Positions 1 to 64,000 of a DNA stretch of 64,000 bases are shown one piece after another (within the stretch, counting starts at the first letter, position 1; every line of letters begins with the position of its first letter). The DNA is taken from NCBI GenBank assembly GCA_025041175.1, contig JAKCFJ010000004.1, positions 310,001 through 374,000 of the forward strand, written 5' to 3'. Below the pieces are notes generated by a model. The model did not search any database. It was given only the letters and a program-made list of their open reading frames with translations, and was not told the DNA's origin. A program made the translations under genes and the position numbers. The stretch comes from Halobacteriales archaeon YIM A00010. GTDB taxonomy: Archaea; Halobacteriota; Halobacteria; Halobacteriales; Haloarculaceae.

Positions 1-492
1 GATGAATGCCGCGATAACTGCTTCGACGCGCGAGTATAGTCGAAGTTCAAGCAGTGCAACACCGATACCAGCGACGAGAACGATGCCGATGTACACGTTC
101 TTCAGCGGGGTCAGCCAGACCAGCGCTGCGCCGCCTATGGCGTAATTCGAGATCGCCCAAAAGTGCATGATGAAAGCCATGAATGACGCCAACAACTTCG
201 CCGATAATTCGCCGATGGTGTCCCGAATGTACTCCATCAGCGGCTGGTTGATGGTCGCAAGTCGACCGGACATCTCGTGCATACCGAGACCGAGCAGCAG
301 GGTGAGCGGCATCGTCCATAACAACTCGTACCCAACTTTCGCTCCAGTATTGCCTAGAATATATATTGATCCAGCCCCGAATACGTTAGCAGTAAACAGA
401 AGTCCAAGTCCGTATGACTTGAGTAATTGTTTGGTTTGTTGTATCAACGATGAAGATAGCGAACGCTCAACTTCATAGCTGTAGTCACCCAT
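1..492 (-). CDS. NRAMP-like metal-ion transporter, N-terminal part
   Basis: The gene runs off the left edge, so only the first 164 residues are visible, starting at the ATG at 492. The sequence is strongly hydrophobic. A first membrane segment contains LLFTANVFGAGSIYIL, followed by NTGAKVGYELLWTMPL and a second segment ending in HEMSGRLA. This order resembles the start of NRAMP-type divalent metal (Mn/Fe) transporters, in which a broken first helix binds the metal. The classical DPGN metal motif is not present; FGAGSI stands in its place, so the substrate could differ. The family call is inference from this pattern. An AT-rich promoter region lies upstream. A related polytopic permease is the alternative. 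Confidence 0.6.
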   Translation of the reverse strand, partial: MGDYSYEVERSLSSSLIQQTKQLLKSYGLGLLFTANVFGAGSIYILGNTGAKVGYELLWTMPLTLLLGLGMHEMSGRLATINQPLMEYIRDTIGELSAKLLASFMAFIMHFWAISNYAIGGAALVWLTPLKNVYIGIVLVAGIGVALLELRLYSRVEAVIAAFI

Positions 493-1106
493 TGAGTCTA
501 ATTTTCACTGCCAGTTGCAAAATATCGTTGCCTGCATACTATACCGATGTTTAGTACATACCTAGCACTACTATTTTTAGTCGAATAAATCATAATTTCT
601 TAATGATATATTATATAATATATTCTCATATACTAAACAATCAAATAATGAGTAAAATAATAGCTCCTTGTAGCTGCTCTATAGTTTCGCTAGATAGCGA
701 CACTCTGACTGGATTATCTCGGTAGAAAGTGAAAAAGGGAGTATTGTGACTTCGAAAATCCGTCTCTTCGCTCGTAATGCGGTCGCCAAAATAACTAGGT
801 GGTCGTGCCGCGGGATCTCTATAAGCAGCTCGATACCGATCAGTAAGAAGTCATTCTCGTTTAGATGGTGACGCGTAGCACCAACTAAATCGATTTCGAT
901 TGGATTACCTCTAGTATCGCCATAGCCTGCGATTAACGGCGGACTGGGAGCAGCACTCCTATGAGAGTGGACGGCAGCTGCTCGCCTGGAACAGGAGGTA
1001 TGTTAATCACACTAGTCCGTCATACTGGCTTTATTGTTTTTGAAAAATAACAAATATAGCAAATATTCAAGTGAGTACCAGCCGAACCGATAGGGCGCAG
1101 TATAGA
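493..1106. other. intergenic, AT-rich, no gene seen
   Basis: About 600 bases without a supportable gene. Positions 540-660 are very AT-rich and probably hold the promoter of the leftward transporter gene. The rest has only short frames broken by stops. I see no clear repeat or RNA fold. Confidence 0.6.
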
Positions 1107-1380
1107 ATGACAGTCAAGCGAGATAACGTACGCTTCGTGCGTGCCACGACGTATCGGTGCGTGCTCCTCAAGCGACTCGTGGCCGGCCAGCCACCCTGAC
1201 ACAGTTTGCTACAGAGACTGATTACACCCTCTCGTATGTGTTCCTTGGCCTTGGTGAACTACGCGAGTAGGGCTTCATCGAACTGCTCATCTCTGACGAT
1301 CGGAAAAAGGCGCGGTTCTATGGCAGCACTGAACGGGGGATAGCGGTCTAGCAAGACATCGACGCCGCCCAGCAAACCTG
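1107..1380 (+). pseudogene. broken winged-helix transcription regulator
   Basis: The ATG at 1107 opens a frame beginning MTVKRDNVRFVRATTYR and reaching VLLKRLVAGQPP before a TGA at 1197. Shifted by one frame, the sequence continues sensibly with TQFATETDYTLSYVFLGLGE, then a TAG at 1268, then GFIELLISDDRKKARFYGST and a final TAG at 1349. Joined together this reads as one small winged-helix protein of the kind common in haloarchaea: helix, turn, recognition helix, then a charged wing ending in a TERG-like motif. At least one frameshift and two nonsense codons show that it is dead. The exact subfamily cannot be named from sequence alone. Confidence 0.55.
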
Positions 1381-2271
1381 AACACGTTCTGTTGGCCCGC
1401 GTCACGGGGGCGTGCTTGCGTATCTCTTGCCATCGCCGGATCAGGGGAGAGACTGACAGGAGAACAGTCGACATGGAGAGAACCAGTATGGGCTAATCTT
1501 GTGTTAATATATCGCGAGCTAGTGAAACAGTAAAGAAGATGGCTGCTGACTGCTGCATTCGCTCACATACTTTCTTATGGCTTTCTATTCATCATCCTCT
1601 ATGAGCACGGAGGCGTCCATCAGTCCCGATGCTCTGCGCAAATGCATGTACTGTGGCGTGCCCGCCGTCGGTCAGAGTATGCTGCAGCACGTCGCTCAAA
1701 CCGTCGATGCAGACCATGGCGCGTTTCAAACCATCCCCGACGACTTTCGCTTCGTTGACTGCCCGCGCGTCGACGACTAAAGGCCTGCCGCGTCACCAGC
1801 AACTGGCTCGCGGGCGTCTTCCGTGGCCGGCCCCGTGGCCCGCCAGCGCTCGATGATCCGATCTGTGTTCTCGCTCTGCGAGCCCCAGCAGTATCGCTGG
1901 CCTCCGATCGATCCGAGACAGTCCCGCTGGTGTATCACCTGTCTTGCATTCGCGCCCAAATGGCTTTCATCAATCTTGCTGGAACGTCTACCGTCAGGGC
2001 GTCAGAGGCACCACCCGCTGATCCACACCCGGCGTTCGAGATATGGACCCACTCTATCTATATCGGATTCATCACCCGCTTGAAGGCGGGAGTATTCTCC
2101 TTGAATCCGTATGAATTACCACATTGCTCCAAGACTCGCTCTCAGATACATACTAGTAATTTCTCTGTGGGTTTGATGATTATCGATAATGGTAAAGCCA
2201 TGGTTTAACATACCAAAAGACCGATTGAAGCGGCCCCATACGCATCTCCATGAGCATACTCCCACTACGGG
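1381..2271. other. intergenic, probably decayed coding sequence
   Basis: Nearly 900 bases without a convincing gene. The minus strand between about 1620 and 1960 reads protein-like in pieces (for example AKVVGDGLKRAMVCIDGLSD) but changes frame and has no good start, so it is at most a decayed gene. The right end carries an IS200/IS605-type hairpin, listed separately. Confidence 0.4.
2070..2106. repeat. IS200/IS605-type end hairpin, scar
   Basis: CCCGC (2075-2079) pairs with GCGGG (2086-2090) and is followed by AGTATTCTCCTTGAATCC. Read on the minus strand this gives an AGGAGAATAC-hairpin arrangement like the ends of IS200/IS605-type elements in haloarchaea. No transposase is attached, so it is a scar at best. 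Assignment is from memory of such ends, not from a search. Confidence 0.4.
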
Positions 2272-2601
2272 ATGAGTCACAACCACCCCCCCCACGAACC
2301 GCGCATTCTCGGCCTCGATAGTGAGGCTGCCGATAAAGCGTTCGAGGTATTAACTGCCTCGACGACCCGGGCGGTGCTGTCGATCATCTACGAGCAGCCG
2401 TCGACGCCGACTGAAATTCATGATGAGGTTGGTACGTCACTCCAGACTGTTCATTACCACCTTGAGAAACTGGAGGATGCGGGCCTTATCGAGCCGGCCG
2501 GCGATGAATATTCGGAGAACGGAACCGAGATGACGCTGTACGCGCCAGTAACCGAGGCCATCGCGCTGTTCGCCGCCGAGCACCCACGTACCAGCGGCTG
2601 A
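2272..2601 (+). CDS. ArsR-like winged-helix regulator
   Basis: A 109-residue DNA-binding protein. Residues about 20-95 form a winged helix: ALTASTTRAVLSIIYEQP-like helix 1, then TPTEIHDEVGTS, then the recognition helix and wing SLQTVHYHLEKLEDAGLIEP. The conserved HYHLEKLEDAGLI stretch is typical of haloarchaeal ArsR-type regulators, which bind promoter DNA as dimers. No metal-binding cysteines are present, so a metal sensor role is unlikely. A short acidic tail follows. It stands alone between an intergenic scar and a convergent PadR gene, and its targets cannot be inferred. Confidence 0.8.
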   Translation: MSHNHPPHEPRILGLDSEAADKAFEVLTASTTRAVLSIIYEQPSTPTEIHDEVGTSLQTVHYHLEKLEDAGLIEPAGDEYSENGTEMTLYAPVTEAIALFAAEHPRTSG

Positions 2602-2706
2602 CGGAGTTTTTCCGATAACGCGATACGTTGGTGTCCCCGCTAGCCGACAGGCCACACGTCGGTTCTCACATCTGGAGGAAACGTCGGAGCTATCCCCTGA
2701 GGCCGT

Positions 2707-3069
2707 TTACTCCTGAGCGGCCGTGACGAGGTCGTTGATCTCCGCCGTGCGGCTGTCGGTCGTGAGGAACCGCGAGAACGTCCAGGCCAATCGGGTCACA
2801 ATGGCGTCGTGGCCAGCCTCTGTCAGCGCATATTCGTTGGTCCGCCGATCAAGCGCACTTTTCTCGACAAGGTCCATCTCGACCAGGGCGTCGAGGTTCG
2901 GATAGAGTTGCCCGTGGTTGACCTTCGATCCGGAGTACGCTTCGAGCTCGCTCTTGACCGCCAGCCCGTAACGGGCCTCCTCTGCGAGAATCACGAGAAT
3001 CTGCTGTTGGAAGGCCGTCAGGTCGTGGGCAATCTCCACATCGTTGTCGTCCGTCGCTGTCACCGACAT
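2707..3069 (-). CDS. PadR-family transcription regulator
   Basis: Winged-helix regulator of about 120 residues. It shows the PadR signature: FQQQILVILAE, YGLAVKSELEAYSG, then VNHGQLYPNLDALVEMDLVE and a wing with DRRTNEYALTEAG. PadR proteins are dimeric repressors, often of transport or stress genes. I take the start at 3069 (MSVTATDDND); a longer frame from 3108 is open but adds 13 residues that do not resemble PadR. It diverges from the OB-fold gene at 3120, so the two may share a promoter region. Three further PadR-type genes or relics occur in the window. Confidence 0.85.
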   Translation of the reverse strand: MSVTATDDNDVEIAHDLTAFQQQILVILAEEARYGLAVKSELEAYSGSKVNHGQLYPNLDALVEMDLVEKSALDRRTNEYALTEAGHDAIVTRLAWTFSRFLTTDSRTAEINDLVTAAQE

Positions 3070-3119
3070 ATACTCACCGATGAGAGTCGCGTATGTAATA
3101 TTGATCAACGATCACACGA

Positions 3120-3560
3120 GTGTTTGACGCATCTCGGCGGGGGGTCCGAGAGACAGACACGATGCCCTCCGCTAGAGCATGCTTCCACCAGCCGGGAGTC
3201 GTACCCCACTGGCCGAGCGTCACCCACTTCACGCCGAACAATCACCGCCACTTCGAGCTCGTCCGGTACAATGAGGAGACGAACAAGGATGATCAGATCC
3301 ACTGTGTGATCTTCAACTCTCGGCGCTCGGCCATTACTACGGATATCACCGAAAGGAGGCAGGTCGCCATCGCTGGCCAGCTCTCGTTTTATCCACCGCA
3401 AGGCAGTGGTTCGATCCTTGTCGACGAGGTCGCCTCGGTTGACGGAGACGAGGACGACGCACATCCGTTCGAGATCATTCGGGCGAACCGGCGCGTACAA
3501 ATCGCGATCGCCACGGTGCTGCTCGTGGCGCTCGCTGTTGGGGTGCTCCTGGTGCTGTGA
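3120..3560 (+). CDS. OB-fold-like protein with C-terminal membrane anchor
   Basis: About 146 residues if the first ATG is used; the start is uncertain because the first ~35 residues look unlike a folded domain (another Met lies at 3162). The middle part, with HFELVRYNEETNKDD, IHCVIFNSRR and VAIAGQLSFYPPQGSGSILV, resembles the OB-fold nucleic-acid-binding module seen in exonuclease VII large subunits and related proteins. The end is a single membrane helix, IAIATVLLVALAVGVLLVL. A membrane-tethered OB domain of this kind has no function I can name. It is divergent from the PadR gene. The family call is inference from short motifs. Confidence 0.5.
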   Translation: MFDASRRGVRETDTMPSARACFHQPGVVPHWPSVTHFTPNNHRHFELVRYNEETNKDDQIHCVIFNSRRSAITTDITERRQVAIAGQLSFYPPQGSGSILVDEVASVDGDEDDAHPFEIIRANRRVQIAIATVLLVALAVGVLLVL

Positions 3561-3584
3561 GCACGAACACCACGCAGAAACAGA

Positions 3585-3765
3585 TCAAAAGAGGCCGATC
3601 GTCCGGAGAACGCCAAGAACAGACGCGAGCGAGAGCAAGATCGCGAAAACGCCGAGTGCGAATAGCCCGTTGTTCACAATCCGATTCTTCGAATACAGGG
3701 GTGACGGGTTATATCGCCAGCGAGATGTACCAGCACGCCACCAGCACCAGACGGAGAGCGGGAGA
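3585..3765 (-). pseudogene. C-terminal scrap of a DUF457-type membrane hydrolase
   Basis: The minus strand ends with RWRYNPSPLYSKNRIVNNGL and FALGVFAILLSLASVLGV before a TGA at 3585-3587. This matches, residue by residue, the end of the intact gene at 5155-5796 (FSPLSYDNRIAKNGLFAFGA). Upstream, GGVLVHLAGD appears in a different frame, matching VVHLLGD of the intact copy. It is therefore a frameshifted 3' remnant of a paralogue, abutting the glucosaminidase gene. Two copies flank the two peptidoglycan hydrolase genes, which suggests a duplication or recombination around them. Confidence 0.7.
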
Positions 3766-3768
3766 TTG

Positions 3769-4329
3769 TCAGTTCGGGAGGTTGGCGTCGAGATCGTTCA
3801 TGATGCTGGCGATCTTCTCGGCCCACTGCGGATCGGTCGCATAATGGACGTTCATACCGCGCAGGGTTGCCCCCTCGTAGTAGGTCCCCCCAGGTGTGAG
3901 ATACTCTTGATCGACGTACTCCATTACCTGCCGAACACACTGCGCGAACGAGGCGTACTCATCGGCGCACTCGCGGGGACAGATGTCTCTCGCGTCGAAG
4001 CCGTAGATGTTGTTCTTCTCTTGGGCGATATCACTTCGCCCCCACGCTGATTCGAGCGCGGCATGGGCGGCCATGTAGATCGCGTTGATCTGCCGGTTGT
4101 TCTGCACGGTGATCCAGGTATCGCCGAGCCCGATCAGCGGGCTGCCTGATGACATCGCGTCGATCGCCGCATCGAGCTGCCCGCCAGTGACGTTAGCGGG
4201 CTGTCTGAGATCGCTGTCGATGGTATACGCCGCGACAGGGCGAGATAGGAACGATACGCTGCCAGCCGCGACAATACTTGCACTGCCCAGTGCTTTCAGT
4301 ACCGACCGTCGAGTGAGGTTCTGAGTCAT
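3769..4329 (-). CDS. Tat-exported glucosaminidase-domain protein
   Basis: A 186-residue protein with an N-terminal Tat signal (TRRSVLKALGSASIVAAGS), so it is folded before export. The mature part contains AIYMAAHAALESAWGRSDIA, NNIYGFDA and MNVHYATDPQWAEKIASIM. This order (H-x-x-L-E-S-x-W-G, then N-N-x-x-G, then Y-A-x-D-x-x-W) is that of the glucosaminidase/GH73 fold, which cuts N-acetylglucosamine bonds in bacterial peptidoglycan. The Glu in ALESAWG is the likely catalytic acid. Haloarchaea have no peptidoglycan, so the substrate is presumably foreign or another glycan. It is the downstream partner of the amidase at 4417. Confidence 0.75.
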   Translation of the reverse strand: MTQNLTRRSVLKALGSASIVAAGSVSFLSRPVAAYTIDSDLRQPANVTGGQLDAAIDAMSSGSPLIGLGDTWITVQNNRQINAIYMAAHAALESAWGRSDIAQEKNNIYGFDARDICPRECADEYASFAQCVRQVMEYVDQEYLTPGGTYYEGATLRGMNVHYATDPQWAEKIASIMNDLDANLPN

Positions 4330-4416
4330 GAGTGCGTGTATCCGCGTTGTACGTCTGCTTGCTGTCTGCCCTGTTCGTGCTCCCTGATACGCGCCCCCGG
4401 TCGCAGGGACGCGCTT

Positions 4417-5016
4417 CTACCTGGATGTTACGAGATCCATGTAGTGCCCCCAGTTCCAATTTCCCCCGGGATCGGTGTGGGTGCTCCCGGGCACCTGTGC
4501 GTGGCCGATGACGCCAGCGGTGGCTGGGTCTGCTGGATGCTGTTTCGGGACGCCGTACTGCTCGCAGAGCCAGCTGGTGAGGGTGGCGGAACTCTGATAC
4601 TGGTCGGCTGTGAAGCTATCACTGACGTAGCCGCCGTGTTCGATGCCGATTGACTGCTGATTATAGCCGCTGTTCCCCGCGTGCCATGCGGTGTTCTGAT
4701 CGCTGACACTCTGATAGCGATGGCCATCCTTAGCGACGGTGTAGTGGGCGCTGACATCCGCATCAGGGTTCTGGAACCAGTTGACCGCACTACTAGCCGA
4801 GCCCTGCACGACGTGGATGATGACCCAGTTGATGTCGCCCGCACTCCGGTTCGCACCGGTATAGTTACTCGCATCAGCTGGCTTCCAGTCGACACTTGGC
4901 TTCGCTGCGACGGAACTGCTCGCCAGCGCAGTCCCACCGAGGCCAGCCATGCCAACCGCACCGATACGTCTCAGGACGTCTCGCCGGGTTGAATCAATAT
5001 GCAGTGCCTCTCGCAT
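4417..5016 (-). CDS. Tat-exported N-acetylmuramoyl-L-alanine amidase-like protein
   Basis: About 199 residues. The start at 5016 (MREALHIDSTRRDVL) is preferred: a GGTG ribosome-binding-like sequence lies 8 bases upstream and the Tat motif TRRDVLRRIG follows directly. The mature domain is an Amidase_2/PGRP fold: INWVIIHVVQGSASSAVNWF (first zinc His), VSAHYTVAKDGHRYQSV, NTAWHAGNSGYN, SIGIEHGGYV and a late GHAQVPGSTHTDPG (zinc His and final ligand pattern H...D/C). Such enzymes release the peptide from muramic acid in peptidoglycan. In an organism without that polymer, attack on bacteria or a scavenging role is the reasonable inference. It lies just upstream of the glucosaminidase on the same strand. 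Confidence 0.85.
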   Translation of the reverse strand: MREALHIDSTRRDVLRRIGAVGMAGLGGTALASSSVAAKPSVDWKPADASNYTGANRSAGDINWVIIHVVQGSASSAVNWFQNPDADVSAHYTVAKDGHRYQSVSDQNTAWHAGNSGYNQQSIGIEHGGYVSDSFTADQYQSSATLTSWLCEQYGVPKQHPADPATAGVIGHAQVPGSTHTDPGGNWNWGHYMDLVTSR

Positions 5017-5077
5017 ATTAACAGCACCTATAGCGCAAATCATCTTAACACCATCCGCTAGCATTATAATATGATAT

Positions 5078-5092
5078 ATAATATATAAATAT
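5078..5092 (-). promoter_or_regulatory. TATA box for the amidase gene
   Basis: On the minus strand, TTTATATATT (5080-5089) lies in a strongly AT-rich block. Transcription would start near 5059, upstream of the preferred amidase ATG at 5016 and just inside the alternative ATG at 5064, which argues for the shorter protein. Confidence 0.5.
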
Positions 5093-5154
5093 AATGCCGC
5101 ACCAGACCGATCGACACGTGCTCCCGGGCGCTACACGTCGGACGGAAACACCAC

Positions 5155-5796
5155 TCAGGCAAGCAGACCAACCACAGACGCAAGAGACGCTATAACCGCA
5201 AGAGCACCGAACGCAAACAGCCCATTCTTGGCGATCCGATTGTCGTACGAGAGTGGCGAAAAACGGAGTTTCCAGCGCGAAAACGGCAGCAAGGGCTGCA
5301 GCCCGCCCTTCGTGATCACGTCACCAAGGAGGTGAACGACGATCGCGGCTGCTCCGATCCACATGCCCGCCGCCCCGAGCGTCGACGCATCGAGAGCAAC
5401 AAGGCGAGCGGCCCACCACGACAGCCCACTCCCGCCAGCACTAGCAGAGGTCGTGAACAGGGCACCGACGATCGGCTCGACGGCGTACCGGCCGACTAGC
5501 CAGCCGATCGCTCCGAAGACCGCCCCCGACAGCCCCACGGCCACGAGCGAGTGGCTTGTCTTGCGGTGCTCGAGCCACTCCACGCGCTGATCCTTGTCCG
5601 GCAACGGCTCGAGCCACCAGATCCCCAGAATGGCAAGGACGGCCAGAATCGGGCGTGAGAGCGCAACCGTCTGGATGAGCCCCGCGACCGCAAGACAGAA
5701 CAGAGCAACTGGCTCAACGCGAACACGCGCCGATGTGAGACCGTGTACTACGGCTGTGGCACGCTCACCCAGCTCGACAGCGAGGAGACCAACCAA
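5155..5796 (-). CDS. DUF457/YdjM-type membrane metal-dependent hydrolase
   Basis: A 213-residue membrane protein with a TTG start at 5796. Four to five hydrophobic segments are visible. The family motifs are present: LPDKDQRVEWLEHRKTSHSL (acidic pair, H-R-K-x-x-S-H) and VVHLLGDVITKGGLQPLLPF (H-x-x-G-D and a small-residue turn). These residues bind metal in the LexA-binding inner-membrane hydrolase family. Substrate unknown. The start codon overlaps the start of a rightward ORF at 5796, so the two genes diverge with no spacer. A broken paralogue lies at 3585. Confidence 0.75.
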   Translation of the reverse strand: MVGLLAVELGERATAVVHGLTSARVRVEPVALFCLAVAGLIQTVALSRPILAVLAILGIWWLEPLPDKDQRVEWLEHRKTSHSLVAVGLSGAVFGAIGWLVGRYAVEPIVGALFTTSASAGGSGLSWWAARLVALDASTLGAAGMWIGAAAIVVHLLGDVITKGGLQPLLPFSRWKLRFSPLSYDNRIAKNGLFAFGALAVIASLASVVGLLA

Positions 5797-5927
5797 TGGT
5801 GAGCGACAAGGAGGGGGAGATCGTCGCCGTACCTGACAAAAGAGGACTCAGGCTCCTCGATCGGAATGCTCCTGTGCGATGGTGGATGTCCGCTGAAAAA
5901 TGGATCGACGTGGAGGATCTCCGATGA
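5796..5927 (+). CDS. small basic/tryptophan-containing protein
   Basis: A 43-residue frame starting MVSDKEGEIVAVPD and ending WWMSAEKWIDVEDLR. It has good codon use and its TGA overlaps the ATG of the next small gene (ATGA), the usual sign of translational coupling in haloarchaeal plasmids and viruses. I do not recognise it. Because the frame is short, a chance ORF cannot be excluded, but the coupling supports it. Confidence 0.45.
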   Translation: MVSDKEGEIVAVPDKRGLRLLDRNAPVRWWMSAEKWIDVEDLR

Positions 5928-6076
5928 GCTACGACTATCCCGACTGTGGGCGTGCGTTTGAGAAACAAGCCCACCTCGATGTCCATCCCTGCCCCGAGAT
6001 CGTCGGCCAGAAAACAGCCCGTGCGATTCGAGCGCAGTTCGATCCGGCCCAGCGATTCCTCGACGAGGACTACTGA
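5924..6076 (+). CDS. small C2H2-like zinc-finger protein
   Basis: A 50-residue protein coupled by ATGA overlap to the gene before it. The start MSYDYPDCGRAFEKQAHLDV is followed by HPCPEIVG, giving a C-x-C2H2-like ligand set (Cys8, His18, His22 region and Cys24). The first Cys of a canonical C-x2-C pair is absent (Y-P-D-C), so metal binding may use three ligands or be lost. Similar tiny zinc-finger proteins are common on haloarchaeal plasmids and viruses, where most are uncharacterised. Confidence 0.5.
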   Translation: MSYDYPDCGRAFEKQAHLDVHPCPEIVGQKTARAIRAQFDPAQRFLDEDY

Positions 6077-6147
6077 CGCGGCCAGGTGGCCTGAGGGGGT
6101 TCGAGTCCTCTCTCGCGTCGTGGGGCAAAACGTCCCATAGAACGACA

Positions 6148-6348
6148 ATGACAGCGAGCTATCGACAGAAGGTTGAACAGATCATCTCGACCGGTGACAT
6201 GCCAGCGATCGAGGGGAGCTACGAGCGGGATCAGGCGATCGGACTCCTCGAGGACTATGCCAGTCATCCAGATTCGGGCGATCTCGTCGTTGAGCGGGCT
6301 CAGAACGCAGTGGAGCAGCTGACCGACTCACAGGAGGGCGAGCGATGA
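6148..6348 (+). CDS. small acidic protein of unknown function
   Basis: A 66-residue acidic helical protein (MTASYRQKVEQIISTGDMPA, ending QLTDSQEGER). It has no motif I recognise. The TGA overlaps the ATG of the following zinc-ribbon gene (ATGA at 6345-6348), so both are probably translated together. It belongs to the run of tiny coupled genes between 5.8 and 6.5 kb. Confidence 0.6.
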   Translation: MTASYRQKVEQIISTGDMPAIEGSYERDQAIGLLEDYASHPDSGDLVVERAQNAVEQLTDSQEGER

Positions 6349-6473
6349 CGGTCTACACCTGCCCCGATTGCCACGTCAGTACGGAAGTCGAACGTGACGG
6401 CAGCTACCCACCACCGGTCAACCCGCGCAAATGCCCCGAGTGCGGCCAGCGGTTCGGTCCCGATCTGCGATAG
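6345..6473 (+). CDS. small zinc-ribbon protein
   Basis: A 42-residue protein with two Cys pairs: YTCPDCHV near the start and RKCPECGQRF near the end, spaced by a proline-rich loop. Two C-P-x-C knuckles make a rubredoxin-type zinc ribbon, which usually binds nucleic acid or another protein. It is coupled by a 4-base overlap to the preceding gene. Function unknown; small zinc ribbons such as this are abundant in haloarchaea. Confidence 0.65.
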   Translation: MTVYTCPDCHVSTEVERDGSYPPPVNPRKCPECGQRFGPDLR

Positions 6474-6554
6474 CTGAGGACTAGCGCGACGGGACTCTCC
6501 TCGAGCGTGCAACTGATCCAGAATGACTGAATGAGCGGCTCTTTTCCGGCTCTC

Positions 6555-6594
6555 ATGGGCTATAGCGATCGCTATTGGAATCACTATAGCCCAT
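6555..6594. promoter_or_regulatory. palindromic operator of the toxin-antitoxin operon
   Basis: ATGGGCTATAG (6555-6565) is repeated in perfect inversion at 6584-6594. Overlapping its left arm is a second perfect palindrome, ATAGCGATCGCTAT (6562-6575). It lies 50 bases upstream of the antitoxin start. Ribbon-helix-helix antitoxins bind such palindromes as dimers and repress their own operon, so this is the likely autoregulatory site. Confidence 0.6.
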
Positions 6595-6644
6595 GCAGCA
6601 GACGGACGACACCACTATACGTACAGCGAGTGTACGACATATGT

Positions 6645-6938
6645 ATGTCAAACGCGTCATCATCCGCTGATCCCAGCGACACCCGCGTCCAGCTGAATGT
6701 GCGTGTGACCCAGCAGTTCCTTGACCGTATCGACGAGATCTGGCAGGGGCGGGGCTTCAATTCTCGGTCGGAATACATCCGATACGTCCTCCATGATGCG
6801 GCTGATCACCAGACGTTTGATCGGGACGAGCTGCTGGCACTCGCACAGGCCGAACGGCAACTGCGGGAGGACACGACCCATTCATTCGAGGACGTGCTCG
6901 CCCAGTCGGAACTCGATAGAGAAGATACAGACGAATGA
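6645..6938 (+). CDS. ribbon-helix-helix antitoxin
   Basis: A 97-residue protein. The start at 6645 (MSNASSSADP) is chosen because the longer frame from 6531 would run through the palindromic operator. Residues about 15-55, with TRVQLNVRVTQQFLDRIDEI and GFNSRSEYIRYVLHDAAD, form a MetJ/Arc/CopG ribbon-helix-helix: a beta strand with alternating residues, then two helices including the RSEYIRYVL dimer helix. The acidic C-terminal tail would wrap the toxin. The last codon overlaps the toxin start (ATGA), so toxin and antitoxin are translated together. Confidence 0.85.
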   Translation: MSNASSSADPSDTRVQLNVRVTQQFLDRIDEIWQGRGFNSRSEYIRYVLHDAADHQTFDRDELLALAQAERQLREDTTHSFEDVLAQSELDREDTDE

Positions 6939-7222
6939 CATCGGACGGTGAGGAGTGGTCGATCCGCTTTACAGACACCGGGAAGGCTGATTTCCTTGCG
7001 CTCGAAGCGGACGATCAAGACCAACTCCGGAACAAGCTCACCGATATCGTCGAGTCGCCCTGGCGCGACCCGCCCGACTACGGCGAACCACTGCAAAACA
7101 GCCCCTACAAGAAGGTCCGTATCGGTCAGTTCCGGCTCTCAGTTACATTCGATCGCACGGACAACGAGATGGCTATCGCGCGTATCAAACGCCGAAGCGG
7201 AGCGTATACAGCTGACGACTGA
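6935..7222 (+). CDS. RelE/ParE-type toxin
   Basis: A 95-residue protein with the RelE/ParE outline: two helices (DTGKADFLALEADDQDQLRN), then strands with YKKVRIGQFRLSVTFDR and AIARIKRRSGAYT at the end. The basic strand K-V-R-I-G-x-F-R-L and the final R-I-K-R-R-S are typical of this fold, whose members either cleave mRNA in the ribosome (RelE) or poison gyrase (ParE). Which of these applies cannot be told here. It overlaps the antitoxin gene by 4 bases. Confidence 0.85.
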   Translation: MTSDGEEWSIRFTDTGKADFLALEADDQDQLRNKLTDIVESPWRDPPDYGEPLQNSPYKKVRIGQFRLSVTFDRTDNEMAIARIKRRSGAYTADD

Positions 7223-7272
7223 ACCACCACGAGAGACCGTCTATCCCCTCATCCATACACTATAGACATTCC

Positions 7273-7289
7273 CATAGCTATTCCTATAG
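7273..7289. repeat. CTATAG-type inverted motif, copy 1
   Basis: CATAGCTATTCCTATAG lies just downstream of the toxin gene. A near-identical motif, CCTATAGCTATTTCTATAG, occurs at 11659-11677, and both resemble the half sites of the operator at 6555-6594. These could be extra operator sites or ends of a mobile segment. Confidence 0.35.
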
Positions 7290-7325
7290 AGCATATCGAG
7301 TCCGCGTGAGGCGGTACTATGACGC

Positions 7326-7595
7326 TCAGGACCACCACCTGCGCCAGAGAACGTAGATGATCAGGAGCCCCGACCAGGTCGTCAGCCCGATCACAGCACG
7401 GCTCGCGATCGGATGGAAGTCAGTCAGTCGCCCGATCGCGACCAGCTCGCACAGGAACTCCCCAGAGGCCAGGGGATGAGAGACCGACGTAGCGTCGGAA
7501 TGGCTCCCGCGATCGGATGGGAGGTTGCCCATCCCATCCAAGAGGGCGAACCTCAACATCGGATAAATCGGTTTCGGTTCGACCACGGCGAGCAC
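7326..7595 (-). pseudogene. C-terminal membrane fragment, copy 1 of a duplicated relic
   Basis: The minus strand encodes FHPIASRAVIGLTTWSGLLI and IYVLWRRWWS, a membrane helix with a basic tail, at the end of a frame whose first half looks random. A diverged second copy lies at about 11917-12180, where IASIGAIGPKPRSGLLILHI is read. The duplicated stretch also covers the flanking non-coding-looking DNA around 7560-7610. I read both as remnants of one membrane protein family that I cannot name. Confidence 0.4.
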
Positions 7596-7599
7596 CGGT

Positions 7600-8058
7600 C
7601 ATGCACTTTAGACGTGACAGACAGCCCAACAGCCACACCAACTATCACGAATGTCGCGGATCCGAAATATACTTGCTAGAGCACTGCGATGCCCCGCCGG
7701 GAGGCGCGGGACCCATTCCCCGCGACCGCTCTCGGTCGGGGACATCACGCTCCATACGGTACCACACGAACGCGCACCCTCTCTCGGACGTGGCGATGGC
7801 GATTCCAGGGCTCCTGCCGCCTGCCGAACACAACTACTCATCCTTCTCTCAGCGCACCCTTCTTTCAGTGAACCTGATCACGCGTCCCACCGAGCATTCC
7901 GGCCCAAGAGCTGCCAATCGAGGCCCGCTGGGCAATTCCTCACTGTCGAACTGCACGGGCGTGAGACGGCTCTGTGACGCTCTCCAGGAATGGTCACTCG
8001 GCCAGGGCTCACACGTCGCAGTCGGTACACTTACGGTGATTTTCGCCGGACACTGGCT
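7600..8058. other. intergenic, no gene seen
   Basis: About 460 bases upstream of the Sm-like gene. Several open frames exist on both strands but none has a recognisable domain or a good start. I see no convincing RNA gene. Confidence 0.5.
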
Positions 8059-8361
8059 ATGAACGATACACGTCCCACTGCACCGTTGGCCACCCTCGAG
8101 GAGATGATCGGGATCCCCGTCACCGTCCGGACGAAAGCCGGCCAGCTGATCGATGGCACGCTCGCCGGCTACGATGAGCATTTGAATCTGACCCTCGAAG
8201 CGGGCCCGGCCACCGATAGCCACGACACCGACGACGATCCCCGCCTGATTCGGGGCAATCGCGTCGTGAGCATCACGCATCCACCCATCGAGCGTGCGTC
8301 GACCGCCGACGAGACGAACACTGCATCCAACAGCGACGGCGAACGCGAACCATCAGCATGA
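8059..8361 (+). CDS. Sm-like (LSm) RNA-binding protein
   Basis: A 100-residue protein with an LSm domain at residues about 10-75: LEEMIGIPVTVRTKAGQLID, then GTLAGYDEHLNLTLE (Sm1) and IRGNRVVSI (Sm2). LSm proteins assemble into rings that bind U-rich RNA and assist RNA turnover. The Sm1 pattern G-x-L-x-G-Y-D-x-H-x-N and the Sm2 pattern I-R-G-x-x-V are both intact. The C-terminal tail is acidic and variable. Unusually, after the TGA at 8359 the same frame continues for 66 codons into a second plausible domain (see next entry), so the gene may once have been longer. Confidence 0.85.
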   Translation: MNDTRPTAPLATLEEMIGIPVTVRTKAGQLIDGTLAGYDEHLNLTLEAGPATDSHDTDDDPRLIRGNRVVSITHPPIERASTADETNTASNSDGEREPSA

Positions 8362-8562
8362 GCGGCTGACTCCTCTTCTGACACGAAGCCATCACCGGCA
8401 CTCGCCGCACTCAAAGCCCATCTCGACCCCAAGAACCTCACCGTCGACGGCGGCCCAACGGGAGAGACGCTCGTTGGTACCAAGCCCGGCCAGACCTATC
8501 GCATCCATCCCGATGGCACCGTCGAGGGCGATGACTCACTACACGCGAGCGAACTCGTCTAA
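8362..8562 (+). pseudogene. in-frame continuation of the LSm gene, small beta domain
   Basis: After the LSm stop codon, the same frame reads ALAALKAHLDPKNLTVDGGP, TGETLVGTKPGQTYRIHPDG and ends SLHASELV at a TAA (8560). No ATG, GTG or TTG occurs in this part, so it cannot be translated on its own by normal rules. The same pattern (short helix, then T-V-x-G...Y-R-I/V-x-P-x-G-x-I/V-E-G-D) closes the unrelated gene at 28539. Either the TGA is a nonsense mutation in a fused protein or it is read through. I have no evidence to choose. Confidence 0.5.
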
Positions 8563-9107
8563 CGTCCGCTGAGGGTCCAGTTCCACGTCTGGATCGGCGT
8601 CTTCCCGTTCTGGCTCCTCGGCCTCCTCCGACGATTCCGATTCTACCTGCGAAGAGGCAAATGCAGACAACTCTTGTTGGTCCTCGTGCTCGCCGGGGGA
8701 ATCGACGTGGAGATCGGTGTGCTCCTGCCGGGTCTCACACAACACCAGCGCATCGGGGCGGTTGTCCCACGGAAACACTCATGATGAATCGCTACCGCCT
8801 CCGCAACGTCCGCGAACCCATGCTCGGCGACCATCAGCAGCCGATGCACACTCACTCGGTGGGGACCGTGCCGCCACCGTTCGTATTCGGTCGTCGTTAG
8901 GCGGGGGAGACGGTCCGGAAACAGTTCATCCGCATCCAGCACCCCACTATCGCACAAATCCTCAAGGATCGCACTCGTCGAACAGTCATACACGTCCGAT
9001 AAGCGCGAAATCGAATAGCCCTCATCCTCGTACAGCGTGCGCAGGGTCGCCGAGGGACGATCGACACCCCCACACAACCGCGTCTGTTCCGTCTCAGACC
9101 CATCCAT
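8539..9107 (-). pseudogene. helix-turn-helix plus HNH-type nuclease, frameshifted
   Basis: The first frame, from the ATG at 9107, has a helix-turn-helix (YEDEGYSISRLSDVYDCSTS) followed by the start of an HNH domain: VSVHRLLMVAEHG and AVAIHHE. Immediately after, the sense moves one base into another frame: VFPWDNRPDALVLCETRQEH then TDLHVDSPGEHEDQQ. Together these give H-H-E, D-N-x-x-D-x-L-V-L and E-H-x-x-L-H, the ligands of intron- and virus-type HNH endonucleases. The shift, near 8778, falls inside the catalytic site, so the protein is probably inactive unless frameshifting occurs or one base is a sequencing error. The acidic tail runs to 8539. Confidence 0.65.
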
Positions 9108-9221
9108 ATTGATGTGTTTTGATATAGACTATATACCATACATAAAAATACGCCACAGGACGGGGATAACCACCCACACCGACCGAGAAAGGACACCCTC
9201 ACCGTTCCAACCCAACCAGAA

Positions 9222-9318
9222 GTCGGCTAGGTTGGTTTCTAATGCACAATTGATCTTGAAATCTCTTGATAGTCTAATTTTCGTAGGGAGCTGTGCATGA
9301 CAAATCTACCTAGCCGAC
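9222..9318. mobile_element. MITE of about 97 bp
   Basis: The sequence GTCGGCTAGGTTGGTTTCTA at the left end recurs inverted at the right end as GTCGGCTAGGTAGATTTGTC; both continue with ATGCACA. The imperfect terminal inverted repeats are about 27 bp long and the interior has no coding capacity. This is the layout of a miniature inverted-repeat transposable element. No matching full-length IS is in the window. Confidence 0.6.
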
Positions 9319-9440
9319 CTCTGACTATGGGGGATTATGTCATATAGATTACGGCGCGTATCCACGGTCCAAAAGCCGGGGATTGCGCCTGTTCAGCGGA
9401 TACAACAACCATTTTAACCTATGATAGCATGTAGCGGTCT

Positions 9441-10769
9441 ATGGCTGACGATGAGGTAGTCCATTATGTGATCAGCGATCTTCATATCGGTGGCGACGAG
9501 CAGTTAGAGCACGTCGAGTTCCTCGACGAACTGCTCGCCTTCCTCAAACGACTCGAAAACACCAACGAGAATGCAGAGCTGGTTATCAACGGCGACGCGT
9601 TTGGGCTTTGGGAGCTCACCCGAATCGAGGGCATCGAGAAATTCGACGCCCTGGAGGAGACGTATCCGGAGCTGTTCGAGCAGTTCCACGCGACCGGCGA
9701 GAACATCCCGATCACGATGCTGCCGGGCAATCACGACCACGAGCTAGCTGCCTACGACGAGTACGTCGAGCGGTTCGCTGAGTACAATGTCAATCTCGTT
9801 CAAGACGAGTCGATCACCCGACCGGTCGGCGACCAGACAATCCACTTCGAGCACGGCCACCAGCACGATCCTAACAACCGGATCGAGGATTGGGGGAACC
9901 CCCACACGACACCACTGGGGTACTTCTACAACACGCACGTGACGAGCCGAGCGGGCCAGCTGTCCGAGCGGGGACGGTACAACTGGTTAAAGGACGTTCA
10001 GGCGGTCACGCCAACCGAATGGATGCCGATCTGGCTCCTCTCGAAGTACTTCTACCGCGAGATGAATCTCCTTCTGCGATACGCCCTTGTCCCGTTCCTG
10101 TTGCTGTTCAATATAAGCGCCATCCTCGCGATACTCGCGGGGCTCGACCTAACCGGCATCTGGTCGATGCCGGTCGACCAGACCGAGGCGTTCCTCGGCC
10201 AGTTTGGCTTGGCCGGGACGGCGGTCTGGTTCCTGCTCGTGATCAACGTGGCTGTCGCCGGGCTGCTGTTGCTCGTAGGCATCCCGCTGTACTTCCTCAA
10301 GCGGGACGTCAAGAAGACGATCGACCGGTTCGGGATCTTTGAGACGGACCTCACTGTCGACGCCGAGGCGTCGTATGAGGAAGCCGCCCACGAGGTCTTC
10401 GTCGAACGACCGGAGACGGCGATCTTCTGTTACGGTCACACCCACCGTCCAACGGTGCGGGAGGTCGACGGGAGGCTGCTTGTCAACACCGGGACGTGGC
10501 TGAAGCGCCTCCACCGCCGCGACGGCATCATCGGCCTCCTGCCGCCGGTCTTCTACCCGTCCTACCAGCTGTGTGCCGTCCGTATCGCTGCCGAATCCGA
10601 GGGCGTGGCAGTCGAGTACGAAGCGATCGAGAAACCGAGTCCGAGCCCGGAAGAACTCACCCTCACCGAACGCTTCCTCACCCTGGGTCGGAAACCGAAT
10701 CCTGAGCTGCCCGACCGAGCGGTTGTCGAGGACGAGGTGGCAGTGTCGATTCCTGAAGCGGCTGAATAA
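9441..10769 (+). CDS. membrane-anchored metallophosphoesterase
   Basis: A 442-residue calcineurin-type phosphoesterase. The metal motifs are complete and in order: ISDLHIGGD (residues 9-17), INGDAFGLWE, LPGNHDHE, FEHGHQHD and YGHTHRPTV. The last motif follows two or three membrane helices (around residues 210-290, for example AVWFLLVINVAVAGLLLLVG) that interrupt the catalytic domain. The catalytic core is closest in style to LpxH-type pyrophosphatases, which cut nucleotide-linked lipids, but no such pathway is known for haloarchaea, so the substrate is open. TTTTAACC at about 9413 lies some 27 bases before the ATG, which fits a leaderless transcript. Confidence 0.85.
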   Translation: MADDEVVHYVISDLHIGGDEQLEHVEFLDELLAFLKRLENTNENAELVINGDAFGLWELTRIEGIEKFDALEETYPELFEQFHATGENIPITMLPGNHDHELAAYDEYVERFAEYNVNLVQDESITRPVGDQTIHFEHGHQHDPNNRIEDWGNPHTTPLGYFYNTHVTSRAGQLSERGRYNWLKDVQAVTPTEWMPIWLLSKYFYREMNLLLRYALVPFLLLFNISAILAILAGLDLTGIWSMPVDQTEAFLGQFGLAGTAVWFLLVINVAVAGLLLLVGIPLYFLKRDVKKTIDRFGIFETDLTVDAEASYEEAAHEVFVERPETAIFCYGHTHRPTVREVDGRLLVNTGTWLKRLHRRDGIIGLLPPVFYPSYQLCAVRIAAESEGVAVEYEAIEKPSPSPEELTLTERFLTLGRKPNPELPDRAVVEDEVAVSIPEAAE

Positions 10770-11102
10770 AGGACCCAGATACAGGTAAAACAGCCCTGAG
10801 TGTCCGATTTGTTTGTCTCTGTCTGGAATCACTGGTTATCGCTTTAGCTCAGAATGAACGTTTAGCACGGTCTCTGACCGGCTGAATCAGGAAGAATATA
10901 CCACAGAGAAAGAACGAATAAACGAGTAGATAGCAGTCCTGCTGGTCGTCTAATTTCATACATGACATCCTTCAAGAATTAGACGGATCGGGAGCGTTGT
11001 CACTCAATGCGAGCTTCTCGCCTCGGCTGACGCAGGTCAGCCGAGGCTGCAAGCCTGGATAGATGACGTTCCGCTTCACGCAGACATTCCAGAGGCAACG
11101 CC
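10770..11102. other. intergenic with an 11-bp hairpin
   Basis: No gene is seen. At 11021-11046 CCTCGGCTGAC and GTCAGCCGAGG form a perfect 11-bp stem with a 4-base loop; it stands some 57 bases before the IS110-type fragment and probably belongs to an insertion sequence end. Confidence 0.5.
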
Positions 11103-11216
11103 ATGAACTACCTCGGAATTGACCGACACAAACGCGAATCACAAGTTGCAGTCGTGAATCAAGATGGTGAGATCGATCGAGAGGTTCGCGTCGAGAGTGG
11201 TCGGCGCAACGTTTGA
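11103..11216 (+). pseudogene. IS110-family transposase, N-terminal fragment
   Basis: MNYLGIDRHKRESQVAVVNQ and DGEIDREVRVESG match the start of IS110/IS1111-type transposases (DEDD enzymes), in which the Asp of G-I-D is a catalytic residue. The frame stops after 37 residues, where a full enzyme has over 300. Only this 5' scrap remains. Confidence 0.7.
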
Positions 11217-11241
11217 ACATTCAGAGAGCGTATAGATCTTG

Positions 11242-11343
11242 ATGAAGAGAGGTCGTCGAACCGAAATAGTGCGGCATTTGTCGGAAGAGGAACTCGATAC
11301 GGCGATTGATGACGTACAAAAGGCGGACGAGATCCGCCCGACT
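11242..11343 (+). pseudogene. IS630-type transposase, N-terminal fragment
   Basis: From the ATG at 11242 the frame reads MKRGRRTEIVRHLSEEELDT and AIDDVQKADEIRP, which looks like the beginning of haloarchaeal IS630 transposases (before their helix-turn-helix). The match breaks off at about 11342 where another gene fragment begins in a different frame. A scrap only. Confidence 0.55.
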
Positions 11344-11501
11344 GGACGGCTAACGAGTACTTCTACGAACAAGGCGAACTAGAGGAGTTCTACGACGACT
11401 GGGAGACAATTCAGCTACAGGAACTCATCCTCGACGACGAGTCAAGTGGCGACCCCCACCAGCACGCTGCGGAGATACTCTTCACACGGAACCCCACCTA
11501 A
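11343..11501 (+). pseudogene. C-terminal fragment of a possible methyltransferase
   Basis: Directly joined to the IS630 scrap, another frame encodes WTANEYFYEQGELEEFYDDW, ETIQLQELILDDESSGDPHQ and HAAEILFTRN before a TAA. The sequence is protein-like and resembles the end of SAM-dependent methyltransferases of the TehB kind. No start or catalytic part remains. The family call is weak. Confidence 0.4.
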
Positions 11502-11658
11502 ACTGAATCACCCCTAAATCCACCCAGTACAACAGATAGGCGGCCCATCCTCTGTATCTATCACTTCTTGGGTGGCCAAAGCAAGGGTATGTAAACTGTT
11601 CTATGACACCTTCGATGAAAGAGCCGCTGTTTCCGTACAATACGCGGCTATTGCGTTT

Positions 11659-11680
11659 CCTATAGCTATTTCTATAGCCC
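11659..11680. repeat. CTATAG-type inverted motif, copy 2
   Basis: CCTATAGCTATTTCTATAGC resembles the motif at 7273-7289 and the half sites of the toxin-antitoxin operator. It has no nearby toxin-antitoxin genes. Confidence 0.35.
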
Positions 11681-11716
11681 TCTGTGAACCACTCGTTGCC
11701 GGTGTGGTCGTCGGTC

Positions 11717-11769
11717 AGCCTTAGTCAACACACGGACGTGAGAGAATGGCCCTATTGTTGACTAAGGCT
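11717..11769. repeat. 53-bp inverted-repeat element, left copy
   Basis: AGCCTTAGTCAACA at the left is mirrored by TGTTGACTAAGGCT at the right: a perfect 14-bp inverted repeat around a 25-base core. A second, oppositely oriented relative lies at 12671-12720, so the two could bound a roughly 1-kb unit. Confidence 0.6.
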
Positions 11770-12284
11770 CGGGATACCCCGCGTTTCAATTGTAACAGCC
11801 ACACCAGACCCCACAGAGCGCACAGCAGCTCGTGAGCACCGGCATCGATGCACAGTAGTGCAATCCAGGCGCATGAACTGCACACGCGCGAGACGGCGTT
11901 GTGACGATCGAGAGGTACCACCGGTACTCCAAAGAGAATGTGGAGAATCAGGAGACCCGACCGGGGCTTCGGGCCGATCGCACCGATGCTCGCAATCGGG
12001 GGCTATCTACGGATCGATCGCAAGCGATCAGACGAGGAGGCGAACCGGATAGTCTAGTGTGGCGACCGGGCGACGAGACTGCTACATGGCTCCCGATGTG
12101 GACGAGATGACTAGCATCTCATCCAGATGAGGGACGTGCAGCACCTGGTAAATTGGTTTCGATGAGACCAGGTCGAGTACCACTGTAGACAGCTCCCTCT
12201 CTTGTATGGATCATCGACGAGGACAACGGAACCCTGTGCGTACGCCATTCACGATCCTTCATCAAGAGAGGACAGGTCGTCTGC
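11770..12284. other. decayed duplicate of the 7.3-7.6 kb relic
   Basis: No intact gene. Between about 11917 and 12180 the sequence is recognisably related to 7326-7600: the minus strand gives IASIGAIGPKPRSGLLILHI, and the stretch around 12150 (TAAATTGGTTTCG) parallels 7565 (TAAATCGGTTTCG). Stops and shifts break the frame. Confidence 0.45.
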
Positions 12285-12584
12285 TCAGTCTGGATTCTCA
12301 CCGTAATAATCATCGCCGTGCCGGCGACTGATACCGGCCAGCTTCCCGTCGTCCGGCACCCACCACACAACGGCACTCGCGCCGACCTCACGCCGCTCGA
12401 CCCGTCCCTCCGTGTGTAACTCCGTGAGCTTCCGCCGAGCCGTTTCACGGGAGCACTCAAGCGTCTCGGCCACATCACCCGAGGTCACAATCGGATCATC
12501 GGTGTCCCTCATCGTGAGCAACACTTGCTCCGTCGTCGTCCCCTCGACGTATTCGCCGTTGTCCGCTCGCTCTTTGCCAGACAT
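12285..12584 (-). CDS. winged-helix DNA-binding protein
   Basis: A 99-residue protein starting at 12584 (MSGKERADNGEYVEG); the longer frame from 12650 adds unlikely residues. Residues about 17-75 form a winged helix: EQVLLTMRDTDDPIVTSGDV, AETLECSRETARRKLTELHT and EGRVERREVGASAVVWWVPD. The S-R-E-T-A-R-R-K-L-T-E-L recognition helix is typical of haloarchaeal MarR/ArsR-like small regulators. It is the only intact gene between the two inverted 50-bp elements. Confidence 0.8.
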   Translation of the reverse strand: MSGKERADNGEYVEGTTTEQVLLTMRDTDDPIVTSGDVAETLECSRETARRKLTELHTEGRVERREVGASAVVWWVPDDGKLAGISRRHGDDYYGENPD

Positions 12585-12670
12585 ATGAACACGTTGTTCG
12601 GCCCGGTGCATGAACCTTGTGCCACGGCCAATATGGGCGCAGCCACCCATTATCGTATCCGCACTGCGCT

Positions 12671-12720
12671 AGCCTTAGTCAACGAAATAGGCTAGCCCGC
12701 CACGGATGTGTTGACTAAGG
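12671..12720. repeat. 50-bp inverted-repeat element, right copy
   Basis: CCTTAGTCAAC (12673-12683) is mirrored by GTTGACTAAGG (12710-12720). Reverse-complemented, the whole element resembles the one at 11717-11769, so the two are in opposite orientation. Confidence 0.6.
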
Positions 12721-12822
12721 ATTGTGGGGCGACGAATCGTCTCCGTCCGCGTCTCGGCTCTTCACCGATCGCTTTCCATCTCTCAATACGGTCCATAAGA
12801 CTGCTTTCCCCTAATTCCCCAC

Positions 12823-12940
12823 CTATAGAGCCTGTCCGAAAAATGTTTTTCTTTCCAGGAAATGTGGCTAATAAACACTATAACCGATTCTGAGGGCGTT
12901 AAATTCGGCTCAAAATTGTTTTTCGGACAGGCTCTATAGC
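12823..12940. mobile_element. MITE of about 118 bp with 21-bp inverted ends
   Basis: CTATAGAGCCTGTCCGAAAA at the left (from 12823) is repeated inverted at the right end (to 12940). The interior is AT-rich and non-coding. The outer CTATAG could include a TA duplication, as made by IS630/Tc1-type transposases; a scrap of such a transposase lies at 11242. Confidence 0.7.
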
Positions 12941-13257
12941 CACACTCAAGCGACGATTGACGCCGTTCACTCAGACGATCCGAAATATACTACGAAGATG
13001 CAAATCTCCCGAAACGACGACGAATAAGCTCCTGTATGACCCATACGCTCTGAGAGATGCAGTAACACTTACCATCACTCCGTCAATAGGGATACATGCA
13101 GGCGGCGAGCGCGTGCTCGAAACGCGCCGGGTGCTCAGAACACCCGTCGCAGCTGCCTGGCGGCCAGACAGCATGAGACCAAACTATACACAGAGCCATC
13201 AGTGTGACGCATCGACAGACAACCAGACGACGAAGCGACTATCCGAGGTGAGACCGG
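12941..13257. other. intergenic, no gene seen
   Basis: About 300 bases between the MITE and the aspartoacylase-like gene. It probably holds the promoter of that gene; I do not see an unambiguous TATA box. Confidence 0.5.
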
Positions 13258-14046
13258 ATGCGCGTTGAGCAGTTGGGTGAGGGCGAACCGACCCTCGCAG
13301 TTGTTGGAGCGATCCACGGCGACGAACCGTGTGGCGTCCACGCGATCGAGACGCTGCTCGACGCCAACCCATCCGTCGAGCGACCGGTGAAGTTCGTCAT
13401 TGCGAACGAACGCGCGCTCGATCGCAATGTGCGTTACATCGAAGCTGACCTGAATCGCGTGTTTCCCGGTGATCCCGGCGCCGAGGCGTACGAGACACGA
13501 CTCGCACACGAGTTGTTAGAGGAGCTACGCGGGTGCATCACACTCTCGATGCACTCCACGCAGTCGTACGAGCGGCCGTTCGCACTCGTCGAGAAGACAG
13601 ATCCGTTCACGGAGATGATCGGTCCGTACCTCTCGCTCGACGCCGTGGTCGAGACAGGGGCCGAGACGTTCGAAAATGCGCTCGTCGGCTACGTCGACGT
13701 GATCGAGGTCGAGTGTGGCCTCCAAGGCTCACCGCAAGCGGACGAAAACGCCGTCGAACTCGTCTACGAGTTCTTGGCCGCGACGGGGGCGCTCTCCGGT
13801 TCGATCGACCCAGCAGGCGCACTACCGGTCTTCCAGATCGGCGAATCCATCCCCAAACAGGAGGGATCGGACTACGCTGTCCACGCCGAGAACTTCAGGC
13901 AGGTCAATGAGGGAGAAGTATTTACCACCGTCGACGAACAGGTGATCATCGCCGAGGAACCGTTCTACCCCGTGCTCATGTCGGAGGAGGGGTATAGCCA
14001 ACAATTCGGCTACACAGCCGAGAAAATCGATCTCCTCAAAAACTAA
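13258..14046 (+). CDS. succinylglutamate desuccinylase/aspartoacylase-like enzyme, copy 1
   Basis: A 262-residue M14-type zinc amidohydrolase. Metal and substrate motifs are present: VVGAIHGDEPCGVHAIE (zinc His and Glu, residues 17-33), ANERALDRNVRYIEADLNRV (Asn-Arg substrate binding), FPGDP, and TLSMHSTQSYERPFAL (third zinc His). DVIEVECGLQG near residue 155 holds the likely catalytic Glu. The family removes acyl groups from amino acids. Its TAA overlaps the ATG of the PadR gene (TAATG), so the two form an operon. A paralogue lies at 45981. Confidence 0.85.
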   Translation: MRVEQLGEGEPTLAVVGAIHGDEPCGVHAIETLLDANPSVERPVKFVIANERALDRNVRYIEADLNRVFPGDPGAEAYETRLAHELLEELRGCITLSMHSTQSYERPFALVEKTDPFTEMIGPYLSLDAVVETGAETFENALVGYVDVIEVECGLQGSPQADENAVELVYEFLAATGALSGSIDPAGALPVFQIGESIPKQEGSDYAVHAENFRQVNEGEVFTTVDEQVIIAEEPFYPVLMSEEGYSQQFGYTAEKIDLLKN

Positions 14047-14408
14047 TGAGAGACAACGATCTCCTCGCCGAGGTTTTGGCCCTGTCAGCGATTCAGCGCG
14101 ATCTCTTGCTCGTGCTTGATCGTGAAGGACCGCAGTATGGACTGGCGATCAAGGACATGCTTGAAGTACGACGACAGGCCGACATCAACAACGGGCGACT
14201 GTACAGCAATCTCGATAAACTCGCTGATGGTGGGCTTCTCTCGAAAGGAAAGTTCACCGATCGGCGAAATAGGTACGAAATCACCCACAAGGGCGAGCGA
14301 GTGCTCGACAGCTACCGCCGCTGGATGACAGGCACCGAAATAGCTGCCAGTCCACGCCCACTGCAGCGACTCGCCGTGCTTGATGCTCCGGAGGAAAACG
14401 ATGAGTGA
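14046..14408 (+). CDS. PadR-family transcription regulator
   Basis: A 120-residue PadR-type winged helix coupled to the gene before it. Motifs: LSAIQRDLLLVLDREGPQYG, LAIKDMLEVRRQADINNGRL, YSNLDKLADGGLLSKGKF and TDRRNRYEITHKG. The N-N-G-R-L-Y-x-N-L-D-x-L core is diagnostic. As the second gene of the operon it may regulate the aspartoacylase-like enzyme. No effector can be inferred. Confidence 0.88.
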   Translation: MRDNDLLAEVLALSAIQRDLLLVLDREGPQYGLAIKDMLEVRRQADINNGRLYSNLDKLADGGLLSKGKFTDRRNRYEITHKGERVLDSYRRWMTGTEIAASPRPLQRLAVLDAPEENDE

Positions 14409-14520
14409 AACCCACCGTGCCACATTCATGAGCGTCCTCCGCTCGAACGATCACTAAACTTGCACGAACGTTGATTGAGCCGAAAATCAGATGTTTGCTG
14501 AAAAGTACTAGATCACAGCT

Positions 14521-15027
14521 GTGGATTTGACCGAGCGCGACGGATGGTTGGCAGCCGTGTACCAGACCGAGGATGGGGGAGAGCTACTCATTCGATCGCT
14601 GCATCATATTGATGACAATCCCGTGATTCGACAAATAGGCGATCGTGATCTCTATCTCGGAAACTGGCGGGCTGCCGATCCCGCGTATCACGATCAGACG
14701 TTTACATACGTTCTGTCGGCCACTTCCAGTACTCCTCCGATGACAACTCACCACTGTCCACTAACCGACGGGCCTGATAATGAGTGGAAAGCCTTCGAAC
14801 GAGCGGTCAATACCGCGAGGGGGCTCTATCAACAAGACGGATCGCTCTTAATTCACTGCACAGCTGGTATTTCCCGGAGTAGTACGCTTATTGCAACGAC
14901 GATCGCGGCAGAGGAAAATCGATCGTTCCTCGATGCACTTTCCATCGTCAAACAGGCGCGGCCAACTGCGAATCCGAACCCCGCATTACACGAGTGGGCA
15001 GTGATATACCTAGCAGCTCAAAAGTGA
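14521..15027 (+). CDS. dual-specificity/tyrosine phosphatase-like protein
   Basis: A 168-residue protein with a GTG start at 14521. Its active-site loop is complete: LLIHCTAGISRSSTLIATTI, i.e. H-C-x5-R followed by S. The upstream part (DLYLGNWRAADPA, then THHCPLTDGPDNEW) matches the dual-specificity phosphatase fold, including an Asp that could act as general acid. Such enzymes remove phosphate from Ser/Thr/Tyr or small molecules through a cysteine intermediate. It lies alone between the PadR operon and the exported protein A. Confidence 0.8.
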   Translation: MDLTERDGWLAAVYQTEDGGELLIRSLHHIDDNPVIRQIGDRDLYLGNWRAADPAYHDQTFTYVLSATSSTPPMTTHHCPLTDGPDNEWKAFERAVNTARGLYQQDGSLLIHCTAGISRSSTLIATTIAAEENRSFLDALSIVKQARPTANPNPALHEWAVIYLAAQK

Positions 15028-15205
15028 CCAGCTCACCACTGTATCCTCCCTTCCAATGTGCATGAGCTTCATAGATACCAGATCAGCCCACTATCAGCCG
15101 CTGGAATAACTATCATAGAAGGAATGCTATCGAGACGACACGAATAATTCCGAAATGTTCACAGGCAGAAGAAAACCTGATGTGATATCAACCCAAAAAG
15201 GAGCT

Positions 15206-16672
15206 ATGGGAGAGCATACAACGGATCCCTCAACTACAAGGCGTGAGGTCCTTACATCGGTTGGGGCGGTCGTAGCTGGGCTACATGGGGGAGTTCATGA
15301 CCGACCCCCAGATACCCCCACTGACAGCGATAGTTCTTACAGAAAAATCAAGTCCCCCGAAACGACATATAACCCAATGAGCGATCCAGTCGGATACCTC
15401 ACCCTCCCTGGAGTATCGTTTACATCGTTACTTATCCATCTACCGTCCATATTCAACATCCCGAACGGACGGACGCCAGTCATCATTATCGACACACATG
15501 ACTACGAGCGTTTTCGTGGTCGGGTGCTGACGGAGAGAGTGGACCAAAAAGTACAGTATATAGGTATGATATTAGATGTTCTTCGACGACGGGATGCACT
15601 CAAACTCATCGATTATGCAAAGCTCTATCCTGTCGACATCCAGCAAAATATCCTCCAGCAGAACCAGGGGATGCTTGAGACGACAGAGGACCATGTAAAT
15701 CGAAACGCCGCAATAGATGCAGCCAATGGCTGGATCAATTACGGACGAGGAGAGTACCAAGAACAGTTCCGAGCTGGTCTCGGAGAAAATATCGATACGT
15801 TCAGTGACAGTCGTCATAAAGTGGGGAAACAGCGTGGTAAGATGGACCGGGGGCTTGGCAATCCGATCGGATGGAATGAGAACGTCATGAATCAGTATCG
15901 CGCGGCGTTGGAGGTTCGCTATCGGGCAGACCGCCACCTCAATATTGATATCCCATATATTATCGGCCAAGGGGAATCCGCTCTCATCAGCACATACGAT
16001 GTTGAAGGGTATGCAGGCCGAGATCCTGCCTGTCGATTTATCGAAATCAACCCGGATCAAACGGCCCAGACACGTGAAACGTTAGAAGAGATCACCACGA
16101 TGGGACGAAGGATTGCCGGAGTGCAGCATACTGATTGGTTTATGCTCGGCCCCCGACTCGCACTCCCACAGTATGATAATATATTTGAGTTCAACATCGA
16201 CAAAATCTCGAAGCAAGTCCGACTTGAACTAGATACATCCACGATCATTGCACAGGCTAAAGAAGCCCGCGCTTTCCTCGATAAACGAGCTGAACGACCG
16301 CGAGCTCAAATCCAAGCAGGAGCTGACTATTTGGCGGAACAATATGGACATGACAGTGAAAAACTACTTGAGAAGCTTGACGAGGCGGTCTCATTTTCGA
16401 ATTACTCTCGTGATCTCCGCGATCTAGATGATAAGGCTGGCTTCTCTCAAGCGGCACTCTTCCTGGCCGCAAGCGTGATGTATGATCCGATTCGCCGATA
16501 TAATGAAGATAAGATATATAAACGGAGCATGGATATAATAAAGCAGCTCGAACTCCCGACGGTCTCAAATGCAGAAATCGAGTACTTCCGAAATCGGGGG
16601 ACGTATCGACGACAAGGAAATGCCTCAGACGAATCTGGTGACTGGTACCAGTCATCTGACCGGTGGCGGTAA
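15206..16672 (+). CDS. exported ~500-residue family, copy A
   Basis: 488 residues from the preferred ATG at 15206, which places the Tat motif STTRREVLTS near the N-terminus as in copies B and D; a longer frame begins at 15155. I do not recognise the family, but the window holds four full copies. Shared blocks are TPVIIIDTHDYERFRGRVLT, LIDYAKLYPVDIQQ, YGRGEYQEQFRAGLGENIDT, GWNENVMNQYRAALEVR, RIAGVQHTDWFMLGPRLALP and a C-terminal DWYQSSDRWR. It is largely helical, with no cysteine knot or repeat. This copy is the most AT-rich. It converges on a large winged-helix regulator at 16754. Confidence 0.8.
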   Translation: MGEHTTDPSTTRREVLTSVGAVVAGLHGGVHDRPPDTPTDSDSSYRKIKSPETTYNPMSDPVGYLTLPGVSFTSLLIHLPSIFNIPNGRTPVIIIDTHDYERFRGRVLTERVDQKVQYIGMILDVLRRRDALKLIDYAKLYPVDIQQNILQQNQGMLETTEDHVNRNAAIDAANGWINYGRGEYQEQFRAGLGENIDTFSDSRHKVGKQRGKMDRGLGNPIGWNENVMNQYRAALEVRYRADRHLNIDIPYIIGQGESALISTYDVEGYAGRDPACRFIEINPDQTAQTRETLEEITTMGRRIAGVQHTDWFMLGPRLALPQYDNIFEFNIDKISKQVRLELDTSTIIAQAKEARAFLDKRAERPRAQIQAGADYLAEQYGHDSEKLLEKLDEAVSFSNYSRDLRDLDDKAGFSQAALFLAASVMYDPIRRYNEDKIYKRSMDIIKQLELPTVSNAEIEYFRNRGTYRRQGNASDESGDWYQSSDRWR

Positions 16673-16753
16673 CCGCTCCTCTGTCGAATTCAAGATGAAC
16701 CGCGTTGGGCTTGTTCCCGAGGGGCTCGACCTGCTCGCCGCTAGATACGTGAA

Positions 16754-17833
16754 TTATCGTTGAAGTTGTGACCGTTCGCTGCTATTGGTGGTAGACTTCT
16801 CCGACGAGAGTTCTGTCCAGAATAATTCAAGTTGTACGTTTCCATACTCACGACTGATACGATGGATCTGGTCAGCAAGATCTTCAACGTTTGTCGTAGG
16901 CGTGAGCGGTAAAACTGTCGAGGGGGAGCGTGCTTCTTCATCTGCACCGTCCGAGGACGAAATACAGTATGCGGGAACGATAGTCGGCAACTCTGAGTTC
17001 CCGGCATCTTCCTGTTCGTCAATAAAGCGTTGTAGTCCTAGCTGAAGACCGATCCTACCAGTGGTGAGCTCAGTTGGTATCTCCGATTGTGTGCCCGACG
17101 TTTGCTGTGTTGACGGAGATGGGATTGAGGATGTGTCTCCACTGGATTCAACGGTTTCGTCTTCTTCGAGCAGATCGATAAGCCGCTCCAACAATCGGAC
17201 GTGTTCTTTCCCTTTGTCCTTCAATGTGATTGTCTCATCGTCGAATTCGATCGTGTTATAGTCCCCGAATCGCTTTAGCACCGATCGCACTTGTTTTCGG
17301 GTGCCGCTTTTTCCGCGCTCTTCTTGCCATTGTTTCGCGTCTGCGACAACATCCTTAACCTGGACAGACTCCGGCGAAACGAAACGATCTAATCGTCCCC
17401 CAACTGCACTGTGTTGACCAATCGAATATAAGATAAAAAATGGGACTGCCGAACGTGAGTTATGAAGAGGGGACAGAAGCTCTCCGATATGTTCCCTCTC
17501 GTCTCTATCCCTCCAATCAACAGTACTTAGATCCTTACCGAAATGTCCGAGCATCGAGTCAAGAAGCTCAATAACCGTGTCTCCAGCAGGTGTGAGCTTA
17601 TATTGCCGCTCTCGCTTAGTGAGCGAGAGCGGCAAATCCTCTAATGATTGAAGATGCGTACTCACTGTCGATGGGGAAATACCGAGCATATCTGCCATTT
17701 CAGCTTGTGTCTCTATATCGTCATCAGAAACGAGTAGCAGCGTTGCAAATCTTGACGGGGACAGCTTTTGTAGAATTTCCCCTGCCTCAACGAGAAGTGC
17801 TGAACGGTTATCTGAATCGCTGTCCCGAGGCAT
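16754..17833 (-). CDS. large winged-helix regulator, copy 1
   Basis: 359 residues from MPRDSDSDNRS (an ATG nine bases further up is possible). The N-terminal third is a winged helix: ETQAEMADMLGISPSTVSTH, LQSLEDLPLSLTKRERQYKL and TPAGDTVIELLDSMLGHFGK. The middle has a second helical region (VKDVVADAKQWQEERGKSGT), and the end a conserved patch, LPTIVPAYCISSSDGADEEA. The same three-part architecture occurs at 49384. Each of the two proteins lies beside a member of the exported family (A here, B there), so I infer dedicated regulation of that family. The partner ligand is unknown. Confidence 0.75.
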   Translation of the reverse strand: MPRDSDSDNRSALLVEAGEILQKLSPSRFATLLLVSDDDIETQAEMADMLGISPSTVSTHLQSLEDLPLSLTKRERQYKLTPAGDTVIELLDSMLGHFGKDLSTVDWRDRDEREHIGELLSPLHNSRSAVPFFILYSIGQHSAVGGRLDRFVSPESVQVKDVVADAKQWQEERGKSGTRKQVRSVLKRFGDYNTIEFDDETITLKDKGKEHVRLLERLIDLLEEDETVESSGDTSSIPSPSTQQTSGTQSEIPTELTTGRIGLQLGLQRFIDEQEDAGNSELPTIVPAYCISSSDGADEEARSPSTVLPLTPTTNVEDLADQIHRISREYGNVQLELFWTELSSEKSTTNSSERSQLQR

Positions 17834-18297
17834 ATTGCACATACAGCCGCGAAGAGGTGTAAATGTTTGTCATCCATTCGTGGATGGTTATGAAATCGGA
17901 TAGGATGCTCAACCTAAGCTACTGTCCTACGCCATTAGGAGACAATCTCGGATAGTCACTGAAACCACAGTATCGAATACTTTGTAACCAACCGAAAATA
18001 CTTTGATAATAGACGATCCAAAGGGTAGTAGATGAGCACCACCGCTCATTGCGATGGTCTCCTTCGGTAGAAGGAGATCACCCAGGCCACATCTGACAGG
18101 ACTCCTGGGCGATCGGTGTGCGCTGAATCGCTAGCGCGCGATCGAACATATACGCCCTCTGATCAAAGGTGTTGTGGAACGTCTAGGGCTACGGGGATGA
18201 CAGTCCCGATGTTCGATCCGTGCGCTGGCTGCGCGCTCGCTGATTATCGCTTCCCGTCTTCGAATCGATTGACAGATGACAACCGAACAGGACACCA
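17834..18297. other. intergenic with a possible Cys-containing relic
   Basis: The first 200 bases are the upstream region of the large regulator. From about 18116 an open frame reads TYTPSDQRCCGTSRATGM and VPMFDPCAGCALADYRFPSS, echoing DPCKGCHPIDYR in the next gene, so it may be a broken repeat or a 5' duplicate of that gene. Confidence 0.4.
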
Positions 18298-18870
18298 ATG
18301 TCACAGCGAGCTACCCAAACGTCAGTGGTGGAGTTCCTTAGCGCTAACGCTGAGGATCTCCACCCACGAACTGTCGAACAGTATAAACACCGAACTGCCG
18401 CCGATCTCGGGACAGAGGTCTTCCTGGGACCTAATCGCTACCACCAAGATCGAGGAGGAATCCCCGGCTGTCCGAATGCTGATTGGGAACTAGCAGATGG
18501 AACCATTGAGGACGCGATCGAAAAGGAACTTGACCCCTGCAAAGGGTGTCACCCGATCGATTATCGAGTGGTAGAGTCTCATCCCGCAAGCGATGAGGAA
18601 ACCGCGATTCTGCTGCCCGAACAGCGCCCAACGAGTCCATCTGACCTCGGTTGGATCACCCATACCAGAGGAAACACTCGTCGAACGGCACATCTCGCCG
18701 CCACAGGGGGCGATGAACCGGAGCCGCTCTGTGTCTGTACGGGTGTCTACTGCGGCGGGGACAACTGGGCATGCAAATCAGAGAGCGTCTATCCCAACGC
18801 TGACGACTGGTTCGAGTTGTGTGAGTACTGCTTGGAAGAGTATGATCGAGTGAGGAGAGAGTTGAGGTGA
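18298..18870 (+). CDS. cysteine-containing protein of unknown function
   Basis: A 190-residue acidic protein. It has several Cys pairs: GIPGCPNADW, DPCKGCHPIDYR, LCVCTGVYCGGDNWACKSES and FELCEYCLEEYDRVRRELR, suggesting two or three zinc-binding sites. It opens a four-gene run (18298, 18867, 19556, 20284) that looks like a plasmid maintenance or transfer block. Its end overlaps the GTG of the next gene by four bases, so translation is coupled. I do not recognise the family. Confidence 0.65.
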   Translation: MSQRATQTSVVEFLSANAEDLHPRTVEQYKHRTAADLGTEVFLGPNRYHQDRGGIPGCPNADWELADGTIEDAIEKELDPCKGCHPIDYRVVESHPASDEETAILLPEQRPTSPSDLGWITHTRGNTRRTAHLAATGGDEPEPLCVCTGVYCGGDNWACKSESVYPNADDWFELCEYCLEEYDRVRRELR

Positions 18871-19118
18871 TCGCGATGGCCAATCCCGAGGACGACCTCA
18901 CCCCCGAAGAGGCCCTCGAAAAAGTCCGAGCGGCTGGGTTTCGTGAGGCCAAGATGTGCCGCGACGTGCGAGCGGGGGAGGTCGAACTCAACACCCTTAC
19001 TCCTGACAAAGTCACCTTCGTGACCGGGAGGGGCCCTCCTCTTCGGATAGGGTCAGCAGTCGATCTCTGGGAGTCCTATCAGAATGGGTCTATCCGCCCC
19101 CTCGACGAGGATCCATAA
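18867..19118 (+). CDS. small acidic protein
   Basis: About 83 residues from a GTG that overlaps the previous stop (GTGA), or 80 from the ATG at 18876. It begins MANPEDDLTPEEALEKVRAA and contains TFVTGRGPPLRIGSAVDLWE. No domain is recognised. Its codon use and coupling to the previous gene support a real gene. Confidence 0.65.
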   Translation: MIAMANPEDDLTPEEALEKVRAAGFREAKMCRDVRAGEVELNTLTPDKVTFVTGRGPPLRIGSAVDLWESYQNGSIRPLDEDP

Positions 19119-19161
19119 TCATGCGCCGGGATGACCGTCTGACGCACGACAGACAGCCCCA

Positions 19162-19325
19162 GTGTTTTATAAGCCTTCGGAGGGGAAGGCTAGCAACAGA
19201 GCACAAAAACACAAAGAGGACTCTACACACGTCAAGGAACCACAGGAAGCTGCCGAGGTTCGAAGGGTGCTCCGACACCCGATACCCCCGGCGGTTACCC
19301 GTTATCTGTGGTTTCTTGCTCAGGC
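19162..19325 (+). ncRNA. possible structured RNA downstream of a TATA box
   Basis: TTTTATAAG at about 19165 is a good archaeal TATA box with no protein start in the usual place. The following sequence has CCTTCGGAGGGGAAGG, a 13-base AAGGAACCACAG arm at about 19234 mirrored by CTGTGGTTTCTT at about 19306, and between them the small hairpin GGGTGCTCCGACACCC. An RNA gene is one explanation; an untranslated leader of the gene at 19556 is another. No known RNA family is recognised. Confidence 0.3.
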
Positions 19326-19555
19326 GGCTTAATGATTTGGGTCCAGCGAGCGACAGCTACTGCACTCGCCACAGCCCGGTCGTTGTCCGTCTGAGCGGCT
19401 CTGAGAACGGGTCGGCGTCCAGTAGCGCGGTGCATGACCGACCGAGAGAGCTGTAGCACCTACACGACAGGAGACGATTCGACCGACGCATTGACGGACG
19501 ACCACACGACGCACACCAGGGAGCCGACGAGCGGCAGCTGTCGAGGTGATCGGTA
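19326..19555. other. intergenic, no gene seen
   Basis: Short open frames only. It separates the possible RNA from the zinc-ribbon gene and may be part of that gene's leader. Confidence 0.4.
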
Positions 19556-20287
19556 ATGCGCGATCAGTCGCACGACTACCCAGCGTTCCCGGAAATCGAA
19601 GCCGAGCTTGGCTATAACCCCGCTCGCTTCCTCGATCATGAAATCAAGACGACCAGCTGCACGACGGAGCTAACCGTCACATCGCTCATTCGGGGCATCG
19701 AGGAGATATCGACGATCCGCGCGTGGATCGTGGTGGAGGTCAATCTGGGACGAGACGACGGCGGCCCCCGACGAGCGATCATTACGCAGCTCAACCGGCG
19801 ACAGCTTCAGATCGAGGAAGCTGCTGCGCCGTCGACTACAAAGAACGACAGAGCTACCACGTCGGCCACGACCGAGGAGAGCACGGTAGCCAATGCAGAG
19901 CGCGCTCGCGATGAGGAACCGTCGGAGCCAGCACTGGACGCTCCGGAGTCCGCATCGAACAGAGCGGCGACGATAGCCAGCGATCGCGAGCCAGTTGCCG
20001 GTCCGACCTGTCTCGTCTGTGGTAACGACCTCGTTCCCGCAGAAATCGCCGGCCAGCTCGAATATTGGTGTGGGACCTGCATTGCCGTTCACGAGCCGAC
20101 GGAGACTCCATTAGCGGATGCTACTGAGCAGGAGCTCCGTGCGCTCGCTGACGGTCGGGAAGCGTCGACGCCCCATTGCTCGGACTATCGAGCGGAACTC
20201 ACGCCCGAAGAGGTCGAGGACGGGATGGCTCACTGGTGTGCCCACTGCGGTGGATTCAGGGACCCAATCGGAGGGACGAGCGCATGA
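19556..20287 (+). CDS. protein with C-terminal zinc ribbons
   Basis: 243 residues. The first ~85 residues form a small acidic domain (AFPEIEAELGYNPARFLDHE, TELTVTSLIRGIEEISTIRA). A low-complexity Ala/Glu/Thr linker follows, and the end carries two Cys clusters: PTCLVCGNDLVPAEI with YWCGTC, and CSDYRAELTPEEVEDGMAHW with CAHCGG. These resemble paired zinc ribbons. The TGA overlaps the ATG of the next large gene (ATGA at 20284). A role with that gene in plasmid biology is inferred from coupling only. Confidence 0.7.
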   Translation: MRDQSHDYPAFPEIEAELGYNPARFLDHEIKTTSCTTELTVTSLIRGIEEISTIRAWIVVEVNLGRDDGGPRRAIITQLNRRQLQIEEAAAPSTTKNDRATTSATTEESTVANAERARDEEPSEPALDAPESASNRAATIASDREPVAGPTCLVCGNDLVPAEIAGQLEYWCGTCIAVHEPTETPLADATEQELRALADGREASTPHCSDYRAELTPEEVEDGMAHWCAHCGGFRDPIGGTSA

Positions 20288-23031
20288 GCGCTCCCGCTCG
20301 CTTTGCGGTCGTTGGCTGCTCGACCTGCCAGGATGTGTGGATCCTCGAGGATCGCCACGAGCACGAGACAGCAACCTGTCCGCAGTGTGGGGCGACGCAC
20401 GCGACGACACAGCTCCGCGCGCTCGCCCAGCACGACGACCTCGACGTGATCCGAGAGCTGCGCGCGCGGATTGGGGCCCAGCGGGCCGGGTACGGCGACG
20501 CCTACGGCCGGATGGATGACTACGCTGCGCTTGAAGAGCACGCTCAGGAGTATCTCTCACGGTACGACGATCTGTTCGGAGCCGACGTTGAGCAAGCGGT
20601 TGAGCGCACCGGCTGCATCCAAGCAGAGTTGTTCGCGCCTGCTGCCGAAGACTATCTCTGGCGCGACGAGCCGATGGCCGACGAGGCACAGGACTACCTC
20701 GACCGTCGCCAGCAGGAACTCAACCAGTGGGTCGAACAAAGCGTTCCGACGACCGAGGACGCGGCCCCATCACCGACGCCGTTCAGTGAGCGTTCAGAGG
20801 GCGCAAATCTCTCGCTGACGACACCGGAGACACTCCCTGAGAACGTCGACGTGCGACTGCGCGACCCGCCGATCGCGCCGACAGACATGTGGCAGCAGTT
20901 GTGGCAGGATTCGGCCATGCACACCCAGTTTCGTGATGCGCTAGACACGCTTCGTGGCGCTGAGTACCGCGACGTGTGGGCGACATTCACCGAAACCTGG
21001 GGGGCGACGGCCCTGAACGACGATGACGTCCCGTTCGCGTTCGCGAGCTACACGCTCGACGTACTCAAACATCCAGCTGCTGAGAGATGGTACGACGTCG
21101 TTCGGCTCGCACGCCAGCTCGGCGGCCCGACAGTGCTCGGGCAGTCGGGGCAGGAGGACATCATCAATGGGCCGATCGCGGTCTTCAATGGGAGTGACGT
21201 GCGCCCACGAATTGCTGTTCATCTCTCCCACGAGTTCTTCGAGTACAAACGCATCCAGCGCGTTCGGTTGCTGGAGTTCCTGGTCGAGCTGAGTCGCGGG
21301 CTCGACGTGCGGATCGTCTGTCACGGCTCACTCGCACCGAAGAAGCTCCTCGAATTCCACGAGGCTGATTTGCCGAGTCGCTGTGTAACTGATGCCCCAC
21401 AGGTGTACCGAAATGCAGCGAAGCGACAAACAACGAGCACACAAACGGTCGCTGCGGAGGCTCTCGACGAGCTCGGGCTCGATCATGCCGCAATTTCGGT
21501 GCTCGAACGCCTCGCCGAGGAAGACAATGAACGGCTGGAATACGGGGCACTGAAGGCTGACGATGCGTTCTCCGTCACTGAGGCAGCGGTCGGCAAACGC
21601 GTCCGGACGTTACTTGATTACCGGCTCGTGAGCAAGGATCGGTTCAACACAGCGAACTATATCCAACTCCTCCCCGCCGGGGTGGCGTTTCTCTCCCTTC
21701 ACGATCGGGAACAGGAAGCGCAAGACGTGCAAACGGTGCTTGATGGCTTCCCGACGGCTGAAACGGTGGGTACGGACGCTGAGAACAGCGATTCGAGCGA
21801 GCTAACTGACCCCCCAAATCACTCCCACGGAACCGTGTACACCGGCGCAAGCACGGGAGGAGGAAGAGGAACGGAGCTGCCACCGTCCGCCGAGGCAGTG
21901 GTTGATGTCGACGGTGTTGGTGATGATATTGTTGCCTCTGGCGAATGGTTACCGACTGACAAGCAAACTGCCGTATCGAGTGCTATAACCGGTGATCTAG
22001 ACATTGCCATCGCTGATGAACCCGCATCGTCCCGTGACCACTGTGGTGATTACCAGGTCGGTTTCGATGAGAAAAACAAAGAGGTCGTGATATCGATGCA
22101 GCCGTCGCCGTGTGCTGCTCGGACGATGGTGCGATTGTGCGCTGCCTTACTCGATCCGCGGTTGCGGAACTCCCTGTTGACGGCCGAGCAGTTGGATAGC
22201 GAAGACGGCGACGATCTCGGAGCGCTGCTAGAGTCGGCGATCAATCCCTACGTCCTCCGGAAGGGACGGCAGCTCGGATGGCTGCCCGATCAAGCCGCCA
22301 CCGGAGAGGCATACCCCGAACAGCTCCTCTCGGCGCTTCACAATCTCCTCAAGAACGCCGACGAAATCGGTGACGGTGATGACTTCGACCCGTCGATGGC
22401 CCAATCGGTCTGTCGTCGAGGTCACGGCCTCGCGGGAGTCATCACCCACATCTATGACCTCCTCGGATGGACCGTCGTTCGTGAGCTAACGTTCCCGCAG
22501 TACTCTCGTCACTTCCATGAAAAACGCCAGAGCTTCCTCAAAACGCTCGGCACACAGATCGCTGTCACCTCTCGGTACGGCCACTATCCGATATTCCGGG
22601 TGCTGTTCGAGGACCGGAAAGACAAACAGGTTGGTTCGCTGGGGGCTCCTGATGTTGATGATGTGGAGCCGGTTGGTGAGCCTATCGGCTCGTGGATGCT
22701 TCGAGGGCCAGGGATCGACCGGTTAGCGTCTGATCTAGCGCATCTCGAACGCTATGCTGACTTAGAGATACAGGAGGATGGCGAGATCTTTGTGGCGTTC
22801 TACGCTGATCTTCGGATCGGGCAAGCAACGTGTCGAGAGAACAGTCGTGAGGTGGTCGACCGCCTGTGCCGGGCGAAGAACATGGTATCGACCCGCCCGG
22901 CGATGGCGCTGTTCTCTGTGTTCACAGGAGCGTCTATGGCACAGCGAGAGCACTGGTGGGGTTGGCGTCGACGACGGAGTTCGAGCGTCGTATTAGACTC
23001 GATGAAATTCGCTATGCGCTCTCGACGCACT
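20284..23031 (+). CDS. ~915-residue zinc-ribbon (DUF5817-like) plasmid protein, frameshifted near its end
   Basis: Starts at 20284 with MSAPARFAVVGCSTCQDVWI, then ATCPQCGATHATTQLRALAQ: a two-knuckle zinc ribbon followed by an arginine-rich helix (REARARIGAQRAG-like), as in haloarchaeal DUF5817 proteins found on plasmids and integrative elements. A middle winged-helix region (AAISVLERLAEEDNERLEYG, ALKADDAFSVTEAAVGKRVR) suggests DNA binding. Near 22934 one base seems to be missing: the reading changes to VYGTARALVGLASTTEFERR and IRLDEIRYALSTH, ending at 23031. Without correction the frame would run on to 23199 as random sequence. Function unknown; a replication or transfer role is only plausible. 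Confidence 0.7.
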
Positions 23032-23116
23032 GATCGGGGTCCTCGTTCTGCCACGTCCCCAGCCCGAGCATCGGCATGCCGTTCGCGGTTTCGACGCTCT
23101 CCGGGGCGAGATCCGA
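23015..23116 (-). pseudogene. aldo/keto reductase, N-terminal scrap
   Basis: The minus strand reads SVETANGMPMLGLGTWQNED and PDQCVES, the first strand and cofactor loop of aldo/keto reductases (P-x-L-G-L-G-T-W). It is cut off where the zinc-ribbon gene ends. About 30 residues of a ~280-residue enzyme remain. Confidence 0.65.
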
Positions 23117-23139
23117 CGTCTCTCCTCCCAAATCTGGAT

Positions 23140-23463
23140 GTGGACGAAGACGGACACGGCGGAAGAGCGCCCGATCGAGACTTGTCCATACACTCTTGAC
23201 GGCGAGTGAACGATTGTCAACCGCGAACTCGCCGATCGAGCAGGGATCTCTCGGGAATCGATCCGAACGCATCGGGATGACCTTGCAGCGTTGGGCCTGT
23301 TAGAGCGCGACGGTTGCGGTGTGGGGAAGGCGACATACTATCGGCTCCGTCTGTCGTTTCGGGACGAGCGTAGCGACCCCAACGCTCCCCAACCGGAGCA
23401 TCTTGTCGCTCGGAGGGGGAGACATAGCATCGATCGATCCGCGCTGTTATCTGCGAGCTGTTA
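23140..23463 (+). pseudogene. broken winged-helix gene
   Basis: The plus strand encodes TIVNRELADRAGISRESIRT, HRDDLAALGLLERDGCGVGK and ATYYRLRLSFRDE, a clear winged helix, ending at a TAG near 23463. Just before it a TGA interrupts what looks like the preceding part (ETCPYTLDGE). No start codon serves the open piece, so it is a nonsense-broken remnant. Confidence 0.55.
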
Positions 23464-23464
23464 G

Positions 23465-23880
23465 ATGCTCGTGAGCTGCTCGCTGGCAGCCTACGAGTTC
23501 GCAGCTACCAACTTCGTCATCGCTGGTCTCATCAAAAGATTCGTGCCGAAGTCAGTCTGGGACCAGCTGTTCACGATTTTCTCGGAGGGAACGCTCGCGT
23601 AGGTCGTCCTCGGTGGTGATCGGTGTCGCCACGTTCGTCTACTCGGTCGCGAACGTCTCACTTGCGCTCGTGCTCTGGCAAGCGGGATCCCGTTCGGCGG
23701 CGTGATGTCTTACATTTTCGCCGACTTAATCATCCCCCACATCGACCAGATGTATCAAGTTCTACGGCTGGCGGATGGCCGCAACGATGTTCGTGCTTAT
23801 CTTTGTCGCGGCGGCCCTTTCGGGGCTCGTCTTAGGTCTCTTGTTGCACTTGTTCGACCATATCCGTTTGTTGGAGGTAG
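23465..23880 (+). pseudogene. broken permease (DUF318/UPF0718-like)
   Basis: Pieces in different frames join into a membrane permease: FAATNFVIAGLIKRFVPKSV, then VIGVATFVYSVANVSLALVL, then FGGVMSYIFADLIIPHIDQM, then FYGWRMAATMFVLIFVAAAL and SGLVLGLLLHLFDHIR. The F-G-G-V-M-x-x-I-F-A-D-L-I-I-P motif is typical of DUF318/ArsP-like permeases, which export arsenic compounds or other small molecules. At least three frame breaks and a stop make it non-functional. Confidence 0.7.
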
Positions 23881-24047
23881 CTGGCGAATGCGAGAATGGT
23901 GGGGGGCCATAACCCGACGAACGCTCCCCGTTGATGATCACCCTGGATGAAGAAGATGTACCACGAATACAAAACCGAGACCGCTGCTGCACCTACTGCG
24001 GCTGTCGATGCCTTCTCAGTGGGTTGGGTATCTTGCTGTGACATCAC
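23832..24047 (-). CDS. small membrane protein
   Basis: 71 residues (MMSQQDTQPTEKASTAAVGA) with one or two membrane segments: AAAVSVLYSWYIFFIQGD and FVGLWPPTILAFASYLQQ. It is an orphan haloarchaeal-type small membrane protein without known function. It overlaps the end of the broken permease on the other strand, and an AT-rich promoter-like block lies upstream at about 24060-24075. Confidence 0.6.
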   Translation of the reverse strand: MMSQQDTQPTEKASTAAVGAAAVSVLYSWYIFFIQGDHQRGAFVGLWPPTILAFASYLQQTDMVEQVQQET

Positions 24048-24145
24048 CGGAGAGTCTCATTCTATTATTTTAGCCATTGTGCCTGCTTATCCGGCGGTGT
24101 TCAGATACGGATGAAGTGTGAGGCGGTTCGTTTTCTGCGTGATCT

Positions 24146-24838
24146 ATGCCCGAAAACGACCGCCTCAACGGTTGTTTGAGCGAGATCGAGTTAGGTATTG
24201 TGGAGCGAGAAGCAACACCACAACTGTTTATGAAGCTCGGTATTCAGATCCACCTTGCTGGATTATCGCTTTCGAATACAGTTACTATTCTTGAGATATT
24301 TGGTGTGGAACGGACGCGTTCGACCGTTCATAACTGGGTTCACAAGGCTGATCTACAGCCCGAGCAGGGACAAAGCCCGGATCACGTTGCGGTTGACGAG
24401 ACCGTGATCCGACTGAACGACGAGCAGTATTGGCTGTACGCAGCTGTTGATCCTGACACGAACGAATTGCTTCACACAACACGTAAACCGACGACAAACA
24501 AGGTTCTCGCTCAATCATTTCTCATCGAGATTGCTGAGAAACATGATGTTGACGATGTCCCGAGAACTGCATGCAGTTCTCGTGGGCACACAAGACGCAT
24601 GCGTCTTGTGAACGCTGTGTTTCTCGTTGATGGCTCGCATTCATTACAACACGCGTGTCGTCGACACGGCTTCGATTGCAGATACGAACAGCATGGAAAT
24701 CGGAACAGCGTCGAACGTATCTTTCGTGAGGTAAAACGAAGAACATCATCATTCTCAAACTGTTTCAGTAATACCCACGCAGAAACTGCAAACGAGTGGC
24801 TCAGATCGTTCGCCTTTGCATGGAATCAGCTAATCTGA
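24146..24838 (+). CDS. IS6-family transposase with an in-frame double-palindrome insert
   Basis: 230 residues. The DDE-type core is visible: HVAVDETVIRLNDEQYWLYA (first Asp), VFLVDGSHSLQHACRRHGFD (second Asp) and RNSVERIFREVKRRTSSFSN (Glu). Between AEKHDVDD and VFLVDGS lies an extra stretch, VPRTACSSRGHTRRMRLVN, that normal IS6 transposases lack. It is encoded by two adjacent 22-bp perfect palindromes (see repeat entry) and keeps the frame. Whether the enzyme still works is unknown; the insert sits just before the second catalytic Asp. Confidence 0.85.
   Translation: MPENDRLNGCLSEIELGIVEREATPQLFMKLGIQIHLAGLSLSNTVTILEIFGVERTRSTVHNWVHKADLQPEQGQSPDHVAVDETVIRLNDEQYWLYAAVDPDTNELLHTTRKPTTNKVLAQSFLIEIAEKHDVDDVPRTACSSRGHTRRMRLVNAVFLVDGSHSLQHACRRHGFDCRYEQHGNRNSVERIFREVKRRTSSFSNCFSNTHAETANEWLRSFAFAWNQLI
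24557..24613. repeat. double 22-bp palindrome inserted in the transposase
   Basis: CGAGAACTGCATGCAGTTCT plus CG (24561-24582) is a perfect 22-bp palindrome; six bases later CACAAGACGCATGCGTCTTG plus TG (24589-24610) is another. Both centre on GCATGC. The insert is about 57 bp, divisible by three. Confidence 0.8.
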
Positions 24839-24894
24839 ACACTACCGTGCTGTTATGGGTGTCTCTTTTATCAGCCTAGCCCGTACAATCATCT

Positions 24895-25182
24895 ATGTCA
24901 ACGTATCTCAGTCAGATCGACGTCAACGAAGATGAATACCAGAATTCCCAGGAGTTGGTCTCAGTCTGGGGCACCATTCGTGACGACATTGAGCAGCTCG
25001 GCGGGGAGATCACTGCGACCTACGCCATCCTTGGTGGGTACGATTTCCATATCATCTTTGAGGTGCCCGATGACGAAACCGCGTTTCAAGTCACACAAAT
25101 CATCGAACAACACGGCCTCGATACGACGACGATGCGTGCGCTCCCGCTCGATCAGATTGGGACGCTCGTCGACGATATCTAA
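24895..25182 (+). CDS. GYD-domain protein
   Basis: A 95-residue protein of the GYD domain family: MSTYLSQIDVNEDEYQNSQE, then IEQLGGEITATYAILGGYDF and HIIFEVPDDETAFQVTQIIE. The G-G-Y-D-F/H-I-I-F core names the family; its biochemical role is unknown. CTTTTATC about 26 bases upstream of the ATG is a TATA box suited to a leaderless mRNA. It stands alone. Confidence 0.85.
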   Translation: MSTYLSQIDVNEDEYQNSQELVSVWGTIRDDIEQLGGEITATYAILGGYDFHIIFEVPDDETAFQVTQIIEQHGLDTTTMRALPLDQIGTLVDDI

Positions 25183-25656
25183 GCCATTCTGTCCCGGAAA
25201 CACGCAACAGCAGGTTGTCGTCACGATCAACAGAGCCGTGCCGAAAGAGACTCGCTTCGCTCACGGGGTTGGAGGGTGCACATCCCGCAGCAGGAGCCTC
25301 ACCTGTTCAGACCCTGGGAGACTCATCGTCTAGGACGGCTTCCGTGACAGCAGACTGTCGACTAATACACTCCTTTTCTTTCGGTATGTTCCTGTTCTCT
25401 GTGCTCTGAATTCCGATTACGTATTTCTAACAACGCTCTTGTGTAGCACATTGTTGATGGAGAGATCTCTTGCGATTCTCCTGCTGATATCCCATCGTCA
25501 GCGTCTCTCCGGCACCGAACCGAGCCCTCTGTGGCAGATTCGCCATCGTTGAATTTCCCGAGGGTTTCTCGACAGAATTCGCTATCATAGGATAGTTTCA
25601 CAAAAACATTTAAGCAACAAATTTATCTGTTCGTATGTCACCGGGTTACGTGGACA
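25183..25656. other. intergenic, no gene seen
   Basis: Some 470 bases with only short frames. Near the right end TTTAAG at about 25609 could be part of the dehalogenase promoter. No repeat or RNA fold is evident. Confidence 0.5.
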
Positions 25657-26370
25657 ATGTCTACGATTGCCGCGGCGACCCTCCGAGAGGAAACCGAAGT
25701 GCTCGCGTTCGACTTGTGGGACACGCTGCTCAACCGCGAGGCGGTGCTCGTGCCCGCCCTCGACGAACTCCTCACTGAGCACGGCAGCGATTACGACCCG
25801 GAAATCCTGCTGCGACGGTACCTAGCGATGCACTTCCGGGATTCGATGATCGATTCGCTGATCCCCGGCCCGCACACTCCCTTCAAAGAGATCAGTCGCC
25901 GAGCGCTCGGCTACCGGTTAGAACAGATCGGCCTCGACGTTCCGGACGAGGACGTCCGCCGAGTCATCCGCCAGTGGAAGACCCTCGAACCGTACCCAGA
26001 TGTCGACGCCGCGCTCGATCGCTTGAGCGACAAGTACGAACTGGTGGGCCTCTCGAACGGTGATCCGGACATGCTCGAAGCGGTCCGCCCGAACTTCGAG
26101 ACGGACCTCGACGGAATCGTCTCGGTCGCCGACGCCGGCGCGTACAAACCCCACCGGGCGTCCTACGACCTGTGCTGTGAGCGCTTCGATGTCGCACCGC
26201 ACGAGGTCCTCTTTGTGACCGCCCACACGTTTGACCTCGTCGGTGCGAAGGCGATCGGCATGCACGGGGCTTTCCTCAACAGACACGAGAACCCATACGG
26301 CAGCTGGATCTATCAACCCGACATCACCGTCCCCGACACCGATGCACTGGCAAACATGCTGACCGAGTAG
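25657..26370 (+). CDS. HAD-superfamily haloacid dehalogenase-like hydrolase
   Basis: 237 residues. The HAD motifs are in order: VLAFDLWDTLLNRE (motif I with the nucleophile Asp), ELVGLSNGD (motif II Ser), AGAYKPHRASYDLC (motif III Lys) and VTAHTFDLVGAKAIGMHGAF (motif IV). The cap region between motifs I and II fits type II L-2-haloacid dehalogenases, as does S-N-G-D and the A-H-x-x-D-L-x-G-A-K pattern. Real substrates of haloarchaeal members are largely unknown. Single-gene unit. Confidence 0.85.
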   Translation: MSTIAAATLREETEVLAFDLWDTLLNREAVLVPALDELLTEHGSDYDPEILLRRYLAMHFRDSMIDSLIPGPHTPFKEISRRALGYRLEQIGLDVPDEDVRRVIRQWKTLEPYPDVDAALDRLSDKYELVGLSNGDPDMLEAVRPNFETDLDGIVSVADAGAYKPHRASYDLCCERFDVAPHEVLFVTAHTFDLVGAKAIGMHGAFLNRHENPYGSWIYQPDITVPDTDALANMLTE

Positions 26371-26730
26371 TCCCAGTACCTCACAAAACTCTTCAGTTGA
26401 CTGCTTCTGAGACGTGAGTTCGATGGAGAAGCCGGTACTGAGCAACCGCTAAGGATGGTGGTTCGGTACTGAGGGCACCGACCTGTCGCAGTCGGCGGCG
26501 GAATGCCGCCGACGCGACGGTGTCGCCACTCACTGAGCGGGCGGTTCCGGTCGGTGAATTACCGCTCGAAGCAGTCGTCCGGTAGCTTGTTCGCGGGGAC
26601 AGCCCGACGCATAGCGAGGGCCGACCACACTGCTCGGGTTACCATGTCGATGAACTCCTCGAACGACCATTCGTTCTGGTAGATGCAGTCGATATGATTT
26701 GATGGTTACAGAGAACCAGCCGATACAGAA
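26371..26730. other. relic region upstream of the recombinase
   Basis: No intact gene. The minus strand at 26559-26697 reads YQNEWSFEEFIDMVTRAVWS and ALAMRRAVPANKLPDDCFER before a stop, which looks like the tail of a real protein I do not recognise. A 9-bp GC-rich hairpin (GTCGGCGGC-GGAAT-GCCGCCGAC, about 26490-26512) lies to its left. Confidence 0.4.
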
Positions 26731-26767
26731 AACAGGTGTTTTCCATATCGATACGAAAACCCCTGTT
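26731..26767. promoter_or_regulatory. inverted repeat before the recombinase, possible res site
   Basis: AACAGGTGTTTTC (26731-26743) and GAAAACCCCTGTT (26755-26767) are inverted with one mismatch around an 11-base spacer, directly before the TATA-like TTTATATAC at about 26769. Serine recombinases bind such sites and often regulate themselves from them. Confidence 0.5.
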
Positions 26768-26812
26768 CTTTATATACTGAATCGCGATACGATTAGGGTG
26801 TCCGACCACACC

Positions 26813-27574
26813 ATGCACATCGCCGCCTACGTCCGCGTCTCGACCGACGACCAGAACGAGGATCGCCAGATGCGCGCAATCCGTGAGAAGTACGATGAAT
26901 CGGAGCGGGAGAACCAGATCGACTGGTACTGTGACCTCGGCGAGAGCGGGGCATCGACCTCGCGGCAAGAGTACCAACGCCTCCGCGAACACGTTGCCGA
27001 GTACGACGTGGTGGTTGCGCACGAACTCGATCGGCTCGGCCGGTCGTTCGCTGACCTCGCCGGGTTCGTCGAGGACCTCCGCGAGAAGGGCGTCGACATC
27101 GATCTCGTGAACCAGCCCATCGGGACCGTCGGCGAGGACGACTGGATGGCCGAGATGATGCTCAACATGATGATGGTGTTCGCCGACGCCGAACGGAAAA
27201 TGATCCGGTCACGGGTGCAGGAGGGCATCGACGCTGCCATCGCCGACGGCAAGCGTGTCGGCCGGCCACCGTTTGGCTACACCGTTGAGGACGGCTTCCT
27301 CCAGCAGATCCCCGCCGAGTACGTCCGCGCCCAGACCTTCATCCGAGAGGTGCGCAAAGGGCGCGAAAAGCACGCCACCGCCGCGTTTTTCGAAATTCCC
27401 GATTCAGCGGTGCAGAGTATCCTTGCACGGGCCGAGGCGAACTACGACGTTCCGTTCGACAACGACCAATGGCGGCTCGAACGCGCAAAGGTCACCGCTG
27501 GCGAGAAAGAGCTCTCGTCACTCGATGCTCAGAGCGGACACCCACCCGCACCGACGAGAGGTCCAGAGCAGTAA
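26813..27574 (+). CDS. serine recombinase (resolvase/invertase)
   Basis: 253 residues from MHIAAYVRVSTDDQNEDRQM at 26813; a longer open frame starts at 26699 but would begin upstream of the inverted repeat and TATA box. The catalytic Ser is in YVRVSTDDQ, and the conserved DRLGRSFADLA, MVFADAERKMIRSRVQEGID and GRPPFGYTV follow. The C-terminal part (about residues 170-215) is a short helix-turn-helix region. Such enzymes cut and rejoin DNA at specific sites, here possibly the inverted repeat upstream. No TnpB or integrase partner is adjacent. The end is followed by a small palindrome, GAACGCAAGCGTTC. Confidence 0.88.
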   Translation: MHIAAYVRVSTDDQNEDRQMRAIREKYDESERENQIDWYCDLGESGASTSRQEYQRLREHVAEYDVVVAHELDRLGRSFADLAGFVEDLREKGVDIDLVNQPIGTVGEDDWMAEMMLNMMMVFADAERKMIRSRVQEGIDAAIADGKRVGRPPFGYTVEDGFLQQIPAEYVRAQTFIREVRKGREKHATAAFFEIPDSAVQSILARAEANYDVPFDNDQWRLERAKVTAGEKELSSLDAQSGHPPAPTRGPEQ

Positions 27575-27582
27575 CTACTCGC

Positions 27583-27596
27583 CGGAACGCAAGCGT
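27583..27596. repeat. short palindrome GAACGCAAGCGTTC
   Basis: GAACGC and GCGTTC pair around AA. The same 14 bases occur at about 39331, inside a cluster of hairpins. Confidence 0.6.
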
Positions 27597-27779
27597 TCGT
27601 AGTCATTGGTGCGCTTGAGCAAACCGGCTCGATCATAATCTGGTGACAAGACGACCGTCATACCCGACAGAAACCGATGGTACAACACTCTCCGCACTAC
27701 GGTAGCCGCGTGTAAGCAGCGAGTCCTCCGCTCAGTGTTCGTCTGCCGGACGACTTGTAGGTACGGTTAGATATACGAC

Positions 27780-28103
27780 ATGGGAACGAAGCCAACGCCA
27801 GAGTCGGACTCAGCCGACACAGATCCACGTATCGACGTGAAATCATCCGCTACAACCCCGCTGAACGACACTGCGGAGATGGTTGCAGCGGCTCTCGTCG
27901 TTGACGCCATCGGCTATCACGGCCGATCCCGGTTTTTCGAGGACGAATCCAACGGAAGTGGTGATGTTCTCGACGGATTCGTTGCGGATGTCACGATCAT
28001 CGTGCAGTCACAGTGCGAGCGGTGGGAGAGCTACGCCGACATCGAGACGCTGATCGATAACGACCCGTTCTTGGCTGACTATGGGCGGCCAGATGGCGTC
28101 TAA
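27780..28103 (+). CDS. acidic protein of unknown function
   Basis: 107 residues, beginning MGTKPTPESDSADTDPRIDV with a disordered acidic head, then a helical domain (DTAEMVAAALVVDAIGYHGR, ADVTIIVQSQCERWESYADI). No motif is recognised. It has typical codon use and stands alone after the recombinase. Confidence 0.6.
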   Translation: MGTKPTPESDSADTDPRIDVKSSATTPLNDTAEMVAAALVVDAIGYHGRSRFFEDESNGSGDVLDGFVADVTIIVQSQCERWESYADIETLIDNDPFLADYGRPDGV

Positions 28104-28199
28104 GCGACGCTCCCTCCACATCTATGGTTGCTCTCATGAAACAACACATATCAAATTGTCTATATCATGAACAGCGATCACATCGGTGGAGAGCAGACA

Positions 28200-28480
28200 T
28201 CACTCGGTAATGTATTGAGCCCCCCAGTCATCGCGGGCATCGATCTCGCGGTGGCCCCGCCGTATGAGCGTGTAGTAGTTCGTCCGCCGGTCACGTTGAC
28301 CCTTCTTGACCAGTCCCTTCTCCACGAGCGTGTCGAGATTCGGGTACAAGCGGCCGTAATGTCCTCTGCTGTCTCGTACCCGCGATTGTGGAGCCGCTGC
28401 GCAATCGTGTCTCCGATACCATCAAGGGAGATTGCCCGAAGCCCCGCTGCCTGCGCGCCAGCCACGTCTGAGGAGAGCGA
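28200..28480 (-). pseudogene. chimera of a helix-hairpin-helix piece and a PadR tail
   Basis: On the minus strand the end (28200-28357) reads GRLYPNLDTLVEKGLVKKGQ, DRRTNYYTLIRRG and EIDARDDWGAQYITE, nearly the same as the intact PadR at 31866. Upstream of the break (about 28358-28450) the same strand encodes LRAISLDGIGDTIAQRLHNR and GYETAEDI, a helix-hairpin-helix motif from an unrelated DNA-binding protein. The two parts are in different frames. It is a recombination scar between two genes. Confidence 0.65.
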
Positions 28481-28538
28481 GCATCCCGCTCCAATCGAGC
28501 CGAAACAGCTACGAGGCCCCGGCCAGCACTGAGACGAT

Positions 28539-29243
28539 ATGGCCGACGCTGCTGCGTCCCCGGATACGTCTAACGGTGTTACGGAGGATGGGTTCGCGAT
28601 CAGCACTGTGGTCCACGACCGTGAGGATGACGATCCGAACGACGTGATCGTCGTGAATACGCCGGGTCAACCGGCCGAAGAGTGGCACGCTCATAATGAC
28701 AAGAGTGTGGCCGAGGACAACCCCGAGTACTCGGCTGACGCGCCGGTCATCGTGGTGGTGTTTGCCGACGCCCTGCGAGCGGCCTTCCCCGATTGGGAGG
28801 AAGACGCCCCGTTGGCGCTCACCGCGATCAACGAATCGGACGCCTCACACTACTCGTTCCCCGCGCCACGTCTCAGACGGATCGACTCCTCACCCGGTGA
28901 CAGGGAGCGTGAAGAGACGGATGGTGTGGGAAGTGACGAGTCGCCACCTACAGCGAGCAACGAGCAGGAGACGGCTGCTGCTCCGGATACCGCCGATGAT
29001 GGAGCCGCCCTTGCGTCCGACGAACCGCCTGTCACGGCGGCCGACCTCTCGGCGTCAATGCGCGCACTCAAAGAACGGCTCGAAGACGGGGGCATGACCG
29101 TCGAGATTGAGCCCGATGGCCAGGCGCTGCAAGCGATGAAACTTGGCGATACCTACCGCGTGCGCCCCGGTGAAATCATCGAGGGCGACGGAGCCTTGCG
29201 TGCCCAGCTCGCCCCGATCGTCGACGAGTACGAGGGAGACTGA
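28539..29243 (+). CDS. acidic protein with a small C-terminal beta domain
   Basis: 234 residues. The first ~115 residues form an unknown domain (DPNDVIVVNTPGQPAEEWHA, SADAPVIVVVFADALRAAFP). A long Ser/Thr/Glu/Ala linker follows. The last ~60 residues (MRALKERLEDGGMTVEIEPD, LGDTYRVRPGEIIEGDGALR) match the stretch that follows the stop codon of the LSm gene at 8362-8562. Because the same C-terminal domain is linked to two different N-terminal partners, it is probably a mobile module. Function unknown. Confidence 0.65.
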   Translation: MADAAASPDTSNGVTEDGFAISTVVHDREDDDPNDVIVVNTPGQPAEEWHAHNDKSVAEDNPEYSADAPVIVVVFADALRAAFPDWEEDAPLALTAINESDASHYSFPAPRLRRIDSSPGDREREETDGVGSDESPPTASNEQETAAAPDTADDGAALASDEPPVTAADLSASMRALKERLEDGGMTVEIEPDGQALQAMKLGDTYRVRPGEIIEGDGALRAQLAPIVDEYEGD

Positions 29244-29343
29244 GCCCGTGGGAGGGCGCAAAGGGGCGAAAGGGATGGGCATGCTCGCCTGAATCGGATA
29301 CCAGATGCCGAGCGGGGGTGAAGCGACCGACGAGGGTGTCCCA

Positions 29344-29652
29344 CTAGTTGTCTGTGTTGTCCTCGTCCCCAGCTGGCTCGAGGCGTTCAGACAGTTGATC
29401 AAATCGGTCCTGGACCTGCTCAGTGCGCTTTTCGGTCTCTGTCACGTCGTACTCTCCGGTAAGTACCTCGCCGTCTTCGAGTTCGACGGTGAGCACGGCG
29501 TCGGGGTGTCGAGCGGGCTCGGGTATCACCGCTTGGTCGACAACAGCCTCTCCAACGAGCGATCCGGTGTCATCCTCGATGAGCAAGACAGCCTGGTCGT
29601 CTTCAAAGCGATCGATCACCGCCGTGTATCTGCCATCCTCGAGTGTCGTCAT
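29344..29652 (-). CDS. DUF3006-family protein
   Basis: 102 residues: TLEDGRYTAVIDRFEDDQAV, LLIEDDTGSLVGEAVVDQAV and VLTVELEDGEVLTGEYDVTE. The start (D-G-x-x-x-A-V-x-D-R-F-E-x-x-x-A-V-L) is that of DUF3006, small proteins often found beside ComEC-like metallo-beta-lactamase genes, as here. Its ATG overlaps the end of the lipoprotein gene upstream (29649-29652), so they form an operon. Biochemical role unknown. Confidence 0.85.
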   Translation of the reverse strand: MTTLEDGRYTAVIDRFEDDQAVLLIEDDTGSLVGEAVVDQAVIPEPARHPDAVLTVELEDGEVLTGEYDVTETEKRTEQVQDRFDQLSERLEPAGDEDNTDN

Positions 29653-31040
29653 GGATATTCCTCCTCAATAACTACGTCGCCGCTCTCATCGCGCACGGTT
29701 ATCGTATCCCCAGCATTATTCCAGATGGGTTGGTTCGAGCCCCAGTACAGGTTGGTCGCCGAATCCGTTCCGCTCCCGGTGTGCAACGTCACTGTTTCTC
29801 CTCCGTTGAGAGAGACGTCGTCTGGGAATGTGTAGGTACTTTCTGCGTCATCGACGACCGACCATCCGGAGAGATCGATCGGGTCTGTGCCCGTGTTCTC
29901 GAACGTGATGTACTCATCGTTTAGATTCTCTCTATCATTGCCCTCCGTCTCCGCATGGATCTCTGCGATCGAGAGGGGCTGGCTCTCATCGGTCGTGGGC
30001 TCGGGTTCAGTCCTGCCGTCGGTCGCAACAGGCGGTTCCGAGTCGCCAGTCGAGACATCGATCACCGTTCGCTCCTGTACCGGTTCGTCCTGTTCTGGAG
30101 CAATTGGCTCGCCCTCTCGGAGAGCACTGGGATCTGTTGGAGCCTGTTGTTGGGTCGCAGCTATAATTGCGGAGCCGTTACTCCGCATCACAATATCCCC
30201 GTGGGTCGCCGTCCAGTAGGTAGTGACGGAGCGGTCTGCCAACCGCGCTAACACCTCCTCATCTGGATGGCCATATTGGGACTCGTAGGGACTAGAAATG
30301 ACGGCAACGGCTGGCGTTGTCGTATCAAGCAAGGTCTCACTCGAGCTCGACTTGCTCCCATGATGCCCTGCCAGTAACGATGACGTATTCAGGGCCTCGC
30401 CGTGTTCCTCAACGAGATACTCCTCGCCAGCTTCAGCTGCGTCCCCTGGAAAGAGAAATTCGGCCTGGCCATGTTCGAGGTGGAGTACGATGCTGTTCTC
30501 GTTGGGATCTTCGTTTGCCAGATACGGGTCGGGAGGACTGAGCACGGTCACAGTCGCATCGTCGAACGGCAGATCGTCTCCGGTCCGGGTCTCGTACAGT
30601 TGGATATCGTATTCCTCGATCGCATCCAGATACCGTTGATAGGTCTCCGAGGTCGCTGTGATCCCCGGATCGTAGACGGCCCCAACGCCTTCTCCGTCGG
30701 TTTCGAGATACGCGATCACGGCCGCTTGCCCGCCGATGTGATCGGAATCCGGATGGGTTGAGATGAGATGATCGATCCGATCGATATCGTTGGCCTGGAG
30801 ATAGTTGATGACGTGCTCACCGTCATCCTGCCAATCACCCGAATCGATCAGTATCGTCTCATTGTCTCCCTGAATGAGCGTGCTGGTCCCGAGTCCTGTA
30901 TTGATGTAGTGGATCGAGAGTTCGCCTGAAGCGGGTGTCTGCTCTGGCGTCGACGTCGGTGAATCTGGCGATCCATTAAGACATCCCGCGAACGCGAGGA
31001 GAAGGATGAGTGTGAGCGCGATGAGTGCCTGTCTCTGCAT
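29649..31040 (-). CDS. lipoprotein with ComEC-like metallo-beta-lactamase and lamin-tail domains
   Basis: 463 residues from MQRQALIALTLILLLAFAGC at 31040, where a lipobox (L-A-F-A-G-C) follows a hydrophobic segment. The metallo-beta-lactamase part has LISTHPDSDHIGG (H-x-D-x-D-H), FLFPGDAAEAGEEYL (GD) and LLAGHHGSKSSSSETLL (H-H-G), as in the nuclease-like domain of ComEC/Rec2. The last ~110 residues are a lamin-tail fold: IAEIHAETEGNDRENLNDEY, ITFENTGTDPIDLSGWSVVD and NGGETVTLHTG. Such proteins lie outside the membrane and may degrade or handle DNA. Operon with DUF3006. Confidence 0.88.
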   Translation of the reverse strand: MQRQALIALTLILLLAFAGCLNGSPDSPTSTPEQTPASGELSIHYINTGLGTSTLIQGDNETILIDSGDWQDDGEHVINYLQANDIDRIDHLISTHPDSDHIGGQAAVIAYLETDGEGVGAVYDPGITATSETYQRYLDAIEEYDIQLYETRTGDDLPFDDATVTVLSPPDPYLANEDPNENSIVLHLEHGQAEFLFPGDAAEAGEEYLVEEHGEALNTSSLLAGHHGSKSSSSETLLDTTTPAVAVISSPYESQYGHPDEEVLARLADRSVTTYWTATHGDIVMRSNGSAIIAATQQQAPTDPSALREGEPIAPEQDEPVQERTVIDVSTGDSEPPVATDGRTEPEPTTDESQPLSIAEIHAETEGNDRENLNDEYITFENTGTDPIDLSGWSVVDDAESTYTFPDDVSLNGGETVTLHTGSGTDSATNLYWGSNQPIWNNAGDTITVRDESGDVVIEEEYP

Positions 31041-31154
31041 ACTACCCTTCTGTCCTGTGCCACCGGTATAGCTGTGGGGACCGGCGTGCAACCGATTGCG
31101 CATTTCTGTTGTCGAACTGCCCTTATACATGGAAAGTGATTATTCACGGCGAAG

Positions 31155-31790
31155 ATGGACCAAGCCCTGTACCGGATCGCACTTACGTACGAGATTGCGG
31201 ATCGATTCGCCGAGCAGCTCCCACCGGACTACGCTGAAGGGACGGATATTGACTCGCTCGCAGACGATCGCTGTTTGATTGCAGAGCCGGACTTCGTGTT
31301 GTTCCCAACAGTGGCCCTCCCCTCTGATACCGATCTATCAACGCTCGAGTCTCGGCTTTCTCCGGTGAATCTCTCGAAACCAGCAGAGATTGGGATCACT
31401 CGTGATCGCATCGAACAATTTGATGAACAGACCCGTCTGTTGGTGAGTATCCGACCCACGTTCGACATCGAGGCGTTACAGGGGGAGGTGGCAGAGTACG
31501 TTCGGGGAGTCGGTGGAGAGATTCACACGGCGACGATTCCCCATATCACTCGCCGGGATATCCCTCAAAGCTATTTCACTCTCCATGATCTGAGTGCGCC
31601 AGCGGCAGTTCGACGTCGACGCGGCCTATTTGGGCACTTTCGGAGCTATCTTACCGCATTCTTTCGTCCTGATGGGGCTGCTGTCCTTCCGTTTGGCCTC
31701 ATCAACACGGATGCTTCTCTCTATGCTGAAACACCGCAATTGACGGTAACAGACGTTGATTCACCACCGAGCACGGCGATACTCCCCTGA
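31155..31790 (+). CDS. protein of unknown function
   Basis: 211 residues, no signal peptide and no clear membrane helix. Recognisable pieces are weak: MDQALYRIALTYEIADRFAE, LSKPAEIGITRDRIEQFDEQ, EVAEYVRGVGGEIHTATIPH. A basic stretch (AAVRRRRGLFGHFRSYLTAF) lies near residue 160. Upstream, the lipoprotein gene diverges. I do not recognise the family. The base composition and regular codon use indicate a real gene. Confidence 0.65.
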   Translation: MDQALYRIALTYEIADRFAEQLPPDYAEGTDIDSLADDRCLIAEPDFVLFPTVALPSDTDLSTLESRLSPVNLSKPAEIGITRDRIEQFDEQTRLLVSIRPTFDIEALQGEVAEYVRGVGGEIHTATIPHITRRDIPQSYFTLHDLSAPAAVRRRRGLFGHFRSYLTAFFRPDGAAVLPFGLINTDASLYAETPQLTVTDVDSPPSTAILP

Positions 31791-31865
31791 CTATTACTCG
31801 ACTGCACGGATCACCCCACGTTTCCGCTGTCTCCGCTGTCCGAAAAACTGAGCGACGTGCTTCGC

Positions 31866-32141
31866 TCACTGATCAATATACTGGGCCTCCCAGTCATCGC
31901 GGGCGTCGATCTCGCGCTCTCCACGACGCGTGAGCGTGTAGTAGTTCGTCCGGCGATCGAGTTGTCCTTTCTCGACCAGTCCCTTCTCCACGAGCGTGTC
32001 GAGGTTCGGGTACAACCGCCCGTGGTGGATCTCTTTCTCGTAGTAGTCTTCGAGCTCGTCTTTGATCGCCAGGCCGTGGGGATCATCGCTGCCAGCGATC
32101 ACGTACAGCAAGTCTCGTTGGAATCCGGTCAAATCATGCAT
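31866..32141 (-). CDS. PadR-family transcription regulator
   Basis: A 91-residue minimal PadR protein: LTGFQRDLLYVIAGSDDPHG, LAIKDELEDYYEKEIHHGRL, YPNLDTLVEKGLVEKGQLDR and RTNYYTLTRRGEREIDARDD. All parts of the winged helix are present but the C-terminal dimerisation helix is short. A broken near-copy lies at 28200. It is upstream of the lanthipeptide block and could control it, but no shared site is seen. Its own promoter is the AT-rich stretch at 32145-32180. Confidence 0.88.
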   Translation of the reverse strand: MHDLTGFQRDLLYVIAGSDDPHGLAIKDELEDYYEKEIHHGRLYPNLDTLVEKGLVEKGQLDRRTNYYTLTRRGEREIDARDDWEAQYIDQ

Positions 32142-32531
32142 ATCTATTCTATCCTAGACATCATATTATATTCTTTTTGGATCGATCATTTCTCGAGCCG
32201 TGGTTAGCTACAAGCCTACCGATACAAAGATGCGGGGCCAAACCGACTGGAGAACCCTCCAGCCAAGGCCGGAACCCGCTTTTCACGATCTGTGGCTTGA
32301 TAGGTACATTTCCATAGAATCAACGCCGAGCAGGAGTTCGGTTTGTACCCAAGCGCGCAACTAGCCCTCTGGATCATCGACTGCGCAGTAGTCGAGGTTT
32401 GACCGATGCGATTGAAACGGTTTGCCTAGAATTCCCTCGAATAGGCGTCTCTTGCAGTTCCCGAAGATCAAGATATCTACAACCGAAGCCGGGAGGCTTC
32501 TCGCTCTGCAACGTCTAGTCTGTACATAGAG
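32142..32531. other. intergenic before the lanthipeptide block
   Basis: About 390 bases. A 52-codon frame (KMRGQTDWRTLQPRP ...) is open near 32210-32360 but has no good start. A CGACTGCGCAGTAGTCG near-palindrome occurs near 32378. The last 60 bases probably hold the promoter of the phosphotransferase gene. Confidence 0.5.
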
Positions 32532-33578
32532 ATGACTATAGACGATCGTATTACATCCGTGATATCGTCCCTCTTCTCGGAGAGGACTAATGTTACGTAT
32601 GAAGTGGCAGACGGATCGACGTTGGGGTATACATATGTCATCGAGGTTGATGACGGCAGCGACCAAGCGTCCTATGTGTTGAAACTGGCCAAGACAGATG
32701 CAGAGGACAAATTACCGTTTTATCGCACCGATCATACCGGTCAGGCTGCCATCGACGCGATGGCCGTTGAGGCAGCCCTCCTCGACCGTATCGCTCACCA
32801 GACGACTGTTCCAGTTCCACGGGTGCGTGAGGTTGACCTCTCGCCAGATGAACCTCTCCATCCATACCTGCTCCTCGAATGGGTTGGAGGGACTCCTTTA
32901 AATCTCGTCTCAGATAGTCCAGGAGATACCTGGCAACGATATCTCTCCGAGATAGGGCACAACCTCGCAACGCTTGGTGATACCGTCCAGTTTCAGCAAT
33001 TCGGATCGCTCAGAGTCCGTGATGACACGGTTAGCGTGAAGGATAATCACACAACCTGGACCTCCTGGATGGATACCCAGTACAACACGTATCTTCAACG
33101 GCTTGAAGCAACCCCTCTCGCAGATCTGGCAGCGGATATTACTGCCTGGTACCAAGAGCGACGGGAGCAACTCCCGACGCAGCCCGCATCAGTCTTAGTC
33201 CATGATGATGTCCATCTAGCGAACTTCTTAGTGAATACGGAGCCGAATAAAGCGCCATTAACAGCGATAATAGACTGGGAAGAGGTGGTAGCCGCGCCAC
33301 GTGAGTTCCAGGTCGCACGGATGGAGTACTCGTTGTTTGTGGCTGGCGATATCGACTCATCGATTGGACCACAAACGCGAGAGTGGTTCCAGAATAGCTA
33401 CTGGAGCCATTCATGCAGTCACCGGGAGGACTACAATGAGCGCCGACCGATCTATCACCTTCTAATCTGGCTTCGAATGGCGGGCAACCTCCGGTTTGAC
33501 GATGATGTCACCGATAGAATGAAAGCGACGATCGAACGAGCCCTCCGTGAAAAATTCGATACCGTACGTACGAGCTGA
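32532..33578 (+). CDS. aminoglycoside-phosphotransferase-fold kinase
   Basis: 348 residues of the APH/choline-kinase fold. The N-lobe has SYVLKLAKTDAEDKLPF (ATP-binding Lys), the hinge LLLEWVGGTPLNLV, the catalytic loop VLVHDDVHLANFLVN (H-D-x-x-x-x-N) and the metal-binding AIIDWEEVVAAPREFQVARM (D-W-E). All catalytic residues are present, so it should transfer phosphate to a small molecule or peptide. It converges on the LanM gene with only four bases between stop codons. In the RiPP context it could be a resistance or tailoring kinase; that is inference. Confidence 0.85.
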   Translation: MTIDDRITSVISSLFSERTNVTYEVADGSTLGYTYVIEVDDGSDQASYVLKLAKTDAEDKLPFYRTDHTGQAAIDAMAVEAALLDRIAHQTTVPVPRVREVDLSPDEPLHPYLLLEWVGGTPLNLVSDSPGDTWQRYLSEIGHNLATLGDTVQFQQFGSLRVRDDTVSVKDNHTTWTSWMDTQYNTYLQRLEATPLADLAADITAWYQERREQLPTQPASVLVHDDVHLANFLVNTEPNKAPLTAIIDWEEVVAAPREFQVARMEYSLFVAGDIDSSIGPQTREWFQNSYWSHSCSHREDYNERRPIYHLLIWLRMAGNLRFDDDVTDRMKATIERALREKFDTVRTS

Positions 33579-33582
33579 ACCA

Positions 33583-36500
33583 TCACTCATAGAGAAGCAA
33601 ACACGGAACATCTGTTGGATATTGATGTCGTAGCAGGACATATCCGATACCGGCAGTCCCCATGAATAAAGAGGGATTGTATAATGTCGGCGTATGACCG
33701 GGTAAAGCAAAACACCGGTTCTCCTCTGCACGCGCTAGCACATTGCGAAGCAAACGATTCGCTTTCTCTCGATGTGAGTTCTCGTTCGTATACTCGGCGG
33801 CACGAAGGAGGAAATCGATCCGTCCTGCATTGCCACAGCACAGCTGATCGGGCGTTCCGTCACTCGTGGGTGATGTTTGGGCTACTGCGATGGCGAAATC
33901 CTCCTGGACCAGCTGACGATCGGTGATCTCTGCGATACCAAGGCGTGAAAGGCCAATACCGGAGCGGCCATAGCACCACGCATCCACGTATCTCGGGGAG
34001 TCACCTCGTATATCTGGCCAGTTCTGCCGGTCACTCGAATATGTTGTCTGTTCGTATCGGAGTCCCTCTTCAGCTGCTTGTCTGAAACGGTCATCGTCAC
34101 ACACATCAAACAGACGGTAGAGGGCGTACGCGATCCCAGCTGCTCCATGGGAGAATCCGGTCAAAGGGCGTGAACCGAGAGTGCTGGGCCACGCTCGGTA
34201 TGGCGTCCCGGTATCACATCTGTTCTGCAGAAGATGATCACCACAAGCGATCGCTTTGCGTAAGATCCACTCCTCATGACGGAGGTTGTATAATCCGACG
34301 AGCGAGAGTAACAACCCCGCACACCCGTTCATCACATCAAAGTTAGTATCGTTCGTTATACGATCTGCTGTGAGCTGGTGGGCTACCACCTCCGCATCAT
34401 CAACGATTCCAGGCCGCTCCAATAGTTGACCGACCTTGCTCAACGCATAGAGATGCGAGCCGATTCCGTTACTAGTGCCGAGATTGGCGCTCGATAGTTC
34501 GTTATTGTGTACCTGGTGGCGAAGTGGTGTGAGAGCTTTGATGGCCTTCTGCCGGGTATCTGGGCCCGACAGAACGTTGTGAAGCAATGCGAAAAAGATC
34601 GCGATTCCTGCACGGCCCGTATAAATCCCATTATCAGAGACAGTTATATCCAACTGACGATTGTTGCTGTACTCCCGAATGATCCAACTCACATGTCCGT
34701 CCTGATCGATGTTCGCTCCCTGGGAGATTTGTTTCGCTATTCGCTGTATGTACTCGTTGAACGCGTAGTCTGAGGCGGATGTGAGCGGGGAACGCTGATC
34801 CTCTACCGGACGGATAGCGTGTCCAGCAGTGACCGGGGGGATCTCTGATGCACAGGACGTTTGGATATAATCCAGTTGCTTCGTCAGATCGTCATCGTCT
34901 AACGACTGTATCTTTTCAGCGACTCGATCCCACCCAGACACACCAGCTAATGCAGCAATATACGATCCGTCAAAGTGTACTTCATCAGCGGACAATACAA
35001 AGCGTGGTACATCCAACCGGACGAGTGCAGCTCGCTCTGCCTGGTATATCTTTTGTCGTGTACTGTTGTAATCTCCGTCGAAGGTCCGATCGGCAATGAG
35101 ATGTTCAAGGTGGAGCGTTACCGTTTCCCCATCTCGAAGCGCATCTGGGGCGGTTATCGAATCGAGAATCGACGCATACGTGTGTGTTTGTCCGAATAAG
35201 ACACGGGTATCTACGCCATCAAGCGGTGAGAGAACGTGAGGGTTCTCCCTGATGTACGTATAAACGTGCTCAAATCCACGTTTGATCTCGTCTACATATT
35301 CTTGTGGCGGTTCGATGGTGCCATTTAGTCGAGGTACGTTTTTCGTATCCTCCATCTCGATAGATGATGTTTCCCGCTCGACGACATCCATCGTATCCCG
35401 ATTGATGTTCTTCCACCACGTTGGACTACTGAGATCCTCCGTTTCTGATAGCGTTGGAAGCTGAAAGCCGCTAATATTCACCTCAGTATCGCCGGTTGGT
35501 GAGTCGGATTTCCGGGGGAGAAGCCCCGTCCACATCACGCTATCAATCGTTTCATCTTCTACCAGCGATAGCCCCTCATCGCTGTTGATTAACGGATGTA
35601 CTATCGTCTCCGCATCAACAATTACTGGGTGTGCCCCATTCGCGATAACATTTTCAAAATGGCAATCATTTAGATATGTCATATATGCTACTCCGAGGAG
35701 CATCCCCGCCCGTTTGTAATACTGACTAACCTCCTGAGACGTTGTGCATTCAGTATGAGAGATCCATTCAACCCAACCATACCCCTCCCTCGGTAAGCAG
35801 ACCGGAGTCTTCAGCTCGCAACTGGCTCTACTAGCGAGCTCATCCACAAGAGCGGCATATTTTTTCTCGGGTTCAATACTTCTCGGTTTATATACCACAT
35901 TCGAGTTCGATGAGAGAACCACGTGGATGACGGACCGACCATCGTGGTGGCGATCATCAGTAAGCACGTTGAGATCGGAGATCGTCGTTATTTCATCGGC
36001 TGAAGCAAACATAGCCCGGATCTCGGTCCAATCTTGGTCGAGTCGCTGGTGGAATTCCTGTATAGCAGCTATCCACTGGTTGACTGTTGTTACAATGAGT
36101 CGAGCTAAGACTGGATACTCCATAAAGAACGATTGCAGTCCATCGACCGTACGCATCTTTGCGACGAATTCGGTATAGAGCTGTGTCGGATCCTCTCGAT
36201 TGTTGGTGTCTTCTGTACTGAGCAAGGAAGGCGTTCGCAACATCCGAAATGTACTAAATTCCACATGGATCGCTTCGACGGAAACATCAATAAGACGGTC
36301 TATCAGCCACTCTTTTGCAGATTGAACGGCTGTTTGTGAAAACCGGTCGACGTTCGTCCGTAGCAGTAATTGCTCATACCCATAGGCGACAAACGGTTCT
36401 ATAATATCCACGAATGGAGAGAGGTCGCTGTCATGGTGGATCTCGATGGCACTCTTATCGATAAAAGTAATGAGTTCGTCAAGCTCATGCACCCATGCTG

Positions 36501-36786
36501 GAATGTCTATATCCTCCGGCCACTCATCCATTGAAATACATTCTCTACACACTCGTTCTGACATTCCCTCATCCAGAAGACGCCTTTTGAATGTCTCTTG
36601 ATCACCATCAGTGACTATCTCAGCCCACTCGGTGAAGAATTCATCTACGTCATCGGTCGCTGCCTCGTCGGAAGCGAACGAGTCCCACCTCGATTTCTTA
36701 TATGTATCAATACGCTCGAATAGAGTTTGACTTTGCCAAGCGATATATCGTTGTTCCTCTTTTTCGAAGACATTATTTTCGCCCAT
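33583..36786 (-). CDS. lanM: class II lanthipeptide synthetase (LanM)
   Basis: 1067 residues, a normal LanM length. The N-terminal dehydratase (DUF4135 type, kinase-like) shows VVYKPRSIEPEKKYAALVDE near residue 297, and YLNDCHFENVIANG with VIVDAETIV near 370-385. It phosphorylates and eliminates Ser/Thr of a precursor. The C-terminal LanC cyclase shows GFSHGAAGIAYALYRLFD (~880), DAWCYGRSGIGLSRLG (~936) and QLCCGNAGRIDFLL (~983). Zinc ligands are therefore Cys, Cys and Cys/Gly in a C-C-G motif rather than C-H-G; the C-C-G group includes the substrate-tolerant ProcM type, which uses Nif11-like leaders as found here. The gene is AT-rich compared with neighbours. Confidence 0.95.
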   Translation of the reverse strand: MGENNVFEKEEQRYIAWQSQTLFERIDTYKKSRWDSFASDEAATDDVDEFFTEWAEIVTDGDQETFKRRLLDEGMSERVCRECISMDEWPEDIDIPAWVHELDELITFIDKSAIEIHHDSDLSPFVDIIEPFVAYGYEQLLLRTNVDRFSQTAVQSAKEWLIDRLIDVSVEAIHVEFSTFRMLRTPSLLSTEDTNNREDPTQLYTEFVAKMRTVDGLQSFFMEYPVLARLIVTTVNQWIAAIQEFHQRLDQDWTEIRAMFASADEITTISDLNVLTDDRHHDGRSVIHVVLSSNSNVVYKPRSIEPEKKYAALVDELASRASCELKTPVCLPREGYGWVEWISHTECTTSQEVSQYYKRAGMLLGVAYMTYLNDCHFENVIANGAHPVIVDAETIVHPLINSDEGLSLVEDETIDSVMWTGLLPRKSDSPTGDTEVNISGFQLPTLSETEDLSSPTWWKNINRDTMDVVERETSSIEMEDTKNVPRLNGTIEPPQEYVDEIKRGFEHVYTYIRENPHVLSPLDGVDTRVLFGQTHTYASILDSITAPDALRDGETVTLHLEHLIADRTFDGDYNSTRQKIYQAERAALVRLDVPRFVLSADEVHFDGSYIAALAGVSGWDRVAEKIQSLDDDDLTKQLDYIQTSCASEIPPVTAGHAIRPVEDQRSPLTSASDYAFNEYIQRIAKQISQGANIDQDGHVSWIIREYSNNRQLDITVSDNGIYTGRAGIAIFFALLHNVLSGPDTRQKAIKALTPLRHQVHNNELSSANLGTSNGIGSHLYALSKVGQLLERPGIVDDAEVVAHQLTADRITNDTNFDVMNGCAGLLLSLVGLYNLRHEEWILRKAIACGDHLLQNRCDTGTPYRAWPSTLGSRPLTGFSHGAAGIAYALYRLFDVCDDDRFRQAAEEGLRYEQTTYSSDRQNWPDIRGDSPRYVDAWCYGRSGIGLSRLGIAEITDRQLVQEDFAIAVAQTSPTSDGTPDQLCCGNAGRIDFLLRAAEYTNENSHREKANRLLRNVLARAEENRCFALPGHTPTLYNPSLFMGTAGIGYVLLRHQYPTDVPCLLLYE

Positions 36787-36802
36787 ATATTATATAGGAC
36801 AT
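36773..36802 (-). CDS. tiny leader ORF overlapping the LanM start
   Basis: ATG at 36802 opens MSYIIYGRK with a TAA at 36773, overlapping the LanM ATG at 36786. A perfect ribosome-binding site (AAGGAGG, 36810-36816) lies 7 bases before this leader but about 23 before the LanM ATG, which has no other one. Translation of LanM may thus be coupled to the leader. The peptide itself is probably meaningless. Confidence 0.45.
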   Translation of the reverse strand: MSYIIYGRK

Positions 36803-36957
36803 AAGAAGTCCTCCTTGAAATTGTATGCGCTTATTTACTCCATCATCCCACCGTATGGTACTGCCCTACAGATTTGAGGCGGTCACGAGTCTCCACGCTA
36901 AATTTGATGGTCAACTATCCCGTAAATACTAGTAACCTGTATTCATATAGTGAAGTA

Positions 36958-38505
36958 ATGAATGTGACTGAGAAGCAGGCAGCTGTGCTGAACATTCCAA
37001 AAATACGATACCCGTGTAGCTCACGGACGAAAAACCGGATAGCATTCTACTGGAATCCGTCGCGGAAACGTGGCCTGTATGTACATGATTTAGAGAGTGA
37101 TGAGACACAGAAGCTCACCGATTGTGGGTTACGAACTCGGTCCTTTGCGGAGGATTTCCTCTGGGGGAACGACGGAGAGCGTGTCTTCTACATCCGGACG
37201 CGTGGGCGTGGAGATTTTGACGGTCCATTCGATCTCCAAGAGAAAACTATCGAAACGGACGCACCGGCAACGACTGTCTTCTCGGATACCAGCGTCTTTG
37301 TCTTAGAAGACATGCATCCCGAGCGAGACGAACTGTTGGTCAGTTATCGTCGTGGCCGCAGTCAGCTCTACCGGCTCACGCTGTCGACGAACCAGGCTGA
37401 ACCGGTGAGCGACCATCTCTTGGTGCGGAAGGCACGCTACAGTCCTGATGGTGAGTGGATTGCCATCAACACAGCCTATTCTGAGACAGCCCCCAATGAA
37501 CAGCTCCAGACAGCTATTGTCACAGACTCGGGGGCGTCGCACAGTGAGTCTTTGACCAGCGATCCAGTCGAATTTGTCAAGTGGCATCCCTCGAACAACC
37601 AACTGCTGATCAAGGCAGCCGATGATCACGACCGATTCGGCGTGTACGATGTGACAAGCGATCGGCTTCGATGGATTCAAACAGAGGTTCCCTACTGTCA
37701 ACCAATTGATTTTCTCCCGTCTGGTGATGACATTCTCGTGCTTCGGGATGGGACGCCCCACATCTATCCTGTCGAAGAGAATGCGACTGGGTCGAGCATC
37801 CCTGGTGTGAGTACGACCTCAGTCACAGCAGCGACGGTGACCGATCGGTCACTCGTCTTTCAACAGCACGACACAGAAGGGAACGCGTCTCTCACCCAGT
37901 ATCACAGGGATACCGAGGAACAGACACCAATCCTCACCTCGACACCGGGCCCAGGTGCAGAGTATCGATCACTAGTCACGGACGTTGCAAAGCAACTTGC
38001 TCGAACGTCACGTATCGATGAGAACAACCGGATGATGGTTCAGACAGTCCACTCAGCCGAGCGTGAAGCGCTGTCTCCACTCCTTGCTGAAGGCTTCGAC
38101 ATCATCGGTGCGGGCTTAGGCCGTCTGGTCCTCCGGTTTCCGGAGACATCGGAGGCCTCTGACTACGTGTTGAAACTAGCCCGATTCGGTGATACATCCC
38201 TCTATGCCGGTTCGATTCAAAACCAGTGGGAAGTCACCGTCTGGGAAGCGCTTGCTGCCCAGGATGAGGTGCCGCTACTACCCATCGAAAATTATCAGGA
38301 ATTGAGCTATCGGTGGATAGTAGTACCGTATGGCGACCCGATCACTGACTATTCACTGCACCGGCAATTGGATGTAGTCGAACAATTACAGACGGAGTTA
38401 GCGGACGTTACATATCTAAACACATTCGATATTCACCGCAACAATATCGTCCGCTATCAAGATGCTCACTATCTCGCTGACTATGGCCGACCACTCATGG
38501 ATTAG
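36958..38505 (+). CDS. beta-propeller protein fused to a kinase-like fold
   Basis: 515 residues from MNVTEKQAAVLNIPKIRYPC at 36958 (a longer frame from 36874 is less likely). Residues about 20-330 are propeller blades like those of S9 peptidases or TolB: KRGLYVHDLESDETQKLTDC, FLWGNDGERVFYIRTRGRGD, KARYSPDGEWIAINT. There is no alpha/beta-hydrolase peptidase domain after it. Instead the last ~130 residues look like a small kinase fold: SDYVLKLARFGDTSLYAG, WIVVPYGDPITDY, LNTFDIHRNNIVRYQ and ADYGRP (like D-x-H-x-x-N and D-F-G). It lies head to head with LanM. The combination is unusual, its target unknown. Confidence 0.7.
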   Translation: MNVTEKQAAVLNIPKIRYPCSSRTKNRIAFYWNPSRKRGLYVHDLESDETQKLTDCGLRTRSFAEDFLWGNDGERVFYIRTRGRGDFDGPFDLQEKTIETDAPATTVFSDTSVFVLEDMHPERDELLVSYRRGRSQLYRLTLSTNQAEPVSDHLLVRKARYSPDGEWIAINTAYSETAPNEQLQTAIVTDSGASHSESLTSDPVEFVKWHPSNNQLLIKAADDHDRFGVYDVTSDRLRWIQTEVPYCQPIDFLPSGDDILVLRDGTPHIYPVEENATGSSIPGVSTTSVTAATVTDRSLVFQQHDTEGNASLTQYHRDTEEQTPILTSTPGPGAEYRSLVTDVAKQLARTSRIDENNRMMVQTVHSAEREALSPLLAEGFDIIGAGLGRLVLRFPETSEASDYVLKLARFGDTSLYAGSIQNQWEVTVWEALAAQDEVPLLPIENYQELSYRWIVVPYGDPITDYSLHRQLDVVEQLQTELADVTYLNTFDIHRNNIVRYQDAHYLADYGRPLMD

Positions 38506-38671
38506 CTTTTCTCAGGTCTAGTCATGACCAACTGACTGCAAACAGTACTGATCGAGTCAAAGTTCATTTTCTTTCCCTCCCCTCCACTCCGAGACGGTTT
38601 ACCGGGATGCAGGCGCTACGGCACCTTCCACAACGAGGAACCAAAGAGAACGATCAGGGGGAAGCCAATGC
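38506..38671. other. short spacer after the precursor gene
   Basis: 166 bases between two convergent genes. I looked for a second precursor peptide here and found no Cys-rich frame with a leader. Confidence 0.5.
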
Positions 38672-38932
38672 TCAATGACAGGAAGCCCCACCGCACGCCA
38701 ACGTATCGCACGTAGATGATGAGTCCGCTCGTTTATCGACCTTCTCGTCAATCTCGTGGTCGGGGAGATTTGCTTCGACGAATTCTTTAATCGCAGATTC
38801 AAGTTCGTCGTGGCTAGCCCTATAGTCCTCCTCATGGGCGACTTCTACAATACCGTTTTCTTCGACCGCCTGTTGAAGACGCGAATTGGCTGACAAGGAC
38901 TGAACGAACGACTGCGCATCTGATGCCGACAT
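38672..38932 (-). CDS. lanthipeptide precursor with Nif11-like leader
   Basis: 86 residues. The leader (about residues 1-68) starts MSASDAQSFVQSLSANSRLQ and continues QAVEENGIVEVAHEEDYRAS and ELESAIKEFVEANLPDHEID, the helical pattern of Nif11-type RiPP leaders (F-x-x-x-L-x-x-N-x-x-L; then A-x-E-x-x-Y/F). After VDKRAD comes a short core, SSSTCDTLACGGASCH, with three Cys and six Ser/Thr, able to form up to three (methyl)lanthionine rings. No double-Gly site is evident before the core; cleavage could occur near K-R-A-D. It sits 1.9 kb from lanM. No other substrate for LanM is seen in the window. Confidence 0.85.
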   Translation of the reverse strand: MSASDAQSFVQSLSANSRLQQAVEENGIVEVAHEEDYRASHDELESAIKEFVEANLPDHEIDEKVDKRADSSSTCDTLACGGASCH

Positions 38933-38955
38933 GTATATTCCTACCGAATCATATC

Positions 38956-38963
38956 TTATAAAC
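38956..38963 (-). promoter_or_regulatory. TATA box of the precursor gene
   Basis: On the minus strand TTTATAAG lies about 28 bases before the ATG at 38932, in an AT-rich region with flanking poly-T. This is the spacing of leaderless haloarchaeal mRNAs and indicates that the precursor is transcribed on its own. Confidence 0.65.
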
Positions 38964-39057
38964 TTGTTTAAAAATGATTAATGTATTATTCATAAATACT
39001 AATATATTAGAGTATAAAATGCCATATCTCGTATGCACTCTTGACTTCCGCTATCGA

Positions 39058-39345
39058 GTGACATCCTCCTCGCCGTAAACAGAGAGGGACCGCTGGTCCC
39101 TCAAGCAGTCGAGCAAAGCCCGACGACGGCGGAGTCGCGCAAATCGCTCCGGGATTTGCTGGATACGGGAAATCTTCTATTTCCCTTGACTTCCCGTACC
39201 GCAGGGTGGGATATTTGCCGGTCTACGACACTACTTGTTCTCTCGTGTGAAACATCCCGCTCTCGCGGTCGAACAAGAGTGTCGATGGCTGGCCAGACTC
39301 GGAGAGTCTGGCTGCTAACCAGAACGCAAGCGTTCCGGTGATGCC
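39058..39345. mobile_element. IS200/IS605-type end with a string of small hairpins
   Basis: Starting at 39058 the minus strand ends GGCGAGGAGGATGTCAC, like the right end of IS200/IS605 elements in haloarchaea. To its right come GAGGGACC-GCT-GGTCCCTC, GGGAAAT-CTTCT-ATTTCCC, GCCAGACTC-GGA-GAGTCTGGC and GAACGC-AA-GCGTTC. No transposase or TnpB frame is left, so the rest is deleted. The last motif recurs at 27583. Confidence 0.5.
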
Positions 39346-39374
39346 ACACAGCCGTTACTCCTATCCTCGCCGTG

Positions 39375-39460
39375 GAGCACGAACGTAGTGTTCGGGGGGG
39401 CGGTTGGCCGCCCACGCGACGTCGAGCGAGACGGTAGCGTCGTCCAACCCACTTTTGGCG
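39375..39460 (-). pseudogene. scrap of a Gfo/Idh/MocA oxidoreductase
   Basis: The minus strand reads DATVSLDVAWAANRPPNTTF and VLHGEDRS. The intact oxidoreductase at 43453 reads DTTISLDVAWAANRPPDTTF and VVHGTEAG at the same place, so this is a roughly 85-bp piece of a close relative, stranded next to the IS605-type end. Confidence 0.75.
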
Positions 39461-39561
39461 GTCGCTCAGATCGATCCGGTGAAGCGTCTGATGCTTCACT
39501 CCTGGAACGATACCTGATTATTAGAGAGACGATTAAGTATATCAAACAATACAGTTCGTAT

Positions 39562-40047
39562 ATGTCGTTGCCATCCGTGGACGAGTTGCGTCCGACTGAG
39601 ATAGCGTTACTCGAAAATGAAGAAATGTTGGTGAGTACCCATCCGAGCTGGTTGAACTGGTTGGAGCTACTAGTTATTGATGCGTTTCTCGTGGTGGTAG
39701 GCCTCTTCGGACTGCTTGGGGATACCATTGGGACCTCTCTCCTGCTGTGGTTCCTTGCGGTCCTTCTGGCGGCGTACGTGTACATCCATCGTCTGTCTAG
39801 CCACTATACTATCACGACAGACAGAGTTCATAAACAGATCGGCTTGTTCCACCAGACCACCAGCGAAGCACGAATCGCTGATATCCACAGCCTGTCAACC
39901 GAGGCATCATTCATCGAACGGCTGTGCGGGCTGGGAACGGTCCAGATCGACAGCACTGGAGCGGCGGGACTTCTTTCGTTGGACAATTTGCCCAACCATA
40001 GGCAGGTCGCGAACACGATCCGGGAACAACAAAACGTCGCAGAGTGA
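39562..40047 (+). CDS. membrane protein with bacterial PH domain (YdbS-like)
   Basis: 161 residues from MSLPSVDELRPTEIALLENE at 39562. Two membrane helices follow (LELLVIDAFLVVVGLFGLLG and SLLLWFLAVLLAAYVYIH), then a bPH2 domain: YTITTDRVHKQIGLFHQTTS, EARIADIHSLSTEASFIERL and GLGTVQIDSTGAAG. The Y-x-I-T-x-D-R...R-I-x-D-I motif is typical. In haloarchaea these are inner-membrane proteins of unknown role; some are near peptide-antibiotic immunity genes. It lies within the lanthipeptide block. Confidence 0.85.
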   Translation: MSLPSVDELRPTEIALLENEEMLVSTHPSWLNWLELLVIDAFLVVVGLFGLLGDTIGTSLLLWFLAVLLAAYVYIHRLSSHYTITTDRVHKQIGLFHQTTSEARIADIHSLSTEASFIERLCGLGTVQIDSTGAAGLLSLDNLPNHRQVANTIREQQNVAE

Positions 40048-40234
40048 ACCGCCTTGGGCAAAGACACTCGCTTTGATACAGGTTACGAGCGCATTCCGCG
40101 ATGACGTATAGCAGGTCACGCCGTGCATATGAATCCGATATCGTAGAATAATTGATATTCTTGTTCAAGTTGCCGGAAGAGACAGCTGTAGTGGTGTGAC
40201 TTGATCTCCTCCCACGCCGAAAGAGCAGATATCC

Positions 40235-40759
40235 ATGTCTGACTCTCCCGATCATTACGTCGGTAAGATCACACAGGAGGCGATCCTGTTCGGACCAGAC
40301 GACAAGGTACTCCTCACGCACTGCGACGATCACTGGGAGCCGCCTGGTGGGACGTTCGAGTACGGTGAGACACTCGTCGGTGGGCTGCGGCGTGAGCTCC
40401 GTGAGGAGTTGTCCATCGACAGCCGCGTGGGACCGCTGGTCGAGGCGCTATACGGCGGCTGGATCGATGAGGCCAGGGGTGAGCCGATGGTGACGCTTGT
40501 GTATCGGTGTGAAACTAACGAACGAGCGGTCTCCCTGAACGACGAACACGACGCGTACCAGTGGTTACCACCAGAGACCGCAGCGACCCGGTTAGCCGAG
40601 TCGTTCATCCGTCTCGATCGGGCCGTCGAACGGGCAGCTGCCTTCGACGGCTCCCCGCCGTTCGCGGCCGTGATCGACCCCTACGCCGACACCGACGTGA
40701 GTAGTGAAGCCGTCCTTGAAGGGCTCGAAGCGCTTCGAGACGCGGCATCAACACGATAG
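40235..40759 (+). CDS. Nudix hydrolase
   Basis: 174 residues. The Nudix box is complete: GGTFEYGETLVGGLRRELRE followed by EL (G-x5-E-x7-R-E-x-x-E-E-L). It begins with ITQEAILFGPDDKVLLTHCD. Such enzymes hydrolyse nucleotide-linked substrates or oxidised nucleotides and need Mg2+. The rest of the sequence gives no substrate. It converges on the ABC exporter (24 bases apart), and membership of the RiPP locus is uncertain. Confidence 0.88.
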   Translation: MSDSPDHYVGKITQEAILFGPDDKVLLTHCDDHWEPPGGTFEYGETLVGGLRRELREELSIDSRVGPLVEALYGGWIDEARGEPMVTLVYRCETNERAVSLNDEHDAYQWLPPETAATRLAESFIRLDRAVERAAAFDGSPPFAAVIDPYADTDVSSEAVLEGLEALRDAASTR

Positions 40760-40782
40760 CGCATCCTACTAGATAATGTGGC

Positions 40783-42705
40783 TCAGCGACCAGTACGTGT
40801 CGTATCCATGTCGATGGTACGTTCGAGGAACGCTTCGGGGAGCTCGTCCAGCTCGCCGACCTGGACCCGCCAGAGGTTTGCATACAATCCATCGTGCGCC
40901 AGGAGGTCCTCGTGGGTGCCCCGTTCGACGATCTCGCCATCGTCGAGGACGAGAATGGTATCGGCGTGGCGCACCGTCGAGAGGCGGTGCGCGATGGCGA
41001 AGGTGGTGCGGTCGGCGCTGAACTCCTGCAGAGCCGTCTGAATCAACACTTCCGTTTCGTTGTCGACGTGGGACGTCGCTTCATCGAGAATCAACAGCTC
41101 CGGATCGGTGATGATCGCACGTGCAATGGCGATCCGTTGGCGCTGGCCGCCCGATAGCTTTACGCCGCGTTCGCCAACCTCGGTGTCGTAGCCGTCCGCC
41201 AGTTCCACGATGAAGTCGTGGGCACCGGCCATCTGTGCCGCTCGCTCGATGTCAGCCTGGGCAACGTCTGGTGTACTATAGGCGATGTTCTCACTAACCG
41301 TGCCTGAAAACAGGAACGGTTCCTGGGCGACGTAGCCGATCGCTGCCCGGAGATCATCGAGCGCGATCGAGCGCAGCTCATGGCCATCGAGACGAATCGT
41401 TCCCCCATTCGGGTCGTAAAACCGGGGGAGAAGCTTCGTCAACGTCGTTTTTCCCGATCCTGTCGGCCCGACAAGTCCCACGAACGCCCCCGGTTCGACC
41501 TCGAAATTGATCTCCGTGAGTGCTGGCTCGTCGTCAGTGTCATATCGGAAGGTCACGCCCTCATACTCGACCCGACCGTCGACATTGCTAAGCGAGAGAG
41601 CGTTGTCCTGGTCGTTGATCTCGATCTCGTAGTCGTTGAGCGCGAAAATGCGGACCACTGAGGCCCGCGCGTCGTGATACAGATCGACCAAGTGACCGGC
41701 TTGGATCAGTGGTCCCGTGAACTGCCGATTGTACGTGAGAAACGCCACGAGCGTGCCGACCGACAGCGGCTTCGTGAAGAACAACGGTGGACCGTCAAGT
41801 ATCCAAACTCCACCGATCACCACCAACACGCCAAAGCCGAGCCAGTTGACGACGTTCATCGCCGGGAAGAAGCTGATGCGCGTGGTGATCACGTCCCACC
41901 GGATATCGAAGAGATCGTGAGAGGCACTATCGACGCGGGTAGCCTCGAACGGCTCGGCGGTATAGGCTTTCACCACCGCGATCCCACTCAGACTGTTCTC
42001 GATGCGCGCGTTGAGCACGCCTACGCGCTGGCGAACGTCGTCATACAGTGGTCGAATGCGTCCGACGAACCACCGGCTCAGCACAGCCAGCACCGGTACC
42101 GGTAGCAACGCGATGAGCGCAAGTTGCCAGTGCAGATAGCACAGAAATGCGGCGATGCCGATGAACTGGGCACCGATCTGGAGCAGATCGTCCAGAAATC
42201 GCTGCAAGAGGCGGTTGAGCTCGTTCACGTCGTCGTTGAGAATGCTGAGGATTTGGCCGGTCTGCTGGTCGTCGAAAAAGGCGATCCCGAGCCGCTGGAT
42301 CTTCTCGTAGGCGTCGGTTCGCACGACGTGTTGAACAGTCTGAGCGAATCGGCCCCACGCCCAACTGCTGACCCAGCCGAGCCCGGTGCTCGTCACTGCG
42401 GCACTCACGATGAGCCCGACCGACAGCAACAGCTGTGCTCGTGGCTCCGGTGGGAGCCAGCCCCCGGGGACACCTGGGAGCGAAAAGGCCGTGGTGTCGA
42501 GAAACACCCCGTCGATCAGGACCTTCAGGAGATACGTCGGCACGAGACTCGCGAGTGGGGAGAGCACCGACGCCACCAATGCGAGCCCAATGAGCGTTCG
42601 ATGATCGGGACCGTACTCCCAGAACAGCCGTGGAATCGGCCAGTCGGTCGTCTCTTGGTGGTCTTCGAACAGCAGCGAGTCGTCGTCTGTGTCGTCGTTC
42701 GTCAT
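40783..42705 (-). CDS. ABC exporter (fused membrane and ATPase domains)
   Basis: 640 residues from MTNDDTDDDSLLFEDHQ at 42705. This start overlaps the stop of the upstream gene (ATGA), so they are coupled. The first ~330 residues form a six-helix exporter membrane domain (LIGLALVASVLSPLASLVPT, LLSVGLIVSAAVTSTGLGWV). The ATPase has Walker A GPTGSGKTT (~415), signature LSGGQRQRIAIARAI (~517) and Walker B LLILDEATSH. It is MsbA/LmrA-like. No N-terminal C39 peptidase is present, so it would export a peptide without cutting a leader. Its position makes it the likely lanthipeptide exporter or immunity pump. Confidence 0.88.
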   Translation of the reverse strand: MTNDDTDDDSLLFEDHQETTDWPIPRLFWEYGPDHRTLIGLALVASVLSPLASLVPTYLLKVLIDGVFLDTTAFSLPGVPGGWLPPEPRAQLLLSVGLIVSAAVTSTGLGWVSSWAWGRFAQTVQHVVRTDAYEKIQRLGIAFFDDQQTGQILSILNDDVNELNRLLQRFLDDLLQIGAQFIGIAAFLCYLHWQLALIALLPVPVLAVLSRWFVGRIRPLYDDVRQRVGVLNARIENSLSGIAVVKAYTAEPFEATRVDSASHDLFDIRWDVITTRISFFPAMNVVNWLGFGVLVVIGGVWILDGPPLFFTKPLSVGTLVAFLTYNRQFTGPLIQAGHLVDLYHDARASVVRIFALNDYEIEINDQDNALSLSNVDGRVEYEGVTFRYDTDDEPALTEINFEVEPGAFVGLVGPTGSGKTTLTKLLPRFYDPNGGTIRLDGHELRSIALDDLRAAIGYVAQEPFLFSGTVSENIAYSTPDVAQADIERAAQMAGAHDFIVELADGYDTEVGERGVKLSGGQRQRIAIARAIITDPELLILDEATSHVDNETEVLIQTALQEFSADRTTFAIAHRLSTVRHADTILVLDDGEIVERGTHEDLLAHDGLYANLWRVQVGELDELPEAFLERTIDMDTTRTGR

Positions 42706-43406
42706 CGATGTAACAGACACTCCATGACGGCGTTGTGATAGGCGCAGTCGGCATACGCATCGAGCGCCGGGAGGTCCCAGCGGGCAGCACAGTCGGCGAT
42801 CAGCTGTCGATTCTTCTTTCCGATTGTAATCGCCCGTTCATATCCGTCAACGGAATCGTCGTGTCGCCGAGGCACGAACGTCACGTAGGCGAGCTCCTTT
42901 GCCTGAATCAGTCCTTCTGCGACGAGTTCGCCCGGTTGTAGGTACGGGGAGCTTGTGCTGAGGAAGTATTCGATGTCCGCCTGTGGATACCCAAAAAAGC
43001 ACCCGAGTCGGCGGTGATACGCGGTGGAGGCTGTCCGGTTGTCCGTGGCCGGAAGCAGATCGAACCGCCACGGAGTGGTTGTGACAAACAGTTCGTGCTC
43101 GCTCCACCACCGGTAGGGGAGATCGAACGTTTGGGCGACGACCTCGATCGGGAAGGCCGATGACGGAGGGGTATCGTTCTCCGGGTCAAGTGGGTCGACA
43201 AATTTCGTAATGCTGGCGGCGGGTTTGGCTCCTCCAAGCATGAGCGCCAACCAGAGCGGTTCGTGACCACTCGCTCGACTGTCATACCGAGCGATAAGAT
43301 ATTGTTCAAACACCCAGCGTTGGTGGGCCGTCATCGATTCCAACACACCGTTAGTCGGTCGGTGCGATACTGCCTTATATTGTTGATTATCTTTCGTAGA
43401 TGCCAT
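42702..43406 (-). CDS. protein of unknown function coupled to the ABC exporter
   Basis: 234 residues. No signal peptide. Noted pieces: VLESMTAHQRWVFEQYLIAR, GHEPLWLALMLGGAKPAASI, YHRRLGCFFGYPQADIEYFL and CAARWDLPALDAYADCAYHN. The L-G-C-F-F-G-Y-P-x-x-D-I-x-x-F stretch recalls DUF3793-type proteins, but the match is short and weak. It overlaps the ABC exporter gene by four bases. The coupling suggests that the two act together, for instance in peptide recognition or immunity. Confidence 0.7.
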   Translation of the reverse strand: MASTKDNQQYKAVSHRPTNGVLESMTAHQRWVFEQYLIARYDSRASGHEPLWLALMLGGAKPAASITKFVDPLDPENDTPPSSAFPIEVVAQTFDLPYRWWSEHELFVTTTPWRFDLLPATDNRTASTAYHRRLGCFFGYPQADIEYFLSTSSPYLQPGELVAEGLIQAKELAYVTFVPRRHDDSVDGYERAITIGKKNRQLIADCAARWDLPALDAYADCAYHNAVMECLLHR

Positions 43407-43452
43407 AGTATCCTACCAAGACACTAACCCAGACAGGCCAGGATCTTGCTAA

Positions 43453-44529
43453 TTATTGTGCTGGGACTGGAGGTTCCGTCCCTATCTCTTCACGCTCACT
43501 CGACTCGTAAATGGCGTCGAGCACCTGCTGGGTCGTGAGCGCCTGTTCAGGTGTGGCGAGTGGCGTGTCGGCGGTGGCGATAGCGTCGACGAACAGCTCC
43601 TGTTCGATCCGGTGGGCGTCATCGTCACGGGTCGTGATCGTGCTATCCGAAAAGTGTGGAGCACCGCTGGCGTTGGTCTCGAAAATCGTCAACTCCCCGG
43701 TCTGGAGATCGAGCCGCGCCCCTGCTTCTGTCCCGTGGACGACGAACGTCGTGTCGGGCGGACGATTGGCTGCCCACGCGACATCGAGCGAGATCGTCGT
43801 GTCGTCTCCACACCGGATGAATGCGCTGGCAGAATCGTCGACATCGAACGATCCGTCACCTTCCGATCCGTGCATGTCGAGATACGTGTACTCCGACCGG
43901 TCGCCAAACACCGATCGCGTCACACCGGAGACGTCCGTCACCGCTGGAAATTCGAGCAGGTACAGCGCAAGATCGATCGCGTGCGCCCCGATGTCGACGA
44001 GCGCACCACCGCCTGCTGCCTCTTTCTTCGTGAACCACGAGCCACGACCGGGAATCCCGCGTCGGCGGAGATAGTTCGCCTCGATGTGGTACACGTCACC
44101 GAACCGCCCCTCATTGAGATAGCTCATCAGCACGTCGACGGGCCGGGCGACTCGGTTGTGAAACCCGACTCGACAGACGGACTCGGCGTTCTGACTCGCG
44201 TCCACGATGTGCTGTGCGCTCTCGATGGTGTGGGCGAGCGGCTTCTCGATGAGCACGTCGAGATCTGCCGCCAACGCGTCGACCGCGTACGCCTCGTGAT
44301 ATCGGTTCGGCGTCGTGATGATCACTGCGTCGACGTGGTCGTACAGCGCCTCGTGCGACTCGAATGTCGGTACGTCGAACCGTGTCTCGAATCGTTCCCG
44401 GGCACGAGGAGCAATATCCATCCCCCCGACGAGTGTGGCCGTCTCTTGGCTGGCACGGAGCGTTAGCTGCTCGGCATGATGACGACCAATACTTCCAAGA
44501 CCGACGATACCGATGGACTGTTTACTCAT
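43453..44529 (-). CDS. Gfo/Idh/MocA-family oxidoreductase
   Basis: 358 residues from MSKQSIGIVGLGSIGRHHAE at 44529, a Rossmann G-x-G-x-x-G. The family's EKPLAHTIESAQHIVDAS (E-K-P-x-x), GGGALVDIGAHAIDLALYLL (D-x-G-x-H) and RRGIPGRGSWFTKKEAAGGG follow. Such enzymes oxidise or reduce sugars or cyclic polyols with NAD(P). Its start overlaps the end of the zinc-containing gene at 44522 (8 bases), giving a two-gene operon. It could modify a cofactor or sugar; a link to the peptide locus is not proven. A scrap of a relative lies at 39375. Confidence 0.9.
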   Translation of the reverse strand: MSKQSIGIVGLGSIGRHHAEQLTLRASQETATLVGGMDIAPRARERFETRFDVPTFESHEALYDHVDAVIITTPNRYHEAYAVDALAADLDVLIEKPLAHTIESAQHIVDASQNAESVCRVGFHNRVARPVDVLMSYLNEGRFGDVYHIEANYLRRRGIPGRGSWFTKKEAAGGGALVDIGAHAIDLALYLLEFPAVTDVSGVTRSVFGDRSEYTYLDMHGSEGDGSFDVDDSASAFIRCGDDTTISLDVAWAANRPPDTTFVVHGTEAGARLDLQTGELTIFETNASGAPHFSDSTITTRDDDAHRIEQELFVDAIATADTPLATPEQALTTQQVLDAIYESSEREEIGTEPPVPAQ

Positions 44530-44800
44530 TAGCCTGCACCTCAGCGACGAACCGCTCGAATGCCTCCAAATCGAGCATGAAACACCATCGACAGTAGGAA
44601 CACCGGAGATATCGGGTGAGCGCACTCGGCGTCTCGACTGCCATCGGGATCGTCTGCTCACAACGGGGGCGAGGACAGACGACGCCGAAGCAGAACTTGT
44701 GTGCTGGCGGGTCGGTCATCCCGTGCTCGAGAGTGAACTCACTACAGTACTTTTCTGGTCGGATTGGCCGGCGGAATAGCTCCTCATTACTCGTTGCCAT
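44522..44800 (-). CDS. small zinc-binding protein
   Basis: 92 residues from MATSNEELFRRPIRPEKYCS at 44800. Three Cys pairs are visible: YCSEF/HKFCFGVVCPRPRC and RYLRCSYCRWCFMLDLEAF. It looks like a zinc ribbon or a small electron-transfer-like module, but the family is unknown to me. It precedes and overlaps the oxidoreductase, so it may deliver or regulate that enzyme. Confidence 0.65.
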   Translation of the reverse strand: MATSNEELFRRPIRPEKYCSEFTLEHGMTDPPAHKFCFGVVCPRPRCEQTIPMAVETPSALTRYLRCSYCRWCFMLDLEAFERFVAEVQANE

Positions 44801-44988
44801 TATCCCCACCGCCCCGGTCGTCGCCCGACCGCTCTGTCAGGGCATACTTTCGGAACGAACCAGTGTCGTCCATGATCTCTTTCTTTGGCGTGGGGTGCCG
44901 TCTCGATACTCGTTTTATTTGGTTGTATCCTGAAATGTGTCATTGTTCGATCAGCTGTATGTAGTTATGGCACTCACACACCCTGATG

Positions 44989-45012
44989 CGGAGTCGAACC
45001 GCACTGCTCCAA
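44989..45012 (-). repeat. tRNA T-arm-like repeat, copy 1
   Basis: On the minus strand TTGGAGCAGTGCGGTTCGAC followed by TCCG contains a perfect T-arm: TGCGG-TTCGACT-CCGCA (5-bp stem, 7-base loop). There is no acceptor stem or anticodon arm around it, so it is not a tRNA gene. An almost identical 24 bases occur at 47229-47252. Confidence 0.6.
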
Positions 45013-45042
45013 ACAGGGCAAATCCGTGGGGTAGGCAGCAGA

Positions 45043-45978
45043 TCACTCATCATCAAGGAATGCTTTGTATCCGTCTCGCACCGTCTTGGCAGTCACATTC
45101 GCAACGTTCCCAATCTCTCGTTGAGTAAACGAGTCGTCTGAATCGTCTAGGTGCTGTAAGGCAGTGTACAGCGCGGCGGCGGCCAAGCCGGCTGGACATC
45201 GCCCATTCGTAAACGGGGTTCCAATCACGTCTGTGAGGAGATCACGAGCCCGCCGATGGACAGCTTCCGAACAGTTGAGCTCGGACACAAATCGTGGCAA
45301 GTACTGTCTCGGATCAGCAGGCTTGATGACTAGATCGAGCTCGCTCGTAATTGCCCGATAGGCACGGCCGATGCGTTTGCGGTCGGCCTGGGCAACGGTC
45401 GCCATCTCATCAAGCGTCCGGGGGATATCCTCCTGTCGCGCGGCGGCATACACCGTGGCAGTCGACATTGCCTCGATTGTCCACCCAGCCAGAAGTCCCT
45501 CAGCATGAGTGCGCCGATAGAGGACACTCGCCGTTTCCCGTACCGATTGGGGGAGTCCAAGGGTACACGCTATCCGGTCGATCTCCCCGAATGCCTGTTT
45601 GAGATGGCGATCTGTGGAGTCTCGATCTTGATACCGGTCGTTCCACTTGCGAAGGCGTTGCATCCGCTTGCGCTTGTTCGCAGACAACGGATTGCCGTTG
45701 GCGTCTCGATTCTGCCAGCCGATGGTCGTCGACAGCCCTTTGTCGTGGAGCGTCTGCGTCGTTGGCGCACCGACACGGGATTTCTCGTCGCGCTCGCTCG
45801 CATCGAACGCACGCCACTCGGGACCGGGATCGATCGACTCCTCTGAGCAAACTATTCCACACTCACTACATCGTCTCTCACCGCGTTTCGGATCGTGCTC
45901 GATCCGACCGTTGCACTCTGGGCAGTTCTCCAGAGGGCGGTCGGTTCGAGCGTGTGCCACAGATGCTCTCTCAGACAT
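45043..45978 (-). CDS. tfb: transcription initiation factor TFB, copy 1
   Basis: 311 residues. The N-terminal zinc ribbon is NCPECNGRIEHDPKRGERRC with SECGIVCSEESID; the B-reader linker (GPEWRAFDASERDEKSRVGA) and two cyclin-like repeats follow (RHLKQAFGEIDRIACTLGLP, SVRETASVLYRRTHAEGLLA; CSEAVHRRARDLLTDVIGTP). TFB recruits RNA polymerase to TATA/BRE promoters. Haloarchaea carry many TFBs for distinct gene sets; this one is about 70% similar by eye to the copy at 48156. Its ATG is 2 bases from the stop of the aspartoacylase-like gene on the same strand, so both are one unit. Confidence 0.9.
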   Translation of the reverse strand: MSERASVAHARTDRPLENCPECNGRIEHDPKRGERRCSECGIVCSEESIDPGPEWRAFDASERDEKSRVGAPTTQTLHDKGLSTTIGWQNRDANGNPLSANKRKRMQRLRKWNDRYQDRDSTDRHLKQAFGEIDRIACTLGLPQSVRETASVLYRRTHAEGLLAGWTIEAMSTATVYAAARQEDIPRTLDEMATVAQADRKRIGRAYRAITSELDLVIKPADPRQYLPRFVSELNCSEAVHRRARDLLTDVIGTPFTNGRCPAGLAAAALYTALQHLDDSDDSFTQREIGNVANVTAKTVRDGYKAFLDDE

Positions 45979-45980
45979 CG

Positions 45981-46763
45981 TTAGCCAAGGGTGCCAGTTC
46001 GCTCGGCGGCATAGCCGAGCTGCCGTTCGTAGCCGGTCTCCGACATGAGAACAGGATAAAACCGGTCCTCTGCGACCAACATACGGTCGTTCATGGATGC
46101 GTACGGTGTCCCAGCAAGCACCGGTTCAAAGTTCCGGACAAGCACGTCACAGTCTCCCGTTCGATATTTAGGGATTCGCTCACGCAATCGATAGGTGGGA
46201 ACGCGATGTTGCTCGACAGAAACGTCTGAGAGAGCGCCTGTGATAGTGAGAAACTCCTTCACAAGCCGAGCAGCGTTTACCGCTGCCTGGTCGGTCCCTT
46301 GCAGCCCACACTCAACCTCGATCACGGGCGTATGATGAACCAGTGTCTGTCCGATAAGATTCCCCGTCTCGATAACCCCCTGCATCGAGAGGAACGGACA
46401 GATCCCTATTGCGAGCGAATCGATTGTGTCGACAATTGCAAACGGTCGTTCATCCGATTGGGTCGAATGCATCGAGAGCGTCAGACATCCCTGTAACTCC
46501 TCTAAGAGCTCTGCTGCCAGCCGTTCCTCATACGTCTCGGCATCGGGATCGCCAGGGAACGAGCGATTCAGATCGGTTTCGGTGTAGCGGACATTCTGAT
46601 CGAGCGCACGCTCGTTGACGGTGATGCACTTGACCGCCTTGGTGACGGCTGGTTGCTCGTCGAGGAGCTGTTCGATCGCATGTACTCCACACGGCTCGTC
46701 ACCGTGAATCGCACCGACGATCGCTAGCCGTGGTTCTGTTTGGCCAAGTGTCTCAACGCGCAT
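45981..46763 (-). CDS. succinylglutamate desuccinylase/aspartoacylase-like enzyme, copy 2
   Basis: 260 residues from MRVETLGQTEPRLAIVGAIH at 46763; the start is fixed by similarity to copy 1 (MRVEQLGEGEP). Motifs: GAIHGDEPCGVHAIEQLLDE, ERALDQNVRYTETDLNRSFP, TLSMHSTQSDERPFAIVDTI and TPVIEVECGLQGT. All metal ligands are present. The protein resembles copy 1 at 13258 over its full length. It overlaps the preceding gene by 11 bases and is followed by TFB copy 1. Confidence 0.85.
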   Translation of the reverse strand: MRVETLGQTEPRLAIVGAIHGDEPCGVHAIEQLLDEQPAVTKAVKCITVNERALDQNVRYTETDLNRSFPGDPDAETYEERLAAELLEELQGCLTLSMHSTQSDERPFAIVDTIDSLAIGICPFLSMQGVIETGNLIGQTLVHHTPVIEVECGLQGTDQAAVNAARLVKEFLTITGALSDVSVEQHRVPTYRLRERIPKYRTGDCDVLVRNFEPVLAGTPYASMNDRMLVAEDRFYPVLMSETGYERQLGYAAERTGTLG

Positions 46764-47217
46764 CCTGCTCACCTCCGGCGGCCTCGGGCTGCTCTGGGGA
46801 TGTCTGCTCTTCGTCGTAGACAGCCCGCGCGACTGCCATCGCGCTGCCAAGAGGGGTGAGATTTCGGAGCGGATCGTATTGGTGACGCAGTTCGTCCTCG
46901 GTGAGCTCTTCGTCAAGTTCGATCAGCTCTGTCCATTCGTCGGTCTGCGCACCACTCGTTTCGAAGCGCCACCCGATCGTGAGCCGATCGAGCTGCTCAC
47001 TGACCGTCGCAAGCTCGTCAACCGACGGATCAAGCACGATCAGTTCGGAAACGTTCCGGATCTCGCCATGCTTCGTCAGAAGCGTTTTCGTCGTGGCCTC
47101 AGGAGTTAACCGCACGACTGGCACCCATTCGTTGGTATGCCAGCTGTAGTATTCACACAACATGCCGAGACACTCAGTGTTCTCGACGATTGTGGCTGTT
47201 AGTTGTGGTCGAGACAT
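46753..47217 (-). CDS. protein of unknown function upstream of aspartoacylase copy 2
   Basis: 154 residues from MSRPQLTATIVENTECLGML at 47217; the open frame extends further up but without protein-like sequence. It contains EYYSWHTNEWVPVVRLTPEA, HGEIRNVSELIVLDPSVDEL and GWRFETSGAQTDEWTELIEL. No family is recognised. The last codons overlap the enzyme start by 11 bases, so the genes form an operon (46753, 45981, 45043). Its ATG is only 12 bases from a T-arm-like repeat. Confidence 0.6.
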   Translation of the reverse strand: MSRPQLTATIVENTECLGMLCEYYSWHTNEWVPVVRLTPEATTKTLLTKHGEIRNVSELIVLDPSVDELATVSEQLDRLTIGWRFETSGAQTDEWTELIELDEELTEDELRHQYDPLRNLTPLGSAMAVARAVYDEEQTSPEQPEAAGGEQDAR

Positions 47218-47228
47218 ACGCTCCGGCA

Positions 47229-47252
47229 CGGAGTCGAACCGCGCTGCTCCAA
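47229..47252 (-). repeat. tRNA T-arm-like repeat, copy 2
   Basis: On the minus strand TTGGAGCAGCGCGGTTCGAC then TCCG, differing at one base from copy 1. The T-stem here would be CGCGG/CCGTG with a G-U pair. Both copies point the same way and bound a 2.2-kb operon containing TFB 1 and aspartoacylase copy 2. Confidence 0.6.
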
Positions 47253-47280
47253 CGGAGTATAGCGGACGAGAGGAACCATA

Positions 47281-47350
47281 GAAGCGAGCAGCCCATTGCC
47301 ATGGTCCGTAACGGTCAATGGGTGTTCGGACGATCAAGGCTGCTCGCTTC
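47281..47350. repeat. 70-base nested hairpin
   Basis: GAAGCGAGCAGCC (47281-47293) is perfectly mirrored by GGCTGCTCGCTTC (47338-47350). Inside lies a second pair, CCCATTG / CAATGGG. It could be an RNA structure or the ends of a tiny element. Confidence 0.55.
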
Positions 47351-47653
47351 CAAGGAGGACATCCGCTCCCTCTGACCCCCGCGTCAGCTGTAGCGCAGGA
47401 TTCACCGAAGAGCCGGACTTCCATTGTCCCCCGATGAGTGATCTGGGGAAAAGCCCGAGGATTCCCCACATCCTGCATACGTCGCTTGGAAAGGGCTTCC
47501 AATACGACGGGGACGACGTCCATTGGGATTCGTCCCACCAGAGTGATTGAATGCATATTTTAAAATACTTACGATATTATTTTGTTTATTTTGATTTTAT
47601 ATAGATTTCACTGATTATATTGCATACTCGCCGCTATTTTTGGTTAATCGTGG
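47351..47653. other. intergenic with IS605-type scar
   Basis: No gene. At about 47440-47475 the minus strand has GGGGAATCCTCGGGCTTTTC and CCCAG, reminiscent of an IS200/IS605 right end. The stretch 47555-47650 is very AT-rich and may hold a promoter for the leftward genes. Confidence 0.4.
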
Positions 47654-48163
47654 CTATTCAGTGTCATGGAGCACACCGGCGATATGCGGGCGTTGGACCT
47701 CTACGCCTCGTACCGTGTATGTCTCGTAGCGATCCATTTCACGGCGGATGTATTCCCGTGGCGTGTTGCAGTCGTCCCGTTCGGATTCGGCCTTGAACGA
47801 GGCAACGTTCTCCCCGGCTGGGGTGAACATCTCCTCGTAGACCCAGCCGTCGGGGGCTTCGCGGTACTGCAACCACGCACCGCCCTCGAAGAAGCCTCGA
47901 GCGAGGGCTTCTCCCTCGGAATCATGTCTCACTGTATGGCTAACAAGCGCTGGCGGGCGCTCGATGTCCTCCATATTTGGTGGCTCGTAGATATCGGTGT
48001 GCTTACACCACGAGCACATCAGTTCGGCAGCTGTGTCGTCCACCATGGTAATCTGATGGGCCATCGAGGTGTTGAAGCCACGACGACAGTGGGTACAAAT
48101 GTACTCCCAGTCGATCGGGCTGGTCGATTTCGGCGTCGATGTTGTTTCTAATCGGCTACTCAT
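47654..48163 (-). CDS. zinc-finger-containing protein coupled to TFB copy 2
   Basis: 169 residues from MSSRLETTSTPKSTSPIDWE at 48163, a start that overlaps the TFB stop by 8 bases. It has an N-terminal Cys set, YICTHCRRGFNTSMAHQITM and ELMCSWCKHTDIY, i.e. a C-x2-C...C-x2-C zinc finger, then an acidic domain (GFFEGGAWLQYREAPDGWVY). Function unknown; the coupling suggests that it acts with TFB copy 2. Confidence 0.7.
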   Translation of the reverse strand: MSSRLETTSTPKSTSPIDWEYICTHCRRGFNTSMAHQITMVDDTAAELMCSWCKHTDIYEPPNMEDIERPPALVSHTVRHDSEGEALARGFFEGGAWLQYREAPDGWVYEEMFTPAGENVASFKAESERDDCNTPREYIRREMDRYETYTVRGVEVQRPHIAGVLHDTE

Positions 48164-49073
48164 TGTTGTCGTCAAGGAAGTCTCGGTAGTGGGTGCGGAT
48201 GGTCATACACGTGATGTCAGAGACGTCGCTGATCTCCTGTTGGGTGAGCCGTTCGCCAGTCTCGCAGGTCGCCGCATACAGCGCGGACGCGGCAAGGCCT
48301 GCTGGGTGTTTCCCATTCGTGAATGTGGTCCCCACGACATCTTCGAGCAGGTTGTGAGCCTGGCGATGTGTCTCTTCGGAGCATTCTAACGCAGACGTAA
48401 ATCGGGGTAGGTAGGCCATCGGGTCGGTTGGTTCGATCGCCAGCTCCAGTTCGGCGGCGATCGCCCGATACGCCCGTGCGATGCGGTCGTACTCAACACG
48501 TGCGACCGTCGTCATCTCATCGAGTGTCCGCGGGATTTTTTCTTGACGGGCTGCGGCATACACCGCAGCGGTGGCGATACCCTCGATCGACCGGCCGACC
48601 AGAAGCCCCTCTGAATGCGCTCGCCGATAGAGAACGCTCGCAGTCTCATATACGGGTTGTGGGAGTCCAAGCGCACTCGCCACCCGCTGGATCTCTCCAA
48701 ACGCCTGCTTGAGATGTCGTTCTGTTGAATCCCGGGTTCGGTAACGGTTATCCCACTTGCGGAGGCGCTGCATCTGGGTACGCTTGCGCGCACTGAGCTG
48801 GTTCCCACGGGCATCTTTGTTTTTCCAGCTGATGACCGTCGACAACCCTCTGTCGTGACGCACTTCCGTGCGAGGCGACCCGACCCGTGAGCGTTCTTCG
48901 TGCTGGGCAGCAGTGAACGCCCGCCACTCCGGACCCCGATCAAGACGATCTTCGGCAACGACAAGCCCACACTCATCACAGGTAGCTTCATCAGACGTCG
49001 AGCCAGGTGTGATAGGACCACTACACTCGGGACACGTTGTCGCGTCCTGGCTGGTGGAATGACGAACAATCAT
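48156..49073 (-). CDS. tfb: transcription initiation factor TFB, copy 2
   Basis: 305 residues from MIVRHSTSQDATTCPECSGP at 49073 (a longer frame from 49109 adds 12 residues). The zinc ribbon CPECSGPI...CDECGLVVAEDRLD, the linker GPEWRAFTAAQHEERSRVGS and both cyclin-like repeats (RHLKQAFGEIQRVASALGLP; ECSEETHRQAHNLLEDVVGT) are present. Some insertions differ from copy 1 but the order is identical. As an alternative TFB it may direct transcription of this island, which is inference. It forms an operon with the gene at 47654. Confidence 0.9.
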   Translation of the reverse strand: MIVRHSTSQDATTCPECSGPITPGSTSDEATCDECGLVVAEDRLDRGPEWRAFTAAQHEERSRVGSPRTEVRHDRGLSTVISWKNKDARGNQLSARKRTQMQRLRKWDNRYRTRDSTERHLKQAFGEIQRVASALGLPQPVYETASVLYRRAHSEGLLVGRSIEGIATAAVYAAARQEKIPRTLDEMTTVARVEYDRIARAYRAIAAELELAIEPTDPMAYLPRFTSALECSEETHRQAHNLLEDVVGTTFTNGKHPAGLAASALYAATCETGERLTQQEISDVSDITCMTIRTHYRDFLDDNNE

Positions 49074-49383
49074 GGGAAACCCCTTCTTGTCATATCCCAT
49101 CTCCACCACGCTCTCCGAGAGGCACTTGATCGGTGGGAACGATCTACTGGTTCTCGACTGACCATGTGTCTACCATGTCTATGTTACCTACAAGTATAAA
49201 AATGTTCTAGCTAATTCAGCAGATTTGGAACAGTGTTATTGTGATGACCGGCACCTATCGAAATCCTAAATGCAAAGTCAATCAATGATCAATGGATTAG
49301 CAGGGAGTAAAGGTAGAAAGTAGTATTAACTCCACTATCCCTACAATGGAAACAGTTACAAGTGAAGATAACATTTTTCGTGT
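49074..49383. other. divergent promoter region
   Basis: About 310 bases between the leftward TFB gene and the rightward regulator. Both ends are AT-rich. TAAAAATG near 49197 fits a promoter element for the TFB gene. Confidence 0.5.
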
Positions 49384-50544
49384 ATGCCACAGCCGAGTGC
49401 CACGGCGAGTCCGCCGACGGATGCGCTCGCTCAAGCCGGTGAGACACTGCAGACGCTCACCCCACGGACGCTTGCGACGTTGCTCATCGTTGTCGACGAG
49501 GATCCCCAAACACAGGGAGACATCGCTGAGATGATCGGGAGCGCGCGATCAACCGTCTCGAAGTACTTGCTTTCGCTCGAAGAGCTACCGCTTCCACTGG
49601 TTCTGAAGGGCCGACAGCGCTATGCCGGGACAGACGCCGGTCGAACGGTCGTCGGGTTGTTCGATGGGATGACCGAGCGGCTTGGCGTTGATCTGGAGAC
49701 GATCGACTGGCAGACGGACACGGAGGTAGAGCAGATTGCGGACTGTCTGACGCCGCTCTGTGACTCTCGAAGCCCAACCCCGATTTTCGTACTCGAGGCA
49801 CTTCGTGCCCGGGGTGGCGTCGTTGATCTCCTTGGAACCCCGCGGCCGGTTTCTGTAGAGGTGGTTGTCGACGATGTGGCTCGCCGACACAACGAACGAG
49901 GGGAGCGCACTACCACTGAGCAAGTTCGCACGATCCTACGTCGGTTTGAGGACGCCGATGCGATCGAGTTTGATGGTGAGGATTGTACGCTCATCGATAA
50001 AGGACAAGAACACGCCTGTCTGTTGCACCGAATCGTGAAGTTGCTGGAGGAACAGGCCGAAAGACAGGACGAACACGATGGTCAGAGAGGGAGCGATCAG
50101 TCAGAGGATGGGATCCAGACGGAACCACAGTCGTCGACTGCTACCACCGGCACTAGCAGGGTCGCTAATCAGGTTGACCCGCGACAGTTTACTGGGGGGA
50201 GCACACTGAGCACCGCGACGTCAAGCGATGATCAGACGATGCCGAGTATCATCCCAGCGTACTGGCTGATCACCGACACAGAAAGAGAGAACACGGCAAC
50301 ACAGCCAGTACCAGGGCTGCCGCTCACTACGATGACAACAGAGGAATTGGTCGAACGTGCTACTCACCTCCACGAAGAGTACGGCACTGACGGGACGTTG
50401 GTTCCGTATTGGACGTTACAGATGGGCGAGGAGCTCCATCCATTGGAAGAGGCGGAGCTGTCTCTCGATGCGGTGAATCCATGGACTCTGCTCACAGGGA
50501 CCTCCCAGCCGACTGATGACCGAGCAGAAGGCGATCAATCGTAG
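49384..50544 (+). CDS. large winged-helix regulator, copy 2
   Basis: 386 residues. The N-terminal winged helix is QTQGDIAEMIGSARSTVSKY then LLSLEELPLPLVLKGRQRYA and AGRTVVGLFDGMTERLGVDL. A second helical region (EVVVDDVARRHNERGERTTT, EQVRTILRRFEDADAIEFDG) and a C-terminal MPSIIPAYWLITDTEREN patch match the regulator at 16754 in order and sequence. A Ser/Thr/Gln-rich linker separates the parts. It is followed 23 bases later by the unknown gene at 50568, probably as one transcript, and copy B of the exported family lies just beyond. Confidence 0.75.
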   Translation: MPQPSATASPPTDALAQAGETLQTLTPRTLATLLIVVDEDPQTQGDIAEMIGSARSTVSKYLLSLEELPLPLVLKGRQRYAGTDAGRTVVGLFDGMTERLGVDLETIDWQTDTEVEQIADCLTPLCDSRSPTPIFVLEALRARGGVVDLLGTPRPVSVEVVVDDVARRHNERGERTTTEQVRTILRRFEDADAIEFDGEDCTLIDKGQEHACLLHRIVKLLEEQAERQDEHDGQRGSDQSEDGIQTEPQSSTATTGTSRVANQVDPRQFTGGSTLSTATSSDDQTMPSIIPAYWLITDTERENTATQPVPGLPLTTMTTEELVERATHLHEEYGTDGTLVPYWTLQMGEELHPLEEAELSLDAVNPWTLLTGTSQPTDDRAEGDQS

Positions 50545-50567
50545 GACTCCGTTATTACCAGTTATCC

Positions 50568-52022
50568 ATGCCGACCGACAATCGACGGGAGTCCCAGACC
50601 GTCACGATCGAACTGGATCCGGCGTTCGGAGCAGGGTTAACACAGGGCTACGGCGAACGGATGCAGTGGGTGAACGAGATTGGGGTATCAGAACAGCCGA
50701 TTTTCACGGCTGAAATTCCGCTTAAACCGATTGATTGGCTCCCCTCTGAACCAGCAGAAACGAGGGGACCACGACCATCATCGCCAGTCAGCCTTGAGCT
50801 TACGGTGTGCGGAGATGTTCAGATACATGGCGTTTCGGTTGATCCGTACACACGTACTGCCCTTACTGTCGGTGGCGAGATCGGCACGAGTGTGGATGCC
50901 CTATCTCGATCGATCCTCATCATTGATGAAGCCGCAGATGCGGTGTGGAACACGCTTCGGTCCTCCGTATCAGACGAGATGGAGGCATCAGCACCATACG
51001 GGAATCTCAGTTCATTGCTGCATAATGAGCCGGTGCTGAATACCACTCAGGCAGCGGAAGTCCTCACCACCAACATCGAGCGCCACGAACGCGAACATGT
51101 TCGATGTCTCATCGACCCGGAAACGGCGCTGTGGCACGAACTTGAGCTGTTCTGGCGTTCAGTACTCCTCGGAGCGAATTCCCGAACGTGGTACGATGAA
51201 GAATTCCTGACCCGGTTTGTTACGCTCTTTACAACGCCGAGCCGCTTCACGGTTGAGGCCTTGGCGATGGCAACCGAGGAATACACGATGGCTGATCCAG
51301 CCCTCCAGCAACTGCTTGAAGCATCTGTAGCAGCCCAGCGCGGAGCTGAAGAAGAACTCATGCGGTGTTTCGACCGTCATGGAATCGATAGCGAAACCCT
51401 GTCGGAATTGCTTCGGACGCCTGTTGGTGAGACGTTTTGTGATCTCTGGGTTGCATACATCGTTGATACACTCCGATCGGGGGTCCCCCCAAAAACGATC
51501 GATCCAGCTGGCTTTCGGGAGCGTGTGTCTGGAGGAGCCGCTCCCGAAATGATCGCTCTTCCAGCAGAGTCTCGCCGCGAGTTCCTTGACTTTGTCTACG
51601 ACCGCTGTTTCGGTCCCGTTTTTGAAGTGGTCCGGCTACGGTCCAGCGAGACGGGCTACGTCCTCGAACGGACATGGCACTCGATGAACCCGACCGTCTC
51701 GAACGACGACAGCCTCCTTGCGGTGCGACGGGCCTTGTTCCGTCGGCAGTTCCTCTCTCGATTCAGTACCAACGGCGGGCTTGCTGAACAACTTGCAGCT
51801 CGCACAGAAGCTGTCGAGCGCGTCATCCAAGGTGCATCGCTTGATGAGGTGTCGTTGTTCGATCAGCCAGGACCGGACACGACACAGCTCAGCGGTCACT
51901 TAACGGACGCGGAAACGGCCGCCTGTCAGGCGCTTCTTGGTCCCCAAGCGACGACCGAGGAGCTTAGGAGGTGGTTGAACGACCCGACATACGCACTCAA
52001 TGACTCGCGTCGCCACCACTAG
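50568..52022 (+). CDS. 484-residue protein of unknown function
   Basis: Starts MPTDNRRESQTVTIELDPAF. No signal peptide or membrane helix. A beta-rich head (FTAEIPLKPIDWLPSEPAET, SPVSLELTVCGDVQIHGVSV) is followed by a helical body (ALWHELELFWRSVLLGANSR, PALQQLLEASVAAQRGAEEE, FLDFVYDRCFGPVFEVVRLR). I do not recognise the family. Its position between the regulator (49384) and the exported protein B (52206) suggests that it belongs to that module. No catalytic motif is apparent. Confidence 0.7.
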   Translation: MPTDNRRESQTVTIELDPAFGAGLTQGYGERMQWVNEIGVSEQPIFTAEIPLKPIDWLPSEPAETRGPRPSSPVSLELTVCGDVQIHGVSVDPYTRTALTVGGEIGTSVDALSRSILIIDEAADAVWNTLRSSVSDEMEASAPYGNLSSLLHNEPVLNTTQAAEVLTTNIERHEREHVRCLIDPETALWHELELFWRSVLLGANSRTWYDEEFLTRFVTLFTTPSRFTVEALAMATEEYTMADPALQQLLEASVAAQRGAEEELMRCFDRHGIDSETLSELLRTPVGETFCDLWVAYIVDTLRSGVPPKTIDPAGFRERVSGGAAPEMIALPAESRREFLDFVYDRCFGPVFEVVRLRSSETGYVLERTWHSMNPTVSNDDSLLAVRRALFRRQFLSRFSTNGGLAEQLAARTEAVERVIQGASLDEVSLFDQPGPDTTQLSGHLTDAETAACQALLGPQATTEELRRWLNDPTYALNDSRRHH

Positions 52023-52039
52023 ATCTCCTCGGTCCGTTC

Positions 52040-52170
52040 GGGACTACGCTCGGAGGTTCTAACTCCGACCGTGGTGGTGGACTGTAAACCTGCAAACACC
52101 CAACTCAGCGTATTTGCGGTGCGGGCGTGGGAAGCTCATGACGTTAGTCATGGGAAAATGTCACAGACTA
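52040..52170 (+). pseudogene. TnpB tail and IS605-type end, scar
   Basis: The plus strand reads TPTVVVDCKPANTQ, like the last residues of haloarchaeal TnpB proteins (V-x-C-K-P), then a small hairpin CATGAC-GTTA-GTCATG (52137-52152) and ATGTCAC. Only this 3' end survives. The call rests on short similarity. Confidence 0.4.
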
Positions 52171-52205
52171 ATGGCTGGGCTCGGAAACAGCGCACAATCA
52201 GAAGA

Positions 52206-53750
52206 TCACCGAGCGCGATGGGATGCTTCGTACCAATCGGACTGATCCTCCCACGCTGCCTTCCGTCGACGGATCGCTATCAATTGCTTCTCGTCAACGG
52301 ATCGTGGGGTAAGCCCTGCGAGCATCTGGTTACGTCGGTGATTGATGGTCGTACGATCAGCATCACGCGTGGAAGGACCGCTCATGACACACGATCCAAC
52401 GAGTGCTGCGGCATGGGACACTTCGTCTCCCTCAACGAGTTCCCGAAGCTCACGTGAATACTGTGACTGGCGCACTGCGTACTCAGTGAGTGCTGTACGT
52501 GCATCGCGCTGGGTCTGCTCAGCCGCGATCGGAGCGTGTTCCGCAAGCCACTCGGTCTCGTACTGGAGTTTTCCGTTCGGTCCGTTTGATTCCGATTGAG
52601 TGCGAAGGGCGTCGATCACGTGGTCCGTCTCCTCGACAAGCGTCTCCCTGGAAATCTCGTAGCGTAGTTCCGCTCGTATCCGTTCTATGTCAAACAGCTC
52701 GTGGTATCGTGGAACCGCGATCGTTGGAGCGAAAAAGAGCCAATCGTCATGCTGGACGCCCGCAACGTCAACTGCGATCTCACCGATCGTATCGAACAGC
52801 GTGCGAGTCGAGGCAAGTCCAGAGAGCGGTAGCTCGAGGAGGTGCTGAGTGGGATCCAATCGAGTGATGTACGACGTATCGACAGTCGTGGTATGTGCGC
52901 CGTGGTCGGGAAGGATCGACGACCGATCGGCATGAGCGTCGGTGGATCCACCGAAAATGTGTGTTTCACCTTCTCCGATTACACCCTGTACGTCGAGCTG
53001 CAGCGTCTCATCGGCGTACCGACGAACGTGAAGGGCAGCGAGATACTGATTGAGGATCTGTTCATTCCACGCCACGGGGTCGTGACGATCACGTTCTAAA
53101 TCGTCGCGCCGCGATTGCTCAGTGCGCCGGCCATCGGTGAACACCTGGAGATCCTGGCCGATCCCCGATCGGAACGACTCCTGGTAGCTCCCACGTTGGT
53201 AGTCGATCCGTCCTTCAGCTGCGCCAACGGCCGCGCGACGGTGGACAGCTCGTGGAACGTCCGCTAGCAGGGCGTTGTTCCGTCGGAGAACCTCCTGCTG
53301 CGTGGCGGTTGGATAGAACTTTGCATAGTCGAGGAATCGAACCACTCCCAGTCGGTAGAGCTGCTGATACGCCAGTGTGAACTGTAGATTCCACGGCGAA
53401 TCAGGCTCGGTCAGCGCGATCGACTGAAGCCGGTCGTAGTCATGGATATCCAGAAGAATGACTGGCAGCGGGCCAGAGGAAACCGTCAGTAGATACGGGA
53501 GATTGGCGAGTAACGACGCAGTTGATGCGCCAGGGAGTGCGACATACGCTGGTCGTTGGGACTGTCGAACGGAAGAGGAGGATGATTGTTGGGTCATCGG
53601 TGTTGGCGCGCCTAACGTGGATGCTGTCTCGTGATGGTCACTGCTGACCACGCGACTGAGCCCAAGTGCCAGCGTGCCACTGATCGTTGAGAGCAGCTGG
53701 CGACGGGAAACGCCCCTGTCTGGAGTCCCTGGCTCGTGGGTCGGGGGCAT
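52206..53750 (-). CDS. exported ~500-residue family, copy B
   Basis: 514 residues with a Tat signal, GVSRRQLLSTISGTLALGLS. The family blocks are present: PVILLDIHDYDRLQSIALTE, LDYAKFYPTATQQEVLRRNN, YQRGSYQESFRSGIGQDLQV, AWNEQILNQYLAALHVR, IAVDVAGVQHDDWLFFAPTI and the C-terminal DWYEASHRAR. The Thr/Ser-rich segment after the signal suggests a flexible tether. Copies B, C and D lie on the same strand within 8 kb, separated by metabolic genes. Function unknown; export and the set of conserved aromatic and acidic motifs argue for an extracellular enzyme or binding protein. Confidence 0.8.
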   Translation of the reverse strand: MPPTHEPGTPDRGVSRRQLLSTISGTLALGLSRVVSSDHHETASTLGAPTPMTQQSSSSSVRQSQRPAYVALPGASTASLLANLPYLLTVSSGPLPVILLDIHDYDRLQSIALTEPDSPWNLQFTLAYQQLYRLGVVRFLDYAKFYPTATQQEVLRRNNALLADVPRAVHRRAAVGAAEGRIDYQRGSYQESFRSGIGQDLQVFTDGRRTEQSRRDDLERDRHDPVAWNEQILNQYLAALHVRRYADETLQLDVQGVIGEGETHIFGGSTDAHADRSSILPDHGAHTTTVDTSYITRLDPTQHLLELPLSGLASTRTLFDTIGEIAVDVAGVQHDDWLFFAPTIAVPRYHELFDIERIRAELRYEISRETLVEETDHVIDALRTQSESNGPNGKLQYETEWLAEHAPIAAEQTQRDARTALTEYAVRQSQYSRELRELVEGDEVSHAAALVGSCVMSGPSTRDADRTTINHRRNQMLAGLTPRSVDEKQLIAIRRRKAAWEDQSDWYEASHRAR

Positions 53751-53816
53751 TTGTGCTCAACTACGTGATGATATCACATTATGTTGTTGCCAATAGCAAC
53801 TACAATTACAGTTTGT

Positions 53817-55193
53817 TCATGAACGCATCTCTTCGAGCCCGTGGCGCATGATGCGGCCGTCGAGCTGTGAGACAATGCCCTGGGCCTGCGCATAGGCGAT
53901 GAGGGTTTCGTACTGACGGCCATAAGAGGGTAACTCCGGGGAAACAGTCACTTCGTGCGACCGAAGGAGGTTCTCCGGTGCAGCGACGCTGTAGGTGGCT
54001 GTCGGGTCGATCGGTTCACCACCAACTGTCGCCCCAGTCAGCACTCGCTCGTTGTAATCGAACGTCACCGTGCCACCGCTCAGATGGAGGTGCCAGAACT
54101 CCGGATAGGTTGGATAGATGCGGTCACCGCCGCTAGCAATGATATCGCGGAGTGTTGCTCCAGAGATCTCGGTCCGAACCACCGACATATCGAAGGGAAG
54201 GAGGCGGATGAGATCACCGACGGTTATCGTATCCTGAAGAGTTACCCCTTGAATCCCAGCACTGTGTTGGAGAGCCACCGTCGCGTCGCTCACCCACCGA
54301 TAGGCGTCGGTGATGAAGTTCCCGAGACGAGATTCTCCCTGAAACAGCGTTTCTACTGAACAGATAATCGGTGTCTCGACGGTTGCGACGATCTGATCCA
54401 ACCCCTTATTCGTACAGAAGTCACGGTACTGCCGTTCGACGGACCGATCGACCGGTGCATTGGCGATCGAATGAAGGGTAGCCGTCCACGCTCCATCGTA
54501 GACTACCTCGCTCAGATCTACGCCTTTACCGGAGGTCCGCACCACGAGCGTATCATTGATCCAATCGGTCCGAGGATGATCGTCCAGATCTCCGCCGAGG
54601 ATCACGTCGACATCCACTGCTCGGGCGAGATCGATCTCGTCGTTGTGTCCATCCCGTTCGCCGAGATGCGATACACACAGAATGTGGTCGGCGTTGCGGT
54701 CCCCGAGTGTCTCGACGGCTTCGGTGGCTGCCGGAATTGGGTTGGTGAACGACACCGATTGCGCTCCGGGCGATCGGGTGTCCGTCTTGGGATTGGCTAG
54801 CCCGAACAGACCGATCCGATGGCCGCCCCGCTCAAGGATCGTCCAAGGAACGATGCCGCCGTCAGCACCAAACCGTTCTCCACTGTCGAACGCGTTTGCA
54901 CAGAGCCACGTCTGGGGGGTATTGCGAATCACCGATAGGAGCGTCTCCCAGCCGTAATCGAAGTCGTGGTTGCCCAGCGTCTCAACGGCTGCATCCACGG
55001 CCTTGAAGAATGGAAGCGTGTGCTGGCACTTCGTCGTCAACGCAAGCGCTCCCGGTGCAATATTGTCTCCTGCCCCGATGACCACTGTCTGCTCGTCCTG
55101 CAGTCTTGTGATTACCCCAGCCACCTGTCCAATGTGCTCGGGATCGTCGTACGTGTCCTCAAGATCCGCGTAGTGGAGCAGACGAAGCACCAT
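53817..55193 (-). CDS. 5'-nucleotidase (UshA)-like protein with altered metal motifs
   Basis: 458 residues in the two-domain UshA fold: an N-terminal metallophosphoesterase and a C-terminal substrate domain (HSAGIQGVTLQDTITVGDLI, LPFDMSVVRTEISGATLRDI). Usual motifs are partly changed: the D-x-H of motif 1 is LLHYADLEDTYDD, GNHDFDYG is intact, and the late G-H-x-H is GGDLDDHP. Two metal ligands therefore seem to be lost, so it may bind one metal or be catalytically weak. No signal peptide is seen, so it should act inside the cell. It follows copy B on the same strand after 66 bases. Confidence 0.75.
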   Translation of the reverse strand: MVLRLLHYADLEDTYDDPEHIGQVAGVITRLQDEQTVVIGAGDNIAPGALALTTKCQHTLPFFKAVDAAVETLGNHDFDYGWETLLSVIRNTPQTWLCANAFDSGERFGADGGIVPWTILERGGHRIGLFGLANPKTDTRSPGAQSVSFTNPIPAATEAVETLGDRNADHILCVSHLGERDGHNDEIDLARAVDVDVILGGDLDDHPRTDWINDTLVVRTSGKGVDLSEVVYDGAWTATLHSIANAPVDRSVERQYRDFCTNKGLDQIVATVETPIICSVETLFQGESRLGNFITDAYRWVSDATVALQHSAGIQGVTLQDTITVGDLIRLLPFDMSVVRTEISGATLRDIIASGGDRIYPTYPEFWHLHLSGGTVTFDYNERVLTGATVGGEPIDPTATYSVAAPENLLRSHEVTVSPELPSYGRQYETLIAYAQAQGIVSQLDGRIMRHGLEEMRS

Positions 55194-55337
55194 CCTATCT
55201 GTGTGAATTAGGATACCCTGGTTTAATCTACCACGATTCGTTCACGCGACGTTGTTTTCTCTATTTTATTTTCAATATTGTTCTGATATATTCCGTGAAG
55301 AACGACCTATTAGGCAATGGAATATATGGTAAATTGC

Positions 55338-56183
55338 ATGGAAACGTATACACTGGCTGGTCGAACGGCGATTGTGACAGGTGCTTCTCGGGGCATCGGG
55401 AAAGTGATTGCTCAGCTGTTCGCCGCGGAAGGAGCCGCGACAGTAATGTGCTCGCGTTCGACTGAGAGTATCGAGGCCGCTGCCGAGGACATCGAGCAGT
55501 CCCTTGCTGTTGACGGTCCTGGCAAGGTCCATCCAGTCGAGTGCGACGTCACGGATGAGGAAGACGTTCGGGCGTTAGTAGACGCCACGCTCGAGGCGTT
55601 CGACGGGGTGGATATCCTCATCAACAACGCCGGTGGCTCGTTCGGGGAGGATGGGAAGATACACACCGTGAACTCAGACACATGGGAGAAAAGTCTCGGG
55701 GTGAATCTGACCGGGCCGTTTCTCTGCTCGCGCGAGGTCATTCCTCCGATGGCACAAGGAGGCGGTGGATCGATCGTCCACGTGAGCACCGCCAACGCCC
55801 TCACTGGGATCGGTGCGGGCGCCTATTCTGCCGTGAAATCCGGGTTGTACGCGCTGTCCCGCATGATTGCTGTCCATTACGGTCCCCACGACATCAGATC
55901 GAACGTCGTCTCGCTCGGGACGATCATGACCGAACAGCGCCAGAAACGGATGGCCAACCCACCAACAGACACCCACCAGGAACTGCTCGATGAGTACCCG
56001 CTCGGGCGCTTTGGCTGGCCCGACGAGGTCGCCGACACCGTCCTGTTTTTGGCCGCCCCGCGCAGTTCGTTCGTGACTGGCGTGGATATCCCCGTCGACG
56101 GCGGCCTCACGGCTGGACTCAGCCAACAGTTCCACCGGCCAGTTGCAAACGTTGAGGAACTCCCCCAGCGAAGCCATCAGTAG
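55338..56183 (+). CDS. short-chain dehydrogenase/reductase
   Basis: 281 residues from METYTLAGRTAIVTGASRGI at 55338. The NAD(P)-binding T-G-x-x-x-G-x-G, the N-N-A-G motif, the catalytic Ser (IVHVSTANALTGIG) and Y-S-A-V-K are all intact. WPDEVADTVLFLAAPRSSFV and TGVDIPVDGG are typical C-terminal features of 3-oxoacyl-ACP reductase/glucose-dehydrogenase-like members. Substrate cannot be inferred. It faces copy C, with 59 bases between the ends. Confidence 0.9.
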   Translation: METYTLAGRTAIVTGASRGIGKVIAQLFAAEGAATVMCSRSTESIEAAAEDIEQSLAVDGPGKVHPVECDVTDEEDVRALVDATLEAFDGVDILINNAGGSFGEDGKIHTVNSDTWEKSLGVNLTGPFLCSREVIPPMAQGGGGSIVHVSTANALTGIGAGAYSAVKSGLYALSRMIAVHYGPHDIRSNVVSLGTIMTEQRQKRMANPPTDTHQELLDEYPLGRFGWPDEVADTVLFLAAPRSSFVTGVDIPVDGGLTAGLSQQFHRPVANVEELPQRSHQ

Positions 56184-56241
56184 GGAGACCACCTCTCTGC
56201 AGCCCATCTCAGGGTCATATCTGTAAGACGAGCAGAATACC

Positions 56242-57591
56242 TCACCGCATGCGATCGGGTGCTTCATACCAATCGGTGTGCTCGTCCCATGTCTGTGCAC
56301 TGCGTTCCTGGCGAAACGGTTCAATCTCCTGCCCATCCATCGACGGCGGAGCAATTCGGTCGATGAATTCTCGCGCTCGCCAGGAGATATCTGTGTCCTG
56401 ATACCGAACAACCGGATTGCTCGCCATACTGGCCCCGAGGAAGATCGCCGCCTGAGACAGCTCCTCACGTTCGGTGAGGGTCCGTAGCTCGCGTGAATAG
56501 TTCGACAGACTGAGCGCATACCCAACCATATCGGTGAGAGGGTGTCTCTCAATGCCGATATCGAACAATTCAGTCTGTTCTGTAATCCAGTCGGCGTGGT
56601 ATTGGAGCTTCGTCGGCAAGAGGGTGTGATCATCTCCGTGTTCGAGTGTATTGAGTACGACCTCCGTCTCTGCAGCGAGCTGATCACTCTCTCCGCGTCG
56701 GATCTCGCGTTGAATCTGGTCGAAGTTCTCGAAGAGATCGTAGTACTGGGGCAGGGCAAACGACGGACCGAGCACGATCCAGTCATCGTGTTGGACCCCA
56801 GTGATGTCGACAGCAATCTCGCCGATGGCATTGAGTGCTGTGCGGGTTTGAGAGGCCAACGAGGGTGTGAGTCCGGCGATCCGTGTGGAGGGATTCAGAT
56901 CATCCAGATGGGAGGCGACGTCGTCAGTAGCGGGTGATCCACTCGCGGTGTGGTGCTGACTCGCATCAAGAAAATCACAGAGGATGCTGTGCTCGGAGCC
57001 AGCAACGACTCGGTCAACATCACAATCGAACGCGTCGTCGGCCGCTTCTCGAACCGCAAGCGCTGCGACCGCTTTGTTGAGGAGTTTCTCGTTCCATTGG
57101 ACCGGATCACCAGTTTCCCGTTCGATATCCTGCTTGAGATCTTGCTCTTGCTGTCGGAGATCGGTGAACGCGTCTACGTCCTCTCCAAGACCTGCACGAA
57201 ACGATTCCTGGTAGGTTCCCCGAGCGTATCCTGTCCACGCCTCGATTCCTGCGCGGGCTGCCTGCTGGTGGGTCTCTTCGGAGAGACTCTCCAGCAAGAC
57301 CTGATTCTGGCGGAGATACTGCTGTTGGGCATCGTTCGAGTAGAACTCTGCGTAGTCGATGAGATGGACGATTCCTTGCCGACGGAGTTCATCGAACGCC
57401 ATCACGAGAGAGTGGTCTTTCTGGTCGCCCCTCTCTCCCATCGCTCGGACCCGGAGCCGCTTGTAATCGTACGCATCCATGAGAATAGCTGGATAAGAGC
57501 TATTCGAAACATGTGTTAAACACGGAATATTGAGAAGGATCGATGTGAGCGATGCCCCTGGTCGGATACAGAACGCAGATCTGCTCGGCAT
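56242..57591 (-). CDS. exported-family copy C, without a Tat signal
   Basis: 449 residues from MPSRSAFCIRPGASLTSILL at 57591. All family blocks are present (PAILMDAYDYKRLRVRAMGE, LIDYAEFYSNDAQQQYLRQN, YARGTYQESFRAGLGEDVDA, QWNEKLLNKAVAALAVREAA, IAVDITGVQHDDWIVLGPSF, C-terminal DWYEAPDRMR), but there is no arginine-pair signal, unlike A, B and D. A longer frame from 57648 adds a hydrophobic stretch that could act as a weak signal. Whether C is cytoplasmic or has lost its export signal is open. Its conserved blocks show that the family core does not depend on export. Confidence 0.75.
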   Translation of the reverse strand: MPSRSAFCIRPGASLTSILLNIPCLTHVSNSSYPAILMDAYDYKRLRVRAMGERGDQKDHSLVMAFDELRRQGIVHLIDYAEFYSNDAQQQYLRQNQVLLESLSEETHQQAARAGIEAWTGYARGTYQESFRAGLGEDVDAFTDLRQQEQDLKQDIERETGDPVQWNEKLLNKAVAALAVREAADDAFDCDVDRVVAGSEHSILCDFLDASQHHTASGSPATDDVASHLDDLNPSTRIAGLTPSLASQTRTALNAIGEIAVDITGVQHDDWIVLGPSFALPQYYDLFENFDQIQREIRRGESDQLAAETEVVLNTLEHGDDHTLLPTKLQYHADWITEQTELFDIGIERHPLTDMVGYALSLSNYSRELRTLTEREELSQAAIFLGASMASNPVVRYQDTDISWRAREFIDRIAPPSMDGQEIEPFRQERSAQTWDEHTDWYEAPDRMR

Positions 57592-57744
57592 TGGAAGTAC
57601 AATATCGATGTGAGGTGTGATAACTGTTAGTACTATATTCCAACGCAATCAGACAAGGACAATTCGATGAGAGAATATCTAGACACGCCTACAGAAGTAG
57701 TAAATCAGGTGCAATCTCTTACTCCGGGAGAGACCAGCGGGTCT

Positions 57745-57752
57745 TTTTATAG
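57745..57752 (+). promoter_or_regulatory. TATA box of the methyltransferase gene
   Basis: TTTATAGA in an AT-rich run lies about 27 bases before the ATG at 57775. This fixes the start of the next gene and rules out the longer frame from 57667. Confidence 0.6.
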
Positions 57753-57774
57753 ATATAAATCGTCTGTAAATCAC

Positions 57775-58437
57775 ATGCAGTCGATTGTTTCGGAGGACAT
57801 CGTTCAGTTCGCTCGTACCGTTGGACCAGCCACTGACAGCGTTATCGAGGAGATGGACGCCTACGCGGATGAGATCGACTTTCCGACCGTAGGATCCGAG
57901 GTCGGCGGATGGCTCGCTCTCCTCACTCGGATCAGCGGCGCTGAGTCGGTGTTCGAATTCGGATCGGGTTTTGGCTACTCGGCGTACTGGTTCGCGCGTT
58001 CGCTGCCCGATGATGGCGAACTCGTGCTCACCGATCTCGATCCAGAGAAGCTTGATCGTGCCCGCAAGTATCTGGACCGCGGTGGGTATCTCGATCAAGT
58101 GACGCTCGAAGCAGGCGATGCGATCGAGACGGTCGAGCACTACGATGGCCCGTTCGACATCGTCCTCATCGACAACGAAAAAGACCGCTACTGCGAGGCG
58201 TTCGAGGCGGTGCGAGAGAAAGTCCCATCCGGTGGGCTAATCATCACGGACAACGCCATGATGTCCAGCTACGTCTACTTCGAGGATCTCCTCGCGCTCG
58301 CCACGGGCCAGGAGGTCGATACGCACGAGAACACCCGTGGTGTCTCTGAGTACCTCGAAACGGTAACGAATGATCCGGCGTTCGAGACGGTGGTTCTCCC
58401 GCTCGGAGAAGGGGTTGCAGTGAGTCACAAGCAGTAG
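57775..58437 (+). CDS. SAM-dependent O-methyltransferase
   Basis: 220 residues from MQSIVSEDIVQFARTVGPAT. The class I methyltransferase motif is VFEFGSGFGYSAYWFARSLP; LVLTDLDPEKLDRARKYLDR and PFDIVLIDNEKDRYCEAFEA follow, then VPSGGLIITDNAMMSSYVYF. This is the O-methyltransferase family 3 (COMT-like) pattern, whose members methylate catechols or similar small molecules. A 36-residue longer frame exists but includes the TATA box, so I reject it. It lies between copies C and D on the opposite strand. Confidence 0.88.
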   Translation: MQSIVSEDIVQFARTVGPATDSVIEEMDAYADEIDFPTVGSEVGGWLALLTRISGAESVFEFGSGFGYSAYWFARSLPDDGELVLTDLDPEKLDRARKYLDRGGYLDQVTLEAGDAIETVEHYDGPFDIVLIDNEKDRYCEAFEAVREKVPSGGLIITDNAMMSSYVYFEDLLALATGQEVDTHENTRGVSEYLETVTNDPAFETVVLPLGEGVAVSHKQ

Positions 58438-58484
58438 ACAGTCCTCAGGATGTTTGATGAGGGGTGGCAGAAGGGTACACACGA

Positions 58485-59993
58485 CTATCGCTGTCGGTCA
58501 GCTGTCTCAAACCAGTCGGGAGCTGTGTCCGCCGTGTCTCCTGTAAGATAATCGCCCCGCTGTCTGTACGTTTCGAGTTGGGCGTCGGTCACTGACGATG
58601 GTCCGAGCTGACCCAGTAGATCCCGTGCATGAGGAGAAAGATCGTCGGTCTCATATCGCTGCGTTGGGTCACTCATGGCACTGGCTGCAATGAACGCTGC
58701 AGCCTGGGAAAGATCGCCCTGCTCAGCGAGTACGCGCAGTTCGCGTGAATATCGTGACTGTTGCACCGCATACTCGGTGAGGGCCATAAGTTCCTCTCGA
58801 TGTGCCCGGCCGGCCGTCAGCGGTGGGGCTTGTTCTTCGAGCCAGCCCGCTTCGTACTGGAGTTTCGTGTGTGTCCCAGATGCGTCTGTCCGGGCCTGGA
58901 GGATGTCTATTCCTCGTGCTGCTTCCTCGGCCAGTTGTTCCACATTCATTTGGCGAAGATCCCGTCGGAGACGTCCAATCGCAAACAGATCATGATAGTT
59001 GGGCAGGGCGAGTGTCGATCCAAGGAATGACCAATCTTCGTGCTGGACACCCGCCACATCAGCGGCGATTTCTCCAACGAGGTTGAGGATGTCACGGGTT
59101 TGGACAGCCGCCGTGTGGTTGAAGCTGATCATATTCTGTATAGGGTCCAATCGCTCGATATGAGATAGATCGGTCGTATTGCTCGACTCAGCCGTGAGTA
59201 ATTGCGCCAGCAGCTCGGAGTCCCCCTGTCCAACAACGCCCCGCACATCAAGATTAAGCACTTGATTCGCTCGCTGACGGATTTCGAGCGCAGTCACGTA
59301 TTCGTTAAGAACATTCTGATTCCATTCGGCGGGATCACTCCGACCTCGCTCCATGTCGTCGCGCTGTTGGGCCACTGCTGCCCGCTGGCTATCAAACTTC
59401 GACAACTCTTCTCCCAATCGTGAACGGAACGACCGCTGATATTCGCCCCATCCGTAGGCCACTAATCCATCGGCACCCTGCACAGCGGCCCGTTGGTGAA
59501 TCCAGGATGGCGTTTCTTCGATTACAGCCTGATTCCGACGAAGCATCCGCTGTTGGACGGCCGGAGGATACAGTTCTGCGTAATCAATAAAACGAAGGAT
59601 CCCCCGACGGCGTAGCTCCTCGTAGGCCAGCCCAAGCGATTGGATTTTCTCGTTGTTCTCCTCCGTTAACACCCGGCCACGTAGTCGATCGTAATCGTAT
59701 GTATCCATCAGAATGACGGGTGTTGGGCCGTCCGTGAATCGAAGAAGATACGGGACATTGACGAGGAGCGACGTAAGCGAAAACCCTGGATCTGTGAGAT
59801 ATGCTGGTGTAGATGCCATAAGGCCCTTGGAATTTCTACTATGATTGTTATTATTTCTTTTGGATGATGGTGTGGAAGTATAGAGTGAATGTATATTCGG
59901 AGAATAACCGGAAACCGGTTCTGAACCGAGATTCGCTGCTAGTATTCCGCCCAGAGATTTCAGAACGGACCGTCGAGACACATCATCAGTCAT
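58485..59993 (-). CDS. exported ~500-residue family, copy D
   Basis: 502 residues with a Tat signal, MTDDVSRRSVLKSLGGILAA (start at 59993; a frame from 60014 is also open). It is the best-preserved copy: TPVILMDTYDYDRLRGRVLT, GILRFIDYAELYPPAVQQRM, YGWGEYQRSFRSRLGEELSK, EWNQNVLNEYVTALEIRQRA, IAADVAGVQHEDWSFLGSTL, ALPNYHDLFAIGRLRRDLRQ, and C-terminal DWFETADRQR. An Asn/Ser-rich tether follows the signal. A piece of the same family (EIRSRANRHLNLNVVGVLGQ) survives in the chimera at 62158. Function unknown. Confidence 0.8.
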   Translation of the reverse strand: MTDDVSRRSVLKSLGGILAANLGSEPVSGYSPNIHSLYTSTPSSKRNNNNHSRNSKGLMASTPAYLTDPGFSLTSLLVNVPYLLRFTDGPTPVILMDTYDYDRLRGRVLTEENNEKIQSLGLAYEELRRRGILRFIDYAELYPPAVQQRMLRRNQAVIEETPSWIHQRAAVQGADGLVAYGWGEYQRSFRSRLGEELSKFDSQRAAVAQQRDDMERGRSDPAEWNQNVLNEYVTALEIRQRANQVLNLDVRGVVGQGDSELLAQLLTAESSNTTDLSHIERLDPIQNMISFNHTAAVQTRDILNLVGEIAADVAGVQHEDWSFLGSTLALPNYHDLFAIGRLRRDLRQMNVEQLAEEAARGIDILQARTDASGTHTKLQYEAGWLEEQAPPLTAGRAHREELMALTEYAVQQSRYSRELRVLAEQGDLSQAAAFIAASAMSDPTQRYETDDLSPHARDLLGQLGPSSVTDAQLETYRQRGDYLTGDTADTAPDWFETADRQR

Positions 59994-60014
59994 GTGCTCT
60001 TCCCCCACGTTCAT

Positions 60015-60545
60015 ATATATTCATATCTCTTATCATATAACACCAGCAGTACAGTATGTGACTACCGAGGATTTGCTGTTCTTGGAGCCTAGTTATCTTG
60101 AACGAACTCGAACTGGAATTATATATCATTTTCCTCTTGCTACGAAATTGGCTATCTTAAAGTTAGTGCTATTTTATATAGACTTCAGGACAGAATTACA
60201 ACTGCTACCACCCACCGGTCCTAGTATTCAGCTGCGGACAAACCGTTGGGAACGAAGTCCATCGTGGGGCAGCCGGCGAACGAACAACGCCACTGCAAAT
60301 GCGCTGTAGTAACCGATGATACTCCAGGGGTCACTACAGTCTTATACTCATCCCTTTGTCCTCGTCGTGGCAATTGTCGTTTGACGCTTGTTTGGATACC
60401 GAGTAATAAATACTTCCCCCTCGCTTGATCATGGATATTAGGTGTCTTGCTGTATACAAGATTACGAATTAACCAGAAAATTTCTATAGATATAATATAG
60501 AAAATAATAAAAAATCGTTTAAAAGCCTGTTTTAGAGATGGGCCT
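60015..60545. other. intergenic, mostly AT-rich
   Basis: About 530 bases. The minus strand from 60228 to about 60345 reads SDPWSIIGYYSAFAVALFVR and RLPHDGLRSQRFVRS, which could be a decayed membrane-protein tail, but it lacks a start. The right end contains TTTAAAAG at about 60516, the TATA box of the GNAT gene. Confidence 0.45.
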
Positions 60546-61621
60546 ATGGGTCAAGAAAAAGATCCCGAGAAAAACACAAACATGATCGAAAATCAGACCA
60601 AATACGATGATACTACACTCCGATTCAGACAAATGGCTCCTGATGAGGAGGATCACTTTCGACACCTCTTCTCAACCACATTCGTACCGGACGTATACGA
60701 TGACATCGACAGCACATTCATCGATCACATCGTCGAGGCCCACGCAAAAGGGCGGGATCCCTACGGATATTTCACACTTGAAAAGACCGTCTACGCCCTG
60801 TTGAAAGACGACAGCGTGGTTGGATACACCGTGACGACCCGAAAACGAGGGAAGAGCGTGAAATTCGGTCCCACTGTGTTAGAAAAGCAGTGGCGTCATC
60901 ACGGGCTTGGTCCTCGGTTTCGAACTCGAATCGATTCGTCGTTGCGATCAGATGGGATTCGGAAGACTTACTCGACGATACCAGAAACCGGTGAGTCCGT
61001 CTTTAGTTACCTCATCAAGGCGGGATACAACGTTGAGGCGCACATGGGCGACAGTATAACGAGAATCACAGCGAGCTCGTGTTCGGAAAAGTACTCAACA
61101 GTGGAACCGTCCGCCACAAGCCCGAGCTACAGAGGGAGCAGACCGACCACATTGACTGTGCGGTCGGGTCGGCTGCCTTCGATGGATTTTCTGAGTTCGT
61201 TATCTCGTCAGCAGAACCGTGGTACGACGAGATCAATGAGGAGTTTACCCGTGCGGTGGCGGAGGCCGAACAGAGAGGCTTCCGCGCTGAGTATTCGAAG
61301 AAAGGAAAACGAGTGTTCATTGGCCATCAGAACGGGGAGATACGGGCTGTTGCGATCGCCACCCTGAAACGCGGAGGTGCCGTCAAGATCAGCCCTGTGT
61401 TCACGGATGTCGTTGGCAAAGGTCTCTCCGAGTTCTTACAGTATATCGAAGCGGATTTACAAGAGATAGACGAGGTGCGGAAGTATTACACCCATATACC
61501 GGTGTTGGATACCGAAGTTGCGGCCTTCCTCCGGGCTGCTGGGTATCAATCTGAAGGGATTCTCAGGGAACCATACAAGAGCGGCATCGATATGGTCTTC
61601 TTTGGAAAAATGCTTACCTAA
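60546..61621 (+). pseudogene. double GNAT acetyltransferase-like gene, frameshifted
   Basis: The first frame (MGQEKDPEKNTN at 60546, 26 bases after a TATA box) encodes TTLRFRQMAPDEEDHFRHLF, KFGPTVLEKQWRHHGLGPRF and a GNAT-like fold up to SVFSYLIKAGYNVEAHMGD near 61050. One base out of phase, the sense continues QYNENHSELVFGKVLNSGTV and then a second related half: RAVAIATLKRGGAVKISPVF, FLRAAGYQSEGILREPYKSG and IDMVFFGKML to 61621. Together they make a ~358-residue tandem GNAT protein, as in bidomain acyltransferases. The single-base shift near 61050 disables it unless it is a sequencing error. Confidence 0.65.
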
Positions 61622-61639
61622 CCCCCTCACGGTCTACAC

Positions 61640-62149
61640 ATGAGTATTCAACCATCTACTCTGCAAGAGAAGATTCACGATAGATTATGTGATGAAGGAC
61701 AAGCCGATTCTCCGTCAGAACGATCTCTTGACGGTATGCTCATCGCGATCCAGAAGCCCCACAGCCAAGCGATTCTGTGTAGAAACAAGGAAGTCGAATT
61801 CCGACGCACGCGGCTGAGGGCTGATCATCCCGATATCGCACTCATCTATGAGACATCCCCAACCCAGGCCATTGTGGGAGCGTTTGGAATCGATTCGGTC
61901 GAGTGGCTCCCACTTGATGAACTACAGACGCTTGCTCAGGAGCGAACACCGTCGACGAAAGCGTCGATTGCAGACTATTTCGAGGGAAAACAGGCAGGAA
62001 CCGCGATCGTCATTGATGAGGTCCTGTCCTTCGATTCACCGATCAGTCTGCATGGGGCAGATGGAGAGTGGGCATTCACGCCACCACAAAGCTTCCAGTA
62101 CATCGATGTCCACGACTTCCTCAACGAACTCGAGCTCAACCGAGCGTAG
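61640..62149 (+). CDS. ASCH-domain protein
   Basis: 169 residues. The ASCH (PUA-like) fold is visible: MLIAIQKPHSQAILCRNKEV then EFRRTRLRADHPDIALIYET, SPTQAIVGAFGIDSVEWLPL and AGTAIVIDEVLSFDSPISLH with FTPPQSFQYID. The pattern K-P-x-x-x-x-I-L-x-x-x-K-x-x-E-x-R-R is characteristic of RNA-associated ASCH proteins. It lies 18 bases after the GNAT gene on the same strand; GNAT-ASCH pairs occur as predicted RNA-modification or coactivator units, here an inference. Confidence 0.8.
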   Translation: MSIQPSTLQEKIHDRLCDEGQADSPSERSLDGMLIAIQKPHSQAILCRNKEVEFRRTRLRADHPDIALIYETSPTQAIVGAFGIDSVEWLPLDELQTLAQERTPSTKASIADYFEGKQAGTAIVIDEVLSFDSPISLHGADGEWAFTPPQSFQYIDVHDFLNELELNRA

Positions 62150-62157
62150 AATCGTGG

Positions 62158-62392
62158 TAATTCCCTCCTGTTCGCCCTGGCCAAGCACCCCAACGACATT
62201 GAGATTCAAGTGGCGGTTGGCTCGTGATCGAATTTCGAGTGTCTCCAATTTTGCTCGCTGCATCTCTGGACTCCCGTTCGTTATTAGCGCGAGCGGGTAC
62301 GTCTCCACGAGTAGGTCAAGTACGGTTTCCACACCAGGAAGGAACACCACATCGGTATGATCTCGCTGCTGGGAGTACACGTGGGAGATCAA
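62158..62392 (-). pseudogene. chimera of a HAD hydrolase and the exported family
   Basis: One open minus frame joins two unrelated pieces. The beginning (62392 to about 62240) reads VFLPGVETVLDLLVETYPLA and LITNGSPEMQRAKLETL, the middle of a HAD hydrolase. It is followed without a break by EIRSRANRHLNLNVVGVLGQ and GEQEG, which matches the motif ALEIRQRANQVLNLDVRGVV in copy D of the exported family. The frame then runs into the ASCH gene in antisense. It is a recombination scar, and shows that a fifth family member once existed nearby. Confidence 0.7.
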
Positions 62393-62427
62393 TGGCGTCG
62401 GTCTGCCACCGGGCTACAGCTCGGCCA

Positions 62428-62449
62428 CGGCCTGACCGCAGTCAGGCCG
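62428..62449. repeat. 9-bp hairpin
   Basis: CGGCCTGAC and GTCAGGCCG form a perfect stem with a CGCA loop. It lies in gene-free sequence between the chimera and the next ORF and resembles other small hairpins in the window. Confidence 0.6.
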
Positions 62450-62694
62450 CTGGCCCGCTTCTCCTGAGCAGCAGTTCTCGGCTGAATGGATCGATAGAGC
62501 AGTCTAGAGGACGCTCCCATGGGTAAGCGTCTGTTCTATCTTCACCAACCCGTTCTCGGTCACGGCTCAATCACCGAAACCGGAGTGGAAACAAGGGCAC
62601 GAAAATAGAATCGAAAACTACCTATAATAATCTTACAGTTGCTGAAGAGCACTTCGAAGCGGCGGTTGACCTCCTCCGTGATAATGAACTCACT

Positions 62695-62997
62695 GTGGAT
62701 GCGTTCGATGGATTTACCGAGCTGATCGATGTCTGCGAAGAGTGCGGTGCCGATGTGAGGGCGATCAAGTGGCTGCTCGTCATATCTCCAGTATTGAATG
62801 AGAAGGCTGTCGAAACCACGATCTGGTCTTTAACCCAATTAAAGATCGCGCGGCTGCACCGTCTTCCGACCGTTTTCCTGTGCACGCCGTCCGGTATCAT
62901 CGAGAAGATCCTGTACCTCCGCATCAAGCGCGTCGTAGAAATCCGACGACACATTCATCTCTCCGAGCGCATCCTTAACGGCGGCTTTGACGATTAA
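62695..62997 (+). CDS. small protein of unknown function, possibly N-terminally truncated
   Basis: 100 residues from a GTG at 62695. In the same frame the sequence continues protein-like further upstream (VAEEHFEAAVDLLRDNELTV) without a start codon, so the gene seems to have lost its 5' end, or the real start is unusual. The body reads GFTELIDVCEECGADVRAIK, VISPVLNEKAVETTIWSLTQ and PTVFLCTPSGIIEKILYLRI. It is mostly helical and I do not recognise it. Confidence 0.5.
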   Translation: MDAFDGFTELIDVCEECGADVRAIKWLLVISPVLNEKAVETTIWSLTQLKIARLHRLPTVFLCTPSGIIEKILYLRIKRVVEIRRHIHLSERILNGGFDD

Positions 62998-63117
62998 ATC
63001 TGCCATATGCTTGTCTCAGCCGTCACTGGCTTTAAGGTAGTGGTTACGTGGTATCCGGCGGAGGGGAACCTTGCCCATCCGATACCGAAACGGATCGACA
63101 GCTGCACCCTCAGCATG

Positions 63118-63186
63118 ACGGCGGGGCAAGCCGCCGTACTCAGCGTACGATGCCGTTCGGACTCAGGCGCGCCTAGAGTCCGAACG
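63118..63186. repeat. two adjacent hairpins
   Basis: ACGGCGG / CCGCCGT (63118-63137) is followed by CGTTCGGACTC / GAGTCCGAACG (63154-63186), whose loop is itself AGGCGCGCCT. The second overlaps the stop codon of the leftward gene at 63173 and could act as a terminator. Confidence 0.6.
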
Positions 63187-63481
63187 GGCGTTCGTCTGGA
63201 TCGTGGCGTTCGATCCAGTCCTTCACACGCGCGTTGATCTTGCCGCGTGGGCCGCGTTCGAGCGCGACAGCCGAATGACCGGTCCCGTCCACATACGTGA
63301 CCGGCGATAAATTGGCAAGCGCTGTGTCCTCGATCGCACCGTCGGCGCTCCCCTGTTCTGCCGGGGGAGCAATCCGATCCGCGAGGTCGGAAACTGCCAT
63401 CCAGCTCCCAAGGTCTCGATACACGCCATCGCGGTACAGTTCCGCTGCAACACGCGCTTTCAGCGTAGCGTCGGATACCAT
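63173..63481 (-). CDS. small protein of unknown function
   Basis: 102 residues: MVSDATLKARVAAELYRDGV, YRDLGSWMAVSDLADRIAPP and TGHSAVALERGPRGKINARV. The last part is basic. Small haloarchaeal proteins with this tone often occur near winged-helix regulators, as here, where the next gene diverges at 63600. No domain is recognised. Confidence 0.65.
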   Translation of the reverse strand: MVSDATLKARVAAELYRDGVYRDLGSWMAVSDLADRIAPPAEQGSADGAIEDTALANLSPVTYVDGTGHSAVALERGPRGKINARVKDWIERHDPDERPFGL

Positions 63482-63599
63482 TTGTTTTTCACCTTCAATT
63501 AGTATTATTACCCCTTTCTACTTATAGCTGTCGGAATATTCAGACAGTACTGTTGTTATTTAGCGGCAGATATAAGTCATTAGCAGTAGAAGAAGTAGT

Positions 63600-63986
63600 A
63601 TGGCACAGAACCAGAATCCCCCGACCGACGAGACAGGCGACACCACTGCGATCAACGTCGAAAATCGACCGTCAGATGCGGTGATTGCGGAGGACCCACT
63701 TGTCTCGATGCTCACTCCCGGCTCGAAAGTCCGGATACTATCGGCGCTGATTGCTGTTGGGGGCGAAAAGCTCAATCCGAGCGCAATCTGCGATCGAGCC
63801 GCGATCTCCCGAGACAGTTGGTACGACCACAAGGATGATCTGGAAACGTTTGGCGTGATCGAGAAGGTGGATCAAGCCGGGAATTCCCCGATGTACCGCG
63901 TCGACCTCGACGATCCGCTCATCAAGCGGCTCCGTGAGGCGCGCGACCTCGCGGCGAAGCGGCGAAATCAACCCAATAACAATTAA
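63600..63986 (+). CDS. winged-helix DNA-binding protein
   Basis: 128 residues. After an acidic disordered head, the winged helix is VRILSALIAVGGEKLNPSAI, CDRAAISRDSWYDHKDDLET and FGVIEKVDQAGNSPMYRVDL. The S-R-D-S-W-Y-D-H motif is a recognition helix typical of haloarchaeal plasmid regulators. TATAAG about 28 bases before the ATG indicates a leaderless transcript. The gene ends 14 bases from the window edge. Confidence 0.85.
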   Translation: MAQNQNPPTDETGDTTAINVENRPSDAVIAEDPLVSMLTPGSKVRILSALIAVGGEKLNPSAICDRAAISRDSWYDHKDDLETFGVIEKVDQAGNSPMYRVDLDDPLIKRLREARDLAAKRRNQPNNN

Positions 63987-64000
63987 TTTGACCTCCTCCC

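Follow-up and report, generated by a model that had tools for sequence, protein, structure and literature searches.

Class II lanthipeptides are already established in archaea (PMC10105419, PMC12144867), with 110 archaeal LanM synthetases and 24 products described (PMC12144867), and the statement in a preliminary description of the DNA studied here that archaeal lanthipeptides are few is thus outdated. A short-leader motif of haloarchaeal precursors has been printed as Kx(Y/F)(D/E)xx(F/Y) (PMC10105419). Nif11-type leaders have been reported only with CCG-type LanMs (PMC10027976), a pairing for which a Nostoc plasmid provided a direct example. In the literature and genomes that we searched, Nif11-type leaders linked to a LanM were bacterial, and haloarchaeal LanA precursors had a different, short leader. 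Main-text literature yielded no Nif11-type archaeal lanthipeptide; the precursor described below may already figure in supplementary precursor lists. We analyzed a 64,000-nucleotide stretch of DNA (the window) from Halobacteriales archaeon YIM A00010 (genome of 5,969,888 bases in 7 contigs), situated on a contig of 812,767 bases, in which a putative precursor with a Nif11-like leader, here termed lanA, was likewise found together with a CCG-type LanM.

The lanA reading frame is located on the minus strand at 38672..38932, runs from ATG to TGA (38932 down to 38672), and would encode a peptide of 86 aa with the C terminus SSSTCDTLACGGASCH, as had been proposed. An orthologue of the same length, 69% identical, gap-free and with an identical stop position, was detected in YIM A00013 (G004:C3:82432-82689). 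Nucleotide changes between the two genes numbered 21, 11 and 35 at codon positions 1, 2 and 3, respectively, and over the whole ORF a dN of 0.197 and a dS of 1.076 were obtained (dN/dS ∼0.18); the corresponding dN and dS values were 0.183 and 1.072 for the leader and 0.265 and 1.093 for the core, all of which indicates purifying selection. In a random 16-mer of this composition, at least 3 Cys together with at least 6 Ser/Thr would occur with P ∼4.5e-6 (for one window, uncorrected for the choice of the C terminus). Because of the gap-free orthologue, the dN/dS pattern and this rare composition, the ORF is more than a chance frame, and conservation identifies lanA as a genuine coding gene. The TATA box suspected near the ATG was recovered as a TATA-like TTTATA at position −30 (38957..38962, minus strand), with TTTTTAA at −33 in the orthologue, a spacing consistent with a leaderless transcript. 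No match to the precursor was found among plasmid and phage sequences or among PDB sequences. Its distribution was narrow: within the family, the precursor was carried by 2 of 146 genomes, 5 of the 7 genomes examined in the genus had no copy, and a sample of 392 genomes of the order gave 2 clear matches plus a marginal one in a third genome, within a 462-aa frame.

The putative core comprises residues 71 to 86 (38672..38722 including the stop codon, minus strand), with Cys at positions 75, 80 and 85 and Ser/Thr at 71, 72, 73, 74, 77 and 84. In the orthologue all three Cys were identical, as were the Ser/Thr at 71, 72, 73, 74 and 84, and position 77 showed a Thr/Ser swap; the remaining core differences were confined to positions 76, 78 and 83. 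Directly before the core lies the proposed processing motif K67-R68-A69-D70 (38723..38734, minus strand), of which R-A-D was identical in both precursors and position 67 was K in one and R in the other (RRAD in the orthologue). The leader does not end in the double Gly expected of a Nif11-type precursor; the sole Gly-Gly is located within the core, at residues 81 and 82. For comparison, precursors at other haloarchaeal LanM loci were recovered independently of their published sequences. One of them ended in HRD-GCGFTCSPFSSWG and contained the published archalan alpha core, and another, STCTY-GGGMDKRA-CPTCDF, contained both published larlan fragments. Since haloarchaeal cores are known to follow HRD or DKRA, KRAD in lanA is likely to be a similar processing context. 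The preliminary description had considered the core possibly new on account of KRAD and the missing double Gly; the latter turned out to be not unusual among published cores, and the unusual element is instead the Nif11-like leader.

Natural-product precursors are not the only proteins with Nif11 domains. One could therefore read lanA as a small Nif11-domain protein whose Cys-rich tail serves metal binding or regulation and which is no substrate of the LanM, and the three Cys together with the terminal His could indeed bind metal. However, lanA is conserved together with the LanM in both genomes and its Ser/Thr positions are kept like its Cys, so that we consider this reading highly improbable and treat residues 71 to 86 as a candidate lanthipeptide core.

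The leader (residues 1 to 70; 38723..38932, minus strand) had been described as Nif11-type and about 68 residues long; both points were borne out, the length as 68 to 70 residues depending on the cut and the resemblance as a weak one. TIGR03798 matched residues 1 to 62 of lanA with 22.8 bits (E 7.9e-5), below its curated cut-off of 32.3 bits, and Pfam Nif11 matched with an E of 0.011; the orthologue alone gave no NCBIfam match and an E of 0.16 with Pfam Nif11. A custom Nif11 HMM was built from six bacterial leaders (Nostoc, Pseudanabaena and Mesorhizobium plasmids) and run against 5,293 ORFs (30 to 200 aa) that were collected from the window, from the surroundings of haloarchaeal LanMs and from one further stretch of the YIM A00010 genome. 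It ranked lanA first (3.6e-6) and the orthologue second (1.1e-4), followed by a next best hit at 0.15. Moreover, hhalign aligned the leader with Nif11 at an E of 2.8e-6 (probability 88), and a low-confidence structure prediction placed helices at residues 4 to 14, 17 to 26 and 34 to 55. Taken from sequence comparisons, the homology to bacterial Nif11-type leaders appears weak but real, with a resemblance that is reproducible. No match exceeded the cut-off when the Nif11 family was searched for in 392 genomes of the order; lanA topped the eight weak matches, and the other seven lay within longer open frames. Among the genomes searched, the leader is thus an unusual feature, recognizable only in lanA and its one orthologue. 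The motif K-x-x-[YF]-[DE]-x-x-[FY], which typified short leaders of the precursors recovered by us, was absent from both, as was the printed form. Those precursors had one extra residue between K and [YF] compared to the printed motif, which in its literal form had no match near ten LanMs. The largest ORF cluster near haloarchaeal LanMs (76 members) was discarded as spurious low-complexity ORFs.

The synthetase gene lanM (33583..36786, minus strand) encodes a predicted class II lanthipeptide synthetase of 1067 aa (TIGR03897, E 2e-234). The positions corresponding to the established LanM active site were conserved, and a CCG-type zinc site was recognized at C938, C983 and C984 plus H880, within which the CCG motif reads DQLCCGNAGR; hence, dehydratase and zinc cyclase residues both appear intact. 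In YIM A00013, a 61% identical LanM adjoins the lanA orthologue. The claim that lanA is the substrate of the LanM at 33583 is supported by this co-conservation of leader- and core-bearing precursor and synthetase in two genomes, by the kept catalytic and zinc residues and by the published rule that couples Nif11-type leaders to CCG-type LanMs (PMC10027976), and lanA is thereby supported as a class II lanthipeptide precursor. In a midpoint-rooted tree of 44 LanMs with a small bacterial sample, lanM and its orthologue (100/100) split first within the haloarchaeal clade (100/100), and the grouping of all other haloarchaeal LanMs was weaker (82/69). The presence of a Nif11-like leader on the deepest haloarchaeal branch of the sample suggests a route of entry into archaea in which a CCG-type LanM and a Nif11 leader may have arrived together, other lineages having exchanged the leader afterwards. 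Across the order, LanMs turned up in 35 of 293 genomes. Two haloarchaeal LanMs lacked the cyclase zinc ligands (L037/L066, WSYG with LADG; L039/L011, WLAG with LYAG).

The window and 20 kb surrounding the lanA orthologue shared a block of four genes, namely, lanA, a propeller-kinase gene, lanM and a gene of the APH family, which were 59 to 69% identical and differed in gene order between the two loci. In both genomes, lanA and the propeller-kinase gene were convergent. The propeller-kinase gene (36958..38505, plus strand; likely ATG at 36958, with the ORF opening at 36874; orthologue 67% identical) would encode an S9-peptidase-type beta-propeller fused to a kinase-like domain, a reading which rests on sequence, as the structure model is of low confidence (pLDDT 46). 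Its propeller part matched haloarchaeal ORFs of mostly ∼600 to 700 aa, one of which (L085) is probably an S9-type peptidase, judged by a GGSYGGYS motif that the fusion does not have; the kinase-like domain stands where the S9-type hydrolase domain would be. Kinase-like motifs were kept (K434, D519-x-H521-x-x-N524 and D536), and the C-terminal part matched a small stand-alone ORF elsewhere in the YIM A00010 genome (E 5e-36). The fourth gene (32532..33578, plus strand; PF01636, E 6.8e-20; orthologue 59% identical) encodes a putative APH-family kinase/phosphotransferase, homologues of which adjoin the second LanMs of YIM A00010 (complete) and YIM A00013 (fragment).

The conservation of the APH gene with lanA and lanM, its recurrence beside other LanMs of the genus and the catalytic motifs kept in both kinase-like proteins would also fit a pathway in which the LanM shares its substrate with one or both cassette kinases, the APH protein phosphorylating core Ser/Thr to give a phosphorylated or jointly dehydrated product. 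A precedent is CaoK, an APH-like protein that phosphorylates precursor Ser/Thr in class V (PMC9486802). Yet the LanM itself has a complete kinase-like domain, the conserved genes include no HopA1-like class V lyase, and self-protection would account for the APH gene equally well, as some proteins of this family inactivate antibiotics; on balance, we regard such an action of one or both kinases on the peptide as unlikely. Even less probable is a decaying cassette without a product. Broken LanMs do occur elsewhere in the genus, where the second LanM of YIM A00010 is interrupted by a TAA at codon 645 and the copy in G001 is truncated, but all four cassette genes are intact in both genomes and the dN/dS of lanA is low (∼0.18). 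Modification of lanA by an intact LanM is our preferred reading.

Several neighbouring genes were considered separately. An MsbA-like ABC gene (40783-42720) was rejected as a cassette member, as it had no match at the orthologous locus, and neither a protease nor an exporter was found in the conserved four-gene cassette. A bPH_2-domain ORF (39388-40047) adjoins the cassette, and bPH_2-like ORFs were recognized by eye near the orthologous cassette (L030:6670-7660); although near both cassettes, these neighbours had no mutual match at E 1e-6 and were not adopted as immunity genes. Oxidoreductase and TFB-like genes (43456-46125) had 83% and 61% identical copies, respectively, on contig C5 next to the second LanM (L032:4680-7449). 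The second YIM A00010 LanM at that locus (L032:8144-11266; G000:C5:20323-23265) has its in-frame TAA between its halves; immediately upstream lies a LanA-like ORF (L032:7962-8099) ending in STCLSTNISCDD, and an APH homologue follows immediately downstream.

In the proposed pathway, an inference for every step from leader binding to ring formation, cutting and export as well as for the activity and biological role of the peptide and the functions of both kinases, the LanM would bind the Nif11-like helical leader, and its kinase-like domain would phosphorylate some of the six core Ser/Thr and then eliminate the phosphate. The zinc cyclase domain would couple the resulting dehydro amino acids to Cys75, Cys80 and Cys85, forming up to three (methyl)lanthionine rings, and a protease from outside the conserved cassette would cut at or near K-R-A-D to release a peptide of ∼16 residues. 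For the APH-family protein and the propeller-kinase fusion, the probable task would be self-protection or an additional modification of the peptide. As a whole, this course, in which lanA is the substrate of the nearby CCG-type LanM and is dehydrated, ringed and cut near K-R-A-D, appears very probable to us.

YIM A00013 has been reported to form hyphae and spores, and YIM A00010 is described as hyphae-forming in the same paper (PMC10067837). It is conceivable, if decidedly speculative, that hyphae-forming haloarchaea use the peptide as a developmental signal, equivalent in archaea to the morphogenetic lanthipeptides SapB and SapT, and that it is made by a LanM system which retained an ancestral Nif11-type leader and recruited two kinase-like proteins. 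Since the precursor is absent from most of the genomes examined in the genus, it would be no universal requirement for differentiation, provided that those organisms differentiate as well. Irrespective of its role, the core offers a small, defined target for haloarchaeal expression, for which Haloferax volcanii has served as host (PMC12144867), and the two conserved kinase-like partners would be further components of an archaeal peptide pathway.

Compared to known systems, the cassette shares an APH-family protein with the gene sets of class V lanthipeptides such as cacaoidin. These combine an APH-like kinase with a HopA1-like lyase and have no LanM, whereas here a LanM is present and no such lyase was seen among the four conserved genes. 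With the cyanobacterial Nif11 systems (prochlorosins; Nostoc sp. ATCC 53789, locus L080), the cassette has in common a Nif11-type leader and a CCG-type LanM, but it differs in having one precursor rather than many, no double-Gly leader end and no C39 peptidase transporter. In core and synthetase, the cassette resembles the haloarchaeal archalans, larlans and medlans (PMC10105419, PMC12144867), which are LanM-dependent and have short cores preceded by HRD or DKRA instead of a double Gly; moreover, most haloarchaeal LanMs sampled were of the CCG type, like lanM. In contrast to the largest recovered haloarchaeal LanA family, whose members span 37 to 69 aa and have a short leader, in most cases with the motif given above, lanA encodes 86 aa, has a Nif11-like leader in place of that motif, and is accompanied by a LanM on the deepest haloarchaeal branch sampled.
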